The notes beneath the pieces are model-generated. The model saw only the letters and a program-made list of their open reading frames with translations. It searched no databases and was not told where the DNA came from. From Labrys wisconsinensis (GTDB lineage: Bacteria; Pseudomonadota; Alphaproteobacteria; Rhizobiales; Labraceae), in assembly GCF_030814995.1 (NCBI RefSeq), contig NZ_JAUSVX010000004.1, forward strand, positions 124,001 to 188,000: a stretch of DNA of 64,000 bases, in the 5' to 3' direction. Both the position numbers and the translations under genes were made by a program. This document shows, piece by piece, positions 1-64,000 of this stretch; within the stretch, counting starts at the first letter, position 1; every line of letters starts with the position of its first letter.

Positions 1-439
1 TCGTGCCGATGGCGCCCGCGGCGATGGCCTTCTTGAGGTCGACATAGAGCGGGGCGTAGCGCAGGACGAGCCCGACCATCACCCGGTCCGGCCCGCCATG
101 GCGGGCGATGAGGCGCAGCAGCTCGAGCGTCTCGTCCTCCGAGGTCACCACGGGCTTTTCGCTGAAGACCTTCAGGCCGAGCTCGAGGCCGGTGCGGATG
201 TGCTCCAGATGCAGATGGTTGGGGGAGCCGACCATGAGCATGTCGAGCGGAGCGGCCGCGGCCATCGCCTCGATCGTGCCGAAGCTGCGTCCGGCGTCGA
301 TCCCCTGCTTGACGAGGCCCGGCAGCCCCGCCGGCGAGGGATCGACATGGCCGACGATGCTGAAGCCCGGGACCAGGGCCGTGAACACCCGGGCGAGGTA
401 CTCCATGCGGAACCCCAGCCCGACAATGCCGACCTTCAT
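1..439 (-). CDS. Gfo/Idh/MocA family oxidoreductase, N-terminal part
   Basis: This leftward reading frame is open to the window edge and starts at an ATG at 439. The protein begins MKVGIVGLGFRMEYLARVF, a Rossmann nucleotide-binding start (GxGxxx). It later carries a PNHLHLEH segment and a KVFSEKPVV segment. The latter is the EKP motif that Gfo/Idh/MocA sugar dehydrogenases use for cofactor and substrate contact. About 146 residues are visible, so the C-terminal substrate domain lies outside the window. It is the third gene of a leftward set with a HAD phosphatase and an FGGY kinase, about 100 bases after the HAD stop. That suggests oxidation of a sugar or polyol. The substrate cannot be read from the sequence. 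Confidence 0.85.
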   Translation of the reverse strand, partial: MKVGIVGLGFRMEYLARVFTALVPGFSIVGHVDPSPAGLPGLVKQGIDAGRSFGTIEAMAAAAPLDMLMVGSPNHLHLEHIRTGLELGLKVFSEKPVVTSEDETLELLRLIARHGGPDRVMVGLVLRYAPLYVDLKKAIAAGAIGT

Positions 440-539
440 GACGCTCTCCCTCGTATGCAGCCGGCGGACCGGCGCGTGCCGCCGTCGAGACACATCGTCT
501 CCCGCCGAGGGGACGGGACCGACCGGGCAGGGCCTGCGC

Positions 540-1385
540 TCACCACACGAAGCGCTCCAGCACGTGGTCCGGCCGGGCGCCCTCCTTCAGGTAGACCGCC
601 TCGAGATCCTCCTCGCCGGCATGGATGCCGGCGAGGACCAGCGCGGCATCGGCGCCGACCCCCTTGGCGCCGGCGATGTCGTGCTCGACGGAATCGCCGA
701 TGCCGAGCGCCGGGCCGTCGAGGCCGACGATGGCCCGCGCGCTGCGGTAGATCTCGGGATAGGGCTTGCCGATCCAGGTCACCGGCCCGCCGAGCGTGGC
801 GTAGAGGCGGGCGATCCGCCCGGCGCCGAAGGCGGTGCCGCCGGCCACCAGCATGGTCATGTCGGGGTTGATGCACAGCGCCGGCACCTTGCGCGCCGCC
901 GCCGGCTCGAGCAGGGCCTGGTAGTCGGCGAGCGTCCTGTCCGGCGCCTCCGAGCCGGCAATCAGCACGAGGTCGGCCTCCGCGGCGCTCTCGGCCACGG
1001 CGATGCCGAGCCCTTCGATCGGCGAGACGTCGCCGTCGCGCGCCAGGATCAGGCAGCGCTTCGGCCGCTCAGAGGCGGGCCGGGCCGCGAGCATGCGCCA
1101 GGCCACCTCGCCCGAGGACAGGAACAGGTCCCAGGAGGCGCGCTCGAAGCCGAGCCGCTCCATCCGCTCCTCGTTCGGCGCCGAGCGCTTGCCGGAATTG
1201 GAGACGATCACCACCTTGCGGCCCTCGGCCCGGAGCTGGCGCAAGGCTTCGATCGCGCCGGGATAGGCCGCCTGGCTGTCGCGCAGCACCCCGAACTGGT
1301 CGACGAAGAACAGCCGATAGGCCGGGGCGATGTCGCGCAGGCGCGTGACGGGGCGGGACGGGGGGCGCGTCATCGGACGGGTCAC
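540..1385 (-). CDS. HAD-superfamily class IIA hydrolase (TIGR01459-like)
   Basis: The 281-residue protein has the HAD motif I region as FFVDQFGVLRD near residue 30, motif II as VIVSNSGK, and a late GIGDSVEHDIAGA segment carrying the acidic motif IV. The second acid of the classical DxD is replaced (DQF), as is usual in the alphaproteobacterial TIGR01459 group of NagD-like phosphatases. A cap domain lies between motifs II and III, as expected for class IIA. The start overlaps the end of the FGGY kinase by 4 bases (1382-1385), so the two are probably translationally coupled. The substrate is probably a phosphorylated sugar or polyol. The role is inferred from neighbours. Confidence 0.85.
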   Translation of the reverse strand: MTRPMTRPPSRPVTRLRDIAPAYRLFFVDQFGVLRDSQAAYPGAIEALRQLRAEGRKVVIVSNSGKRSAPNEERMERLGFERASWDLFLSSGEVAWRMLAARPASERPKRCLILARDGDVSPIEGLGIAVAESAAEADLVLIAGSEAPDRTLADYQALLEPAAARKVPALCINPDMTMLVAGGTAFGAGRIARLYATLGGPVTWIGKPYPEIYRSARAIVGLDGPALGIGDSVEHDIAGAKGVGADAALVLAGIHAGEEDLEAVYLKEGARPDHVLERFVW

Positions 1386-2656
1386 GCTGCCGGCCGGGAC
1401 AGAGCGAGCCGGGCGAGGCGCGCCGTGCCGTAGGCCGCTTCGTCCGTGGCGGCGGTCGAGACGGCGACCCCCAGCTTGCGGGCGCGGATCGCCGTCCAGG
1501 CGGCGTTCTTGGCGCCGCCGCCGACCGAGATCACGCGTCGGAGCTTCGGCCCGCCGAGCTCGGCCAGCAGCCGGTAGCCCTGCGCCTCCACGGCGGCCAC
1601 GCCCTCCAGCAGGCCCTGCAGGAACAGAGCGTCGTCCGCCGGCCGCGGCGTGAGGCGCGGCGCCAGCGCCGGATCGGCGACGGGGAAGCGCTCGCCGGGC
1701 TTGGGCAGCGGGTAATAGTCGAGGCCGCTGTCACGGGCGGGATCGAGGCGCGGCTCGAGCTCGGCCATGCGCTCCGGCGTGAAGAACTGCAAGAGCGCCG
1801 CGCCGCCCGAATTGGAGGCGCCGCCCGCCAGCCAGCGCTCGCCGAGACGGTGGCTGTAGATGCCGTGCGCGGGCGAGAAGATCGGCACGTCCGACAGGAG
1901 CTTCACGGTGAGCGTCGTGCCGAGCGCGCTCACCGCGTCGCCGGCGAGGTCGGCGCCGGTCGCCAGGAACGAGGCGCAGCCGTCGGTGGTGCCGCTGGCG
2001 ACGATCGCCCCGGCGGGGAAGCCGAAGCGGGCGGCGATCGCCGGCAGGACCGGGGCGACGGCGGTGCCCGGCTCGACCACATCAGGCAGCAGGCCGCGGT
2101 CGAAGCCCGTTTCGGCGATCCAGTCGGGCCAGGCCCGTGCCACCGGGTCGTAGCCGGTCTTGAGGGCGTTGTTCTCGTCGGAGACGTCGAAGCGGCCGCT
2201 GAGGCGCCCGGCAACCCAGTCGGCCTGGTGCAGGATGCGTGCCGGCCCCGAGGCGGCGAGCTCGATCGCCTTGGCCAGGCCCGAGGTGACGCCATGCGCT
2301 GCGCTGGTCGCGGGGGCGAGGCGGCCGATCAGGGCGGCGGCCGCCTCGGCGGCACCGTCATTGTAGAGGCGGCCGGGGCCGAGCGGCTCGCCGGCCGCAT
2401 CGACCGCCAGCATGGTGCCCGACGTGCCGTCCACCGCCAGGGCCGCGACCGCGGCCGGATCGATCTGCCTGGCGAGCACGGCGAGCGAGGCTTCGCAGGC
2501 CGTCCACCACAGGCCGGGGTCCTGGGTGACCGCGGCGCCCCGGCGCTCGGGGGCGGGCAGGGCGGTGCGTGCCTCGCCCATGATCCTGCCGCGCTCGTCC
2601 ACCGCCATGGCGCGCACGCCCGATGTGCCGATATCGATGCCGATGACGAGCGACAT
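1382..2656 (-). CDS. FGGY-family carbohydrate kinase
   Basis: The protein starts MSLVIGIDIGTSGVRAM, the phosphate-1 loop of the FGGY/actin-like fold. Later come AVDGTSGTMLAVD, ASGTTDGCASF and a C-terminal VISVGGGAKNAAW adenosine-binding segment. From the ATG at 2656 it has 424 residues, somewhat shorter than xylulokinase but in the FGGY range. The frame is open further upstream, but those codons have no similarity to the family and the DIGTS motif would then lie more than 60 residues in. It should phosphorylate a sugar or polyol with ATP, feeding the HAD and Gfo/Idh products beside it. I cannot tell whether it acts on xylulose, ribulose or another sugar, so no symbol is given. Confidence 0.85.
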   Translation of the reverse strand: MSLVIGIDIGTSGVRAMAVDERGRIMGEARTALPAPERRGAAVTQDPGLWWTACEASLAVLARQIDPAAVAALAVDGTSGTMLAVDAAGEPLGPGRLYNDGAAEAAAALIGRLAPATSAAHGVTSGLAKAIELAASGPARILHQADWVAGRLSGRFDVSDENNALKTGYDPVARAWPDWIAETGFDRGLLPDVVEPGTAVAPVLPAIAARFGFPAGAIVASGTTDGCASFLATGADLAGDAVSALGTTLTVKLLSDVPIFSPAHGIYSHRLGERWLAGGASNSGGAALLQFFTPERMAELEPRLDPARDSGLDYYPLPKPGERFPVADPALAPRLTPRPADDALFLQGLLEGVAAVEAQGYRLLAELGGPKLRRVISVGGGAKNAAWTAIRARKLGVAVSTAATDEAAYGTARLARLALSRPAA

Positions 2657-2999
2657 GCCGAACTCCACGTTTGGGCTCTTATATCCCGGAAGATTTTTGC
2701 GGTGCAAAGACAGGGCGGCCGTCGTCAGGGGAAGGACGTGCCCGCGAGCGGGCGTCGTCATGGAGCAAAGACGCGCCCGCGCGCGGGCGCTGTGGTGGGA
2801 AGGACGCGCCCGGCGGAAATCTGCACGATGACGCGCCATGCCTGGACATCAGGCAGCTCTTGGCCCTCGCATGAGTCTTGCTTCTGAGCTAAAGCAACGG
2901 CGGGGGCGCCGACGCAGGTCGGCGCGGCCTCAGCAGGGTTGCCGAGCGCCGCCGGATTGCCGTCGGGCGGCGCCGTGACGTGCCTCTCTGTGCCAGGGA
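2657..2999. promoter_or_regulatory. Divergent intergenic region between the FGGY kinase and glgP, with strong hairpins
   Basis: This stretch separates the leftward kinase set from rightward glgP, so it must hold both promoters. It contains two similar GC-rich hairpins about 40 bases apart. One is at about 2738-2753 (gcccgcgagcgggc core). The other is a perfect 18-base palindrome at 2773-2790 (gcgcccgcgcgcgggcgc). A third partial copy, acgcgcccggcgg, follows near 2803. No confident -35/-10 pair or regulator operator was found. Confidence 0.5.
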
Positions 3000-5528
3000 A
3001 TGCCGACAGTGCCGATGGACAAGACACTCGAGCAGAGACTTTATGCCGCCGATGCGGCGCTGGCCGTCGCCGACGAGGCCAGCGCCCTGCCGGAAGCCAC
3101 CGGGGATGCCCGTTCCTTCCGCGACCTCATCCTGGCCAAGCTCACCTATGCCGTCGGCAAGGACCCGATCGTCGCCCGCGACCATGACTGGCTGCGCGCC
3201 CTCAGCCTGGCGCTGCGCGACCGCATCGTCGACCGCTGGATGGCGACCACGCGCGGCGTCTACCGCATGGGCGGCAAGCGCGTCTATTACTTCTCTCTCG
3301 AGTTCCTGATCGGCCGCCTGCTCAAGGATGGCCTCAACAATATGGGCCTGCTCGGCACCGCCCGCGAGGCGCTGGCCTCGGTCGGCGTCGACCTCGACGT
3401 GATCGCCGAGCTGGAGGCCGATGCGGCGCTCGGCAATGGCGGCCTCGGACGCCTCGCCGCCTGCTTCATGGAGAGCATGGCGACCGTCGGCGTGCCGGCC
3501 TATGGCTACGGCATCCGCTACGAGAACGGCCTGTTCCGCCAGAACATCATCGACGGCTGGCAGACGGAATCGCCGGAGAACTGGCTCGCCTACGGCAACC
3601 CCTGGGAATTTCCGCGCCGCGAGGTTGCCTATGAAATAGGCTTCGGCGGCGCGGTCGAGGCGTCCGAGGGCTGGGACGGCTCGGCCGTGCATGCCTGGAA
3701 GCCGGCCGAGACCGTGCTCGCCGTGGCGCACGACACGCCGGTGGTCGGCTGGCGTGGCCTGCGCGTCAACACGCTGCGGCTGTGGTCGGCCCGTTCGCCC
3801 GATCCGATCTCGCTCGACGCCTTCAACGCCGGCGACCATATCGGCGCGCTCACCGCCCGCACCAAGGCCGAATCGATCTCGCGGGTGCTCTACCCCGCGG
3901 ATTCCACCCCCGCCGGGCAGGAGCTGCGCCTGCGGCAGGAGTATTTCTTCACCTCCGCCTCGCTGCAGGACCTGGTGCGCCGCCATCTGAAGCAGCACCG
4001 CGAGATCCGCACCCTGGCCCAGAAGGCGGCGGTGCAGCTCAACGACACCCATCCCGCCATCGCCGTCGCGGAGCTGATGCGCATCCTCATCGACATCCAT
4101 GCGATGTCCTGGGCCGATGCCTTCGCCCTGACGCGCGACACCATCTCCTACACCAACCACACCCTGCTGCCGGAGGCGCTGGAATCCTGGCCCGTGCCGC
4201 TGCTGGAGCGGCTGCTGCCGCGCCACATGCAGATCATCTACGCCATCAACGCCCGGGTGCTGACCGAGGCCCGCGCCGCCGGCGCCACGGATGCGATGAT
4301 CGCCGCGGTGTCGATCATCGACGAGGGCCACGGCCGGCGGGTGCGCATGGGCAACCTCGCCTTCGTCGGCTCGCACAAGGTCAACGGGGTCTCGGCGCTG
4401 CATTCGGAGCTGATGAAGGAGACGGTGTTCCGCGACCTCAACACCGTCTTCCCCGGCCGCATCACCAACAAGACCAACGGCATCACCCCGCGCCGCTGGC
4501 TGATGACCGCCAATCCCGGCCTCGCCGGCCTCTTGCGCGAGACCATCGGCGAGGGCTTCCTGGACGATGCGGAGAAGCTGGTGGCGCTGGAACCCTTCGC
4601 CAGGGATCCCGGGTTCCAGGAGCGCTTCGCCGCGGTCAAGCACGCCAACAAGGCACGCCTGGCCAAGACCATCCAGCAGACCCTCGGCCTCAGGGTCGAT
4701 CCGGCCGCGCTGTTCGACGTGCAGGTCAAGCGCATGCACGAATACAAGCGCCAGCTCCTCAACATCCTGGAGACGATCGCCCTCTACAACGCCATCCGCA
4801 CCCATCCCGAAAAGGACTGGGTGCCGCGCGTCAAGGTGTTCGCCGGCAAGGCGGCGGCGAGCTACACCTCGGCCAAGTACATCATCAAGCTGATCAACGA
4901 CGTCGCCAAGATGGTGAACACCGATCCGGCAGTGCGCAACCTCCTCAAGGTGGCGTTCCTGCCGAACTACAATGTCAGCCTGGCCGAAGTGATCATCCCG
5001 GCTGCCGATCTTTCCGAGCAGATCTCGACCGCTGGCATGGAGGCCTCCGGCACCGGCAACATGAAGTTCGCCCTCAACGGCGCCCTCACCATCGGCACCC
5101 TCGACGGCGCCAATGTCGAGATGCGCGACCATGTCGGGGCCGACAACATCTTCATCTTCGGCCTCACCGCCGCCGAGGTCGAGGCCCGCCGCGCCAAGGG
5201 CCTCAACCCGCGCGCCAATATCGAGGCCGATCCGGCGCTCGCCGAGGTGCTCGACGCGGTCGGCTCCGGCGTGTTCTCGCCCGCCGACCCGCAGCGCCAC
5301 CGCGGCACGGTCGACAACCTGACCAATTCCGACTGGTTCCTGGTCACCGACGACTTCACCAGCTACAGCGCCATGCAGCGCCGGATCGATGCGCTCTGGG
5401 GCACGCCCGCCGCCTGGCGCGAGAAGGCCATCCTCAACGTGGCGCGCATGGGCTGGTTCTCCTCCGACCGCACCATCCGCGACTATTCCGACGAGATCTG
5501 GGGACTGCCGACCGTCAAGGTGGGGTGA
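3000..5528 (+). CDS. glgP: Glycogen/starch phosphorylase
   Basis: The protein of about 840 residues matches the usual GlgP length (GT35). It has the pyridoxal-phosphate site EASGTGNMKFALNGALTIG with the Schiff-base lysine near residue 689, and the conserved VKRMHEYKRQLLN, KTNGITPRRW and NDTHPAIAVAELMR segments. It releases glucose-1-phosphate from glycogen in the cytoplasm. The first ATG (3000) has an AGGG only one base away. A second ATG at 3015 places the same AGGGA about 15 bases upstream. The exact start is therefore uncertain by five codons. In related bacteria it heads a glgP-glgB-glgC-glgA-pgm operon. Here glgB lies 9.3 kb further on, beyond an inserted block. Confidence 0.97.
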   Translation: MPTVPMDKTLEQRLYAADAALAVADEASALPEATGDARSFRDLILAKLTYAVGKDPIVARDHDWLRALSLALRDRIVDRWMATTRGVYRMGGKRVYYFSLEFLIGRLLKDGLNNMGLLGTAREALASVGVDLDVIAELEADAALGNGGLGRLAACFMESMATVGVPAYGYGIRYENGLFRQNIIDGWQTESPENWLAYGNPWEFPRREVAYEIGFGGAVEASEGWDGSAVHAWKPAETVLAVAHDTPVVGWRGLRVNTLRLWSARSPDPISLDAFNAGDHIGALTARTKAESISRVLYPADSTPAGQELRLRQEYFFTSASLQDLVRRHLKQHREIRTLAQKAAVQLNDTHPAIAVAELMRILIDIHAMSWADAFALTRDTISYTNHTLLPEALESWPVPLLERLLPRHMQIIYAINARVLTEARAAGATDAMIAAVSIIDEGHGRRVRMGNLAFVGSHKVNGVSALHSELMKETVFRDLNTVFPGRITNKTNGITPRRWLMTANPGLAGLLRETIGEGFLDDAEKLVALEPFARDPGFQERFAAVKHANKARLAKTIQQTLGLRVDPAALFDVQVKRMHEYKRQLLNILETIALYNAIRTHPEKDWVPRVKVFAGKAAASYTSAKYIIKLINDVAKMVNTDPAVRNLLKVAFLPNYNVSLAEVIIPAADLSEQISTAGMEASGTGNMKFALNGALTIGTLDGANVEMRDHVGADNIFIFGLTAAEVEARRAKGLNPRANIEADPALAEVLDAVGSGVFSPADPQRHRGTVDNLTNSDWFLVTDDFTSYSAMQRRIDALWGTPAAWREKAILNVARMGWFSSDRTIRDYSDEIWGLPTVKVG

Positions 5529-5589
5529 GACGGACGCCCCCGGCTTGTGCCGGCCACCTTGGCCAAGTCTGACCAGGGAGGGGTCGGCC

Positions 5590-5844
5590 GTGACGATTGT
5601 CAACATGTCGGATGCCGGGACGCGGCTTTCGCGGCTGGTCCAGGCGGTCGAGAGCGGTGCCGAGGCGGAGATCATCATCGCTCGGAATGGCAAGCCGGTG
5701 GCCAAGCTCGTGCCGGTCACCAGAGGAGGCACCACCGGCAAGCGCCTGGGTCTGCTGGCCGGGCGATATCCGGTCCTGACGCAAGAGGACTTCAACGCCG
5801 ACGATGAGCGCACCGCGGCGTTGTTACGGGGTGAGGGCCGGTGA
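5590..5844 (+). CDS. Phd/YefM-family type II antitoxin, orphan
   Basis: I chose the GTG at 5590 because gggagg lies 8 bases upstream and the product then reads VTIVNMSDAGTRLSRLVQAV, the standard Phd/YefM opening. The 84-residue protein continues with EAEIIIARNGKPVAKLVPV, the family's DNA-binding and dimer core. Its C-terminal tail (ADDERTAALLRGEGR) is of the toxin-wrapping type. Such antitoxins normally overlap a PIN-domain VapC toxin by four bases, here GTGA at 5841-5844. Only the first codons of such a toxin remain, since the opposite-strand SDR gene ends immediately after. The antitoxin is therefore an orphan here, and a remnant of a lost pair. Confidence 0.8.
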   Translation: MTIVNMSDAGTRLSRLVQAVESGAEAEIIIARNGKPVAKLVPVTRGGTTGKRLGLLAGRYPVLTQEDFNADDERTAALLRGEGR

Positions 5845-5852
5845 GGCTGCTT
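5841..5852 (+). pseudogene. Start-codon remnant of a VapC-like PIN toxin
   Basis: A GTG overlapping the antitoxin stop (GTGA) is followed by AGG CTG CTT, encoding V-R-L-L. This fits the common opening M-R-L-L-L-D-T-H of VapC toxins paired with Phd/YefM antitoxins. The next bases belong to the stop codon and C-terminus of the SDR gene on the opposite strand, so the toxin is lost after four codons. Four residues are weak evidence alone. The overlap geometry with the antitoxin makes the reading plausible. Confidence 0.35.
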
Positions 5853-6606
5853 AGCGGGCGCTGTAGCCGCCGTCGGCCATCAGGATGTGCCCTGTCACGA
5901 AGGACGCGCCCGGACCGGCGAGATAGAGGATCGCATCGGCGATCTCCTTGGGCTCGGCCCAGCGGCCGATCGGATGAGCGCTCCTGATGGCGGCCTCGCC
6001 TGCGGCAGGATCGTCCAGGCCTTCGAGGTAGCGGGTCAGGAAAGGGGTGTTGATGGATCCTGCTCCCACGGCATTCACGCGGATGCCACGGGACGCATAG
6101 TCGACGGCCATCTGTCGCACGAGTTGGAGGAGGGCGCCCTTGGCGGCGCAATAGGCTGCCTGCTCCGGCAAGCCGACGACGCTCGAGATCGACCCCGTCG
6201 CGACGATCGAGCCCCTGGCACGTGCAAGCATCGAGGGCAGTGCGCGTCTCGACATCAGGAAGAAGGATTTGGCGTTCGCATCCATGACGCGGTCCCATTC
6301 ATCTTCGGCGGTGTCGTGCGCGGATTTCGAAATGATGAAGCCGGCGTTGCTGACGAGCACATCGACCGGACCGAGCCGTTGCTCGGCTGTCGCGAAAATC
6401 GTCTCGACGTCCGCGGCCTTGGTCACATCGGCGACAACCGCAACGATGTCGCCGGGCGCCTCTCGCTCCAGCTCGGCAACGGCGGGGCTGATATCGGTTG
6501 CGCATACTTTGGCGCCGTTTTCGATGAAGAGTGAGACTGCAGCTCGGCCGACGCCCCCTGCCGCGCCGGACACGACGACGACTTTGCCTTCAAAGCTTCT
6601 GGTCAT
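5851..6606 (-). CDS. SDR family NAD(P)-dependent oxidoreductase
   Basis: This 251-residue classical short-chain dehydrogenase has the cofactor loop SGAAGGVGRA near residue 14, the VSNAG strand, the catalytic serine segment ATGSISS and the catalytic YCAAK (Tyr-x-x-x-Lys). It ends with FVTGHILMADGGYSAR, the family's usual C-terminus. A ggag lies a few bases before the ATG at 6606. It is the last leftward gene of the lower-GC block inserted between glgP and glgB. It probably shares a transcript with the degraded dehydrogenase upstream of it. Its substrate is unknown. It may process a product of the monooxygenase on the divergent transcript. Confidence 0.9.
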   Translation of the reverse strand: MTRSFEGKVVVVSGAAGGVGRAAVSLFIENGAKVCATDISPAVAELEREAPGDIVAVVADVTKAADVETIFATAEQRLGPVDVLVSNAGFIISKSAHDTAEDEWDRVMDANAKSFFLMSRRALPSMLARARGSIVATGSISSVVGLPEQAAYCAAKGALLQLVRQMAVDYASRGIRVNAVGAGSINTPFLTRYLEGLDDPAAGEAAIRSAHPIGRWAEPKEIADAILYLAGPGASFVTGHILMADGGYSAR

Positions 6607-6639
6607 GATGGTCTCCGATTCCTGATGATTGGCACGAAG

Positions 6640-6876
6640 TCGATTGGCGTGGGCGCGGGGCAGGGGACCCCTTCGTCGGCGTGGCTTTCAGACGAGCCGA
6701 GAGGGGGGGCCACCAAGACGTTCGTCTCGCCAAAATTGGCGGATCCGAGCGCCGTCAGCGGGTCACCTGCCGGATGACCGATGATGATCGCATGTCCGCG
6801 TCGCAACCCGCGAACGCACCATGCCGAACCCCATCGGCCCCGAACCGATGACGGCCACGTCTGATCTCTCGACCAT
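6640..6876 (-). pseudogene. Degraded NAD-binding dehydrogenase (hydroxyisobutyrate-dehydrogenase-like) remnant
   Basis: From an ATG at 6876 the leftward frame reads MVERSDVAVIGSGPMGFGMV, the nucleotide-binding start of 6-phosphogluconate/3-hydroxyisobutyrate dehydrogenase-type proteins. After about 20 codons the match moves to a second frame, which reads GLRRGHAIIIGHP. This corresponds to the next helix and strand of the same fold (family pattern L-x-x-x-G-H). A frameshift therefore lies near 6812-6825. Similarity fades after about 70 residues and no catalytic domain follows. It lies between a good leftward promoter and the SDR gene, so it looks like a decayed first gene of that operon. Confidence 0.55.
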
Positions 6877-6918
6877 CCCCTCCCGCGCCATGCATATCAA
6901 CCCCTTGCTTTTCATCCA

Positions 6919-6947
6919 TTCATATGCAGATTATCTACAATCTGCAA
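6919..6947 (-). promoter_or_regulatory. Leftward promoter with embedded operator
   Basis: Read leftward there is a -35 TTGCAG (6942-6947), a 17-base spacer and a -10 TATGAA (6919-6924). The spacer contains the dyad gcagattatctacaatctgc (6926-6945 on the plus strand), with 7-base arms around a 6-base centre. The core attgtagataat resembles GntR-family operators. The pseudogene and SDR start downstream. The GntR-FCD regulator at the other end of the block is the obvious candidate binder. That assignment is inference. Confidence 0.55.
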
Positions 6948-7198
6948 CAGGTCGCCGTCGCGCCTTTTGAACATGCGCGAGGCGGGGCCGGCTTGGATCC
7001 CGAAGGCGCCGTCTTGACGATCGAGGAACTCGAGGAACAGCGAGACTGTCCCTCGCGCTGTGCGTCCTCGACCTGCGATCTCCGTCATCTCAACAGTCAC
7101 GGGATCTGGCGTGCCAGGTCTCGCTTCCGGGGCCGGACGGAGCACACGACCACCACGCGGTCCAGCCACGACGTCGACAGGAAAGTGCCAAGCGCGAA

Positions 7199-7227
7199 TT
7201 GACAGATTGTAGATAATCCGCAATCAT
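7199..7227 (+). promoter_or_regulatory. Rightward promoter with embedded operator
   Basis: There is a consensus -35 TTGACA (7199-7204), a 17-base spacer and a weaker -10 AATCAT (7222-7227), 25 bases before the flavin reductase ATG. The spacer carries cagattgtagataatccg (7203-7220), whose reverse complement matches 17 of 18 bases of the operator in the leftward promoter. Both divergent promoters thus place the same sequence between -35 and -10, a geometry typical of repression. Confidence 0.6.
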
Positions 7228-7251
7228 CGAGTCGAGAATGAGGAAGCTCAG

Positions 7252-7761
7252 ATGCTCTCGCAGGACCTCAGAACCGAGCATTTCCGTCAGTCGATGCGGC
7301 GCGTGGCATCCACGGTCAGCGTGATCACATGCACGCATGACGGCCGCCGACACGGCATAACCGTCACGTCGGTCACGGCGCTCAGCTTCGCTCCCATGTC
7401 GATCCTCGCCTGCATCAACCGCAAGTCGTCGATCAGCATGCCGCTCAAGGAAGAGGGGCGTTACTGCATCAACGTGCTGCGCGCCTCGCAGGCCGACATA
7501 TCCAACTCCTTCAGCGGCGGGTGCCCGACCGAGCGGCGCTTCGACATCGGCGAGTGGACCGAGAAGGAAGGCGTTCCCTACCTGCGAAGCGCGCAGGCGA
7601 ACCTGTTCTGCGAGATGGATCAGGCGATCTCCTATGCCACCCACGACATCATCATCGGCCGGGTCGCGGGCGTGGCATTCGCCGCCGATGTCGATCCGCT
7701 GATCTATCAGAACGGCGCCTACGCCCTGACTTCACCCATGGTCCTTCAGAAAGCTGGATAG
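7252..7761 (+). CDS. Flavin reductase family protein (FMN-binding split barrel)
   Basis: The 169-residue protein matches the HpaC/HsaB-type flavin reductases. It has FRQSMRRVASTVSVIT at the start, GITVTSVTALSFAP and a later CINRKSSI segment around the flavin site, and HDIIIGRV near the C-terminus. Such enzymes reduce FMN or FAD with NAD(P)H for a partner monooxygenase. The partner is almost certainly the luciferase-like protein 52 bases downstream. A gagg stands about 10 bases upstream of the ATG. It is the first gene of the rightward operon controlled by the operator-bearing promoter. Base composition is clearly less GC-rich than glgP or glgB. Confidence 0.9.
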   Translation: MLSQDLRTEHFRQSMRRVASTVSVITCTHDGRRHGITVTSVTALSFAPMSILACINRKSSISMPLKEEGRYCINVLRASQADISNSFSGGCPTERRFDIGEWTEKEGVPYLRSAQANLFCEMDQAISYATHDIIIGRVAGVAFAADVDPLIYQNGAYALTSPMVLQKAG

Positions 7762-7813
7762 GACTGTTCGCCAACGTCGACAGCAGTCGCTGAAGGATCT
7801 TAGGAGCAAATAC

Positions 7814-8905
7814 ATGCAGCTTGGTATCTTCAACCTGATGACGCTTCGCGATCATCCCGACGGTGTCCAGGGTGTGATGCGCGATACGCGCAAAATGGTG
7901 GAGACCGCCGATGAGCTCGGCTTCGACGTCGCCTGGTTCGCCGAACATCACTTCGCGAACTATTCGAGTTCTCCGTCACCCCTGATGATGTGCTCCTACG
8001 CGGCCGGCTGGACCAGGAAGATCAAGCTCGGCCCGGGCGTTATCGTGCTGCCGCTCTACAACCCGCTCCGTGTCGCCCAGGAGATTGCCGTCGTCGACAC
8101 GCAGACCGAGGGCCGCCTGATCATCGGCCTGGGGACCGGCTATCAGCGCTATGAGTTCGACAGATACAATGTTGCGCTGGACGACAGGGTCGATGTCTTC
8201 CTCGAATACTGGGACGTCATCGAAAGAGCGCTTGTCGCCGGCGAGGTCGAGTACAAGGGCAAGTACATTTCCCTGCCCAAGACCAATTTCGCGATCAGCA
8301 CCCAGCAAAAACCTCTTCCGCCGCTCTTCGTGACCTCCTCCCAGTCCAGGCTTCTCGAGCGTTTCAGGAAATGGAAGGCGGTTCCGTTCCTTGCTGCCAG
8401 CACGCTCGGATCGCCCGTGCTCTACAAGATGGTCGACGGGCTCAACGATGCCTGGATGTCCATCGGCGAGCAACCTTCGACCAAGCCCTTGGCGATCATG
8501 CAATACGTGGCCATAACCGACAGCCGGAGCGAGGCATTGGCCGTGGCGGAGCGGGCCCGGTACGTGGGGCGCATGGCTCATTATCTGCGCCAGGCCTCGC
8601 CGCCGCTGGACGACAACAGCTACATCAGCAACCAGGGGTTCGACGGCGAGTATACGCTCGACCAATATGCGGACAACATGGTGGTGGGCGATCCGCACAT
8701 CGTGGCCGAGAAGATGATCGCGGACATCAAGCGCCTCAATCCGAGCAACTACACCTGCAACTTCTCCTTCGGCTGCATGCCGATCGAGCTGGCGCATCGC
8801 TCGATCGTTCGATTCAAGAAGGAAGTCGTGCCGCTCATCGAGAAGGAGGTGGGACCTGTCGATGCGCTTGGCGTGACGCCTGGGCTGGCGAGAAAGGCGA
8901 GCTGA
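7814..8905 (+). CDS. LLM-class flavin-dependent monooxygenase (luciferase-like)
   Basis: The 363-residue protein has the TIM-barrel luciferase fold. It opens MQLGIFNLMTLRDHPDG and carries AWFAEHHFANYSSSPSP (the EHH segment), GPGVIVLPLYNPLRVAQE and RLIIGLGTGYQ. These are typical of LuxA-like and alkane/limonene monooxygenase-like members. It would use reduced flavin from the adjacent reductase to oxygenate a small organic substrate. That substrate is presumably imported by the ABC system next in the operon. RBS aggagc lies 8 bases before the ATG. Its last bases form the left edge of the tandem duplication that follows. The substrate cannot be named. Confidence 0.9.
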   Translation: MQLGIFNLMTLRDHPDGVQGVMRDTRKMVETADELGFDVAWFAEHHFANYSSSPSPLMMCSYAAGWTRKIKLGPGVIVLPLYNPLRVAQEIAVVDTQTEGRLIIGLGTGYQRYEFDRYNVALDDRVDVFLEYWDVIERALVAGEVEYKGKYISLPKTNFAISTQQKPLPPLFVTSSQSRLLERFRKWKAVPFLAASTLGSPVLYKMVDGLNDAWMSIGEQPSTKPLAIMQYVAITDSRSEALAVAERARYVGRMAHYLRQASPPLDDNSYISNQGFDGEYTLDQYADNMVVGDPHIVAEKMIADIKRLNPSNYTCNFSFGCMPIELAHRSIVRFKKEVVPLIEKEVGPVDALGVTPGLARKAS

Positions 8906-8962
8906 GCGGCCTCACAAATGCTCGGCCAAGAACTTGGTGTGCAACATGAAGAGGGGAATAAA

Positions 8963-9787
8963 ATGAATACGATGCTGAAGGTTCTGCTGGCGACCGCGGT
9001 TGCCACTTTGACAATCGCCGCGGAGGCGCATGCCGGCTCCGCGCTCGACGCGATCGTCACGAGCAAGCAGCTGCGCTGCGGCGTCATGCTGGACGCCCCG
9101 CCCGCCGGATTTCGTGACCCGAACAACGAGCCCGACGGCTATGACGTCACCTACTGCAAGGACATGGCGAAGGCGCTCGGCGCGGAGCCGGTGATCGTCG
9201 AGACGCCATCCCCGGATCGTATTCCGGCCCTGGTTTCGAACCGCATCGACGTGCTGATCTCATCCACCACGCCGACCCCGGCACGGGCGCTGACGGTGGC
9301 CTTCACCCAGCCCTACACCAACAACATCATGATGGTTGTGACACGCAAGGATACCGGGATCAGCCAGTATTCCGACTTGAAGTCCAGGAAGATCGGCGGC
9401 GTCATCGGCGCCACGCCCGAGCAACTCTTCAAGCAGGAGCTCGCCAATGGCTGGCAAAGCTCCGGAGCGACCTACACCGGCTATGCCAGCGATTCAGAAT
9501 CGTATCTTGCGCTGCAGCAGGGCAAGATCGATGCAATCCTGATCGCCGCGGGCGTGTTCCATGCCCTTTCGCAAAGCGGCCAGTTTCCGGAATTTGTTGC
9601 GACGGGCGTGGCGCCTCTAACCGATTTCGGCTCGATCGCGGTTCGCCGCGACGACCAGCAATTCCTCAACTGGGCGAGGCTGTTCATCTTCCAGCAGGAA
9701 GTAAGCGGGCGCCGGGCAGAAGTCTACAAGAAGTACTACGGCGATGGTCCGTTGCCGCCACTGACGGCGGACAGCATTAACTTTTGA
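8963..9787 (+). CDS. Amino-acid-type ABC transporter substrate-binding protein, copy 1
   Basis: The 274-residue periplasmic protein begins at the ATG at 8963, preceded by gagggg. The frame extends 15 codons further, but those lack a signal sequence. The signal peptide MNTMLKVLLATAVATLTIAAEAHA is followed by family-3 binding-protein features: LRCGVMLDAPPAGF, DGYDVTYCKDMAKALG, RIDVLISSTTPTPARA and QQGKIDAILI. It delivers its ligand to the two permeases and ATPase downstream. It is about 90% identical by eye to the next gene. The cysteine in YCKDMAK and the ligand pocket residues are kept in both copies. Confidence 0.9.
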   Translation: MNTMLKVLLATAVATLTIAAEAHAGSALDAIVTSKQLRCGVMLDAPPAGFRDPNNEPDGYDVTYCKDMAKALGAEPVIVETPSPDRIPALVSNRIDVLISSTTPTPARALTVAFTQPYTNNIMMVVTRKDTGISQYSDLKSRKIGGVIGATPEQLFKQELANGWQSSGATYTGYASDSESYLALQQGKIDAILIAAGVFHALSQSGQFPEFVATGVAPLTDFGSIAVRRDDQQFLNWARLFIFQQEVSGRRAEVYKKYYGDGPLPPLTADSINF

Positions 9788-9878
9788 CGTAACACCAGCG
9801 CTGGATAGAAAGGCAAGCTGAATTGCCTCAGAACGTCCAGTCAACAAAGCAGTCAGCAACACTGAAAAGGGGAATCAA

Positions 9879-10703
9879 ATGAAGACGATTGCAAAGGCTC
9901 TGCTGGCGACAGCTGTCGCTACGCTGGCGCTCGCCTCCCAGGCGCACGCGGACTCGGCGCTCGACACGATTGTCCAGAGCAAGAAGCTGCGCTGCGGTAT
10001 CATGCTGGACAGCCCTCCCGCCGGATTTCGCGACCAGAACAACGAGCCGGATGGCTATGACGTCACCTACTGCAAGGATATGGCCAAGGCGCTCGGCGCA
10101 GAGCCGGTGATCGTCGAGACGCCGTCGCCGGATCGCATCCCCGCCCTGGTCTCGAACCGTATCGACGTGCTGATCTCATCCACCACGCCGACCCCGGCGC
10201 GGGCCCTCACGGTGGCCTTCACCCAGCCCTACACCAACAACATCATGACCGTGGTCACGCGCAAGGACACCGGGATCAGCCAGTACTCCGACCTGAAGTC
10301 GAAGAAGCTCGGCGGCGTCGTCGGCACCACGCCCGAACAGCTCTTCAAGCAGGAGCTCGCCAAGGGTTGGCAGGGTTCCGGGGCGACCTACACCGGCTAT
10401 GGCAGTGATGCAGAGTCGTTTCTCGCACTGCAGCAAGGCAAGATCGATGCTATCCTGATCAATGTCGGCGTCTTCCATGCGCTCTCGCAAAGCGGCCAAT
10501 TTCCGGAATTCGTCCAGGCGGGGCCTGCGCCTCTGCCCGACTACGGCTCGATCGCGGTTCACCGCGACGACCAGCAATTCCTCAACTGGGCAAGGCTGTT
10601 CGTCTTCCAGCAGGAGGTAAGCGGGCGCAGGGCCGAAGTTTTCAAGAAGTATTACGGTGATGGTCCGTTGCCGCCGCTGACGGCCAACGGCATCAACTTC
10701 TAA
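9879..10703 (+). CDS. Amino-acid-type ABC transporter substrate-binding protein, copy 2
   Basis: This tandem paralogue of the preceding gene has the same 274-residue length and the same domain order. Its signal peptide ends SQAHA. RBS aagggg lies 6 bases before the ATG, in a leader duplicated from copy 1. Visible differences include QSKKLRCGIMLDSPPAG, GGVVGTTPEQ and INVGVFH against the other copy's IAAGVFH. Some of these lie near the expected ligand cleft. Two binding proteins sharing one permease pair can widen or tune substrate range, or raise dosage. Which applies here is not visible. Confidence 0.9.
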   Translation: MKTIAKALLATAVATLALASQAHADSALDTIVQSKKLRCGIMLDSPPAGFRDQNNEPDGYDVTYCKDMAKALGAEPVIVETPSPDRIPALVSNRIDVLISSTTPTPARALTVAFTQPYTNNIMTVVTRKDTGISQYSDLKSKKLGGVVGTTPEQLFKQELAKGWQGSGATYTGYGSDAESFLALQQGKIDAILINVGVFHALSQSGQFPEFVQAGPAPLPDYGSIAVHRDDQQFLNWARLFVFQQEVSGRRAEVFKKYYGDGPLPPLTANGINF

Positions 10704-10749
10704 TTGCAAGGCGCATGCCGGCAGGAAGGCCTGTCGGCATGCGCCTGGG

Positions 10750-11421
10750 ATGATCGGCATGAACGGCTATCAGTTCTATTGGGCCATCGTCTGGGATTCG
10801 CTCCCCCTGCTGCTGCAGGGAGCCTGGGTGACGATCCAGATCACCATACTAGCCTTCATCATCGGCACGCTCATCGCCATGCCGATGGCCGTCGCGCGCC
10901 AGCAGGGGGAGGGATGGGCCTGCCGCTTCTCGACCTGGTGGGTGGAGCTGTCGCGCAACACGCCTGCCGTCTTTCAGCTCTATCTCTTTTACTTCGGGGT
11001 GGGCGCCTTTCACATCAACATCCCCAGCTACGCCGCCGTCCTCATATCCGTTTCCTTCAACAACGCCGGATACATGACGGAGATTTTCAGGGGCGGCCTG
11101 GCCGCCATCCCGCGGCAGCAGCTGTCGGCTTCGCGCTCACTCGGCATGTCCGGCGCGCAGAGCTTCATCCACGTCATCTTCCCGCAGATGTTCAAGGTGA
11201 TCTTCCCCGCCTACGTGACACAAGGCATCTGGGGAATGTTGAACACGTCGCTCGGCATGCTGGTCGGGCTGCAGGAACTCTCCGGTGCGACGCAGTATGC
11301 GCAGTCGGCATCCTTCCGGACATTCGAGTTCTTTCTGGTCACGGCGCTGCTCTATTACCTCATTGCCAAAGGGCTGCAATTCTCGTCCCAGCTGGCCTTC
11401 CGGCTCATCTACAGGAGCTAG
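10750..11421 (+). CDS. Polar-amino-acid-type ABC transporter permease 1
   Basis: The 223-residue inner-membrane protein of the HisM/GlnP type has about five hydrophobic segments. It contains VELSRNTPAVFQLYLFYF, the R-N/G-T-P signature of this permease family. The EAA-like cytoplasmic loop is FRGGLAAIPRQQLSASRSLGM, which contacts the ATPase. Another ATG at 10759 (MNGYQF) could be the true start, as neither has a strong RBS. It follows binding-protein copy 2 by 46 bases and is separated from permease 2 by two bases. Together they form the transmembrane dimer. Confidence 0.9.
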   Translation: MIGMNGYQFYWAIVWDSLPLLLQGAWVTIQITILAFIIGTLIAMPMAVARQQGEGWACRFSTWWVELSRNTPAVFQLYLFYFGVGAFHINIPSYAAVLISVSFNNAGYMTEIFRGGLAAIPRQQLSASRSLGMSGAQSFIHVIFPQMFKVIFPAYVTQGIWGMLNTSLGMLVGLQELSGATQYAQSASFRTFEFFLVTALLYYLIAKGLQFSSQLAFRLIYRS

Positions 11422-11423
11422 GC

Positions 11424-12080
11424 GTGCAATATCAGTTCGCAAACCAGGGCCTCGCCTGGTCGGATGCTTATTTCCTCGCTGAGGGGCTGCTCAACACCGT
11501 CAAGCTGGCCACCGCGGCAACCGTTGTCGGCACCGTTGGCGGGATCGTCCTCGGCTGGTTGCGCACCGTGTCGGTGACCGCGAAGGTCGCCACCGCTCCC
11601 TTCATCGACGTCCTGCGCAGCGTGCCGATGATCATCCAGCTCATCCTCGCCAACAGCTTCCTGTCGATCCTGGGCTTCGGCGCTTCGCCCTTCTGGTTCG
11701 GTACCGTCGCGCTCGGTGCCTGGATGTCGGCGGTCACGGCCGAGGTGGTTCGGGCGGGCCTCCTCTCGGTGCCCGTTCAATACCGCAAGAGCGCGCGCTC
11801 GCTCGGCATGAACGACTACCAGGAGCTCTTGTACATATCCTTGCCCCTGGCATTCAGGACGGGACTGGCTCCGTGGATCGGCCTCGTCCTCAGCCTGATC
11901 AAGGACAGCGCCCTTGCCGGCGTGGTCGGCTATGTCGAATACATGCGTTCCACCCAGATACTGATTACCCGGACGCATGAAACCTGGCTGCTGCTCATGG
12001 GGGCAGGGTTTCTCTACTTCCTTATCTGCTATCCGGTTTCCCGGTACAGCCGGCACCTCGAAAGAAAGGTCCGCGTATGA
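11424..12080 (+). CDS. Polar-amino-acid-type ABC transporter permease 2
   Basis: I start this gene at the GTG at 11424, where caggag lies 6 bases upstream and the previous stop is two bases away. The upstream continuation of the frame overlaps permease 1 and is a shadow. The 218-residue product has about five membrane segments, the family signature DVLRSVPMIIQLILANS, and the EAA loop VVRAGLLSVPVQYRKSARSLGM. It ends RHLERKVRV and overlaps the ATPase start by four bases. It pairs with permease 1 in the importer. Confidence 0.88.
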   Translation: MQYQFANQGLAWSDAYFLAEGLLNTVKLATAATVVGTVGGIVLGWLRTVSVTAKVATAPFIDVLRSVPMIIQLILANSFLSILGFGASPFWFGTVALGAWMSAVTAEVVRAGLLSVPVQYRKSARSLGMNDYQELLYISLPLAFRTGLAPWIGLVLSLIKDSALAGVVGYVEYMRSTQILITRTHETWLLLMGAGFLYFLICYPVSRYSRHLERKVRV

Positions 12081-12835
12081 TCCGCATCAGCAACGTCCGG
12101 AAGGCCTTCGGAACGGTGGACGTCCTCAAGGGCATCGATCTCACGATCGAGAAGGGCGAGCTCCTTTGCCTCATCGGCGCGAGCGGGTCGGGGAAATCGA
12201 CGCTGCTGCAATGCATCAACGGGCTCGAACCGATCCAGGACGGCGAAATCCTCGTCGACGGCATCAGCGTCCACGATCCGAAGACGGATATCAACAAGCT
12301 GCGCCGCAAGCTGGGCATCGTGTTCCAGCAGTACAACGCCTTCCCACACCTGACGGCGCTGGAGAATGTCGCGCTGGCACCGCGGGTGGTCGCGAAGCGC
12401 AGCCGCGCCGAGGCGCGCGCACTCGCCCAGAAGCATCTCGATCACGTCGGCCTGGGGGACAAGGCGAGCAGCCTGCCGTCGCAAATGTCCGGTGGCCAGC
12501 AGCAGCGTCTCGCCATCGCGCGGGCGCTGGCGATGGAGCCGAGCTACATGCTCTTCGACGAGGTCACCTCCGCCCTGGATCCCGAACTTGTCGGCGAAGT
12601 GCTCGAGACCATGCGCCTCCTCAAGAGCGAAGGCATGACGATGATCGTTGTCACGCACGATATCAATTTCGCCCGCGAGTCTGCAGACAGGGTCGCTTTT
12701 CTGCATCAAGGTGAAGTTTGCGAGATCGGTACGGCAAAAGACGTCATCGATAATCCGGCGAAGGAGCAGACACAGAAATTTCTTCGTCGCGAAAAGCGTC
12801 AGCTCTTGGAAATCGTCCGGACTTCGGTCGCCTGA
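12077..12835 (+). CDS. Amino-acid-type ABC transporter ATP-binding protein
   Basis: The 252-residue GlnQ/HisP-type ATPase has Walker A GASGSGKST near residue 36, the Q-loop GIVFQQYNAFPHLTALENV, the signature MSGGQQQRLAIARALAM, Walker B YMLFDEVTSALDPE and the switch histidine VVTHD. The start overlaps permease 2 (ATGA), which indicates translational coupling. It powers import of the ligand bound by the two tandem binding proteins. In the annotated order this is a complete importer: two binding proteins, two permeases and an ATPase. Confidence 0.95.
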   Translation: MIRISNVRKAFGTVDVLKGIDLTIEKGELLCLIGASGSGKSTLLQCINGLEPIQDGEILVDGISVHDPKTDINKLRRKLGIVFQQYNAFPHLTALENVALAPRVVAKRSRAEARALAQKHLDHVGLGDKASSLPSQMSGGQQQRLAIARALAMEPSYMLFDEVTSALDPELVGEVLETMRLLKSEGMTMIVVTHDINFARESADRVAFLHQGEVCEIGTAKDVIDNPAKEQTQKFLRREKRQLLEIVRTSVA

Positions 12836-12872
12836 CCTCACTTTTCAACAACTGCACATCAAGGGGACGACG

Positions 12873-13634
12873 ATGATCTCGTACAATCTGGCGGGAAAGA
12901 CCGCGCTCGTCACCGGAGGCGCATCCGGCATCGGGCTGGAAGCCGCGCGCATGCTCGCGACGAGCGGCGCGAAGGTCGCGATCAACTATCTGCCGTCGGA
13001 CGGCCGCGGCGAAGCGGCGCTTGCGGACTTCAGGCAGGCGGGTCTCGACGTGATCGGAGCTCCGGGGGATGTCGGCAATGCCGAGGATGCCTCCCGAATG
13101 GTCTTGAAAGCCATCGAGGGTCTCGGACACCTCGATCTCTTGATCAACAATGCGGGCACGCCCGGCCGCAGCACGCCGGTGCCGATCTCCGATCTCGACC
13201 AGATCACGGAGGAGCTCTGGGCTCATCTGCTCAACGTCAACCTCATGGGCGTCTTCAGGTGCGCCAAGGCGGCTGCCCCGGCTCTGAAAGCGTCCAAGGG
13301 AGCGATCGTCAACACGGCTTCCATCGCCGGGTTCGGCGCGATTGCGAGCACCCTTGCCTACAGCGCTTCGAAAGCCGGCGTCATCAATCTGACCAAGAAT
13401 CTGGCTCACGCACTGGCGCCCGACGTCCGCGTGAACGCCGTTGCTCCCGGCGTGGTCGAAAGCTCCTGGATCATCGAATGGTCCGAGGAACGGCACGCCG
13501 CAACCCTTGCAAATACGCCGCTGAAGAAGGCTTGCACGACCCGGGACGTTGCCGAGCTGATGATCTTCCTCGGCTTCGCGGGCAGCATGATCACGGGCCA
13601 GACCGTGTCGATCGACGGCGGCATCTACATCTGA
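12873..13634 (+). CDS. SDR family NAD(P)-dependent oxidoreductase
   Basis: The start is the ATG at 12873, preceded by aagggg. The frame runs further upstream, but that part is inside the ATPase gene. The 253-residue classical SDR has TGGASGIG, LLINNAG, the serine segment NTASIAG and the catalytic YSASK. Its C-terminus is MITGQTVSIDGG. It lies 37 bases after the ATPase in the same operon. It is a second SDR of the block, on the opposite strand to the one at 5851-6606. It probably oxidises or reduces an intermediate released by the monooxygenase. The substrate is unknown. Confidence 0.9.
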   Translation: MISYNLAGKTALVTGGASGIGLEAARMLATSGAKVAINYLPSDGRGEAALADFRQAGLDVIGAPGDVGNAEDASRMVLKAIEGLGHLDLLINNAGTPGRSTPVPISDLDQITEELWAHLLNVNLMGVFRCAKAAAPALKASKGAIVNTASIAGFGAIASTLAYSASKAGVINLTKNLAHALAPDVRVNAVAPGVVESSWIIEWSEERHAATLANTPLKKACTTRDVAELMIFLGFAGSMITGQTVSIDGGIYI

Positions 13635-13658
13635 AGCGCTCGAGTAGCATCGGAGCAC

Positions 13659-13770
13659 AAGACGGAAATCGTCAAGCTCAAGTCAGGCAACATTCTTGAA
13701 GACAAGGAATGCTTCTCCAGACGGCTCGAGACCGACGCCATGGTGAGGATCGCCCGGGCAGGCTTCTCAG
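13659..13770 (+). pseudogene. RidA/YjgF-family gene fragment
   Basis: Without a usable start codon, the frame from 13662 reads TEIVKLKSGNILEDKECFSR and then RLETDAMVRIARAGF. This resembles the N-terminus of short-chain RidA-family proteins (K-L-K-S-G-x-x-x-E-D-K-x-x-x-S-R-A-V-x-x-G-D). The similarity stops after about 35 residues, and the rest of the fold (about 80 residues) is absent. It sits between the SDR and the GntR regulator, as if the gene was lost by deletion. RidA proteins deaminate reactive enamines and often accompany amino-acid or amine catabolism. Confidence 0.5.
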
Positions 13771-13851
13771 TAGCTGGTCGCATTCGTATATGGTCTACAT
13801 CCGGAATGCCCCGTGCAGCCGATCCCCTGCGGTTGCCCTGCGAGGATATTG

Positions 13852-14616
13852 ATGCGGCACGTAAATGAAACGGGCGCCATTCTGGCTCCCATGACGCAGA
13901 TGGAAAGCACGCAGTTCGCTGCGGAGCAAATCCGCAATGCGATCATTGCCGGGCACTTCAAGCCCGGCGATAGGCTGGTCGAGCAGCAGCTGACCGACAT
14001 GCTGGACGTGTCCAGGCATCCGGTTCGAGAAGCGTTGCGCCTCCTCGCCCGCGAGGGGCTCGTCGAAATCAAGCGGAACAAGGGAGCATCTGTCAGGGCG
14101 GTAGAAGCAGACAGCGTCATCGAGGTCTACAACATCAGGATGGCGCTGGGAAAAATTGCGCTGAACCATCTCCTGGGTGAACCGGGCCGCCTGACGTCGG
14201 CGGACATGAAGCGGCTGGAAAAACTGGCTGAGAATGCCGTCAAGTTCGCGGAGCTCGACAGTCAGGCCGAGACGGTCCGCAACGACCTCGAGTTCCAGCA
14301 GGCGATCATCGACGCGACGGGACTGCAACGAACCATCCGCTATTTTTCCGAGCTGACCGCGGACGTCAGGCGCTTCAATCAACAGCTCAGTGTCGTCTAC
14401 ACGGACCGAAAGGGCGATGCCCAGAGGTACGTCGTCAAGCTGTTCGAAAGCTTGCGGGACGGGGACCTCGGCATTGCGCGTGAGATCTGGCAAGCGAAAT
14501 TCACGAAGGCTCTTGAGCGATACCTTTCGCTGATTGCCGACCATGAATCGGATGGCGCAAGCCGCGTCAGCGCCGGATCGCAGGCCGCCGATCAAAGGTC
14601 CGCGGCTCGCAAATAG
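13852..14616 (+). CDS. GntR-family transcriptional regulator with FCD domain
   Basis: Starting from the ATG at 13852 (agga 5 bases upstream) the protein has 254 residues. An N-terminal winged helix carries IRNAIIAGHFKPGDRL, LDVSRHPVREALRLLAREGL and KGASVRAV. An all-helical FCD effector domain follows, with metal-ligand-type residues in NDLEFQQAIIDATG. Such proteins repress catabolic genes until a carboxylate-type inducer binds. The twin attgtagataat operators at 6926-6945 and 7203-7220 fit a GntR consensus. A related TCTACA core lies in its own upstream region near 13791. I infer it controls the block. Confidence 0.9.
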   Translation: MRHVNETGAILAPMTQMESTQFAAEQIRNAIIAGHFKPGDRLVEQQLTDMLDVSRHPVREALRLLAREGLVEIKRNKGASVRAVEADSVIEVYNIRMALGKIALNHLLGEPGRLTSADMKRLEKLAENAVKFAELDSQAETVRNDLEFQQAIIDATGLQRTIRYFSELTADVRRFNQQLSVVYTDRKGDAQRYVVKLFESLRDGDLGIAREIWQAKFTKALERYLSLIADHESDGASRVSAGSQAADQRSAARK

Positions 14617-14791
14617 GGCCTCGGGTCTATCGGGAACCCGGCCGGCGTTGCCGGCACCCGCCGGCGGAGGCCTTGAATCGCTCCGCGCTCGATATCGCTC
14701 CGCTTCGCTCAAGGCGCGGGGCCCGCCTTGAGCATTCGCCCGTCTCGATGAGAAGCCCGACGAATCCGCGAACCTTTGTCGTTCCAGGCGG

Positions 14792-14819
14792 TTGACCGGA
14801 GCCGCAAAAGTCCTAGCCT
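14792..14819 (+). promoter_or_regulatory. Candidate promoter of the glgB-glgC-glgA-pgm genes
   Basis: A -35 TTGACC (14792-14797), a 16-base spacer and a -10 TAGCCT (14814-14819) lie 54 bases before the glgB TTG start. The remaining sequence from 14617 to 14791 has short GC-rich inverted repeats (for example gccggcgttgccggc near 14641) that could end transcription from the GntR gene. A separate promoter would let the glycogen genes be expressed despite the insertion after glgP. Confidence 0.4.
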
Positions 14820-14872
14820 GTTCACAAGAGCGGCAGGCAACCGCCGGTGGGTTGGCGTAGGGTGGAGGCGGC

Positions 14873-17125
14873 TTGGCACAGGACTCCGGCAACGCAGGCG
14901 ACAGCACCATCGGAGCGGGGCCGGAGCGGCCCGCGGCCGCAGCCGGAGCGGATTGGCACCTGCCCGACCTTGCCGTCGCCGTCCTTGCCGCCGGGCGCCA
15001 CGCCGATCCCTTCGCGGTGCTGGGGCCGCACGAGACGCCGGCCGGGCTGGTGGTCCGCGCTTTCGTGCCTGGCGCGCGCACCCTGGCGGTGCTGTCGCCG
15101 GAGGGCGAGCCCCTCGCCGAGCTCGAGCGCCGCGACGATGACGGCGTCTTCGAAGGCCTCGTGCCCGGTGGCCGCCGCGCCTACCGGCTCAAGGCCGCCA
15201 ACGAGGGCGGCGAATGGACCTTCGAGGACCCCTATCGCTTCGGCGCGCTGCTCGGGCCGATGGACGACTATCTCCTCACCGAGGGCACGCATCTCAGGCT
15301 CTGGGACAAGCTCGGCGCCCGGCCGCTGCAGCACGAGGGCGTCGACGGCGTGCATTTCGCCGTCTGGGCGCCGCATGCCCGGCGCGTCTCGGTGGTCGGC
15401 GATTTCAACGCCTGGGACGGCCGCCGCCATGTCATGCGCAAGCGCGTCGACACCGGCATATGGGAGATCTTCCTGCCCGGCGTCGGCCCCGGCGCCCATT
15501 ACAAATACGAGATCATCGGGCCGACCGGCGCGCTGCTGCCGCTCAAGAGCGATCCCTTCGCCTTCTCGGCCGAGATGCGCCCTGGCACCGCCTCGAAGGT
15601 CACGTCGGGCGAGCCCTTCGTCTGGAGCGACCAGGACTGGATGCGGGCCCGCCCGCGCGACTGGCGGCGTGCGCCGATCTCCGCTTACGAGGTGCATCTC
15701 GGCTCCTGGCGCCGTGGCGACGGCCAGCGCTTCCTCAGCTATGACGAGCTTGCCGACCAGCTCGTGCCCTATGTCGCCGATCTCGGCTTCACCCATATCG
15801 AGCTTCTGCCGATCAGCGAGCATCCGCTCGACGCCTCCTGGGGCTACCAGCCCACCGGCCTGTTCGCGCCGACCAGCCGCTTCGGCTCGCCGGAGGCCTT
15901 CGCCCGCTTCGTCGACCGCGCCCATCGCGCCGGCCTCGGCGTCATCCTCGACTGGGTGCCGGCACATTTCCCGACGGATTCGCACGGCCTCGCCTGGTTC
16001 GACGGCACGCCGCTCTACGAGCATCCCGATCCGCGCCGCGGCTTCCATCCCGACTGGAACACGGCGATCTACGATTTCGGCAAGCGCGAGGTGGCCAATT
16101 TCCTGATCGCCAACGCCCTGTTCTGGCTCGAGCGCTTCCACATCGACGGCCTGCGCGTCGATGCGGTGGCCTCCATGCTCTATCTCGACTATTCGCGCCG
16201 GGCCGGCGAATGGCTGCCCAACATCCGCGGCGGCCGCGAGAACCTCGACGCCATCGCCTTCCTGGAGCGCATGAACCGCGAGGTCTACGCCGCCCATCCC
16301 GGCGTGGTCACCGTCGCCGAGGAGTCCACCGCCTGGCCGGGCGTGTCCAAGCCCGTGCACGAGGGCGGGCTCGGCTTCGGCTTCAAGTGGAACATGGGCT
16401 TCATGCACGACACGCTCGCCTACATGAAGCGCGACGGCGTGCACCGGGCCTGGCACCATGACGAGATCACCTTCGGCCTCGTCTATGCCTTCGCCGAGAA
16501 TTTCGTCCTGCCGCTCTCCCATGACGAGGTGGTCCACGGCAAGGGCTCGATCGTCAACAAGATGGCCGGGCTGGAGGGCGAGAAATTCGCGACGCTGCGG
16601 GCCTATTACGCCCTGATGTGGGGCTATCCCGGCAAGAAGCTCTTGTTCATGGGCCAGGAATTCGCCCAGCGCCGCGAGTGGAACGAGAATGTCGGTCTCG
16701 ACTGGGAGCTGCTGCAATACGGGCCGCATCGCGGCGTCGGCGATCTCGTGCGCGACCTCAACCGGCTCTACCGCGAACGCCCGGCGCTGCATGCGCGCGA
16801 TTGCGAGGGCGAGGGCTTCGAATGGCTGGTGGTCGACGACAAGGCCAATTCGGTGTTCGCCTGGGCCCGCCACGCGCCCGGTGCCAATCCGGTCGTCGTG
16901 GTCCTCAACCTGACCGCGGTCAGGCGCGAGGGCTATGCGCTGGCGCTGCCCCGCTCCGGGCGCTGGATCGAATGCCTCAACACCGATGCCGAGCGCTATG
17001 GCGGCGGCAACCGCGGCAATCTCGGCGGCGTCACGGCGGACGACGCGCCCTGGGGCGGCAAGCCGGCCCATGCCCGGGTGCTGCTGCCGCCGCTCTCGGC
17101 GCTCTATCTGGAATGGGTGGGGTAG
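14873..17125 (+). CDS. glgB: 1,4-alpha-glucan branching enzyme
   Basis: The TTG at 14873 has ggtggagg 8 bases upstream. The 750-residue product fits GlgB length. It has an N-terminal CBM48-type region ([19 protein letters not shown]) and a GH13 catalytic barrel. The barrel shows the nucleophile in [11 protein letters not shown], the acid/base Glu in VTVAEEST and the transition-state Asp in [12 protein letters not shown]. It creates alpha-1,6 branches in glycogen in the cytoplasm. It is the first gene of the right-hand part of the glycogen operon. glgC follows after about 130 bases. Confidence 0.97.
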
Positions 17126-17252
17126 CCGTGGCCGGCGGGCGGGCAGCCTCATCGCACGAGGGCGCCGTCTCCGCCTTCCGGCCGCCTGCGGCCGGCCGAC
17201 AACGAGGGCGCAAGCCCCGATCGATCCACACATCCGCGTGGGAGAACAGACG

Positions 17253-18524
17253 ATGACGAGACAGGCTCTTCCGATGAGTGCGCCGCTCGCCCGATCGGCC
17301 ATGGCCTATGTCCTGGCCGGCGGGCGCGGCAGCCGGTTGATGGAATTGACCGACCGCCGGGCCAAGCCGGCGGTCTATTTCGGCGGCAAGAGCCGGATCA
17401 TCGACTTCGCCCTGTCCAACGCCCTCAATTCCGGCATCCGCCGCATCGGCGTGGCGACGCAGTACAAGGCGCATTCGCTGATCCGGCACCTGCAGCGCGG
17501 CTGGAACTTCCTGCGGCCCGAGCGCAACGAGAGCTTCGACATCCTGCCGGCGAGCCAGCGCATCTCCGAGCATCAATGGTATGCCGGCACCGCCGACGCC
17601 GTGTACCAGAATCTCGACATCATCGAGACCAACACGGTCGAATACATGGTCATCCTCGCCGGCGACCATATCTACAAGATGGACTACGAATTGATGCTGC
17701 AGCAGCACGTCGACCAGAAGGCGGACGTCACCATCGGCTGCCTGGAGGTGCCGCGCATGGAGGCGACCGGCTTCGGCGTCATGCATGTCGACGAGAAGGA
17801 CCAGATCATCGCCTTCGTCGAGAAGCCCAAGGATCCGCCCGGCATCCCCGGCAATCCCGACATGGCGCTCGCCTCCATGGGCATCTACGTCTTCTCGATG
17901 AAGTTCCTGGAGCAGGAGCTGATCCGCGACGCCAACGACCCCAATTCCAGCCGCGATTTCGGCAAGGACATCATTCCCCACATCGTCAAGCACGGGAAGG
18001 CCGTGGCGCACCGCTTCACCAAGAGCTGCGTGCGCTCATCCCACGAGAACGAGGCCTATTGGCGCGACGTCGGCACGGTCGACGCCTATTGGGAGGCCAA
18101 TATCGACCTGACCGACGTGGTGCCGGCGCTCGATCTCTACGACCAGGACTGGCCGATCTGGACCTTTTCCGAGCTGACGCCGCCGGCCAAGTTCGTGCAC
18201 GACACCGACGGGCGGCGCGGCCAGGCGGTGTCCTCGCTCGTCTCCGGCGGCTGCCTGGTCTCGGGCGCCTCGCTGCGCCACTCCCTCCTGTTCACCGGCG
18301 TGCGGATCAATTCCTATTCGGAGGTCGAGAACGCGGTGGTGCTGCCCTATGTCAACATCGCCCGCTCGGCACGGCTCAAGAACGTGGTGATCGACCGCGG
18401 CGTGCAGATCCCCGAAGGCCTGGTGGTGGGCGAGGACCCCGTGCTCGACGACCGGCGCTTCCGCCGCACCGACAAGGGCATCTGCCTGATCACCCAGCCG
18501 ATGATCGACAGGCTGACGGCTTGA
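17253..18524 (+). CDS. glgC: Glucose-1-phosphate adenylyltransferase
   Basis: I start at the ATG at 17253 (ggagaa 7 bases upstream). The open frame extends into glgB but is unrelated there. The 423-residue protein has the nucleotide loop [20 protein letters not shown], the fructose-bisphosphate-site-type [27 protein letters not shown] with the catalytic Asp, and a C-terminal left-handed beta-helix. It makes ADP-glucose, the donor for GlgA, and is the controlled step of bacterial glycogen synthesis. Confidence 0.97.
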
Positions 18525-18585
18525 GGGCATATCTCCTGTCGGCTTCCGCCCGGAAGCCGGCAGCCTCCCTCCAGCGCCAGCGCCC

Positions 18586-20022
18586 ATGATCACAGTCCTC
18601 GCCGTCGCTTCCGAGATCCATCCGCTGGTCAAGACCGGCGGCCTCGCCGATGTGGTCGGCGCGCTGCCGGCGGCGCTGGCGGGGCACGACGTCGCCGTCA
18701 CCACGCTGGTGCCCGGCTATCCCGCGATCCTCGCCGCGCTGGGCAAGCCCCGGCGGGTCGGCGTGATCGAGGACTGCTTCGGCGGCCGCGCCGTGCTGAA
18801 GCGGGGCGAGGCGGCCGGCCTCGACCTGATCGCCCTCGACGCTCCCCACCTCTACGACCGCCCCGGCAACCCCTATGCCGGCCCGGACGGGCGCGACTGG
18901 CCCGACAATGCCCGCCGCTACGCCGCGCTGGCCTACGCCGCGGCAGGGGTGGCCCAGGGCCTGGTCGCGAATGTCCGGCCCGATATCCTGCACGCCCACG
19001 ACTGGCAGGCGGCGCTGGCGCCGGCCTATCTGCATTATGCCGGCGGCGCGCGGCCGCGGACCGTGGTCACCGTCCACAACCTCGCCTTCCAGGGCCAGTA
19101 TCCCCGCTCCATGCTGGAGGAGCTGAGATTGCCGCCGCGCGCCTTCGCCATGGACGGCGTCGAATATTACGGCATGATCGGCTTCCTGAAGTCCGGCCTG
19201 CACTTCTCCGACCGCATCACCACCGTGTCGCCGCGCTATGCCGCCGAGATCCGCACCGCCGAGGCCGGGATGGGGCTGGAAGGCCTGCTCGCCGGTCGCG
19301 CCGACGTGCTCTCGGGCATCGTCAACGGCCTGGACGATCGCGAATGGAACCCGGAGACGGACCCGAGGATCCCGGCGACCTATACGGTCAAGACGCTCGG
19401 CCAGCGCGCCCGCAACCGCACGGCGATCGAGCAGCGCTTCGGCCTGGGGCGCGGCGAGGGGCCGCTGATGTCGGTCGTGAGCCGCCTGACCTGGCAGAAG
19501 GGCATGGACCTCCTGGTCGAGGCGCTGCCGCATCTCGTCGCGAGCGGTGCGCGCCTCGCCCTGCTCGGCTCCGGCGACCGGGACATCGAGGCGGCCTTCC
19601 GTGCCGCGGCCGAGCGCTTTCCCGGCCGCATCGGCGTCGTCATCGGCTATGACGAGGCCCTGTCGCACGGCCTGTTCGCCGGCGCCGACATGACGCTGGT
19701 GCCCTCCCGCTTCGAGCCCTGCGGCCTGACCCAGCTCTACGGCCTGCGCTATGGCTGCGTGCCCGTCGTGGCGCGGGTCGGCGGCCTCTCCGACACCATC
19801 GTCGATGCCAACGACGCGGCGCTGACGCTGAAGGCCGCCACCGGCGTGCAGTTCCAGCCGGTCAGCCGCGCCATGCTGGAGGATGCGATCTCCCGCGCCG
19901 TCGCCCTGTTCCGCGACCGGCCGCTGTGGCAGTCGATCCAGCGGCGCGGCATGGGCCTCGATCTGTCCTGGACCTCGCGCGCCGGAGCCTATGCCGCGCT
20001 CTATCGCGAGATGCTGCGGTGA
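18586..20022 (+). CDS. glgA: Glycogen synthase (ADP-glucose type)
   Basis: The 478-residue GT5 enzyme shows the ADP-glucose loop KTGGLADVVGALP near residue 16, HAHDWQAALAP, TVHNLAFQGQ and the C-terminal catalytic segment SRFEPCGLTQLYGLRYG. It extends alpha-1,4 chains from ADP-glucose made by GlgC. It begins 61 bases after glgC and ends six bases before a LysE-type gene. No strong RBS precedes the ATG. Length and motifs are standard. Confidence 0.97.
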   Translation: MITVLAVASEIHPLVKTGGLADVVGALPAALAGHDVAVTTLVPGYPAILAALGKPRRVGVIEDCFGGRAVLKRGEAAGLDLIALDAPHLYDRPGNPYAGPDGRDWPDNARRYAALAYAAAGVAQGLVANVRPDILHAHDWQAALAPAYLHYAGGARPRTVVTVHNLAFQGQYPRSMLEELRLPPRAFAMDGVEYYGMIGFLKSGLHFSDRITTVSPRYAAEIRTAEAGMGLEGLLAGRADVLSGIVNGLDDREWNPETDPRIPATYTVKTLGQRARNRTAIEQRFGLGRGEGPLMSVVSRLTWQKGMDLLVEALPHLVASGARLALLGSGDRDIEAAFRAAAERFPGRIGVVIGYDEALSHGLFAGADMTLVPSRFEPCGLTQLYGLRYGCVPVVARVGGLSDTIVDANDAALTLKAATGVQFQPVSRAMLEDAISRAVALFRDRPLWQSIQRRGMGLDLSWTSRAGAYAALYREMLR

Positions 20023-20028
20023 CCCGCC

Positions 20029-22310
<2,282 letters not shown>

Positions 22311-22377
22311 GGAGAATGATGCCGTCGCCGAGGCTGCCCCAAGCGATCTTGCGAAAACTACGGCTTAGCAGTACTTA

Positions 22378-22662
22378 ATGGATGATGGCTCCTTCCAGTG
22401 GGACGATCGTAAGGCGATTGCGAATTATCAGAAGCACGGCGTCACCTTCGAAGCCGCACGTGATGTGTTCAAAGATCCATTCGCCCTCGAATGGCTGGAT
22501 GATCGGGCTGACTATGGAGAAGACCGCTTCGTCATTCTTGGGATGGTCGATCATCGCATCCTGTTCGTCGCCTATGCGATGAGGGGTGACGCCGTTCGTA
22601 TCATTTCGGCGAGAGGAGCCGAACCGCATGAGCAACGCCAGTACCACGAAGACAATGCGTGA
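22378..22662 (+). CDS. brnT: BrnT-family type II toxin
   Basis: The 94-residue protein reads FQWDDRKAIANYQKHGVTFE, then DVFKDPFALEWLDD, YGEDRFVILGMVD and VRIISARGAEPHEQRQY. These are the standard BrnT segments of the RelE-like ribonuclease fold. BrnT arrests translation by RNA cleavage until bound by its antitoxin. The sequence ttgcga, 17 bases, tactta abuts the start codon and could be a promoter for a leaderless message. The antitoxin gene overlaps its 3' end by 35 bases. Base composition is less GC-rich than pgm, in keeping with a mobile module. Confidence 0.9.
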   Translation: MDDGSFQWDDRKAIANYQKHGVTFEAARDVFKDPFALEWLDDRADYGEDRFVILGMVDHRILFVAYAMRGDAVRIISARGAEPHEQRQYHEDNA

Positions 22663-22981
22663 TCCGCCCGGACATGATTGGCGCCGGCTGGACGTGATGA
22701 CGGATGTGGAGCGTCATGCCAGTGCCTTGAGCGATCCGGATGTTCAACCGCTCTCGCCGGCCGATGCGATGCGCATGAAGCGCACGCCGCAGGTGAAAAT
22801 CATCCGTAGGGCGCTGGGGCTATCGCAGGATGACTTCGCCTCCCGTTTCCATATCCCGCTCGGCACGCTGCGCGATTGGGAGCAAGCCCGCAAGGAACCG
22901 GACGCCGCCGCCAAGGCCTATCTGACGGTCATCGCCCGCAATCCCGGCGCAGTCAGCGAGGCATTGCAGAACGAGCGTTGA
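22628..22981 (+). CDS. Helix-turn-helix antitoxin partner of BrnT
   Basis: From the ATG at 22628, inside the brnT end, the product is 117 residues. The C-terminal half reads IIRRALGLSQDDFASRFHIP and then GTLRDWEQARKEPD, an XRE-like helix-turn-helix. It lacks the ribbon-helix-helix of canonical BrnA (R-L-D-x-D-V-x-x-W-F-K). Toxin-first order with overlap matches brnTA loci. It should neutralise BrnT and repress the pair. An upstream ATG at 22586 is open but lies deeper within brnT and adds 14 unlikely residues. Confidence 0.85.
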   Translation: MSNASTTKTMRDPPGHDWRRLDVMTDVERHASALSDPDVQPLSPADAMRMKRTPQVKIIRRALGLSQDDFASRFHIPLGTLRDWEQARKEPDAAAKAYLTVIARNPGAVSEALQNER

Positions 22982-22987
22982 GCTCCG

Positions 22988-23899
22988 TCACACCCGCGGC
23001 GCGCTGGTCCGGTGCTGCGGCTTGGCGGGGACGATCGGCCGGTTGCGCAGGGCGACGATGCGGCGGGCGGTGCGGTCCTCCGGCACCTTCGCGGCGAGCG
23101 CGTAGGTGCGGCGGCGCAACATCTCGACCAGGGCCTTGCGGTCGCCGGCGGCGGCGATCTCGGCCCCGTCGATCGGGTCGCCGATCGCCACGGGCAGTCT
23201 CGTGCCGATGCGGTCGCGCACCTCCTTGAAGATCAGGGAGAGACGCAGCGCCGTGTGCACGTGGCTGGCGATCTGGAACAGGCGGCTGTTCTGGCCGCCG
23301 AAGAAGATCGGCACCACCGTCGCGCCGGATCGCTGGATCAGCTGCGCGGTGAAGGGCTGCCAGGGCGCATCGATCGCCGGCCGGCGGCCGAGCTTGTCGG
23401 GCGAGGTGGAGACGGCGCCGGCGGGAAAGACGATGACGCAGCCGCCGGCCTCGAGCCGCTGGCGGGCGAGGGCGCGCGTGCGCAGGTTGGTCTTGAGCGC
23501 CTCCGGCGTCTCGGAGAAGTCGACCGGCAGCAGCGAGACCGCCGCCTCCGGCGCGTTCAGGAGCAGGGCATGGGTGAGGATGACGAAATCGCGCCGGACC
23601 TGCTCGATCAGCCAGGCGATGACGACGCCGTCGAGCACGCCATAGGGGTGGTTGGCGACGATGACGCAGGGGCCGCTCGCCGGAATGCCGGCGAGCTGCG
23701 ACCGGTCGAAGCGCACGTCGAGCTCGAGCTGGCGCACCGCAGCCGCAAAGAAGCTCTCGCCGGCCACCGGATTGCGCCGGTTGGCGAGGTAGAGGCGCTT
23801 CAGGCGCGGCTGGCCGGTGACCGTCTCGATGGCGCGGATCAGGGCGCGCTTGGGCAGGGAGAAGGTCGGGTCGGCATAGGTGAAATGCACGTTCGCCAT
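22988..23899 (-). CDS. Lysophospholipid acyltransferase family protein
   Basis: The 303-residue protein carries the acyltransferase motif CVIVANHPYGVLDGVVI (His-x5-Asp version). It also has the glycerol-phosphate-type loop CVIVFPAGAVSTS and a third block ATVVPIFFGGQNS. These place it in the PlsC-like superfamily, in the NHPxGxxDG subgroup related to hemolysin-type and ornithine-lipid acyltransferases. It probably acylates a lysolipid at the inner membrane. It ends six bases from the antitoxin stop on the other strand (convergent). There is no operon partner. Confidence 0.85.
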   Translation of the reverse strand: MANVHFTYADPTFSLPKRALIRAIETVTGQPRLKRLYLANRRNPVAGESFFAAAVRQLELDVRFDRSQLAGIPASGPCVIVANHPYGVLDGVVIAWLIEQVRRDFVILTHALLLNAPEAAVSLLPVDFSETPEALKTNLRTRALARQRLEAGGCVIVFPAGAVSTSPDKLGRRPAIDAPWQPFTAQLIQRSGATVVPIFFGGQNSRLFQIASHVHTALRLSLIFKEVRDRIGTRLPVAIGDPIDGAEIAAAGDRKALVEMLRRRTYALAAKVPEDRTARRIVALRNRPIVPAKPQHRTSAPRV

Positions 23900-24043
23900 A
23901 GACCAGCTATCGATCCGTCACATGACGCGATGATGACCAGCCGCGCCCGCCATTCTCCTAGCGGAAATCCGTCTTCTGCGCATCCGGTCGCGGTCTGAAA
24001 TCGCAGCGCGCGTGGTTCTGCCGCAGGGCAGGGCGGCCGGCCT

Positions 24044-25261
24044 TCAGCCCTTGAGCAGCACGTCGAAGCGCGGGTTCATCTCGTCGAACACCGGCAGCGC
24101 CGCCGCGCCATAGGCGGTGGGATAGCGCCCGGCCGTGCCGGCGATCACCCGGGCGGTGCGCCGCCGCGCACCGGCGCCGGCCGAGACCGGCAGCGGCGTG
24201 GCGCTGTCGATCAGGCGCTGGATCAGGGTGGGGGAGGCGAGGCCGGAGACGATCACCGTCTCCGGGTCGAGCACCGTCTCCAGGATGTTGACGGCGGTCG
24301 CCAGCCGCGGACCGGCCTCGCGCAGCCAGGGATCGAGGCGAGCCGCGTCCGTCCGTTCGACGGCGAGCAGGCTGTCGGGCGTCTCGCGGTCGGGATCGGC
24401 CGAGACGCCTTCATAGGCCGCCCGCAGCGAGACGTAGCGCTCCAGGCAGCCGCGATTGCCGCAGGGGCAGGGGCGCCCACCGGGATCGACGATCATGTGG
24501 CCGATCTCCCCCGCGTTGGAGAAGGCGCCCTTGAAGGGCTGGCCGTCGAGGAAGAGGCCGGCGCCCAGGCCGTCGTCGAGGAAGAGCAGCACGAAGCTCT
24601 CGATGGCGCGGGCGACGCCGTAGAGCCGCTCGCCGATGGCCGCGGCGACCGCGTCGTTCTCGATCAGCACGGGCAGGCCGATGGCGGCACGGAAGGCTTC
24701 GCGTGCCGCCGGGTCGCTCCAGCCGGGCAGGCCGGTCGGGCCCGCGGTCGAGATCGGGCCGAGATCGAAGCGCGTCGGCAGCGCCACGCCGACGCCGAGC
24801 ACGCGCGACAGGGCGATGCCGCTCTCGGCCACCAGATCATGGATCAGGTCGACGACGATCGGGGCCGCCTCCTCGGGCGTGGTCGGGCTTTCCGTGAGAT
24901 CGCGGGTCGCGACCGGCCGGCCGGTGAGGTCGGCCAGCACCGCGATGACGTCATGGCGGGCGATGTGGAAGCCCAGCGACCAGCCGCCCTCGGGATTGAT
25001 GGAATAGGGGATGGAGGGCTGCCCGCGCGCGCCGCGCACCGGCTCGCCGGCGATCAGGAATCCGGTCTGAGCGAGCTCGTCGACGATGTTGGAGATGGTC
25101 TGCGCCGTCAGTGCCGTCTGCCGGGCGATGTCGGCCCGCGACAGGGTGCCGGCCCGGCGCACGGCTTCGAGCACGACGCGGCGGTTGTGGGAGCGGGCAT
25201 ATTCGAGGTTGGTGCCGGCGATCGGCCGCGGCGGCGGGCTTGTCGGCGTCAGCAGGGTCAT
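24044..25261 (-). CDS. ROK-family transcriptional regulator
   Basis: I choose the ATG at 25261 because ggagg lies a few bases upstream. The frame continues 14 codons further without an RBS. The 405-residue product has an N-terminal winged helix (VRRAGTLSRADIARQTAL, TISNIVDELAQTGFL). A ROK sugar-kinase-like domain follows with EIGHMIVDPGG and the zinc motif CPCGNRGCLE. It is divergent from a sugar ABC importer and is its likely repressor, released by an imported sugar. An AT-rich stretch near 25301-25323 is the natural operator position. Confidence 0.92.
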   Translation of the reverse strand: MTLLTPTSPPPRPIAGTNLEYARSHNRRVVLEAVRRAGTLSRADIARQTALTAQTISNIVDELAQTGFLIAGEPVRGARGQPSIPYSINPEGGWSLGFHIARHDVIAVLADLTGRPVATRDLTESPTTPEEAAPIVVDLIHDLVAESGIALSRVLGVGVALPTRFDLGPISTAGPTGLPGWSDPAAREAFRAAIGLPVLIENDAVAAAIGERLYGVARAIESFVLLFLDDGLGAGLFLDGQPFKGAFSNAGEIGHMIVDPGGRPCPCGNRGCLERYVSLRAAYEGVSADPDRETPDSLLAVERTDAARLDPWLREAGPRLATAVNILETVLDPETVIVSGLASPTLIQRLIDSATPLPVSAGAGARRRTARVIAGTAGRYPTAYGAAALPVFDEMNPRFDVLLKG

Positions 25262-25300
25262 CGGCTCCTCCGGAGCCGAGGTTAGCCGCTCCTTGACCAT

Positions 25301-25367
25301 CAATCAATTTGAGTTATTAATTTCGGCAAGCGGGGCGCGAGCCGCCTCCGGCACCGGCCGGAGGCGG
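25301..25367. promoter_or_regulatory. ROK/sugar-importer divergent control region
   Basis: An AT-rich core with the partly symmetric aatttgagttattaattt (25306-25323) stands out in the GC-rich surroundings and fits ROK-type operators. Next to it is a hairpin with perfect 10-base arms ccgcctccgg (25342-25351) and ccggaggcgg (25358-25367), located in the leader of the binding-protein gene. It may affect message stability or transcription. Both readings are inference. Confidence 0.45.
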
Positions 25368-25424
25368 CGGCGACCCCGGTCACAGCCGCGCCGCCAATGC
25401 CGGTCGCATTCGAGGGAGAACACC

Positions 25425-26678
25425 ATGACGATGACGAAACGGAGCCTCCTCAAGTCGGGCCTCGCCGCCGCGATCGCGCTCGGCGCCCTGTCGAGCGCAG
25501 CCGCCGCCGAGGAGCTCAGCGCGCTGTTCATGTCGCAGGCCGCCTATAGCGAGAGCGACGTGCGCGCCATGACCGCGGCCTTCGAGAAGGCCAATCCGGG
25601 CACGACGGTGAAGCTCGAATTCGTGCCCTACGAGGCGCTCTACGACAAGATCGTCGCTTCCAAGGCCGCAGGCAGCGCCGGCTACGACGTGGTGCTCTAC
25701 GACGTGATCTGGCCGGCCAACTTCGCGGAGAACGGCGTCCTGGCCGACGTCACCGACAAGGTGGCGGCGATGGACAAGAGCCAGGTCTTCGACGGGGCCT
25801 GGGCCACCGTCACCTATGGCGGCAAATATTATGGCATGCCCTGGATCCTCGACACCAAGTACCTCTTCTACAACACGGAGATGCTGCAGAAGGCCGGCAT
25901 CTCGGCCCCGCCCAAGACCTGGGCCGAGCTCAACGATCAGGCCAAGATCATCAAGGACAAGGGCCTCGTTCAATATCCGATCGTCTGGAGCTGGTCGCAG
26001 GCCGAGGCCGTGGTCTGCGACTACACCACCCTGACCGCGGCCTTCCAGGGCGAGTTCTTCAAGGACGGCAAGCCGGCCTTCGACAAGGGCGGCTCGCTCG
26101 ACGCGGTCAAGTACATGGTCGACAGCCTGAAGTCGGGGCTTTCCAACCCCAACTCGAAGGAATATCTTGAGGAGGACGTGCGCAAGGTGTTCTCGGCCGG
26201 CGATGCCGCCTTCGCGCTCAACTGGACCTACATGTACCAGATGGCCCAGAAGCCGGAGGAGAGCAAGGTGGTCGGCAAGGTCGGCGTCGTCCCGGCGCCC
26301 GGCGTCGCCGGCAAGACCCAGGCCTCCGCGGTCAACGGCTCGATGGGCCTGGGCATCACGGCGTCCTCGACCAAGAAGGACCTCGCCTGGAAATATATCG
26401 CCTACATGACCTCCCAGCCGGTGCAGAACCAGTATGCCCAGCTCAGCCTGCCGATCTGGAAGTCGTCCTACACCGACCCGGCCGTGACCAAGGGCCAGGA
26501 GCCGGTGGTGGCCGCCGCCGACGTCTCGATCGGCATCATGGCCTCGCGCCCGCAGTCCACCTCCTACCCCGAGCTGTCGACCCTGCTGCAGACGGCGATC
26601 CAGAACGCCCTGACCGGCAAGGCGACGCCCGAGGCGGCCCTGGCCGACGCGGCCGCCGCGGCGGCGCGCATCCGCTGA
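25425..26678 (+). CDS. Carbohydrate ABC transporter substrate-binding protein
   Basis: The 417-residue family-1 binding protein has a Tat/Sec-like signal MTMTKRSLLKSGLAAAIALG with cleavage near SSAAAAEE. It contains YDVVLYDVIWPANFAENGVL, MPWILDTKYLFYNTEML, WAELNDQAKII and FALNWTYMYQM, typical of maltose/sugar binding proteins. gaggga lies 9 bases before the ATG. It heads the importer with two permeases downstream. No ATPase gene is in the cluster. The sugar is not identifiable. Confidence 0.92.
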   Translation: MTMTKRSLLKSGLAAAIALGALSSAAAAEELSALFMSQAAYSESDVRAMTAAFEKANPGTTVKLEFVPYEALYDKIVASKAAGSAGYDVVLYDVIWPANFAENGVLADVTDKVAAMDKSQVFDGAWATVTYGGKYYGMPWILDTKYLFYNTEMLQKAGISAPPKTWAELNDQAKIIKDKGLVQYPIVWSWSQAEAVVCDYTTLTAAFQGEFFKDGKPAFDKGGSLDAVKYMVDSLKSGLSNPNSKEYLEEDVRKVFSAGDAAFALNWTYMYQMAQKPEESKVVGKVGVVPAPGVAGKTQASAVNGSMGLGITASSTKKDLAWKYIAYMTSQPVQNQYAQLSLPIWKSSYTDPAVTKGQEPVVAAADVSIGIMASRPQSTSYPELSTLLQTAIQNALTGKATPEAALADAAAAAARIR

Positions 26679-26698
26679 GGCGCCGAGCAGGCCCGACA

Positions 26699-26726
26699 CG
26701 CATGGCCCCCGTTGCGGGGCCATGCG
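26699..26726 (+). promoter_or_regulatory. Strong intercistronic hairpin between binding protein and permease genes
   Basis: Perfect 11-base arms cgcatggcccc (26699-26709) and ggggccatgcg (26716-26726) flank a 6-base loop, 20 bases after the binding-protein stop. There is no following T-run, so it is unlikely to be a full terminator. Similar hairpins in other importers protect the upstream message and lower permease expression. Confidence 0.6.
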
Positions 26727-26765
26727 TCGTCGCCATCGAGGATTGGGGCGTGGAGCGCTTGATGC

Positions 26766-27692
26766 ATGCCGGTTCGTGACATGACGCTCCGCCGCCTGTC
26801 CGGCGGCGACCTGCGGCTCGGGATGCCCGCGCCGTGGCTCCTCCTGCTGCCGCTCCTCATCGTGATCGCCGGGATCGTCGGCTACCCCTTCGTCCAGACC
26901 ATCGTCCTGTCCTTCACCAATGCCCGCCTGCTCACCGGCTTCGCGGCCTCGCACTGGGTCGGGTTCGAGAACTACCAGTTCGCCCTGACGGACGTGGAGT
27001 TCCTGCAGGCCCTGCTGCGGACGCTCTATTTCACCGGAATGTCCGTCGGCTTCGAGGCGATCCTCGGCGTCCTCGTCGCCCTGCTCCTGAACCAGGAGTT
27101 CCGCGGCCGCACCCTCTGCCGGGCCCTCCTCGTGCTGCCCTGGGCCGTCCCGACCATCGTCAACGCCCTGATGTGGCGGCTGATCTACCAGCCGGATTTC
27201 GGCGGCCTCAACGCCGCCCTGGTGCAGACCGGCCTGATGGACGCCTACCGCTCCTGGCTCGGCGACGGGGCGAGCGCCATGAACGCCATCGTCTTCGCCG
27301 ATGTCTGGAAGAACTATCCGCTCGTGGCGCTCATCGTGCTCGCCGCCCTGCAGAACGCGCCCAAGGATCTCTACGAGGCGGCGCGGATCGACGGCGCCAA
27401 TGCCTGGCAGCGCTTCCGGGTGGTGACCTGGCCGGTGATATCGGCGCCGCTGGTCATCGCGCTGGTGCTGCGCTGCATCGAGGCGCTGAAGGTGTTCGAC
27501 ATCGTCTATGTCATGACCCGCGGCGGGCCGGCCAACGCCACCAAGACGGTGAGCTTCTTCGTCTACCAGGAGAGCTTCGGCTTCAACCGCGTCGGCTCCG
27601 GTGCTTCCTATGCGCTGATCGTGGTGCTGATCGCCACGGTCTTCGTCGCGGCCTATGTCCGCCTGCTCCGGCGCACGGAGGCCGGCGCATGA
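26766..27692 (+). CDS. Sugar ABC transporter permease (MalF-like)
   Basis: The 308-residue inner-membrane protein has about six membrane segments, starting with PAPWLLLLPLLIVIAGIVGY. It has the EAA loop DLYEAARIDGANAWQRFRVVTWP, and VMTRGGPANATKTVSFFVYQ near the C-terminus, all typical of MalF/UgpA-type permeases. It overlaps the second permease by four bases. A second ATG at 26781 (MTLRRL) is an alternative start. It forms the channel heterodimer with the next gene. Confidence 0.92.
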   Translation: MPVRDMTLRRLSGGDLRLGMPAPWLLLLPLLIVIAGIVGYPFVQTIVLSFTNARLLTGFAASHWVGFENYQFALTDVEFLQALLRTLYFTGMSVGFEAILGVLVALLLNQEFRGRTLCRALLVLPWAVPTIVNALMWRLIYQPDFGGLNAALVQTGLMDAYRSWLGDGASAMNAIVFADVWKNYPLVALIVLAALQNAPKDLYEAARIDGANAWQRFRVVTWPVISAPLVIALVLRCIEALKVFDIVYVMTRGGPANATKTVSFFVYQESFGFNRVGSGASYALIVVLIATVFVAAYVRLLRRTEAGA

Positions 27693-28549
27693 CCCGGCCC
27701 TGGACCCTGCGCTGGCTCGTCGGCCGCGTCCTGCTCTACGCCGCGGTCGCCCTCTTCGTGGTGGCGACCCTGCTGCCGGTGCTGTGGATGCTGATCGTCA
27801 GCGTCGCACCGCCGGCGGACCTGACCGCCAAGCCGCTGCGCTTCATCCCCTCGACCATCGACTGGGGCAACTATGTCAGGCTCCTCACCTTCACGCCCAA
27901 CAGCCCGGGCGCGGCCTTCCTCGCCGCCCTGCGCAACAGCCTCACCGTCGCCCTGGTCGGCACCGCCATCTCGCTGGCCGTCGCGATTCCCGCCGCCTGG
28001 TGCTTTTCGCGCAGCCGGGGGCGCTACGACGCGCTGCTCTACGGCGTGCTCTCCACTTACATGATGCCGGCGGTGGCCCTGCTGCTGCCGCTCTATTTCC
28101 TGCTGGCGACCCTCGGCCTGCTCAACAGCGTCACCGGCCTCATCATCGTCTATTGCTCCGTCCTGACGCCCTTCGTCACCTGGTTCGCCAAGAGCGCCAT
28201 CGACGCCGTGCCGGAGGAGATCGAGAGCGCGGCGCAGATCGACGGCGCGGGCTTCTTCCAGCTCCTGCGCCACGTCACCCTGCCGCTGGCCCGCGCCGGC
28301 ATCGCCACCGCCGCCCTGTTCGCCATCCTGCTCGCCTGGGACGAGTTCTTCTACGCCTTGCTGTTCACCGCCACGGCCGACGCCAAGACGCTGACCGTGA
28401 CCATCGCCGATTTCGCCGGCGGCCGCGCCACCGATTTCGGCCTGGTCGCCGCTGCCGGCCTGCTCACCGCCCTGCCGCCGGTGCTGATCGCCTTCGTCCT
28501 GCAGAAGGCGCTGGTCAGCGGGCTCACGGCCGGAAGCGTGAAGGGGTAA
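27689..28549 (+). CDS. Sugar ABC transporter permease (MalG-like)
   Basis: Starting at the ATGA overlap (27689) the protein has 286 residues. It has about six membrane segments, PTATWCFSRSR-like interior (read here as IPAAWCFSRSRGRYD), the EAA loop VPEEIESAAQIDGAGFFQLLRHV and LFAILLAWDEFFYALLFT. This is a standard MalG/UgpE-type permease. The cluster ends here without an ATPase or a sugar-processing enzyme. The importer presumably borrows a shared MsmK/UgpC-type ATPase encoded elsewhere. Confidence 0.92.
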   Translation: MTRPWTLRWLVGRVLLYAAVALFVVATLLPVLWMLIVSVAPPADLTAKPLRFIPSTIDWGNYVRLLTFTPNSPGAAFLAALRNSLTVALVGTAISLAVAIPAAWCFSRSRGRYDALLYGVLSTYMMPAVALLLPLYFLLATLGLLNSVTGLIIVYCSVLTPFVTWFAKSAIDAVPEEIESAAQIDGAGFFQLLRHVTLPLARAGIATAALFAILLAWDEFFYALLFTATADAKTLTVTIADFAGGRATDFGLVAAAGLLTALPPVLIAFVLQKALVSGLTAGSVKG

Positions 28550-28624
28550 GGGGGCGAGACTGGATGCGGATGCAGGTCCGCTTGGGCCGTCGGCGAATAA
28601 CTGAATCGAAGTGGCGCGGGGAAT

Positions 28625-28771
28625 CCCTCTCCCGACTGGGAGAGGGGCAGGGGTGAGGGACTAGACTTTACCAGAATGGGCGAAGCATTTTGCGTGCCGT
28701 TGCTTCAGCCGATACATCTTTGGTGACGCGTTCAGACCCTCACCCCTGACCCTCTCCGGGCCGGGAGAGGG
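28625..28771. repeat. 35-base inverted repeat pair built of hairpins
   Basis: The unit at 28625-28659 (hairpin ccctctcccgactgggagaggg followed by caggggtgaggg) and its inverted copy at 28737-28771 differ at only a few positions. Each unit folds by itself, and the two can also pair with each other over 77 bases. Such C-C-C-T-C-T-C-C-C palindromes are common dispersed intergenic repeats in this bacterial order. It lies between the importer and the IS630 element. Confidence 0.7.
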
Positions 28772-28801
28772 GTTGCGCGCGTCTCATCTGAAGCACTTAT
28801 A

Positions 28802-29969
28802 CCAGCGCTTGAAGAGACTGACTCTTGGGGGATTCCCACGGCGGCGTGAATGAGATTCGATGCTGGTGATTCGAGCGGCGGAGGCATCGGATGAGCGCGC
28901 CCTTGGAGATCAGGCGGGTGGACTACACCAGCGCGGAGCTTCGCGCGCTGAGCGGGCGCTGCCGGGATGGTGCGCAGGTTCGCCGGCTCTTGGCTCTGGC
29001 CCTGGTGCTTGAGGGGCGTTCGCGAACCGAAGCGGCGGCGCTCAACGGCATGGATCGCCAGACGCTGCGCGACTGGGTGCAGCGCTACAATGACTTGGGC
29101 GTCGAGGGGCTGACGTCCCGCTCGAGCCCTGGCCGGGCGCCAGCCTTGAGCGAGCACCAGATGGCGGAACTGCGCGAACTGGTGATCAACGGGCCAGATC
29201 CCGAGATCCACAAGGTGGTGCGCTGGCGCTGCGTGGATCTGAAGGCCGAGGTGGCGCGGCGGTTTTCGGTGGAGGTGCATGAGAGCACCATCGCTCGGTG
29301 GCTGCATGAACTCGACCTGACGCGCCTGCAGCCCAGGCCGGTTCATCCGAAGAAGGACGTCGAGGCGGAGGCGGCATTTAAAAAAACTTCGCCGACCTGG
29401 TCAGACAGGCGCTCCCCCAGGACGCGATCGGCCGGCCGTTAGAGATCTGGTTTCAAGACGAGGCTCGCGTCGGCCAGAAGGGCGGTCACGCCTACATCTG
29501 GGCGCCGATCGGCTCACGCCCCCGGATGGTGCGCGATAACCGCCACGTCTCCACCTACATCTTCGGGGCCATCTGCCCGGGTCGAGCCACAGGGGCCGCC
29601 ATGATCATGCCCTACGCCAACACCGGGGCCATGAACGCCCATCTCCAGGAGATCAGCGCCGAAGTGGAGCCCGGGTCCCATGCCGTGCTGGTCTGCGACG
29701 GAGCCGGTTGGCATCAAAGAGGCAGGAAGCTGCTGGTCCCCCAAAACATCACCCTTCTGTCGCTGCCCGCCTATTCCCCAGAGCTGAACCCGATGGAGAA
29801 CGTCTGGGCCTACCTGCGACAAAACAAACTCTGCGCCCTCGTCTGGGAAACCTACGACCAAATCCTCGACGCCTGCCAAAGCGCCTGGCACTTCCTCATC
29901 AACGATCCAGACAGAATCCGATCCATCGGAGCCAGACAATGGGCGTGTGTCAGCCTTTAGGAGAGCTGG
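28802..29969 (+). mobile_element. IS630-family insertion sequence, complete
   Basis: Imperfect terminal inverted repeats are visible. The left end is ccagcgcttgaagagactga from 28802. The right end, read inward from 29969, is ccagctctcctaaaggctga. Each is flanked by TA (28800-28801 and 29970-29971), the target duplication typical of IS630/mariner elements. The 1168-base element holds one transposase gene split by a frameshift. It inserted between the importer gene set and an uncharacterised leftward gene, without obvious gene disruption. Confidence 0.85.
28891..29960 (+). CDS. IS630-family transposase, joined by -1 frameshift
   Basis: The first frame (28891-29442) encodes helix-turn-helix domains (AAALNGMDRQTLRDWVQRYN, FSVEVHESTIARWLHELDLT). 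At a run of seven A (29380-29386) the reading moves to the -1 frame and continues to 29960. The second part carries the DDE catalytic residues: IWFQDEARVGQ, VLVCDGAGWH and SPELNPMENVWAYLR. The full product is about 356 residues, a normal IS630 length. The A7 run is a credible slippery site, so the gene is likely functional rather than broken. ggagg lies before the ATG. Confidence 0.85.
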
Positions 29970-29989
29970 TATTATTCCTCGACGACGCC

Positions 29990-30622
29990 TTAGGTCTCGG
30001 AGACGAGGGGGCGACGAATTTCCGCCGCGATCATATAGGCGGCTTCGTCATCCTGCTCCGGAGGGAGGCCCCAGTAGCGAGAACCCTCCGGTGTCTCCTC
30101 AGGCCGGAAGAGATCCTCGAGCATCTCATCCTCGGGATGCGGGCCTTCGAACCGCGTCCGCTTGCCTTCGGCATCGATCCGGTACCAGATCGGCTCCGGA
30201 GGATTGAGGCGCAGCCATTCCGCCACGACGCGTCCCTTCTCCACGTGCAGGAGACGATCTCGGGCGTAATCGCTGGCGAATCCGGCATGTGTATAGGAGA
30301 GCAGCCGGCCTTCCGGGCAGCGCAGCGTGTCTGTCACCCACGAAGCGAGAACGGGCGGCTTCCAGCGCGGGAAGGCGTCCGCCAGGCTGGCGTCGACGAA
30401 CTCGTCGTTCCGCTTCATGCAACCTTTGATCTCGATGAGGTAGAGCGCTCCGTCCCTCACTTCCCAGGAGGCTATGTAGCCGCGCCAGCAGGCTGACGAC
30501 TCCCACACAAACTGTGGACGTCGCTCCTTTCTCATGCGCCTCATGTAATCATCGAGCGGTGTGGCGCATAGTTCGTGCCGATTCCCGCGAATGAAAAGAA
30601 TATCCGGACATTGTGCGGTCAT
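29990..30622 (-). CDS. Hypothetical protein, 210 residues
   Basis: I do not recognise the family with certainty. The product is soluble, with no signal peptide or membrane segment, and is acidic at the C-terminus (PPEQDDEAAYMIAAEIRRP). It contains WRGYIASWEVRDGALYLIEI, a short beta-rich block seen in several small uncharacterised bacterial proteins, and a FPRWKPPVLASWVTDTLRCP segment. Base composition is lower in GC than its neighbours, and it sits directly beside the IS630 right end. Both suggest acquired DNA. The upstream 300 bases (to 30924) contain no gene. Confidence 0.7.
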   Translation of the reverse strand: MTAQCPDILFIRGNRHELCATPLDDYMRRMRKERRPQFVWESSACWRGYIASWEVRDGALYLIEIKGCMKRNDEFVDASLADAFPRWKPPVLASWVTDTLRCPEGRLLSYTHAGFASDYARDRLLHVEKGRVVAEWLRLNPPEPIWYRIDAEGKRTRFEGPHPEDEMLEDLFRPEETPEGSRYWGLPPEQDDEAAYMIAAEIRRPLVSET

Positions 30623-30924
30623 GTTTCACATCCGTCAATTTGAGGAAGGATGATATGCCGTAGAGGCGGAAAAGTCAATTTTGAAGGTAATCTCAAGGAA
30701 GCTGGTGTGTCGATCTTTTGATCGGTGCACGTCGAGCGCTCGAGTCCAGGAGTTTTCGGAAGAGCTACTGTTCGATGTCTGCAAGTCGTAGTCGCCATAC
30801 TGGTGAGCGCGGACTCCGAATCTGGCAAGCAGCCATACCCACGGCGCTCGGCAGCGTCGCACGACTCCGGCCGATCCGCCGGGGCGACGGCCGGGCACCT
30901 TGGAGCGTGTCTGGAGGCTTCGGC
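30623..30924. other. Gene-free interval, moderately AT-rich
   Basis: No conserved frame, tRNA or clear repeat is visible. The part nearest the hypothetical gene (30630-30700) is AT-rich for this window and presumably holds its promoter. The part nearest 30924 is the 3' flank of the leftward Gfo/Idh gene. Open frames crossing it on either strand have no family-like features. Confidence 0.5.
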
Positions 30925-31905
30925 CTACTCGCTCGGATACTTCAGCCCGATCTGCCGGCGGATCTCGTCCAGCGTCTGCATGATCGCGACGCTCTCCTCC
31001 GGCGGCAGGATCTCGCCGGCAAGCTGCCCGGCCGTCACCAGTCGCTCGATCTCGTCGGCCTGGAACTGCATGCCGCGGCCTTCGACCGTGGAGGCATAGG
31101 TCTCGATCACCTTGTCCTGGCGGTCGATGACGCTGAACGAGGTCGGCATGTACCAGGTAGCGGCGATCTCGATGCGCGCCTCGGTGCCCAGGACGGACGC
31201 CACGTTCGGCCCGGCATTGTCGCTGCTGGAGATGGTGGTCGAGATGGCGCCGCCGGCGTGGCGGAAGATCGTCGCAACCTCGGCGTCGGCGCCGGTCTCC
31301 TTGAACCGCGCCATGGCCGTGATCGCCTCGGGCTTGCCCAGGATGTCCCAGGCGAAGGAGATCGGGTAGATGCCGAGGTCGAGCAGCGCCCCGCCGCCGA
31401 GCTCCATCGCATTGAGGCGGTGGGCGGGGTCGCTCGGCAGGTCGCGCGTGTGGTCGGCGATGACGGAATGGACCTTGCCCAGCGCGCCGGAGGCGATGAT
31501 CTCGCGGATGCGGATCATGTGCGGCATGAAGCGGGTCCACATCGCCTCCAGCACGACCAGGTTCTTCGTCCTGGCGAGATCGACGATCCGGCGCGCCTCC
31601 CCGGCATTGAGGGTGAAGGGCTTTTCCACCAGCACGTGCTTGCCGGCTTCGAGCGCCATCAGGGCGTTCTCGGCGTGCAGCGGATGCGGCGTCGCCACAT
31701 AGATCAGGTCGACGTCCGGGTCGTCCGCCAGGGCCTGGTAGCTGGCATGCGCCTTCGGGATGGAGAACCGCCCGGCGAAGCGCTCGGCGCTCTCCCGGCT
31801 GCGCGAGCCGACGGCGGCGACGCGCCGGCCGGTCATCTGCAGGTCCTTGACGAAGAGATCGGCGATCCAGCCAGTGCCGAGGATACCCCAGTTCAAGCGC
31901 GTCAT
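30925..31905 (-). CDS. Gfo/Idh/MocA family oxidoreductase
   Basis: The 326-residue dehydrogenase begins LNWGILGTGWIADLFVKDL, an NAD(P) Rossmann start. It has YVATPHPLHAENALMALEAG, HVLVEKPFT with the EKP motif, and GGGALLDLGIYPIS, the conserved substrate-side segment of the family with the D-x-G-x-Y pattern. It fits the dihydrodiol/glucose-fructose-type subgroup. The gene is monocistronic and divergent from a secreted protein across 78 bases. The substrate is a sugar or polyol, not resolved. Confidence 0.9.
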   Translation of the reverse strand: MTRLNWGILGTGWIADLFVKDLQMTGRRVAAVGSRSRESAERFAGRFSIPKAHASYQALADDPDVDLIYVATPHPLHAENALMALEAGKHVLVEKPFTLNAGEARRIVDLARTKNLVVLEAMWTRFMPHMIRIREIIASGALGKVHSVIADHTRDLPSDPAHRLNAMELGGGALLDLGIYPISFAWDILGKPEAITAMARFKETGADAEVATIFRHAGGAISTTISSSDNAGPNVASVLGTEARIEIAATWYMPTSFSVIDRQDKVIETYASTVEGRGMQFQADEIERLVTAGQLAGEILPPEESVAIMQTLDEIRRQIGLKYPSE

Positions 31906-31983
31906 GAATCAGCCTCCCTTTTGGGGAGTCATCCTGACGGGTTCGGGCGGCCATGACCAGGGGGCGGGAGCGACAGTCGAGCC

Positions 31984-33450
31984 ATGTTTCGTCGCCAAGG
32001 CCTGCTCATCCGGATCCTGCCTGTCTCGGTCCTGGCCCTCGGCCTGTCGGCCGCCGTTGTGCCGCGGGCCGCCAGCGCCGCGCCGCCCTGCGCCGCCTAC
32101 ATCCGGATCCGCGTCGGCCTCCCGCATGTCGTCCGCGGCCCGGCGGCGGACACGGTCGACAACCGCCTCACCGAGATCCGCCTGCCCGACGGGCGCTTCC
32201 GGGGCTTCGTCGCGCACGGCACGACCCGGGCCATCGACGGGCGCGATCCCATGGACATGGGCGGTCCCGCTCGTCCGGTGCTCGGCCCGGGCGCGCGGGG
32301 CGGCTACGCCGCCTGCGGCCGCTGGCTCGACCATGCCGAGCCGGCGGGCGCCGAGATCCTCGGCTTCGTCCACGACGAGACGGCCTGCGACTATCCGGCG
32401 GGGCAGACGCACAAGTCGATGTCGATCGCAACCTCCGGCGACCACGGGCTGACCTGGCGGGATCTCGGCCAGATCATCACCGGCAGCGACGCCCCGGCCG
32501 CGGGGCGGGACACGGGCGAGGGCGACTGCGCCGTCGTCGACGGGCGGGATGGTTTCTTCTACGCCTATTGCGTTCGCTCCGGGGACGGCAGCCTGATCGT
32601 GGCGCGTGCGCCGGTTTCGAGCCCCGGTCCGGGCCAATGGCGGAAATATGCCGACGGCCGGTGGGACCAGCCCGGGCTCGGCGGCGATGCGGCACGCCTG
32701 GCGAACGGCTCGGGCGCCAGCGTGGCCCGCTGGACGACGACAGGCGACTTCGTGCTGACGGGATGGGTGCGCGGCGGGCTGGGGCTGTTCCTCAGTGCCG
32801 ACCGCACGACGCTCGTCCCCGTGCCGGAGCCGCTGCTGGCGGTCGATTCCGGCGTCTGGCGGCGTCCGGCGCCGTCGGAGCTGATCGCCTATCCCGTGCT
32901 CCTCGACGCGCGGACGGGCGCCAACCAGCTCTCCGACGCCTGGCTGCTGGCCTATGCCTATTGGCCGCCCGGCGGGCGCCACGACGAGGAATATCTGGTG
33001 CTCCGCAGCGTGGACGTGTCGGCTTTGCCGTCGCCGCTCGCCCCGCAGGTCGGCGTGCTGCTGGCGCGCTGGCACGATGCCGCGCTGCACGATCGCTGGT
33101 CGACGACCGGCCCCGTTCCCGGCGACGGCAGCGCCTATCGGCTCGAAGCCCGGTCGGGCTATCTGATGACGGCGCCGGATGCCCGCAGGCCGTCGGTCGA
33201 GCTGGAGGACTGCGTCAGCGAGCGTCCGGGCCATCCCGATCATCTCCTCGCGGAGAAGGGCTTCTGCGCGGCGCATGCCTATCGTCGGCTGCGCACGGCG
33301 GGCTGGGTCTATGCGCAGGCCGAGCCGGAGACGGTTCCGCTCTACCGCTGCTACGACGCTGGGGACCAGTCGCACTTCGCGTCCAACCTGCCCGACTGCG
33401 AGGGCCTGGGGACGGACGAGCGGCTGCTCGGCTATGCCCTGAGGCAATAG
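31984..33450 (+). CDS. Secreted protein with sialidase-fold-like region and C-terminal DUF5648-like repeat
   Basis: The 488-residue protein has a signal peptide (ILPVSVLALGLSAAVVPRAASA, cleaved near AAP). The central part includes SIATSGDHGLTWRDLGQIITG, an Asp-box-like motif (S-x-D-x-G-x-T-W) of BNR/sialidase beta-propellers, and further repeats such as RDGFFYAYCVRSGDGSLIVAR. The end, VPLYRCYDAGDQSHFASNLP, resembles DUF5648 repeats (P-L-Y-R-x-Y ... H-F). No complete sialidase arginine triad can be assigned. I regard it as an exported carbohydrate-binding or glycosidase-like protein of unknown role. Confidence 0.7.
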   Translation: MFRRQGLLIRILPVSVLALGLSAAVVPRAASAAPPCAAYIRIRVGLPHVVRGPAADTVDNRLTEIRLPDGRFRGFVAHGTTRAIDGRDPMDMGGPARPVLGPGARGGYAACGRWLDHAEPAGAEILGFVHDETACDYPAGQTHKSMSIATSGDHGLTWRDLGQIITGSDAPAAGRDTGEGDCAVVDGRDGFFYAYCVRSGDGSLIVARAPVSSPGPGQWRKYADGRWDQPGLGGDAARLANGSGASVARWTTTGDFVLTGWVRGGLGLFLSADRTTLVPVPEPLLAVDSGVWRRPAPSELIAYPVLLDARTGANQLSDAWLLAYAYWPPGGRHDEEYLVLRSVDVSALPSPLAPQVGVLLARWHDAALHDRWSTTGPVPGDGSAYRLEARSGYLMTAPDARRPSVELEDCVSERPGHPDHLLAEKGFCAAHAYRRLRTAGWVYAQAEPETVPLYRCYDAGDQSHFASNLPDCEGLGTDERLLGYALRQ

Positions 33451-33458
33451 GCGCCGCC

Positions 33459-34655
33459 TCAGCGCGGATGTGGAACGATATGCCGGTCCCGGCCCGCCAG
33501 CATGCCGGCGGCCGCCATCGCCAGGCAGAGGATCAGGCAGCCCGTCAGCGGCAGCACCCAGCCGCCGGAGCCGTCATGCAGCCAGCCGACGAGCGGCGGC
33601 CCGCTGGAGGCCAGGAGGTAGCCGACGCACTGCGCCATGCCGGACAGCGCGGCGGCCTGCTGGGCGCTGGCGGCGCGCAGGCTCATGAACATCAGGCTGA
33701 GGGCGACCGCCGCGCCGGTGCCGGCCCCGAAGCTGGCGGCCCACAGCACGGCCCAGCCCGGCAGGACCAGCAGCCCGGCGAGGCCGAGCGCGGTGAGCGC
33801 CGAGACGGCGAGGGCGATGCCGGTCTGGTCCCTGGCACGCGCCACGAGCGGGCCGAGCACGAAGCCCGGCGCCGCCCCGGCGAGCTGCATGACCCCGTGC
33901 AGCGATCCGGCCTCACCGGCGGAATAGCCGGCATCGATCAGGATGGCCGGCAGCCAGCCGACCAGGACGTAGTAGAGGAACGAGTTGAGCCCCATGAACG
34001 CCGTCACCTGCCAGGCCAGCGCCGAGCGCCAGACCGGGCCGCCATGCGGCGGCGCGGCCGTGCCCTTCGCCGGCGGCGTGTGCCGGCCGAGCTGCGGCAG
34101 CCACGACGCGAGCGCGGCCGCCGGCAGCACGATCATCGCGCCGAGGGCGAGCGGCCATCCCGCCACGCCGGCGAGCGGCACGACGAACGCCGAGGCCAGG
34201 GCCGCGGCCACGCCCATGGTCACGGCATAGGCGCCGGTCAGCCCGGCGATCCCGTGCGGGAAGTCGCGCTTGACGAGGCTCGGCAGCAGGACATTGCCGA
34301 CGGCGATGCCCGCGCCGATGGCGAGCGTGCCGAGAAAGAGGCACCAGACCGGCCCGAGCGAGCGCAGCGCGATGCCGCCGGCGATCAGGACCAGCGCCCC
34401 CGCCAGCGTGCGCTCCAGCCCGTATTCGCGGGCGACCAGCCCGGCGAAGGGCGAGACCAGGGCGAAGGCGAGGAGGGGCAGCGCCGTCAGCACGCCGGCG
34501 CCGGCCGGGCCGAGATCGAAGCTCGCGCGGATCATGTCGAGCACCGGCGGCACGCCGGTGAAGGGCGCGCGCAGGCCGGCGGCGATCAGCAGGATTCCGG
34601 TGACGAGCAGGGCGCGGCCGGCCATTCGCTCGTGCGCAGCATTGTTCGTCTTCAT
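33459..34655 (-). CDS. CynX/NimT-family MFS transporter
   Basis: The 398-residue protein has twelve predicted hydrophobic segments and the family features GLRAPFTGVPPVLDMIRASF in helix 1 and VGNVLLPSLVKRDFP after helix 4. These are typical of CynX/NimT exporters of the major facilitator superfamily. It is divergent from an AraC regulator whose counterpart in Escherichia coli is NimR, next to nimT. By analogy it may export a toxic aromatic heterocycle such as a nitroimidazole. The true substrate is unknown. Confidence 0.9.
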   Translation of the reverse strand: MKTNNAAHERMAGRALLVTGILLIAAGLRAPFTGVPPVLDMIRASFDLGPAGAGVLTALPLLAFALVSPFAGLVAREYGLERTLAGALVLIAGGIALRSLGPVWCLFLGTLAIGAGIAVGNVLLPSLVKRDFPHGIAGLTGAYAVTMGVAAALASAFVVPLAGVAGWPLALGAMIVLPAAALASWLPQLGRHTPPAKGTAAPPHGGPVWRSALAWQVTAFMGLNSFLYYVLVGWLPAILIDAGYSAGEAGSLHGVMQLAGAAPGFVLGPLVARARDQTGIALAVSALTALGLAGLLVLPGWAVLWAASFGAGTGAAVALSLMFMSLRAASAQQAAALSGMAQCVGYLLASSGPPLVGWLHDGSGGWVLPLTGCLILCLAMAAAGMLAGRDRHIVPHPR

Positions 34656-34758
34656 GGCCGGGCCTATCGCATGCAGGTGATCGCCGCTCTCTTAGCCGGT
34701 TGCGACCTGGCTGAATTTCGATATATAGCCATATAATCTCTAAATACAGACAAAGCCC
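34656..34758. promoter_or_regulatory. Divergent NimT/NimR-like control region
   Basis: The 103-base gap holds an AT-rich imperfect dyad, gatatatagccatataatc (34720-34739), unusual in this GC-rich context. It is placed to overlap the promoters of both the exporter and the AraC regulator. It is the likely regulator operator. No biochemical site is known here. Confidence 0.45.
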
Positions 34759-35544
34759 ATGTCGTTGAGGGACAGCCTGCGCGACTTCGATCCCGACCTG
34801 GCGGCGAGCCCGGTGCAGGCGCTGCGCGTCGACGTGTCCGGCAGCGAAGCCGAGGTGCCCGTGCACCGCCACCGCAAGGGCCAGCTGGTCCTCGCCCTGC
34901 ATGGCGGCGTGACCTGCGAGGTGCCGGAGGCGCTGTGGATCGTGCCGCCGCACTGCGCGGTCTGGATCCCCGGCGGCATGCCGCACAGCAACCGCGCCAC
35001 CGCCAATGCCCAGGTCTATTTCCTCTTCGTCGATCCGGAAGCCGCAACCCTGCCGGCCGAATGCTGCACTCTCTCGATCACGCCGATGCTGCGCGAGATG
35101 ATCCGCCACCTCGCCGGCCTGCCGCCGGACTATCCGGCCGACGGGCCGACGGCGCGCCTCGCCGGCGTCCTCCTGGAAGAGCTCGCGCGCATGCCGGTGG
35201 AGCGGCTGCACCTGCCGATTTCCTGGGAGCCGCGCCTCCGCCGCCTGGCAAAGGCGCTGGCCGACGACCCCTCGGACCGCAGCACGCTGGCGCAATGGGC
35301 GGACCGGCTGGCGATGAGCGAGCGCTCCCTGGCGCGCCTGCTCGTGCGCGAGACCGGCCTGACCTTCGGCCGCTGGCGCCAGCAGCTGCACCTCGTCGTC
35401 GCCCTCGGCAAGCTTGCCGCCGGCGCCTCGGTGCAGCAGGTCTCCGCGGCGCTCGGCTACGAATCCGTCACCGCCTTCATCACCATGTTCAAGAAGGCGC
35501 TCGGCAAGCCGCCGGCGAAGTATTTCGCCTCGATCGCGTCGTAG
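34759..35544 (+). CDS. AraC-family regulator with N-terminal cupin (NimR-like)
   Basis: The 261-residue protein has a cupin-type sensor half (VPVHRHRKGQLVLALHGGV, WIVPPHCAVWIPGGMPH) and two C-terminal helix-turn-helix motifs (WADRLAMSERSLARLLVRET and VQQVSAALGYESVTAFITMF). This is the YeaM/NimR architecture. It should control the divergent exporter in response to its substrate. The gene stands alone; an SDR follows after about 110 bases. Confidence 0.92.
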   Translation: MSLRDSLRDFDPDLAASPVQALRVDVSGSEAEVPVHRHRKGQLVLALHGGVTCEVPEALWIVPPHCAVWIPGGMPHSNRATANAQVYFLFVDPEAATLPAECCTLSITPMLREMIRHLAGLPPDYPADGPTARLAGVLLEELARMPVERLHLPISWEPRLRRLAKALADDPSDRSTLAQWADRLAMSERSLARLLVRETGLTFGRWRQQLHLVVALGKLAAGASVQQVSAALGYESVTAFITMFKKALGKPPAKYFASIAS

Positions 35545-35656
35545 CGACGCTTCCGGGAGGCGGCTTCGGCTCTGGCCCGGACCTTGCAACGATCGGCGCA
35601 GGCGGGATGGCGCCAAATGTCATCGCGTCGAGTGTCACGCAATGCGGAAGGCCGGC

Positions 35657-36427
35657 ATGAGCATCTTCACCCGATTCTCCCTCCGGGGCCGCGTCGCCCT
35701 GATCACCGGCGGCGGGCGCGGGCTCGGCTTCGAGATCGCACGGGCCTTCGCCGAGGCCGGGGCCCATGTCGTCGTGACCGGGCGGAGCGCCGCGACGCTC
35801 GACGCCGCGGTTGCCGCCATCGCCGGGGCGGGCGGCAGCGCCGAGGCGGAAGCCTTCGACGTCGCCGATGCCGCGGCGGGCCGCGCCGCCATCGCGCGGA
35901 TCCGCCGGAGCCGCGGCCGGCTCGACATCCTCGTCAACAATGTCGGCGCCCGCGACCGGCGGCCGCTCGCCGCCTTCGACGACGCCGACATCCTCCGGCT
36001 GGTCGGCACGGACCTCCTGTCGGCGGTGTCGCTGTCGCGCGAGGCCGCCGAGATCATGAAGGCGCAGGGGCACGGCCGGCTGATCGCGATCACCTCGATC
36101 ATCGGCGACATGGCTCTCCCGGGCGATGCCGTCTATCCCGTGGCCAAGCAGGGGCTGACCGGCCTGATGCGCAGCATGGCCGTGGAGTACGGCCCGCACG
36201 GCGTGACCAGCAACGCCATCGCCCCCGGTATGTTCGCCACCGAGACCAACGCCGCCCTGGCGGAAAACCCCGACATGGTCGCCTTCGCCCGCCAGCGCGT
36301 TCCGCTCCAGCGCTGGGGACGGCCGGAGGAGATCGCCGGCGCGGCCCTGTTCCTGGCGAGCGATGCCGCGTCCTTCGTCAACGGCCATGTCCTCACCGTC
36401 GACGGCGGCATGTCCGTGCGGATGTGA
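35657..36427 (+). CDS. SDR family oxidoreductase
   Basis: From the ATG at 35657 (ggaagg 6 bases upstream) the product has 256 residues. It contains TGGGRGLGFEIARAF, LVNNVGARDRRPL, ITSIIGDMALPG and the catalytic YPVAK. It ends FVNGHVLTVDGGMSVRM. This resembles gluconate-5-dehydrogenase or 3-oxoacyl-reductase types. An in-frame ATG at 35642 is an alternative. The neighbours give no pathway hint. The GlgX-MalQ gene starts 53 bases later and may be co-transcribed. Confidence 0.9.
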   Translation: MSIFTRFSLRGRVALITGGGRGLGFEIARAFAEAGAHVVVTGRSAATLDAAVAAIAGAGGSAEAEAFDVADAAAGRAAIARIRRSRGRLDILVNNVGARDRRPLAAFDDADILRLVGTDLLSAVSLSREAAEIMKAQGHGRLIAITSIIGDMALPGDAVYPVAKQGLTGLMRSMAVEYGPHGVTSNAIAPGMFATETNAALAENPDMVAFARQRVPLQRWGRPEEIAGAALFLASDAASFVNGHVLTVDGGMSVRM

Positions 36428-36480
36428 GACCGGACAACCTGCGCCTTGACATTCCCGCCCCGAGCGGGCCGGCTTGCAGC

Positions 36481-39400
36481 ATGAGCATCCTTCCCGGCCT
36501 CCCCGAGCCTCTCGGCGTCACCCTCGGCGACGACGGCGCCAATGTCGCGGTCTTCTCCGCCGATGCCGAACGCATCGAGCTCTGCCTGTTCGGCGAGGAC
36601 GGCAGCGAGACGCGCCTCGTCCTGCCCGATCGCACCGGCGACGTGCATCACGGCTTCGTGCCGGGCCTTCTCGACGGCCGGCTCTACGGCTTTCGCGCCC
36701 ACGGCCCCTGGCGGCCGCAGGAGGGGCTGCGCTTCAACCCGGCCAAGCTCCTGATCGACCCCTACGCCACCCGGCTGGTGCGGCCGGAGGGGCTGACCTC
36801 GGCCATGCCCGGCCACGGCATCGAGGGGTTGGACGACCTCGTCCTCGACCCCACCGACACCGCGCCCTTCGTGCCCAAGGGCGTGATCGAGGCGCCGGCC
36901 CGTCCCGCCGCCGCCGGCCCGGTCGTCGCCCCCGGCGGCCGTATCGTCTACGAGCTCAACGTCAAGGGCTTCACCCGCCGCCATCCCGCCGTTCCCGAGA
37001 CGATCCGCGGCACCTTCGCCGGGCTGGCGCATCCGGCCGCCATCCGCCACCTCGTCGAGCTCGGCGTCACCACGGTGGAGCTGATGCCGGCCGCGGCCTG
37101 GATCGACGAACGCCACCTGCCCGGCCTCGGCCTGTCGAACTCCTGGGGCTACAACTCCGTGGCGTTCCTGGCGCCGGATCCGCGCCTTGCGCCCGGCGGC
37201 ATGGCCGAGGTGGCGGCCGCCGTCGCCGCCCTGCACCAGGCCGGGCTGGAGGTGATCCTCGACGTCGTGTTCAACCACACCGCCGAGAGCGACGAGCGCG
37301 GCCAGACCCTGTCGCTGCGCGGCCTCGACAACCGCACCTATTACCGCCTGCACGAGGACCGGCGCTTCTACGTCAACGACACCGGCTGCGGCCATACCCT
37401 GGCGCTCGACCGGCCGGCGCCGCTGCGCCTGGTGATGGACGCGCTGCGCCATTGGGCCGGCGCCGGCGGCTTCGACGGCTTCCGCTTCGACCTCGCCCCG
37501 GTGCTCGGCCGCACCGCCGCCGGCTTCACGCCCGAGGCGCCGCTGCTCGCCGCCATCGCCCAGGATCCCGTGCTGCGCGGCCGGCTGATGCTGGCCGAGC
37601 CCTGGGACATCGGCTCGGGCGGCTACCGGCTCGGCGGCTTTCCCGCACCCTGGGGCGAGTGGAACGACCGCTACCGCGACGACGTCAGGCGCTTCTGGCG
37701 CGGCGATGCCGCCGTCGGGGCCCTGGCGACGCGGCTCGCCGGCTCCGCCGATATTTTCGCGCCGACGCACCGGCCGCCCTCGGCGAGCGTCAACTTCGTC
37801 GCCGCCCATGACGGCTTCACGCTCGCCGACCTCGTCTCCCATGCCGGCAAGCACAACGAGGCCAATGGCGAGGGCAACCGCGACGGCCATTCCGGCGAGG
37901 TCGCCTGGAACAACGGCGCCGAGGGGCCGAGCCAGGACCGAGCCGTCGCCGCCGCCCGCGCCCGCGACGCCCGCGCCCTGCTGGCGACCCTCCTGGTCTC
38001 GCGCGGCACGCCGATGCTCGGCATGGGCGACGAGCTCGGCCGCAGCCAGGCCGGCAACAACAACGCCTATGCCCAGGACAACGAGACCACCTGGGTCGAC
38101 TGGGAGCACGCCGACCGCGACCTCGTCGACTTCGTCCGGCGCCTGGTCGCTTTGCGCCGGGCCCAACCGGCCCTGACCGAGGACCGCTGGCTCACCGGCC
38201 TCGCCGGGGAGGCAGGCGCCCCCGACGTGACCTGGCTCGCGCCCGACGGCGGCGCCATGAGCGCGGGGCGGTGGAACGACCCTGCGACCCGCACGCTCGG
38301 CATGCTGCTGGCGCCACAGCGCAGCGCGGCCGGGCGCGTGCTGGTCTGGCTGCACGCCGGCGGCGAGCCCCTCTCGGTCACTCTGCCCGAGACCGGGCGG
38401 TCGCGGCGCTGGCGGCGGGCCTTCGGCGCGGCCAACCAGCCGCTGGAGGGCGACGATGCTCTGTTCTCCGGCTTCGAGCGGGCCGAGCTCGGGCCGCGCT
38501 CCGTGGCCGTGTTCGTCGAGGAGGAGGGGCGGGGGGCCGCGCGCGGCGGCGATGTCGACCCCGCCTTCCTCGACCGCCTGGCGCTGCTCGCCGGCATCGC
38601 GCCGGACTGGTGGGAGGTCTCGGGCAAGCACACGCTGGTCTCGCGCGACACCAAGCGCGCCCTGCTCGACGCCATGGGCCTGCCTTCCGCCACCATGGGC
38701 CAAGCCCGCGAGAGCCACGAGCGCCTGCTCGCGCTACGCCCGCCGCAGGCTTCCGCGGACCGCTGCTTCGTGCCCGAGGCGCTCACCGGCGAACGGCGGC
38801 GCTTCGGCCTCTCCACCCAGCTCTACACCCTGCGCCGCGCCGGCGACCAGGGTGTCGGCGATTTCACCACCCTGCGGCGCCTCGCCGAAGCGGCCGCCGC
38901 GCGCGGCGCGGCGACGGTGGCGCTCAATCCGCTGCACGCCATGTTCGCCTCCGACCGCGATCGCGCCAGCCCCTACCAGCCCTCCGACCGGCGCTTCCTC
39001 GACCCCATCTATCTCGACCTCGACGCTGTCCCCGAGATCGCGGCGGCAGGCGGCCGGGCCGAGGCGCCGGCGGACGAGGCGTCCGGCCGGCTCGTCGACT
39101 GGGCCGGCGTCTGGCGTCGCAAGCGCGCCGTGCTGGAACGCTGCTTCGAGGTCGCGCAGTCCCGGCCGGACCGCTGGGCCGCGGTCGAGGCCTTCCGGGC
39201 GGAGTGCGGCGAAGCCCTGCAGCGCTTCGCCCTGTTCCAGGCCCTGGAGGGGGAGACCGGAGGCACGGATTTCCGCGCCGCCGATCCTGGACCGGCGACA
39301 TCAGAGCGTCGCCGTGCCGTCGATTTCGCCGTCTACCTGCAATTCCTCGCCGACGCCCAGCTGGCGCGGGCCGCCGACAGCGGCCTCGCCGTCGGCCTCT

Positions 39401-40302
39401 ACCGCGACCTCGCCGTCGGCGCCGCGCCCGACGGCGCCGAGGTGTGGAGCTCGCCCGGCGCCTTCATGAAGGGCGTCACCGTCGGGGCGCCCCCCGATCC
39501 CTTCTCCGCCGCCGGCCAGATCTGGAACATCCCGCCGCTCGATCCCATCGCGTTGCAGGCGACCGACTATGCCCATGTCCGCGAGCTGCTGCGGGCCAAC
39601 ATGCGCCATGCCGGAGCGCTGCGCATCGACCATGTCATGGCGCTGACCCGCCTCTTCGTCGTGCCGCAGGGCGCGCCGGCGGCGCAAGGCGCCTATGTCG
39701 CTTTCCCGATGGAGGGCCTGCTCCGGGTCCTAGCCGAGGAGAGCCGGCGCGCTGCCTGCCTCGTCGTCGGCGAGGACCTCGGCACCGTGCCCGAGGGGTT
39801 CCGCGAGCGCATGGACGCGGCCGGCGCCTTCTCCTATCGCGTGCTGTTCTTCGAGCGCGACGGCTCTGCCTTCCGCCCGCCTGAGGCCTATCCGGCCCGG
39901 GCCGTCGCCTGCGTCGCCACCCACGACCTGCCGACGCTGAAGGGCTGGTGGAGCGGCGCTGACCTCGCCCTCGACCGCCGCCTCGGCCGCAGCCTGCCCC
40001 CGGAGGCCGAGGCGGAGCGGGCCGCCGAGAAGCGGGCGCTGGCCGCTGCCGTGGGGCAGGCGGACGGCGATCTCACGCCCGGGCTCGTCGGCGCCATCCA
40101 CGGCTTTCTCGCCGCTTCTGCGGCCGCGCTGGTGCTGGCGCAGGTCGAGGATCTCGCCGGTGAGGCCGAGCCCGTCAACGTGCCCGGCACCGACCGGGAC
40201 TACCCGAACTGGCGGCGCCGGCTCGACGGCGAGGCCGAGGCACTGCTGGAGACGGACGCGGCACGGGCCGTGTTCGCGGCGATGCGCGAGGCGGGCCGGT
40301 AG
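36481..40302 (+). CDS. Fused glycogen debranching enzyme GlgX and 4-alpha-glucanotransferase MalQ
   Basis: One uninterrupted frame of 1273 codons encodes two enzymes. Residues 1-680 are GlgX. They have a CBM48-like start (EPLGVTLGDDGANVAVFSAD) and a GH13 barrel with nucleophile D337 (DGFRFDLA), acid/base E373 (LAEPWD) and D444 (AAHDGF). Residues about 700-1273 are MalQ (GH77), with GLSTQLYTLR, nucleophile D1050 (LRIDHVM), acid/base E1098 (VGEDLGT) and D1149 (THDLPTL). Both catalytic sets look complete. GlgX removes short limit-dextrin side chains. MalQ would re-lengthen the released maltotetraose-type chains for GlgP. The start at 36481 is the first giving GlgX homology. The joint is an alanine/glycine-rich linker near residue 690. 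Confidence 0.93.
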   Translation: MSILPGLPEPLGVTLGDDGANVAVFSADAERIELCLFGEDGSETRLVLPDRTGDVHHGFVPGLLDGRLYGFRAHGPWRPQEGLRFNPAKLLIDPYATRLVRPEGLTSAMPGHGIEGLDDLVLDPTDTAPFVPKGVIEAPARPAAAGPVVAPGGRIVYELNVKGFTRRHPAVPETIRGTFAGLAHPAAIRHLVELGVTTVELMPAAAWIDERHLPGLGLSNSWGYNSVAFLAPDPRLAPGGMAEVAAAVAALHQAGLEVILDVVFNHTAESDERGQTLSLRGLDNRTYYRLHEDRRFYVNDTGCGHTLALDRPAPLRLVMDALRHWAGAGGFDGFRFDLAPVLGRTAAGFTPEAPLLAAIAQDPVLRGRLMLAEPWDIGSGGYRLGGFPAPWGEWNDRYRDDVRRFWRGDAAVGALATRLAGSADIFAPTHRPPSASVNFVAAHDGFTLADLVSHAGKHNEANGEGNRDGHSGEVAWNNGAEGPSQDRAVAAARARDARALLATLLVSRGTPMLGMGDELGRSQAGNNNAYAQDNETTWVDWEHADRDLVDFVRRLVALRRAQPALTEDRWLTGLAGEAGAPDVTWLAPDGGAMSAGRWNDPATRTLGMLLAPQRSAAGRVLVWLHAGGEPLSVTLPETGRSRRWRRAFGAANQPLEGDDALFSGFERAELGPRSVAVFVEEEGRGAARGGDVDPAFLDRLALLAGIAPDWWEVSGKHTLVSRDTKRALLDAMGLPSATMGQARESHERLLALRPPQASADRCFVPEALTGERRRFGLSTQLYTLRRAGDQGVGDFTTLRRLAEAAAARGAATVALNPLHAMFASDRDRASPYQPSDRRFLDPIYLDLDAVPEIAAAGGRAEAPADEASGRLVDWAGVWRRKRAVLERCFEVAQSRPDRWAAVEAFRAECGEALQRFALFQALEGETGGTDFRAADPGPATSERRRAVDFAVYLQFLADAQLARAADSGLAVGLYRDLAVGAAPDGAEVWSSPGAFMKGVTVGAPPDPFSAAGQIWNIPPLDPIALQATDYAHVRELLRANMRHAGALRIDHVMALTRLFVVPQGAPAAQGAYVAFPMEGLLRVLAEESRRAACLVVGEDLGTVPEGFRERMDAAGAFSYRVLFFERDGSAFRPPEAYPARAVACVATHDLPTLKGWWSGADLALDRRLGRSLPPEAEAERAAEKRALAAAVGQADGDLTPGLVGAIHGFLAASAAALVLAQVEDLAGEAEPVNVPGTDRDYPNWRRRLDGEAEALLETDAARAVFAAMREAGR

Positions 40303-40506
40303 GCGGGCGGCGAGGGCCCCGGCGGTGCGAGCCCCTCGGCAAGGCAGGAGTCCGACCGGTCACCCCGGCATCTGCCATCGGCCGGCGGTGGAGCACCGCC
40401 CTTCGTTCGATTTTTGTTCTTTTTCCGCCTGCCACCCCTGGTCATGCTCCGATCCGGATGCTTAGCTGATCCGCCTTGGTTTCAGCCGATGCGGGGGCAG
40501 GCTTCC
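40303..40506 (+). promoter_or_regulatory. Leader upstream of the modular protease, copied upstream of its paralogue
   Basis: From about 40408 (tttttgttcttttt, then gatgcttagctgatccgcc and cagccgatgcggggg) the sequence closely resembles the bases before the second module gene (from about 42822). Promoter, leader and coding start were therefore duplicated together. No confident -35/-10 assignment was made. Confidence 0.5.
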
Positions 40507-42774
40507 ATGTGGCGCGTTCTGGTTGTCGCGGTGTGTCTTGTTCTGTCGCTGGGGGCGCCCGCCCGGGCCGGCGATCCGCCCGGCTATGCGGAGGCGAAGC
40601 GGGCCTTCGAGGCGCTCGATCTCGAAAACCGCGTGCAGATCGAGATCCTTTTGCTGGCCGCGGGATATGCGCCGGTTACCATCGACAGCAGCTTCTCTCA
40701 GGAGCTGTTCGACGCCATCTCGAAGTTGCAGGCGGGATCGGGGCGGCGCGCGACCGGCATCATCGGCGCAGACGACGTCGATCTGCTGATCGAACGCTCC
40801 GCGCGGGTCCTGGCGAAGTGGGATCTCAAAGTGGTGACGATACCCGGCACCGAGGTCAGCGTGTTCGTCCCGTCAGGCCTTGATCTCGACCGGAAGACGA
40901 TCTTGAGAGGATGGCAATACCAAGGAAGAAAGAGCTCTCTGCAAATTCAGTTTACACATGATAGCCTGGAGTCTCTAAGATCTTATTATGATGCAGCAAT
41001 GAAATGGGCAGCAGGGAAAAAGAAGGTAAAGCTGATTGATGAGAAATTTTATCCTGCATTATTCTTTGTAGTTGCTGCGGAAAAATCAATATATATGGAT
41101 GTATGGGGAATCTGGCGTGACGGTGGCAGCGTTGTTATGTCATTCACGTACGATGCAGCTCGCAACGATTTCTTCGGTTCTCAGCTGGAGAATCTGCTGG
41201 TGGCTTCGCTCTGGGCTATGCTTCCCCCTGGAACATCACTGTCCCCTCCAGACGAGGCGTCACTCCGGCGCTTGAAGGAGCAGGTCGCGTCTCCGAGTCC
41301 TGATCGGCCGGATGCCTTGGACCAGGGCGCCGACCCACCGGGCTACGCAGGGGCGAAGCGGGCCTTCGAGGCGCTCGACGTCGAGAGCCGAAGGCAGATC
41401 GCGATCCTCCTGCTTGCGGCCGGATATGGGCCGCTCGATATCGAGGATGCGTTCTCGCGAAGGCTGTTCAACGCCATTTCCAAGATGCAGGCGGGATCGG
41501 GCTTGCCGGCCACGGGCATCATCGATGCCGGGGATCTCGATCGGCTGATCGCACGGGCGGCGCCCTTCCTGGCAAAATGGGGCTTCAGGACCGTGACCAT
41601 TCCGGGTAGCCGGCTCGGCATGTTCGTCCCGTTCGGCCTCGGCGTCGATGTGGATCCGACAGCGAGAGGCTGGCGATATGGCACTCCCGACAAGGCTCTT
41701 CAGATCGAATATTTCCGCGCGGAAAAGTCAGACCTCGGGACCATCTATTCGGAGACGCTGGGCGTCATAAACGGCCACAAGGATATTAGGATCGTTGCCA
41801 GGTTCGTCTCGGCAGAGTCTTTTCGGGTGTCGTGTCAGGTGGGCTCACGGACCGTCGACTATTGGGGCGCGATTGATCAGGACGGAGTCGTCGTGACGAC
41901 ATTTTCGTATGATCGCATGGCCAACGATTTCTTCGGAGACAGACTTGAGAACCTTATGGTGGCATCGCTGTGGAGCGAAGTGGCCGGCGAGGCGGATTTG
42001 CTTCCCACGGACGCCTCCCTCCAGCGGTTGAAGGACGCGTTCTCGCCGCAGGCGCGACCGCCAGCTCTCAAGGGGCCGGCGCCCGTCCAGGGGCCGTCCG
42101 CAGTTGTCCAGACGACGCCGCAGCCCACGGCGGACGCGCCTTCCGATGTCGGAGTTGGCACCGGCTTCTTCATCACGGCGGACGGCCACGTCCTGACCGC
42201 TGCCCATGTCGTCGAGGACTGCCGGTCCGTCAGCGTCGCCGCAACGGGGAGCGCGACGCTGTACCCCGCGCGGGTGCTGGCCCGGGATAAGGGCAGCGAC
42301 CTCGCACTGCTGGCGACCGATCTCAAGGCCTCGAAGATCGCCCGGCTACGCATCGGCGTGCGACTCGGCGAGCCCGTGGCAGCTTTCGGCTATCCATTGC
42401 CAGGCTTGCTGGCGAGTTCGGGCAGTTTCACCGTCGGCAACGTCACGGCCCTGCTCGGAAAGGACGATAGCAGCCGCGACATCCAGATCTCGGCGCCGAT
42501 CCAGTCCGGCAATTCCGGCGGGCCGGTCGTCGACGCCAGTGGCAATCTCGTCGGTGTCGTTTCCTCCGGGCTCGTTGCGGTCGGTGTGGCGTCCGAGAGC
42601 GGCGCCTCCCTGCAGAACGTCAACTTTGCCGTCAGATCCTCTGTTGCCGCCAGCTTTCTGCAGCGCAACGGCATCGCATTCCAGACAGCAAGCCTCGGCG
42701 CCGCTCTTCCGCTCACGGATCTGGCCGATGTCACGAGGTCGCTCAGCCTCTATGTCGAGTGTGAGGGCTCGTAG
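40507..42774 (+). CDS. Secreted two-module protein with C-terminal HtrA-like serine protease domain
   Basis: I start at the ATG at 40507, matching the paralogue's start (M-W-R-V/G-L-V-V-A). The product is 755 residues. A signal peptide ends APARA. Module A (26-275) and module B (279-525) each begin with a helical peptidoglycan-binding-like unit (GYAEAKRAFEALDLENRVQI, LQAGSGRRATGI) followed by a beta-rich part ending N-D-F-F-G-x-x-L-E-N-L. A proline-rich linker leads to a trypsin-like domain from 549 with H567 (TAAHVVED), D598 (GSDLAL) and S670 (SGNSGGPVV). It probably acts in the periplasm or at the cell wall. The family of the beta-rich part is not recognised. GC falls sharply within module A's beta part (40920-41160). 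Confidence 0.82.
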   Translation: MWRVLVVAVCLVLSLGAPARAGDPPGYAEAKRAFEALDLENRVQIEILLLAAGYAPVTIDSSFSQELFDAISKLQAGSGRRATGIIGADDVDLLIERSARVLAKWDLKVVTIPGTEVSVFVPSGLDLDRKTILRGWQYQGRKSSLQIQFTHDSLESLRSYYDAAMKWAAGKKKVKLIDEKFYPALFFVVAAEKSIYMDVWGIWRDGGSVVMSFTYDAARNDFFGSQLENLLVASLWAMLPPGTSLSPPDEASLRRLKEQVASPSPDRPDALDQGADPPGYAGAKRAFEALDVESRRQIAILLLAAGYGPLDIEDAFSRRLFNAISKMQAGSGLPATGIIDAGDLDRLIARAAPFLAKWGFRTVTIPGSRLGMFVPFGLGVDVDPTARGWRYGTPDKALQIEYFRAEKSDLGTIYSETLGVINGHKDIRIVARFVSAESFRVSCQVGSRTVDYWGAIDQDGVVVTTFSYDRMANDFFGDRLENLMVASLWSEVAGEADLLPTDASLQRLKDAFSPQARPPALKGPAPVQGPSAVVQTTPQPTADAPSDVGVGTGFFITADGHVLTAAHVVEDCRSVSVAATGSATLYPARVLARDKGSDLALLATDLKASKIARLRIGVRLGEPVAAFGYPLPGLLASSGSFTVGNVTALLGKDDSSRDIQISAPIQSGNSGGPVVDASGNLVGVVSSGLVAVGVASESGASLQNVNFAVRSSVAASFLQRNGIAFQTASLGAALPLTDLADVTRSLSLYVECEGS

Positions 42775-42918
42775 CTGGGAAGGCCGTGGGCGCCGCGGAT
42801 GGTGCCGGTGGAAGCGGTCCTTGATTTTTTGTTCTTTTTTACGTTTCTGGGGCCTGGCTCCCCCTGGCCCTGGCCTTGTCGGAATGCTTGGCTGATCCGA
42901 CTATGGTTCGGCCGATCC

Positions 42919-42931
42919 GGGGGGGGGGGGG
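42919..42931 (+). repeat. Homopolymer tract of 13 G before the single-module gene
   Basis: Thirteen consecutive G lie at 42919-42931, ending nine bases before the ATG at 42941, exactly where the ribosome binding site should be. The equivalent place before the paralogue has only five G (gcgggggcagg). Such tracts slip during replication and can switch expression. A sequencing or assembly artefact cannot be excluded. Confidence 0.75.
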
Positions 42932-42940
42932 CGGAGTTCC

Positions 42941-43831
42941 ATGTGGCGCGGTCTGGTTGTGGCCTTCAGTGTCGCTCTTGCGCTGGCCTCTCCGGTGCGG
43001 GCGGGCAATCTGCCCGGCTACGATGAGGCGAAGCAGGCCTATGAAGCGCTCGATGTCGAGAGCCGGTTGCAAGTCGACGTGCTCCTGTTGGTGGCGGGCT
43101 ACGGATCGATTGTGGGTGAGGTATTCTCCGAGGGCATTTTCGAAGACATTTCGAAGTTCCAGGCGGCGTCCGGGCTTCCCGTCACGGGAATTCTTGGGAA
43201 GGCGGATATCGATCGGCTGATCGAGCTGACTTCTCCTGTTCTTGCGAACCTGAAGCTGGAAGCTGTAAATTTATTCGACGGAAAAATGACTATGTGGGTC
43301 CCGTCTGGTCTGCGATTCCAGCGGATAGTAAAAGATGGTGGTACGTACTATGACAGTGAGATTGCAAAATTTCTTGTCAAAATCGCGAAGAATGAGGATT
43401 TTGATTTCAATGATTTTGTAGATTCATTTGACGTAGAGAGGCCTCAAGATAAAAAACTGAAGGCTAGATATAGAGATCGTACAGATAATTCGTTCGTGAT
43501 GCTTTGTGATATCGGAAAATATACCATGAATTATTGGGTTTATCCTAAGGGTTCCGGGTTTGTCTTGATGGAGTTCGTCTATGAGTGGAACAATCCGAAT
43601 GTGAATGCCAACCGGCTGGAGTTGTTGATGGTCCAGTCGCTTTGGGGATCGTTGGAAGGAGGGACACCGCTGTCCCTTCCCACGCAGGCATCGCTGCACC
43701 GGTTGAAAGCGCAGGTGGCGGAGCGGGAGGCGATGCTCGCTGCTCGCCCGCCGCCGTCCTTTCCGCTGCCGCCCCTGCCGCGCTTGCCTCTCGTGCCACT
43801 TCCGTCGTCTGATCCCTCCGCGTCTCCATAG
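42941..43831 (+). CDS. Secreted single-module paralogue lacking the protease domain
   Basis: The 296-residue protein has a signal peptide (MWRGLVVAFSVALALASPVRA) and one module like those in the preceding protease. The module begins GYDEAKQAYEALDVESRLQV and FQAASGLPVTGI, then a beta-rich part with YTMNYWVYPKGSGFVLMEFV and NRLELLMVQSLW. The C-terminus is proline-rich (PPPSFPLPPLPRLPLVPLP). There are no catalytic residues. The beta part (43260-43570) is markedly AT-rich although its ends are GC-rich. It may compete with or regulate the protease, or bind the cell wall. Function unknown. Confidence 0.75.
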   Translation: MWRGLVVAFSVALALASPVRAGNLPGYDEAKQAYEALDVESRLQVDVLLLVAGYGSIVGEVFSEGIFEDISKFQAASGLPVTGILGKADIDRLIELTSPVLANLKLEAVNLFDGKMTMWVPSGLRFQRIVKDGGTYYDSEIAKFLVKIAKNEDFDFNDFVDSFDVERPQDKKLKARYRDRTDNSFVMLCDIGKYTMNYWVYPKGSGFVLMEFVYEWNNPNVNANRLELLMVQSLWGSLEGGTPLSLPTQASLHRLKAQVAEREAMLAARPPPSFPLPPLPRLPLVPLPSSDPSASP

Positions 43832-43873
43832 CCCGTCGCGAGGCGGGAGCACGCCCGACAGGTCCGCTCCGGC

Positions 43874-44245
43874 ATGAAGCACGTCCGCCTCGCCACGGCA
43901 TGCCTCGTCGGCTTGCTCGGTCCCGCCCAGGCCCGCCCTGCCGATACCCTGCAGCAGCTGGGGCGCGCGCTCGAGCTCTGCCTCGGCGGCACGCGCGGGC
44001 TGCAGGGCTCGGAGATCACGGTCGTGTTCAGCCTGCGGCGCGACGGCAGCCTGCTCGGCAAGCCGCGGGTCTCCTATTCCCGGCTCCCCGGCGACCTCGG
44101 CGACCAGAAGCGCTTCGTCGCGAGCGTCGCGCAGGCCCTCGACGGCTGCCTGCCCGTGCCCATCACCGATGCCCTGGGCGGGGCGATCGCCGGCCGGCCC
44201 TTCGCGATTCGGCTGGTCATTCCGCGCAGCGACACCCCTGCCTGA
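43874..44245 (+). CDS. Small periplasmic TonB/TolA-C-like protein
   Basis: The 123-residue product has a signal peptide (MKHVRLATACLVGLLGPAQA). A compact domain follows: LELCLGGTRGLQGSEITVVFSLRRDG and GKPRVSYSR. The pattern (helix, then V-x-F-x-L-x-R-D-G-x-L-x-x-x-x-V) resembles TonB/TolA C-terminal domains. Two cysteines in the mature part (ELCLGG and DGCLPV) could form a disulphide. It follows the module gene by 42 bases and may share its transcript, but composition returns to GC-rich here. No membrane anchor is visible, so it is not a classical TonB. Confidence 0.65.
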   Translation: MKHVRLATACLVGLLGPAQARPADTLQQLGRALELCLGGTRGLQGSEITVVFSLRRDGSLLGKPRVSYSRLPGDLGDQKRFVASVAQALDGCLPVPITDALGGAIAGRPFAIRLVIPRSDTPA

Positions 44246-44374
44246 AACGCCTCCGGGCTTCGGCCGAGGGCAGGGGAGGGTGGCCGTGCGTCCGGCGGCG
44301 CGCAGGCGGCGCGCAGGCTTGCTCTCGCCGCGCCGCGCCGCCATGCTGCGCCCGAGAAAAGTCCAGGGAGCGCC

Positions 44375-45877
<1,503 letters not shown>

Positions 45878-45969
45878 TCACCTCGCCCGCCGGGGCGCCC
45901 CGGCGGGATCCCACGGTCGGCACGGCCGTTGATCCACATCGCAATTCTCGGGCAATGGAAGGACCTGCC

Positions 45970-46983
45970 ATGACAAACCGCCTGTTCGGCTCTTACGACG
46001 GCGTCGACATCCTCGAAGTCACGATTCGGTCCGAAGCTGGGGCCGAGGCCAAGATCATCACCTGGGGCGCGGCGGTGCGCGACCTCGTGGTGCCGGGCAA
46101 GGCCGGCCCGCAGCGCGTCGTGCTCGGCTTCGACGAGTTCGACCATTACCGCTACCACTCGCCGCATTTCGGCGCCAATCCCGGCCGCTTCGCCAACCGC
46201 ATCGCTCATGGCCGCTTCACTCTGGACGGGGTCTCCTATGAGCTCGACCGCAAGAACAACAGCCCGCACACCCTGCATGGCGGCACCCACGGCTTCGGCG
46301 TGCGGCCCTGGTCGATCATCGCCCAGGACGGGCGTTCGGTCACCCTGGCCATCGTTTCCGAGGACGGCGACATGGGCTTTCCCGGCCGCGTCGTCGCCAC
46401 CTGCCGCTACACCCTGCTCGAGCCGGCGACGCTGCGGGTCGACTACGGCGCCGCCACCGACAAGCCCACGCCGGTGAACCTGGCGCACCATTCCTATTTC
46501 AACCTCGACGGCTCGCCCGACATCCTCGACCACCACCTGCTGCTGGCCGCCGATTTCTACACGCCCACCGACGCGGAGCTGATCCCCACCGGCGAGATCC
46601 GCGCCGTCGCCGGCACGCCCTATGATTTCCGCACCGACCGGCCGATCGGCCTGGAGGTCGACGGCCAGCGCATGCATTACGATACCAATTTCGTGCTGCG
46701 CAGCGCCTCCACCCTCGGCCACGCCGCCACCGCCTGGTCGCCGAAGAGCGGCGTCACCATGGAGGCCTGGACCACCGAGCCCGGCGTGCAGTTCTACGAC
46801 GCGGCCAAGCTCAACACGCCGGTGCCGGGCCTCAACGGCGAGAAATACGGCCCCTATGCCGGCTTCTGCCTGGAGGCGCAGCTCTTCCCCGACGCGCCGA
46901 ACAAGCCGCATTTCCCCAACTCGATCCTGCGGCCGGGGCAGGTGTACCGGCAGACGACGGAGTACCGGTTCGGGCGGGGATAG
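45970..46983 (+). CDS. Aldose 1-epimerase (galactose mutarotase)
   Basis: The start at 45970 has ggaagga 6 bases upstream. The 337-residue protein shows NPGRFANRIAHGRF, HTLHGGTHGFG, the catalytic histidine in NLAHHSYFNLDG, and the C-terminal catalytic Glu in FCLEAQLFPDAPN. It interconverts alpha and beta anomers of aldoses. In this region it would serve sugar and glycogen use. It lies on the same strand as glpK and could be co-transcribed with it. Confidence 0.93.
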   Translation: MTNRLFGSYDGVDILEVTIRSEAGAEAKIITWGAAVRDLVVPGKAGPQRVVLGFDEFDHYRYHSPHFGANPGRFANRIAHGRFTLDGVSYELDRKNNSPHTLHGGTHGFGVRPWSIIAQDGRSVTLAIVSEDGDMGFPGRVVATCRYTLLEPATLRVDYGAATDKPTPVNLAHHSYFNLDGSPDILDHHLLLAADFYTPTDAELIPTGEIRAVAGTPYDFRTDRPIGLEVDGQRMHYDTNFVLRSASTLGHAATAWSPKSGVTMEAWTTEPGVQFYDAAKLNTPVPGLNGEKYGPYAGFCLEAQLFPDAPNKPHFPNSILRPGQVYRQTTEYRFGRG

Positions 46984-47283
46984 GACTGCGTGTGAGGAGG
47001 CTGCGGGAGAGCCTTTCCTGCGCCCGCGTGGATGGGCGCGACAAGCGCGACCATGACGTCGCGGGTGGCGGCTATCTTCCAGCGAGAACCTCGCCGTCAT
47101 GGACCGACCTGATCGGTCCATCCCGACGAAATCGTTCGACTTCGTAGCGAACACAACGGTGGTGGCGCATCGCACGCGCCCGGCCGATCCTTGGGCTCTG
47201 TTGCGAGCACTCGTCCCTCCTCCGCAATCTCGCCTTAACGCGCCGCTGCCATCCTCGCCGCCGTTCCAGGGTCCGGAGGCGGC
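46984..47283. repeat. Intergenic region with dispersed palindromic repeat (copy 1)
   Basis: A hairpin with 9-base arms atggaccga (47099-47107) and tcggtccat (47113-47121) also occurs, identical including the loop cctga, at 55720-55742. Nearby, gacaagcgcgaccatgacgt (from about 47040) recurs as a close variant (from about 55838). The element is therefore composite and dispersed. No gene is seen in these 300 bases. Confidence 0.65.
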
Positions 47284-48603
47284 ATGGTCATCGAACGGCG
47301 CTCCTTCCTCACCGCCGGCGCCAGCGCGCTGGCCGGCGGTGGCCTGATCGGCCCTGCCGCCGCGGCCGCGCCCGGCCTGAAGCCCGGCGGCGCCGACCAG
47401 TCGGCGGCTTTCGCCAAGGCCGTGGCGGCCGCCGCCGCGTCCGGCCGGCCGCTCCAGCTGGAGGCGGGCGCCTATCGCGTCGGCGGTGTCGCCGTGCCGC
47501 CCGGCACCCGCATCGAGGGCATTCCGGGCGCGACACGGCTGGTCGCGATCGGGCCCGGCCCGATCCTGCGGGCCGAGGGCGGCGGCGACCTCGCTCTCGC
47601 CGGGCTCACCTTAGACGGCGGCAATGCCGGCATGGACAAGGAGCAGGGGCTGGTGATGCTCTCGGGCCTTGCCGCGGTCGACATCCGCGATTGCCGCTTC
47701 CGGGCGACGCCCGGGCATGCCCTCGTGCTCCAGCGCTGCGGCGGCCTCGTCGAGACCTGCGCGTTCGAGGCGGTGCAGACGGCGATCTACGCCAATGATT
47801 CCGCCGGCCTCGCCATCCGCGGCAACCGGGTGCGGGGCTGCGGCGACAACGGCATCCTCGTGCATCGCAGCGAGAAGGGCTATGACGGCACGCTGGTGGT
47901 GCACAACCGCATCGAGAGCATCCGCGCCGACGGCGGCGGCCTCGGCTGGAACGGCAACGGCATCAACGTCTATCGCGCCGGGCATGTGGTGGTGGCCCAG
48001 AACGTCCTGCGCGATTGCGCCTTCAGCTTCATCCGCGCCAATTCCGCCGACGCGGTCGAGATCCTCGGCAATTCCTGCGACAGCGCCGGCGAGACCGGCA
48101 TCTACAGCGAGTTTGCCTTCGAGGGCGCGGTGATCGCCCAGAACGTGGTCGAGCGCGCCGCCAACGGCATCTCGGTGGTCAATTTCGACAAGGGCGGCCG
48201 CCTCGCCACCGTGCAGGGCAACATCGTGCGCAGTGCCTTCCGACGCATCCTGCCGGAGGGCGGGCGCGAGAGCTACGGCTCCGGCATCGCCATCGAGGCG
48301 GATGCGACCGCCACCGGCAATGTCGTCGAGAACTGCCCGACCGCCGGCTTTTCGCTGGGCTACGGCAACTATCTGCGCGACGTCGTGCTGAGCGGCAACG
48401 TGGCGCGCCAATGCGGCGTCGGCGTCGCGATCACCGTGGCCGATGCGGCGCGCGGCGCCCTCGTCACCGGCAACGTCTTCTCCGGCTGTCCGGGCGGCGC
48501 GGTGGTCGGCTATGCCTGGGAGGACAAGGCGACCGGCGACCTGACGGCGGAGGGGACCGGCGCTTATCCCGGCATCGTGGTGACCGGCAACAGCGTGCGA
48601 TAG
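47284..48603 (+). CDS. Tat-exported beta-helix protein (TIGR03808 family)
   Basis: The 439-residue protein begins MVIERRSFLTAGASALAG, a twin-arginine signal (R-R-S-F-L), followed by GPAAAAAPG at the cleavage region. The body consists of right-handed parallel beta-helix repeats with patterns such as AGLAIRGNRVRGCGDNGILV, AGHVVVAQNVLRDC and GAVIAQNVVERAANGISVV. This is the TIGR03808 group found in alphaproteobacteria, a pectate-lyase-like fold. It is exported folded to the periplasm. Its role is unknown, and no catalytic set can be assigned. Confidence 0.9.
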   Translation: MVIERRSFLTAGASALAGGGLIGPAAAAAPGLKPGGADQSAAFAKAVAAAAASGRPLQLEAGAYRVGGVAVPPGTRIEGIPGATRLVAIGPGPILRAEGGGDLALAGLTLDGGNAGMDKEQGLVMLSGLAAVDIRDCRFRATPGHALVLQRCGGLVETCAFEAVQTAIYANDSAGLAIRGNRVRGCGDNGILVHRSEKGYDGTLVVHNRIESIRADGGGLGWNGNGINVYRAGHVVVAQNVLRDCAFSFIRANSADAVEILGNSCDSAGETGIYSEFAFEGAVIAQNVVERAANGISVVNFDKGGRLATVQGNIVRSAFRRILPEGGRESYGSGIAIEADATATGNVVENCPTAGFSLGYGNYLRDVVLSGNVARQCGVGVAITVADAARGALVTGNVFSGCPGGAVVGYAWEDKATGDLTAEGTGAYPGIVVTGNSVR

Positions 48604-48705
48604 GGACCGCGCGCCGCGACAGCGTCACTCCGGTCTGCCGACGGGCGCCTGTGCGATCCGCAGCGGCCGCGCAGTCGGTGACGGGCTTCCGAAGACGGCG
48701 ACGCT

Positions 48706-49953
48706 TCACGCGCGTCGGCGGACAATCACGCTCGGACCGTCATCCATGACGAAATCCGGATTGTCGGCCAGGAACTCGTCGGTCGCGACACGGCAACCGC
48801 TCCAGGCGTGATAGTCGTCAATCACGACCAGCCCACCCGGAGACAATCGCCCGGCGACTTGAGCCAGGCAATACCGGACCGGGTCGTACCAATCACAGTC
48901 GATATGGGCGAAGCAGAGCGGCCCGAGGTCGGATGTCGGCACCGTATGCTGGAAAAGCCCCTTCACGAGACTGATGCGACGACCGTCGACGGTCAGCCCG
49001 AAGCGGCCGAACGCGGCGCAGACGTCCGCATACAGGTCGGGCCGGTACCCGTAGTAGGTGTCGCCCTGGATGCCTTTCGAGCGTCCAGCGGCGATCTGCT
49101 CGTAGCGCGACAGGGTGTCCGGTCCGTCCTTCTCCGACCGGGGCGGAGGGATCATCCCGAAAACATCGAAGCCGAAGAAGCGCCGCTCGTGAGCGAGCGC
49201 CAGTTCTGCGAGCACGATGCCCGAGCCGCCGAGGGCGACGCCGAATTCGGCGACGTCGCCCGCCGCGCCCGCCTGCAGCACGTCAGCCAGGCTCTTCTCC
49301 AGACGGCTCAGCTTTTCCGGGCGCAGATAGGTCAGACGCTCCGACCATACCCTGTGCGCTGCCGTCCCTTCCGGGCCCGCGTCAAGGCCGGCACGGGGCG
49401 CCGCCTCGATCGCTCTCGTCTTGTAGACGACCTGGCGGAATTGCCCGCTTTCGGAATAGACCTCGCTCGCCTCTATCCGCCAGCCGCATCGCGTCAACAC
49501 CTCGGCGAAGCGCTTTTCCCTGAGCGCGTTGATCCAGCCGCGACGGGCTCTCTCGGCACGGTCGAAGAACGGTTTGGGGTGACAATAGCTGACGATGAGG
49601 GTCTGTGCCCGTCTCCGGGCTTTCAGGAATATCTCGCTCGGCCGGATCAGATATTCCACGACGCCGAGCATCACGGCGACGTCATGCGTCCCGTCCGGGA
49701 ATCCGCCGGCATTGAGATCGACCTGCTGCACCTCGTCGGTCCAGGGCTGGAGATCGGCGCCGGCATAGGTGCAGCCGTCGGGCAGCAGCGCCTTCAGGGC
49801 GAGGCGCGCGCCACACCCGATATCGATCACGGATTGTGACGGCTGGATCCAGCCCGCCGCAAGTTTCGCACGTGCGGCCCACTTGTCGGGGTAGCTGGCG
49901 GCGTCTCGCCAATGCTCGGGAGATCCGACCTGGGGTGCCGTCGCTCGAGTCAT
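48706..49953 (-). CDS. Two-domain SAM-dependent methyltransferase (MetW-like plus TylF-like)
   Basis: I start at the ATG at 49953 (MTRATAPQVGSPEHWRDA). An upstream start adds 22 residues of low-complexity sequence. The 415-residue protein has an N-terminal class I methyltransferase (SVIDIGCGARLALKALL, HDVAVMLGVVEYL). A second domain of the TylF/MycF sugar O-methyltransferase kind follows (GDVAEFGVALGGSGIVLAEL, HIDCDWYDPVRYCL, GGLVVIDDYHAWSGC), with the acidic metal ligands of that family. It is followed upstream by a glycan fusion gene on the same strand, 140 bases away. The two may methylate and glycosylate the same surface polysaccharide. Confidence 0.85.
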   Translation of the reverse strand: MTRATAPQVGSPEHWRDAASYPDKWAARAKLAAGWIQPSQSVIDIGCGARLALKALLPDGCTYAGADLQPWTDEVQQVDLNAGGFPDGTHDVAVMLGVVEYLIRPSEIFLKARRRAQTLIVSYCHPKPFFDRAERARRGWINALREKRFAEVLTRCGWRIEASEVYSESGQFRQVVYKTRAIEAAPRAGLDAGPEGTAAHRVWSERLTYLRPEKLSRLEKSLADVLQAGAAGDVAEFGVALGGSGIVLAELALAHERRFFGFDVFGMIPPPRSEKDGPDTLSRYEQIAAGRSKGIQGDTYYGYRPDLYADVCAAFGRFGLTVDGRRISLVKGLFQHTVPTSDLGPLCFAHIDCDWYDPVRYCLAQVAGRLSPGGLVVIDDYHAWSGCRVATDEFLADNPDFVMDDGPSVIVRRRA

Positions 49954-50094
49954 CGCGGAAGGCTCTCCGGTGTCTGGTCCGGCGCATTGGAGCGGCCGCG
50001 GTCGAAGCTCCCCCGGCACCGCGTCGGCGAATGATGGAAGCGGGCGTCGAGCCGGTCAACCCTCATGCCCGCGACCGCCATGCGGCTCTCGGCG

Positions 50095-52938
50095 TCACCC
50101 CGCGGCCATTCGGGCCGCGCGCCGCGCCTGCCACTGCGCCCGATAGGCGCCATGAAGATCCTGCCCGGACACATACAGCCCGTCCCACGGCTTGATCGAT
50201 CCGGCGAAGTGAACGATCTTCGCGCCCTCGATCGCATCCTGATTGGGAACCGCGTTCCATTCGACTCCGAGTTCCTCCCTGTCGCGGCGCGCATAGACGT
50301 TGAGAGCGTCCTGATCGTTCATGGCGTAGTCCTCGACCAGCGGGATTGCCTGCTGCGCGAAGTCGTCCCGGCGCATCCTGTCGAGGTCGAGGACCAGGAC
50401 TCCTGCATTGAAGCTGCGAAACCGCAGATCGCCGGCCGCGTGCATGCGCCGGCGAAGATCCCAGGCCTTTTCGGCCGGCAGGGCTCCGGCGGCGCTGTAG
50501 ACCATGCTGTGGCCGTACATCCAAACCGGGTAGTTCGAGCTCTTGCCCGCGAGGGCGAAGCCCCGCAGGTCCATGTCGAAGAGTTCGCCGACATCGCCGA
50601 GAACGACGATATCGATGTCGAGATAGACGAGCCTGGAAACGTCCGAAAGGATGTTCGGCAGAAGCAGCCGATCGATTGTCGAGACGGTTACGCCCGGCGG
50701 CAGCCGCAGCGAATTGGCGTAGGTGACCGTGTCGAAACCAAAGACGCGAAAACGGACCCTGGGATAGTCCCGTGCCAGGTCCTCCAGATCGGCGGCTTCG
50801 ATCCCGCGACAAAGGATGCTGATCCCGAGCGGCCGGGACGTGTGCGTCGTGATCGACTCGATGACGACAGCGATCTCTCCCAGGAGGTTCCGGTCGAGGG
50901 CCATGGCAATGTCGATCTCCCCCGGCTCGGGGGCTCGATCGTTGAAGGTGGACGCTTTGGCCCGAAGATCGGCGGTGATCGCGGCGACATCGAAGGAGGG
51001 CGCCGGCAGAGGCCGGAAGCGGGCGCAGTAGTCGTCGGCCGCCGCGACATCGGCGGCGCAGATCCGCCGCCAATGGGCATGGACGTCCTCGGGAGCCGCG
51101 CCTGCCAGGATCGTGCGCAGGATCGTCTCGACCTTGTCCTCGATGCCGCGACGCATCGTGGCGAAGGCATCGGCCTCCAGGTCGATCAGCCCCTCGAAGC
51201 GGATGTCCGACCGCCGCCCCGGCCGGAACCGGACGTCGAGTCCGAGCGCGGTGGACGGCAGGTAGCAATGGAGGCGGGATGTCGCGACCACTCCGTATGT
51301 CCGATAGCGCTGCAGGAGATCGTCGGCCGCCTGCAGGCCCTGCACGATGTCGGCTGCGCGGATATCGGGATCGGCGTGGGTGAATTTCACCGGCCTCCGG
51401 TCGTCGAACTCGCCTGGCTCCGGGCGATAGTCGACCAGCGCGATGTCGCCGTCCGTCGCATGCGGCGCGGGCGGTCCTGCGAACAGCTGGCCGATCGTCG
51501 TGGTGAGGCAGCCCGAGAAGAAGGCGGGAATCCCCCGTTCGCGCAGGAGGTACACGGTCGTCCAGTCGCGGCAGCCGATCGGCGCGTGTCGCGCGAGGTA
51601 GGCAACCGCGTCATCGCCGAGCATGGCGCGGTTGTTGACGTGGAACGAGACGAAGATCGGCAGGATCCCGTCGGCGAACGGGAAGTCGAAGAACTTTCGA
51701 AAATTCGGGTGCATGTACCAGCCGAAGGCGATGGTCCATGTCGGACAGGGATAGGTCCGGCCGGAGGAGAAGTCGCGGTCGACGATCACCGGCCGGACCG
51801 TCGCCTCGACATCCCCGATGCGCCGTTCAGGCGCGATCCGTGGCTTCATCGCTTCGAGATACCGGCCGAGATCGCTTTCGTCGTACCGGATGGCCTGGAA
51901 GCGCAGGAGGTTCGACAGCATCGCCAAGGTCTGGACATAGTCGCCGGCATTCGAGGACGCGCGTTCCAGGTCCAGCATCTTGTAGTCGAGAATGCCGATC
52001 GAGATGGCGCCGCGCTGCGTCTTCGCAGGGTTCGGCGCATCGCGACCGGCAAGGGCGATCCGGGCCCATTCCAGCGCCTGCGCGTCTGCCTCGTCCAGCG
52101 ACGCCAGGGCATCCCGGCGGGCGGTGAGAGCCTCGATGATGCGTCGCAACAGGCCGAAGGCCTGCAGGCCGCCGGCGCGCTTGGCGACGCCCCACCAGTG
52201 CGTCGGCGTCATGACGCCGAAATCATCCTCCAGCCTCCGCTGCAGGTCGGCGGCGGCGGCATCCGGATCGGCCTTCAGCCAGCAGCCGGCCCAATGCACC
52301 GGCACCAGGCGCCACAGCATCTCGGATGAAACCTGCTGGAAAAGCGCCCATGCGTGGTCCTCGATGCCGTCCTTCAAGGCATGGAGCGCGATGCAGATCC
52401 GGCCAAGCGAGGCGGTGCCCTCGTGTGCAGCCAGGCTGTGGGCCAAAGCCCGGGCGACCTTGCGCTCCTTCGCGTCCGTGCCCGTCTCGGTGTAGCGGAC
52501 GACGGCGGCCTCGAAGGACTGTCCCTGCGCGATCAGCCGGACCAGAGCGGCATGCTGCGCGTCGAGCCTCGCCTCGTCGAGCTTGCGGGCCGTCGCAGAG
52601 TGCTCCTCCCGAACGCGATGGAGGGTCTCGGTGACCTGATCCAACCGCTTGCGCAACAGCGAAGCACGGGACGGACGCTTCACCCTGATGGCCGGCGGCT
52701 CATTGATTGGCGCAGGCGTGGCGTCGGCGCGAGCCTTGAGCTCCGCGGTGAGGAGCCGTTCGCGAGCGAGCGCCCCGCGTGCCGCCTCCAGTCTCTTCTG
52801 CAGAAGCTTGAGCCGGGACACCCGCGCGGCGGCCGGCGACGGCTCCCTCGCTCTTCGCCGATGGTCGTCGTTCGGCACGTCACCCCGCAGCACGTCAGCC
52901 ATCGGATCCATCAGCAGCCCAGCCGTTTTTCCCGGCAC
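50095..52938 (-). CDS. Pyruvyl-transferase-like / GT8 glycosyltransferase fusion with N-terminal coiled coil
   Basis: This protein of up to 947 residues has three parts. Residues about 35-140 are charged and heptad-like (RVSRLKLLQKRLEAARGAL, LRKRLDQVTETLHRVREE). Residues about 314-600 resemble polysaccharide pyruvyl transferases (GILDYKMLDLERASSNAGDY, GCRDWTTVYLLRERGIPAFF, VVATSRLHCYLPSTALGLDV). Residues about 690-947 are GT8, with the metal-binding D774-x-D776 in RLVYLDIDIVVLGDVGELF, FNAGVLVLDLDRM and NDQDALNVY. No signal peptide is present, so it acts in the cytoplasm. It could build and pyruvylate a surface glycan. The listed start is a GTG; an ATG at 52911 is an alternative. Confidence 0.82.
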   Translation of the reverse strand: MPGKTAGLLMDPMADVLRGDVPNDDHRRRAREPSPAAARVSRLKLLQKRLEAARGALARERLLTAELKARADATPAPINEPPAIRVKRPSRASLLRKRLDQVTETLHRVREEHSATARKLDEARLDAQHAALVRLIAQGQSFEAAVVRYTETGTDAKERKVARALAHSLAAHEGTASLGRICIALHALKDGIEDHAWALFQQVSSEMLWRLVPVHWAGCWLKADPDAAAADLQRRLEDDFGVMTPTHWWGVAKRAGGLQAFGLLRRIIEALTARRDALASLDEADAQALEWARIALAGRDAPNPAKTQRGAISIGILDYKMLDLERASSNAGDYVQTLAMLSNLLRFQAIRYDESDLGRYLEAMKPRIAPERRIGDVEATVRPVIVDRDFSSGRTYPCPTWTIAFGWYMHPNFRKFFDFPFADGILPIFVSFHVNNRAMLGDDAVAYLARHAPIGCRDWTTVYLLRERGIPAFFSGCLTTTIGQLFAGPPAPHATDGDIALVDYRPEPGEFDDRRPVKFTHADPDIRAADIVQGLQAADDLLQRYRTYGVVATSRLHCYLPSTALGLDVRFRPGRRSDIRFEGLIDLEADAFATMRRGIEDKVETILRTILAGAAPEDVHAHWRRICAADVAAADDYCARFRPLPAPSFDVAAITADLRAKASTFNDRAPEPGEIDIAMALDRNLLGEIAVVIESITTHTSRPLGISILCRGIEAADLEDLARDYPRVRFRVFGFDTVTYANSLRLPPGVTVSTIDRLLLPNILSDVSRLVYLDIDIVVLGDVGELFDMDLRGFALAGKSSNYPVWMYGHSMVYSAAGALPAEKAWDLRRRMHAAGDLRFRSFNAGVLVLDLDRMRRDDFAQQAIPLVEDYAMNDQDALNVYARRDREELGVEWNAVPNQDAIEGAKIVHFAGSIKPWDGLYVSGQDLHGAYRAQWQARRAARMAAG

Positions 52939-53091
52939 CCACCATATCCGCGTCAGGCCTCGGTGCCATCCCCAACGAGAAACGGGAGCCGGCCGGGCTC
53001 GTTTGAACGGTTCCGGGCCCGCCTCGACCGGCGCTCGGCCCTGGTCACCTGCCCCGGCGCCGGCGCTCGCTGGGGCGGGGCCGCATCCCCG

Positions 53092-54096
53092 TCAGGCCAG
53101 GGGCCCCGCCGGCCGCAGGCTGCCGACCTCGGTGCCGTTCCAGTTCTTCATCGCCGGGGTCAGGAAGCGCTGCAGCGCCTGGCCTTCGCCTTCCGACAGC
53201 GGCAGGAGCTTGCCGATCACCGCGGCCATCATCAGCTCCGAGGCCCGTGTGGTGCCGTCGTCGCATTTGAGCGCCACGCCGTAGCCGAGCTCGGGGAAGG
53301 CGGCGCAGAACACCCCTTCGGCCCCGGTCTTGACGAAGGCGCGTATCCCGAAGATCTGCATGATCTCGGTGCAGAAGCGCTCGGTGCCCGCCACCATATG
53401 CGGATGCGCCGCCACCGCCGCCCGGATGCGGGCCGCGGCCCTGGCACGCTCGGGCCCGAGATGGGCGCCGGTGCCGAAGCGGGCGAAGCCGCGCGCCACG
53501 GCCGCGAGCGGCGCGGCCTGGGTCGGGATCGAGCAGCCGTCGATGCCGACGCCCGGCCCGCTCGTCGCCGCGCCGGCCATATCGGCGACCGCGCCCATCA
53601 CCTCGCGCATGACGGGATGGGCGGCGGCGATGTAGCCGGCGGGCTCGATGCCGGCGGCGCAGGCGGTGCAGATGAAGCCGGCATGCTTGCCCGAGCAATT
53701 GTTGTGCAGGGCGCTCGGCTTCAGCCCGGCCCGGATCAGCGCCTGCGCCGCCTTGGCGTAGCTCGGCCGATGGGCGCCGCATTCGAGCGCGGACGCGTCG
53801 ACCCCGGCCTTGGCCAGCATCGCGGTGGCCGTCTCGACATGGGCCGGCTCGCCGCCATGCGAGGCGACGGCGAGCGCGATCTCGGCCTCGGTCAGGCCGA
53901 GCCGGTCCGCCGCGCCGGATTCGATCAGCGGCAGCGCCTGGAACGCCTTCACCGCCGAGCGCGGGAACACCGGGCGCTCGACATCGCCGAGCGCCAGCAC
54001 GAGGCCGCCCTCGGCGTCCGCGACCGCGACCGCGCCGGCGTGGCGGCTCTCCACCAGCCCGCCGCGCAGGACTTCGACCAGGACCGGATTCGACAT
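53092..54096 (-). CDS. L-asparaginase, Rhizobium-type (class 3)
   Basis: The 334-residue protein matches the Rhizobium etli-type asparaginase family (PF06089), distinct from the AnsA/AnsB type. It has RSAVKAFQALPLIESGAAD, ASHGGEPAH, the catalytic block HNNCSGKHAGFICTA with the conserved Cys and Lys, and GVGIDGCSIPT. It hydrolyses asparagine to aspartate and ammonia. It is divergent from a succinate-semialdehyde dehydrogenase gene across 136 bases. This may pair two nitrogen or amino-acid degradation steps. Confidence 0.92.
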   Translation of the reverse strand: MSNPVLVEVLRGGLVESRHAGAVAVADAEGGLVLALGDVERPVFPRSAVKAFQALPLIESGAADRLGLTEAEIALAVASHGGEPAHVETATAMLAKAGVDASALECGAHRPSYAKAAQALIRAGLKPSALHNNCSGKHAGFICTACAAGIEPAGYIAAAHPVMREVMGAVADMAGAATSGPGVGIDGCSIPTQAAPLAAVARGFARFGTGAHLGPERARAAARIRAAVAAHPHMVAGTERFCTEIMQIFGIRAFVKTGAEGVFCAAFPELGYGVALKCDDGTTRASELMMAAVIGKLLPLSEGEGQALQRFLTPAMKNWNGTEVGSLRPAGPLA

Positions 54097-54232
54097 GCAG
54101 GGCTCCGCTGGAATGGCGTCTTGCCGATGGACGCGGCGTGTCTATCTCTTGTAAGCGGTGCCGGACAAGCACGGCTTGAACGCGCCGCAGATCCGCGTGC
54201 TATAGCAGCGCACGCTCATCCCGGAGACCGTC

Positions 54233-55684
54233 ATGTTGCAGAAGCTCGAGTTCAAGCGCGAAGCCGCCTATGTCGACGGCGAATGGATCTCGGCCGACAG
54301 CGGCAAGACCCTGGCGGTCACCGATCCCGCCACCGGCGAGACGCTGGGAACCGTGCCCGATTGCGGCAAGGCCGAGACTGCCCGCGCCATTGCGGCCGCC
54401 GACGCCGCCCAGCCGGCCTGGCGCGCCAGGACGGCCAAGGAGCGGGCCAAGATCCTGCACCGGCTCGCCGACATCATCGAGCAGAACGTCGAGGCGCTCG
54501 GCACGCTGCTGACCATGGAGCAGGGCAAGTCGCTCACCGAGGCCAAGGGCGAGGTCGCCTTCTCCGCCGCCTATGTCCGCTGGTTCGCCGAGGAGGCGCA
54601 GCGCGTCTACGGCGACGTCATTCCCTCGCCCTGGGCCGGCCGCCGCATCCTGGTGACCAAGGAGCCCGTCGGCGTGGTCGGCGCCATCACGCCGTGGAAC
54701 TTCCCGTCCTCGATGATCGCCCGCAAGCTCGGCCCGGCCCTGGCGGCCGGCTGCACCATCGTCATCAAGCCGGCGGCGCAGACGCCCTACTCGGGCCTCG
54801 CCTGGGGCGCGCTCTGCGAGAAGGCCGGCATTCCCGCCGGCGTCGTCAACGTGCTGACCGGCTCGGCGAGCGCCATCGGCGGCGAGCTGACCTCCAATCC
54901 GCTCGTGCGCAAGATCACCTTCACCGGGTCCACCCCGATCGGCAAGCTGCTGGTCGAGCAGTCGGCCAAGACCTTGAAGCGTGTCTCCATGGAGCTCGGC
55001 GGCAACGCGCCCTTCATCGTCTTCGACGATGCCGACGTCGACCGCGCCATCGAGGGCGCGCTGATCGCCAAGTACCGCAATTCCGGCCAGACTTGCGTGT
55101 GCACCAACCGCTTCCTGGTGCAGGCCGGCATCCACGACGCCTTCGTCGAGAAGCTGATCGCCGTCTCCAACGGCCTCAAGGTCGGCAACGGCCTCGAGGC
55201 CGGGGTGCAGCAGGGACCGCTGATCGACGAGAAGGCGGTGGCCAAGGTCGAGGAGCACATCAAGGACGCCACCGACAAGGGCGCCAAGGTCGTGGCCGGC
55301 GGCAAGCGCCACAAGCTCGGCGGCTCCTTCTTCGAGCCGACCGTGCTGACCGGCGTGACGCCGCAGATGCTGGTGGCCCGCGACGAGACCTTCGGCCCGC
55401 TCTCCCCGGTGTTCAAGTTCGAGACCGAGGAGCAGGCGGTCGCGATGGCCAACGACACCGAGTTCGGCCTCGCCTCCTATTTCTACACCCGCGACCTCGC
55501 CCGGGCCTTCCGGGTGTCGGAAGCGCTGAAATACGGCATGGTCGGCATCAACGAGGGCCTGATCACCACCGAGGTCGCGCCCTTCGGCGGCGTCAAGGAA
55601 AGCGGCATGGGCAAGGAAGGCTCCAAGTACGGCATCGAGGATTATCTCGATACCAAGTATGTGTGCGTGGGAGGGCTCGGCTGA
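54233..55684 (+). CDS. gabD: NAD(P)-dependent succinate-semialdehyde dehydrogenase
   Basis: The 483-residue aldehyde dehydrogenase has TPWNFPSSMIARKLGPALAA, the catalytic E254 (SMELGGNAPF) and C288 (GQTCVCTNR), and the C-terminal PFGGVKESGMGKEGSKYG. This combination is typical of GabD. It oxidises succinic semialdehyde to succinate in the last step of 4-aminobutyrate use. No gabT lies beside it. The start ATG has ggaga 9 bases upstream. A dispersed palindromic repeat follows its stop. Confidence 0.92.
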   Translation: MLQKLEFKREAAYVDGEWISADSGKTLAVTDPATGETLGTVPDCGKAETARAIAAADAAQPAWRARTAKERAKILHRLADIIEQNVEALGTLLTMEQGKSLTEAKGEVAFSAAYVRWFAEEAQRVYGDVIPSPWAGRRILVTKEPVGVVGAITPWNFPSSMIARKLGPALAAGCTIVIKPAAQTPYSGLAWGALCEKAGIPAGVVNVLTGSASAIGGELTSNPLVRKITFTGSTPIGKLLVEQSAKTLKRVSMELGGNAPFIVFDDADVDRAIEGALIAKYRNSGQTCVCTNRFLVQAGIHDAFVEKLIAVSNGLKVGNGLEAGVQQGPLIDEKAVAKVEEHIKDATDKGAKVVAGGKRHKLGGSFFEPTVLTGVTPQMLVARDETFGPLSPVFKFETEEQAVAMANDTEFGLASYFYTRDLARAFRVSEALKYGMVGINEGLITTEVAPFGGVKESGMGKEGSKYGIEDYLDTKYVCVGGLG

Positions 55685-55894
55685 GCCGAGGAAGGGCTTC
55701 ACGCAAGGACCACGACGTCATGGACCGACCTGATCGGTCCATCCACGCGAACGCGACGACCGCCGCGTCCGGCGGCGCTCTTGCCTGTATCTGTGGCGTT
55801 CGCTGCGAGATCGGTTCGATCTCGCGGGATGGACGTGACAAGCGCGCCCATGACGTCGCGGGTGATGTCGTCCTCATCGCGAGGAAATCCGACG
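55685..55894. repeat. Dispersed palindromic repeat (copy 2)
   Basis: The hairpin atggaccga/tcggtccat with loop cctga at 55720-55742 is identical to the copy at 47099-47121. The region also holds gagatcggttcgatctc (55809-55825), a 6-base-arm hairpin, and a variant of the other shared segment, gacaagcgcgcccatgacgt (from about 55838). It fills the gap between the convergent gabD and pyroglutamyl-peptidase genes. It may act in transcription termination on either strand. Confidence 0.65.
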
Positions 55895-56482
55895 TTACCC
55901 CGGCAGCCGCAGCGCCTCGATCGCGGCGACGGCCGCTGCGAGCAGCCTTTCCGACGTCAGCCGGCCGGGCCTGAGCGTCGGCACGTGGATGAACAGCACC
56001 GGCGTCCGTTCGTCCGTCTCGGCCAGCGCCGTCCACAGGGCGGCGTTGCACAGATAGGTCCCGGCGTCCTTCGAGAGCCGCGCCGGCGTGCCGCTGGTCC
56101 GCACCGCCGCCAGCACCGCGGCGAGGTCGGCGCGGGAGCGCCGCTCGGCCGGGCCGCCCGGCCAGGGCACGGGCGCGCTCTGCACCACGCCCTCGGCATC
56201 GGGATGCGCGGTGGTCGCCGCGTTCACCGCGCGTGTCTCCAGCCGCAGCAGGCGCGAGCCCCGGGCCAGGCCGAACATCAGCACAGCTTCCGGCGCGAGC
56301 CGGGCGATCAGGCCGCGCAGCGCCGGGCCGGTGCCGGCCCAGGTGACGGGCAGCACATGCGGCTCGAGCGCGATGCCCGGCAGCCGCGCCGTCCGCAAGG
56401 CGCCGATCAGCGCCTCGGTCGGATTGACCGGCGCGCCGGGAAAGGCGCCGAAGCCGGTGACCAGGATGCGGCGATCGGCCAT
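55895..56482 (-). CDS. Pyroglutamyl-peptidase I family (C15) protein
   Basis: The 195-residue protein begins RRILVTGFGAFPGAPVNPTE, the C15 family opening. It has the expected catalytic triad regions: a Glu in LRLETRAVN, the cysteine in AGTYLCNAALW and the histidine in VLFIHVPTLRPG. It is slightly shorter than typical Pcp (about 210-215). It removes N-terminal pyroglutamate from peptides. It lies 15 bases after the meaB stop on the same strand, so the two are probably co-transcribed. Confidence 0.9.
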   Translation of the reverse strand: MADRRILVTGFGAFPGAPVNPTEALIGALRTARLPGIALEPHVLPVTWAGTGPALRGLIARLAPEAVLMFGLARGSRLLRLETRAVNAATTAHPDAEGVVQSAPVPWPGGPAERRSRADLAAVLAAVRTSGTPARLSKDAGTYLCNAALWTALAETDERTPVLFIHVPTLRPGRLTSERLLAAAVAAIEALRLPG

Positions 56483-56497
56483 CTCATGCTCCCCATC

Positions 56498-57505
56498 TCA
56501 GGCTCCCATCGCGGCGGCGAGCTCGTCCGCCGCCACCAGCGGTGCCAGGCGGCCGGCGGCGACCTCGGCCTCGAGCTCGCGCAGGCGCCGGCGGATCGCC
56601 GGGTCGGTGCGCAGACGCGCCGTCAGCCGCTCCTCCAGCATCACCCGCATCCAGGTGACCTGCTGCGCCCGCCGGCGGGCCTGGAGGAGGCCGGCCGCCT
56701 CCATGCGGGCGCGATGGTCGCCGATGGTCGCCCACAGCGCCTCCAGGCCGGCGCCGGTCGCCCCCGAGACGATCGCCACCGGCACGCTCCAGGCCGGCGA
56801 GGCCGGGGCGAGGATGTGCAGCGCGGCGCGATAGTCGCCCGCCGCGGCCTGCGCCCGCGCCACGCCGTCGCCGTCGGCCTTGTTGACCGCGACGATGTCG
56901 GCGAGCTCGATCACGCCCTTTTTGATGCCCTGCAGCTCGTCGCCGGCGCCCGGCAGCATCAGGACCAGGAAGCAGTCGACCAGGTCGGCCACCGCCGTTT
57001 CCGACTGGCCGACGCCGACGGTCTCGACCAGCACCACGTCGAAGCCGGCGGCCTCGCACAGCAGCATGGCCTCGCGGGTGCGCGCCGCCACCCCGCCCAG
57101 CGTCCCGGCGGAAGGGGAGGGGCGGATGAAGGCGTTCTCGTCGGTCGCCAGCGCCGCCATGCGCGTCTTGTCGCCGAGGATCGAGCCGCCGCTGCGCGTC
57201 GAGGACGGATCGACCGCCAGCACCGCCACCCGATGGCCGCGCGCGGTCAGCATCGATCCGAGCCGGTCGATCAGCGTCGACTTGCCGACCCCGGGCACGC
57301 CGGTGACCCCGAGCCGCAGCGCCCTGCCGGTCGACGGCAGCAACACCTGCACCAGCTCGCGCGCCTGCGCCCGGTGCTCGGCCTTCTTCGATTCGACCAG
57401 GGTGATGGCCCGCGCCAGCGCTGCCCGGTCGCCCGCGGCGAGCCGCTGCGCCAGCATCGGCGCCGGGGCGGCGGAATCGCCGTGCGGACTGCGCGGATCG
57501 ACCAT
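56498..57505 (-). CDS. meaB: Methylmalonyl-CoA mutase-associated GTPase MeaB
   Basis: I start at the ATG at 57505. The frame is open much further upstream, but only as an antisense shadow of two hydrolase genes. The 335-residue protein has Walker A GVTGVPGVGKST (66-77), AVLAVDPSSTRSGGSILGDK, the switch segment ETVGVGQSETAV, and NKAD for guanine specificity. MeaB guards methylmalonyl-CoA mutase and gates cofactor B12 delivery. The mutase genes lie 2.6 kb to the right on the same strand but are separated by two rightward hydrolases. Confidence 0.94.
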   Translation of the reverse strand: MVDPRSPHGDSAAPAPMLAQRLAAGDRAALARAITLVESKKAEHRAQARELVQVLLPSTGRALRLGVTGVPGVGKSTLIDRLGSMLTARGHRVAVLAVDPSSTRSGGSILGDKTRMAALATDENAFIRPSPSAGTLGGVAARTREAMLLCEAAGFDVVLVETVGVGQSETAVADLVDCFLVLMLPGAGDELQGIKKGVIELADIVAVNKADGDGVARAQAAAGDYRAALHILAPASPAWSVPVAIVSGATGAGLEALWATIGDHRARMEAAGLLQARRRAQQVTWMRVMLEERLTARLRTDPAIRRRLRELEAEVAAGRLAPLVAADELAAAMGA

Positions 57506-57613
57506 GGCTTCGCTGGTAGCGGCTGGGAAAACTTCCCGCAAGGGGCGCCCCGCCTCACTTTCGCCCCCTCCGTCGTGGATGGGGGATCCATCACCACGCT
57601 CCGGGACTGCCTC

Positions 57614-58645
57614 ATGCGAGCTGCCTCGCTCCTCGCCGCCTGCCTCTCTCTTTCGCTCGCGGCCTGCGTCGGCATCGACGACGATACCGGCACGACCGCC
57701 AGCCTGAAGCCCGTGCTGACCACGATCGCGCCGCAGCCGGTCGCCAGCACGCCGGTCGGCCTGTGGCGCGGCGGCCTGACCATGCTGGTCATGACCACCC
57801 GCAACCAGGCCGGGGCCGGCGACCCCTGGTTCGGCAGCGAGCGCGCCTCCGACCCCACCGCCGCCCGCACCATCCTCTATCCCCCGCAGAAGACGCTGCT
57901 CGCCAGCGTCAATCCGCTGGCTTCGACGGACTGGTCGGTGGCTGGCGTCCAGCCGATGCAGGGCGATGCCGCCACCGCCATCGCCAAGGCCGCGGAGGGC
58001 AAGGACGTGCTGCTCTACGTCCATGGCTTCAACGAGACCTTCGACAGTGCGTCCACCAGCTATGCCAAGCTGCTGGCCGGCATCGGCTTCACCGGCGCGC
58101 CGATCCTGTTCACCTGGCCCTCGCGCGGGGCGCTGCTCGACTACGGCGCGGATCGCGAGAGCGCCATGTGGTCGCGCGACGCGCTGGAGGACACGCTCAC
58201 CGCGCTTGCGGTCAATCCCAAGGTCGGGCGCATCCATATCCTGGCCCATTCCATGGGCGGCCTCCTGACGCTGGAGGCGCTGCGCTCGGTCAACGATCGC
58301 ACCGGCGGGGCGATGTCGAGCCGCTTCGGCGCCATCGTGCTCGCCAATCCGGACGTGGACCTCGACCTGTTCCGGCGGCAGATGAAGCGCCTCGCCGACC
58401 TCGCGCCCCGCACCACGGTGATCGTCTCGGGCAAGGACCGGGCGCTGGAGCTCTCCTCCACCCTGGCCGGCGGGCTGCCGCGCGTTGGTGCCTCCGACCG
58501 CAGCGCGCTGGAGCAGACCGGGGTCAAGACGGTCGATGCCACCGATTTCGGTTCCGGCTGGATCAACCATGACATCTTCATGAGCCGCACCGAGCTGCAC
58601 GGCGTGCTCAGCCGGGCCATCGAGAACGCCAACGACGGCTCCTGA
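57614..58645 (+). CDS. Lipoprotein alpha/beta hydrolase (DUF900-type)
   Basis: The 343-residue protein has a lipoprotein signal (LLAACLSLSLAAC) with the lipidated cysteine at about residue 18. It continues with DVLLYVHGFNETFDSAS, APILFTWPSRGALLDYG and the nucleophile elbow ILAHSMGG, followed by the acid region and NHDIFMS with the likely histidine. This is the DUF900 esterase/lipase group. It should be anchored at the outer membrane or periplasmic face. The substrate is unknown. It is divergent from meaB. Confidence 0.88.
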   Translation: MRAASLLAACLSLSLAACVGIDDDTGTTASLKPVLTTIAPQPVASTPVGLWRGGLTMLVMTTRNQAGAGDPWFGSERASDPTAARTILYPPQKTLLASVNPLASTDWSVAGVQPMQGDAATAIAKAAEGKDVLLYVHGFNETFDSASTSYAKLLAGIGFTGAPILFTWPSRGALLDYGADRESAMWSRDALEDTLTALAVNPKVGRIHILAHSMGGLLTLEALRSVNDRTGGAMSSRFGAIVLANPDVDLDLFRRQMKRLADLAPRTTVIVSGKDRALELSSTLAGGLPRVGASDRSALEQTGVKTVDATDFGSGWINHDIFMSRTELHGVLSRAIENANDGS

Positions 58646-58756
58646 CGCGGCCGTCGCCTCCCGCGCAAGCCCGACCAAAGTATCATTGCCTCCCGTGGCG
58701 CGGCTCCTATCGTCCGCGACCGGTGCGCCCGACGCACCCAATCGGAGGAAACGATC

Positions 58757-60097
58757 ATGTGGTTCCCGTCTTGCCCCGCGGTCCGCGGGGCGATTGCGGG
58801 CGCGTTCGCCCTCGTTCCGCGCCGTCGCCGTCTGCTCCCGACTCTCGCCTTCGCCGGCCTCGCCGCCGGCTCCCTGCTCACCGTGTCCCCGTCGAGCGCC
58901 GCCGACGGGGGCGGCTGGATCACCACCTGGGCGGCGACGCCGGCGCCCCGCTGGTCCGACAGCCTGCCCGCGCCTTTCGGCGTGCCGGAGGTGCTGGAGA
59001 ACCAGACGGTGCGGCAGGTCGCCCGCATCAGCGTCGGCGGAGCCAAGGTCCGCATCGTCCTGTCGAACGCCTTCGGCGTGAAGCCCCTGACCATCGGCGC
59101 CGGCAGCGTCGCCATCGCCGGCGAGGGCGGCGCGGTCGATGCAGCGAGCCTGAAGCCGCTCACCTGGGGCGGGAAGACCTCGGTGGTCGTTCCGCCCGGC
59201 GCGCCGATCCTGAGCGATCCCGTCGACCTCGCGGTCAAGCCGCTCTCCAGCGTCTCGGTCAGCCTCTATCTGCCGAAGAAGACGGCCTTGTCCTCGGTGC
59301 ATTGGGACGGGGCGCAGACGGCCTATATCTCGGCCGCCGGCAATGTCGCCGGTGACGCGACGTTCAAGGCGGACAGCACGCTGAAGTCGCGCCTGTTCCT
59401 GTCGGGCATCATGGTCGACGCGCCGGCCGACGCCAGGGCGATCGTGTTCTTCGGCGATTCCATCACCGACGGCGCCTGCTCCACGGCCGACGCCGACAAT
59501 CGCTGGCCCGACCACGTCGCCGAGCGGCTGCAGGCCGCCGGGCACGCCGGTGTCGCCGTGGTCAACGAGGCCTTCTCCGGCAACCGCGTGCTGACCGACG
59601 GCATGGGCATCAACGCGCTCGCCCGCCTCGACAGCGACGTGCTGAGTCATCCGCGCCTGTCGACCGTGGTGCTGATGATGGGCATCAACGACATCGGCTG
59701 GCCCGGCGAGCGGGCGATCACGCCGGACGACAAGGAGCCGACGGCCGAAGACATCATCACCGGCTACCGGCAGATCATCGACCGCGTCCACGACCATGGC
59801 GCGCGCATCCTCGCAGCGACGCTCACCCCCTTCGCCGAGACCTTCAAGGGCCTGCCGACCGACGGCTACTACACGCCGGAGAAGGAGAAGATCCGCCTGG
59901 CGGTCAACCAGTGGATCCGCAGCGGCGGCGGCTTCGACGGGGTGATCGACTTCGAGAAGGTGATGGAGGACCCGGCCAGGCCCGGCTACATCCGTGCCGA
60001 CTATGATTGCGGCGACCACCTGCATCCCAACGACGCGGGATACAAGGCCATGGCCGAGGCCGTGGATCTCGACCTGCTGCTCGGCGCAGCGAAATAA
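58757..60097 (+). CDS. Secreted SGNH/GDSL-family esterase
   Basis: The 446-residue protein has a long signal region (RRRRLLPTLAFAGLAAGSLL, cleavage near PSSAADG). An N-terminal beta domain follows (WITTWAATPAPRW, VRQVARISVGG), then the SGNH hydrolase domain with the nucleophile in VFFGDSITDG, the Gly/Asn blocks (FSGNRVL and MMGINDIG) and the C-terminal Asp-x-x-His as DHLHPND. This layout is typical of secreted rhamnogalacturonan-acetylesterase/lysophospholipase-like proteins. It is convergent with the mutase operon. Confidence 0.92.
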   Translation: MWFPSCPAVRGAIAGAFALVPRRRRLLPTLAFAGLAAGSLLTVSPSSAADGGGWITTWAATPAPRWSDSLPAPFGVPEVLENQTVRQVARISVGGAKVRIVLSNAFGVKPLTIGAGSVAIAGEGGAVDAASLKPLTWGGKTSVVVPPGAPILSDPVDLAVKPLSSVSVSLYLPKKTALSSVHWDGAQTAYISAAGNVAGDATFKADSTLKSRLFLSGIMVDAPADARAIVFFGDSITDGACSTADADNRWPDHVAERLQAAGHAGVAVVNEAFSGNRVLTDGMGINALARLDSDVLSHPRLSTVVLMMGINDIGWPGERAITPDDKEPTAEDIITGYRQIIDRVHDHGARILAATLTPFAETFKGLPTDGYYTPEKEKIRLAVNQWIRSGGGFDGVIDFEKVMEDPARPGYIRADYDCGDHLHPNDAGYKAMAEAVDLDLLLGAAK

Positions 60098-60144
60098 CCG
60101 AAGCGGCGGGGGAGGCGGCCCAGGCCGTTCTCCCCGGCCTGGCC

Positions 60145-62275
<2,131 letters not shown>

Positions 62276-62298
<23 letters not shown>

Positions 62299-62698
62299 TC
62301 CTCCTCATCGGCGCCATGCGGGCTTCGGTGGCCGCGATGGCGCGCGCCAGGCGGACTTTCAAAGAGACCTTGCCCTTTCGGCCGGGCTTCGCCTTTGCCG
62401 CTGGCAGGCCCTCCGTGAGAAGCTCCTCGAAGATCAGAAACAGCCAGAACAACAGGACCCACGTCAGGAAGCGGCGTGCGCGGGGCACGACCAGGTCGGT
62501 CAGCACCACCAGGCAGAAACCCGCCAGGCAGGCCATTTCCGCCGAGAGACTGTGATCCGTCAGCGTGAAGAGAAGGCCGAACACGACGGCTGCCAGCAGG
62601 CTGAAGGCGAGGAACCAGGCCAGCTCCTTTCGCCAGTTCATGCTCTCGATGAGGCGCAACCGGGCGAGCCGTCGTTCGAGATGGGCGGCCCGGTTCAT
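62276..62698 (-). CDS. Small three-helix membrane protein between mutase subunits
   Basis: The 140-residue protein has a basic N-terminus ([20 protein letters not shown]), three hydrophobic segments ([36 protein letters not shown] and [15 protein letters not shown]) and a basic tail ([19 protein letters not shown]). It overlaps the small-subunit gene by four bases and the large-subunit gene by 23 bases, so all three are one translationally coupled operon. No family is recognised. It could be an unrelated hitchhiker or a membrane link for the mutase. Confidence 0.75.
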
Positions 62699-64000
62699 GG
62701 CGACACCCTTTCGAACGGCTCGGCTGCCCGTCGGGCCGGGAGCGGGCGGCCGTCGAGGCCACCGTCCGCCACGGGAGCAGGCGGCGCCGGTGCCAGCACC
62801 GCCGTCTCGGCTTCGTGCGCCAGCGCGAACCGGGTCGTGCCGACGATGACGGGCTCCGGCGCGCCGGCCAGGCCCGCGGCGATCTCGTCCTGCAGCCAGC
62901 CCGATAGCAGCGCCGCGATCGCGCCGCCCTGCCGCTCGATCGCCTGGAACATGGCCCAGGCCTCGGTGCAGAGCATGTCGGTCACCGCTTCGAACGTGCC
63001 GGCGCCGGCGGCGGGGTCGGTGACGCGGTGGAGATTGGCTTCGGCCATCAGCTCGTGCTGGGCATTGCGGGCGACGCGCCGGGCAAAGGCGTCGGGCAGG
63101 CCGAGCGCCGCCGTGAACGGCAGCACGCCGATGCTGTCGGCCCCGCCGAGTCCGGCGGCGAAGGCGGCGATGGTGCCGCGCAGCATGTTGGTGGGCGGGT
63201 CGCGCCGGGCGAGCATGCGCCAGGCCGTCTCGGCATGCAGGCATGCCGGCTCCGGCCTCAGCCCGCAGGCCGCCTCGACCCGGGCCCAGAGCCGGCGCAG
63301 GGCCCGGAACTTGGAAAGGGTCAGCACGATGTCGGCATCGGCGGCCAGGACGAAATCGATGCGCCGTGCCGCCTGTTCCAGCGTCAGCCCGGCCTTTTCC
63401 AGCACGCGCAGATGGGCGAGCCCCGTCGCCAGCACCGCGGCGAGCTCCTGGCTCCCGGACGCGCCCGCCTCGTGGTAGGGCCGCCCGTCCGCCGTCAGCG
63501 CCGGGCCGGCATGGCCGGCCCGCTCGAGCGCGGCGACCAGCTCGCCGACCGCGCCCTCCGGCGGCAGGCGCCCCTGCGCCGCCAGGATGCCCACGGGATC
63601 ATAGCCGATCGAGATGGCGAGGCGGCCCGCAGCCAGCCCCCGCCGCTGCGCCAGCGCAAGCAGCGATGCCGCTGCCGCCGGAGCGGCGGCGCCGGCATCC
63701 AGGCGGAGGGTGATCAGGTCGAGCTCGACGCGGTCGAGCGCCCGCTCCAGGGTGTCGATGTCGGGGGCGGCGAGCCCGAAGCCGCGGGCCGCCGCCGCGC
63801 CGGCCAGCACCAGGGTGAGGCCGTCGGCGCCGCCTTCCAGGTCGGCCAGGGCCAGCGCATTGGCCTCGCCCGCATCGGGATGGTCGACGCGCTGGACGAT
63901 GCGCCAGCGTGTCCCCGGCGGCCGGCCGATGACCGGCGCCGCGCCCGCCGCCCGCGGATAGAGCGGCTCGATGGCCGCGCCGCCCGGCAGGTGCCAGCGC
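62695..64000 (-). CDS. mutA: Methylmalonyl-CoA mutase small subunit, 5' part beyond window
   Basis: The frame is open to the right edge; 434 residues of the C-terminal part are visible. It contains WHLPGGAAIEPLYPR, WRIVQRVDHPDAGEANALAL, YHEAGASGSQELAAVLATGL and LTLSKFRALRRLWARVEAAC, all typical of the mutase beta subunit. It lacks a B12 motif, as expected for the non-catalytic subunit. It ends soon after the barrel (PFERVSP) with no B12-like domain at all. The stop overlaps the small membrane-protein start by four bases. Perhaps 50 N-terminal residues are outside the window. Confidence 0.92.
   Translation of the reverse strand, partial: RWHLPGGAAIEPLYPRAAGAAPVIGRPPGTRWRIVQRVDHPDAGEANALALADLEGGADGLTLVLAGAAAARGFGLAAPDIDTLERALDRVELDLITLRLDAGAAAPAAAASLLALAQRRGLAAGRLAISIGYDPVGILAAQGRLPPEGAVGELVAALERAGHAGPALTADGRPYHEAGASGSQELAAVLATGLAHLRVLEKAGLTLEQAARRIDFVLAADADIVLTLSKFRALRRLWARVEAACGLRPEPACLHAETAWRMLARRDPPTNMLRGTIAAFAAGLGGADSIGVLPFTAALGLPDAFARRVARNAQHELMAEANLHRVTDPAAGAGTFEAVTDMLCTEAWAMFQAIERQGGAIAALLSGWLQDEIAAGLAGAPEPVIVGTTRFALAHEAETAVLAPAPPAPVADGGLDGRPLPARRAAEPFERVSP

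What the first reader, a model, noticed from the sequence alone, without database searches (positions are those of the whole stretch)
40507..43831. Two-gene family of a repeated secreted module, one linked to an HtrA-like protease
Three copies of a roughly 250-residue module (helical wall-binding-like unit plus unknown beta domain) occur in two adjacent genes: two copies fused to a protease with triad H567/D598/S670, one free-standing. The free module could act as decoy, adaptor or regulator of the protease. I do not recognise the beta domain as a described family.
Basis: partly seen in the sequence, partly recalled or inferred. Interest (0 to 1): 0.7.

Follow-up and report, generated by a model that had tools for sequence, protein, structure and literature searches.

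The report
Wall-binding protease with fast-changing modules
Two neighbouring bacterial genes carry three copies of a secreted, cell-wall-binding-like module, two joined to a protease and one alone; the module belongs to a widespread but uncatalogued family, and here its second half has changed unusually fast while the wall-binding half stayed alike.

Summary
Gene A (40507-42774, 755 aa): signal-peptide-like start, two tandem modules, trypsin-like domain with H567/D598/S670. Gene B (42941-43831, 296 aa): one module and a proline-rich tail. The copies are 50, 36 and 39% identical, far above shuffles.

Each module is PG_binding_1 plus a ~140-residue beta domain. The beta domain has no Pfam or NCBIfam match, but AlphaFold and Foldseek give it a Mog1/PsbP/DcrB-like fold. 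A beta profile matches 123 of 397 genomes of the order. The domain sits on intact or degenerate trypsin-like domains, on TPR-caspases, or alone.

New here: the window's beta cores diverged far more than their wall-binding halves, and two of them are the only 300-bp stretches below 50% GC in the window. Like-for-like trees of both halves agree, so I read change in place, not import; one other tree disagreed.

Best reading: a wall-anchored, PDZ-less periplasmic protease whose beta domains recognise a ligand or substrate; B is a protease-free duplicate of its front part, sharing the wall site with its own specificity. No function was tested.

The parts
40507..42774 (+). Gene A, 755 aa: signal peptide, two modules, trypsin-like protease
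40507..40572 (+). Signal-peptide-like start of A (residues 1-22)
   Evidence: hydrophobic stretch followed by a small-residue site, read by eye; no signal-peptide predictor was available
40573..40821 (+). Module A1, PG_binding_1 half
   Evidence: 23.6 bits, cut-off 23; boundary approximate
40822..41253 (+). Module A1, beta domain (Mog1/PsbP-like fold)
40771..41290 (.). AT-rich stretch over the A1 beta core (merged 300-bp windows below 50% GC, minimum 0.43)
   Evidence: GC3 island at residues 134-248
41335..41580 (+). Module A2, PG_binding_1 half
   Evidence: 26.2 bits, cut-off 23; boundary approximate
41581..42012 (+). Module A2, beta domain
   Evidence: low-GC3 island here not significant
42133..42663 (+). 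Trypsin-like domain (residues 543-719), H567, D598, S670
42220..42762 (+). C572 (42220-42222) and C752 (42760-42762), a conserved cysteine pair, disulfide inferred
   Evidence: kept in 33 of the 38 complete trypsin-like domains
42861..42940 (+). Leader of B, similar to the leader of A (40435-40506)
   Evidence: blastn 68% over 368 columns, running from the leader into the PG half
42941..43831 (+). Gene B, 296 aa: signal peptide, one module, proline-rich tail; no protease
   Evidence: no protease remnant in 43700-44400
43007..43252 (+). Module B, PG_binding_1 half
   Evidence: 21.4 bits, just below the cut-off of 23
43253..43684 (+). Module B, beta domain (Mog1/PsbP-like fold)
43101..43730 (.). 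AT-rich stretch over the B beta core (merged 300-bp windows below 50% GC, minimum 0.38)
   Evidence: GC3 island at residues 97-204

Best explanation
Gene A encodes a periplasmic, peptidoglycan-anchored trypsin-like protease. Two PG_binding_1 domains hold it on the cell wall. Two beta domains of Mog1/PsbP-like fold, in front of the catalytic domain and instead of the PDZ domains that HtrA proteases carry behind it, recognise a protein or other ligand and so choose or gate what is cut. Gene B arose by duplication of the front of this gene (leader, signal peptide, module) without the protease. It goes to the same place, shares or competes for the wall site, and presents a beta domain of different specificity, so it most likely acts as a non-catalytic partner of the same system (competitor or adaptor). 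Shown by computation: the anatomy, the predicted fold, the duplication, the faster change of the beta cores, and the same module on other proteases elsewhere. Inferred: export, wall binding, protease activity, ligand recognition by the beta domain, and any action of B on A.
For: PG_binding_1 and Trypsin_2 with the triad. Signal-peptide-like starts in both genes. The predicted fold is shared with PsbP, DcrB, the Eag chaperones and Tsi3, of which the Eag chaperones bind partner proteins (passages in PMC7773334). The module occurs with two unrelated protease types, trypsin-like and caspase, as a recognition or docking part would. 22 of 38 complete trypsin-like domains have lost the triad but keep the cysteine pair, so binding without cutting seems to be kept. 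Protease-free copies also exist in L025 and L126. The beta cores changed far more than the anchoring halves.
Against: No activity, binding or interaction was tested. PG_binding_1 in B is below Pfam's cut-off (21.4 of 23 bits). The fold models rest on three related rows; B reaches only pLDDT 69.9. Best TM-scores are moderate (0.60 to spinach PsbP 2vu4, normalised by the target), and the DcrB and Eag matches have rmsd near 10 A. The AT-rich, fast-changing cores would also fit relaxed selection. No conserved pairing of a free module next to a module-protease gene was found elsewhere; in G071 the two lie on different contigs.
Confidence: 0.45

Rival explanations
1. B is a drifting duplicate. The front of gene A was copied without the protease and now changes under relaxed selection; the AT-rich beta cores reflect AT-biased mutation in a weakly constrained segment, and B has no regulatory role.
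For: B has the longest beta branch (3.14), lower GC and GC3 than A, and PG_binding_1 below cut-off. Low GC3 together with fast protein change fits loss of constraint.
Against: B keeps an open frame, a signal-peptide-like start and a predicted fold of the same kind. The same AT-rich fast core is found in A1, inside a gene with an intact protease, while PG halves stay alike. The C-terminal end of the module is also better kept than the core.
Confidence: 0.3
2. The beta cores of A1 and B were brought in by recombination from a low-GC source, so the genes are mosaics.
For: Sharp local GC drop in two of three copies. A 71-row beta tree places the B core with L012, L126 and L127, apart from A1/A2 (99/90). 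On the PG half alone, grouping B with those three is not rejected (p-AU 0.069).
Against: With the same 28 rows (chosen by me) and one fixed alignment, the PG-half and beta trees both give ((A1,A2),B) at 98/97 and 99/96. In one search the B branch is very long (3.39) and the tool warns that its place is unsure. No match of B in the plasmid collection.
Confidence: 0.1
3. The pair works as a toxin-immunity-like system: A is a secreted antagonistic protease and B, whose beta domain has the fold of the immunity protein Tsi3, protects the producer.
For: Fold match to Tsi3; adjacent genes; fast change, as in conflict systems.
Against: Most members are single genes with no neighbouring free module in the loci read; many have degenerate proteases; no secretion-system marker was looked for or seen near the genes; PADLOC gives only generic protease matches for A and none for B.
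Confidence: 0.07

Closest known systems
HtrA/DegP and MarP-type trypsin-like proteases (NCBIfam TIGR02037, NF033740)
   Same: Trypsin-like catalytic domain with H/D/S; best partial matches of the catalytic domain among NCBIfam models and to HtrA-type structures.
   Different: No PDZ domain found; far below the family cut-offs (85.3 of 416.2 and 74.9 of 250 bits); wall-binding and beta modules in front instead.
Mog1/PsbP/DcrB fold proteins (PsbP 2vu4, DcrB 6e8a, Eag chaperones, Tsi3)
   Same: Predicted fold of the beta domain: strands, helix, strands, helix.
   Different: About 10-20% identity in the fold alignments; no Pfam model of these families matches; fused to PG_binding_1 and proteases.
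L012 (G004, same genus), single-module protease gene
   Same: Signal-peptide-like start, one PG_binding_1 + beta module, trypsin-like domain with intact triad and the same cysteine pair; protease 50% identical.
   Different: One module only; no free module among its neighbours in L074; different neighbouring genes.
Serine proteases of Sinorhizobium fredii NGR234 (WP_240545259.1) and Methylosinus sp. C49 (WP_161915326.1)
   Same: Related trypsin-like domain, 43 and 45% identity.
   Different: Other N-terminal part of about 400 residues, without the module (no hit of the module or beta profile; no Pfam match).

Membership tests
HtrA/DegP (Do) family | Trypsin-like catalytic domain with H/D/S triad | tested here: met
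   Trypsin_2 94.5 bits; triad columns
HtrA/DegP (Do) family | PDZ domain after the catalytic domain (feature recalled) | tested here: not met
   No PDZ match in Pfam at E up to 10
HtrA/DegP (Do) family | NCBIfam TIGR02037 score cut-off 416.2 | tested here: not met
   85.3 bits
MarP family | NCBIfam NF033740 score cut-off 250 | tested here: not met
   74.9 bits, catalytic domain only
PG_binding_1 (PF01471) | Score above Pfam's cut-off of 23 bits | tested here: met
   A1 23.6, A2 26.2; B 21.4, just below
PG_binding_1 (PF01471) | Binds peptidoglycan | not testable with these tools
   needs a sacculus pull-down
Mog1/PsbP/DcrB superfamily | Fold | tested here: met
   By prediction only: Foldseek probability 1.00 to PsbP and DcrB from two models; models share the same three rows
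Mog1/PsbP/DcrB superfamily | Match to the Pfam sequence families of that fold | tested here: not met
   None listed; beta profile against PDB sequences best E 0.7, unrelated
PG_binding_1 + beta module family (named here) | Both halves matched by one profile in other genomes | tested here: met
Secreted protein | Sec signal peptide | tested here: inconclusive
   Hydrophobic start and small-residue site by rule of thumb; no predictor at hand

The most novel reading that the evidence does not exclude
The beta core is a hypervariable recognition domain carried by wall-anchored proteases, pseudoproteases and caspases. In this genome tandem copies have diversified it while the anchoring halves stay alike, and the protease-free copy is a matched decoy or self-specificity factor. 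It would be a cell-wall surveillance module with variable ligand binding.
Probability: 0.15. Interest if true: 0.8.

Novelty: new variant of a known kind. Interest (0 to 1): 0.5.

Why it matters
It gives the unknown beta domain a predicted fold and a family: widespread, uncatalogued, and attached to secreted proteases of two unrelated types as well as to degenerate ones. Why bacteria keep wall-targeted pseudoproteases and exported caspases is open, and a shared recognition module would be a handle on it. The window's array is a natural case in which anchor and recognition halves can be told apart by their rate of change.

Tried and rejected
HtrA membership: rejected for lack of PDZ and low scores. 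Import of the beta cores: one tree pointed to it, like-for-like trees did not; kept as a rival. Synonymous divergence as a sign of gene conversion (identical codons at shared residues 0.59 in the PG half, 0.38 in beta, permutation p 0.0054): set aside, because GC3 differs between the halves and the largest differences among the control pairs all involved a window row. Defence-system reading: PADLOC gave generic protease and caspase matches and none for B. Plasmid origin of B: no match at E 0.01. L030 looked like a free module, but its contig ends inside the gene; not counted. SPOR as a further wall domain: below cut-off in one of seven proteins scanned (15.5 of 21 bits). Synteny: the best glycerol kinases of the four other genomes of the genus are 47-50% identical to the window's, and the 1.5-kb flanks of those four (L150-L153) match none of the four window neighbours searched, so the age of the insertion is open. 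The genome-contig scan gave three loci that match protease residues only. A sigma-70 scan found no promoter-like site in 40250-44400, and two terminator-like sites, both inside gene A and fewer than in shuffles.

Paper searches that listed no description of this module: (listings seen; passages read only in PMC7716261, and PMC7773334). They cover the held open-licence library only.

The import rival was raised from 0.07 to 0.1 because the first text left out the p-AU of 0.069.

Full report
Observation. Gene A runs from an ATG at 40507 to 42774 (755 aa) and gene B from 42941 to 43831 (296 aa), both on the + strand, 166 bases apart. The module repeats are real: 117/234, 86/236 and 89/229 identities for A1-A2, A1-B and A2-B, scores 533, 346 and 342 against maxima of 56, 54 and 54 in 500 shuffles. 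The leader and signal peptide of B also resemble those of A, so B looks like a copy of the front of A with its upstream sequence. No protease remnant was found in 43700-44400, after B.

What the parts are. Pfam gives PG_binding_1 and Trypsin_2 in A, and PG_binding_1 just under the cut-off in B. The beta part has no Pfam or NCBIfam family match (weak partial hits such as WG_beta_rep at E 0.05-0.12 are far below cut-off). A 44-row beta profile found no PDB sequence better than E 0.7. AlphaFold on three window rows gave pLDDT 81.9 and pTM 0.79 for A1, 69.9 and 0.66 for B. Foldseek matched both to PsbP, DcrB, Eag chaperones and Tsi3 with probability 1.00; the best target-normalised TM-scores to PsbP are 0.60 and 0.59 (2vu4), while DcrB and Eag alignments have rmsd near 10 A. 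The two models share the same three rows. The order of elements fits the Mog1/PsbP fold (layout recalled). Members of that group have diverse functions and may be tied to membrane complexes, according to passages of PMC7716261.

Distribution. A four-row module profile matched 38 of 199 genomes of the order at E 1e-5, some by the PG half only. The beta profile matched 123 of 397 genomes of the order at E 1e-6 and 55 of 398 of the phylum at E 1e-5, two of them outside the class. These counts include small beta proteins without PG half; 14 such frames were read, one of them matching only to position 90 of 142, and the eight that were scanned had no Pfam match better than E 0.2. Among 41 proteins scanned, the two window genes included, 41 hit PG_binding_1 and 37 Trypsin_2 at E up to 1. 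In one search, 68 of 82 frames held PG half plus beta (window B not among them; at least six cut by a locus or contig end; some are near-copies), and window A alone had two modules.

Partners of the module. In two other genomes of the genus, module genes stand in a row beside a helicase gene (RecD2-type by Pfam in G002, the only one scanned): in G002 module + degenerate trypsin, module + TPR + caspase, TPR + caspase without module, and module + TPR + caspase; in G004 module + degenerate trypsin, module + TPR + caspase, and a further module gene that was not scanned with Pfam. The window genome has a module + degenerate trypsin gene beside a similar-sized, unscanned helicase-like gene, and a caspase + Sel1 gene about 2 kb further on. 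L126 has a weak SH3 match (19.7 bits, cut-off 27) and no protease match. L025 is a module alone, sister at 100/99 to a module-protease gene of its genome. The profile match of L025 runs across its TGA stop near the end of the module, so it may be a shortened gene; no protease remnant was found in the 14 kb around it.

Catalysis. Of 41 rows, 16 keep H, D and S, 22 do not, one is cut by a contig end and two have no protease (counted by eye on one global alignment). The pair C572/C752 is kept in 33 of the 38 complete ones, among them all 22 degenerate ones; the five without it are intact ones. The fold seems retained where activity is probably lost.

History. The whole-module tree (51 rows) joins A1+A2 (99/83) and then B (100/99), in a group with L012, L022, L126 and L127 whose inner fork is weak (84/80). 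On this tree the copy that gave B is older than the internal copy in A. PG-half and beta trees on the same 28 rows agree (98/97 and 99/96); tip lengths are 0.22, 0.22 and 0.45 for the PG half and 1.62, 0.67 and 3.14 for beta (A1, A2, B). Against this: a 71-row beta tree put B with L012, L126 and L127 (99/90), and for the PG half that grouping is not quite rejected (p-AU 0.069). I chose the 28 rows.

Composition and rate. GC3 of PG half minus beta averages 0.00 (sd 0.059, maximum 0.151) in 73 other modules, some of them duplicates; in the window it is 0.39 (A1), 0.30 (B) and 0.12 (A2). Low-GC3 islands cover residues 134-248 of A and 97-204 of B and exceed all 200 shuffles; the one in A2 does not. 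All 57 of 6371 windows of 300 bp below 50% GC lie in 40771-41290 and 43101-43730. Among pairs of similar PG-half identity none had beta identity as low as the window pairs (0 of 36, 85 and 56); these pairs are not independent. The simplest reading is rapid change of the beta cores in place. Whether that is specialisation or relaxed constraint cannot be told from one genome.

Mechanism. The most likely reading is a wall-anchored, PDZ-less periplasmic protease with recognition domains of Mog1/PsbP-like fold, and a protease-free copy of its front part acting at the same site. Anatomy and history are computed; export, wall binding, cleavage, ligand binding and A-B interaction are inferred. The family's degenerate proteases and caspase members suggest that the module serves recognition or docking rather than one kind of catalysis.

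Verdict. The beta domain is new as a sequence family and known as a fold. New variant of a known kind, interest 0.5.

Noticed in passing
window 42919-42931: A run of 13 G just upstream of the start of gene B (start at 42941), the only G or C run of 8 or more in the window; it could vary in length and alter B's expression.
   Followed up: partly
L073 4914-13828 (G002) and L075 2318-9480 (G004): Row of module genes beside a helicase gene, several with TPR and caspase domains: caspases that carry the PG_binding_1 + beta module.
   Followed up: partly
L112-L122, L124, L125, L128: Small proteins that consist of the beta domain without PG half, seen in several families of the order and in two genomes outside the class (L117, L119); no Pfam family in the eight scanned.
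   Followed up: partly
L126 1341-2432: Module followed by a weak SH3 match instead of a protease.
   Followed up: no
window 43874-44245: Open frame of 123 aa with a signal-like start after gene B; no Pfam or NCBIfam match at E up to 10.
   Followed up: no
L159 322-2184 and L160 271-2157: Plasmid-borne relatives of the protease with a different N-terminal part of about 400 residues without Pfam match; its start recalls SPOR-like domains by eye only.
   Followed up: no
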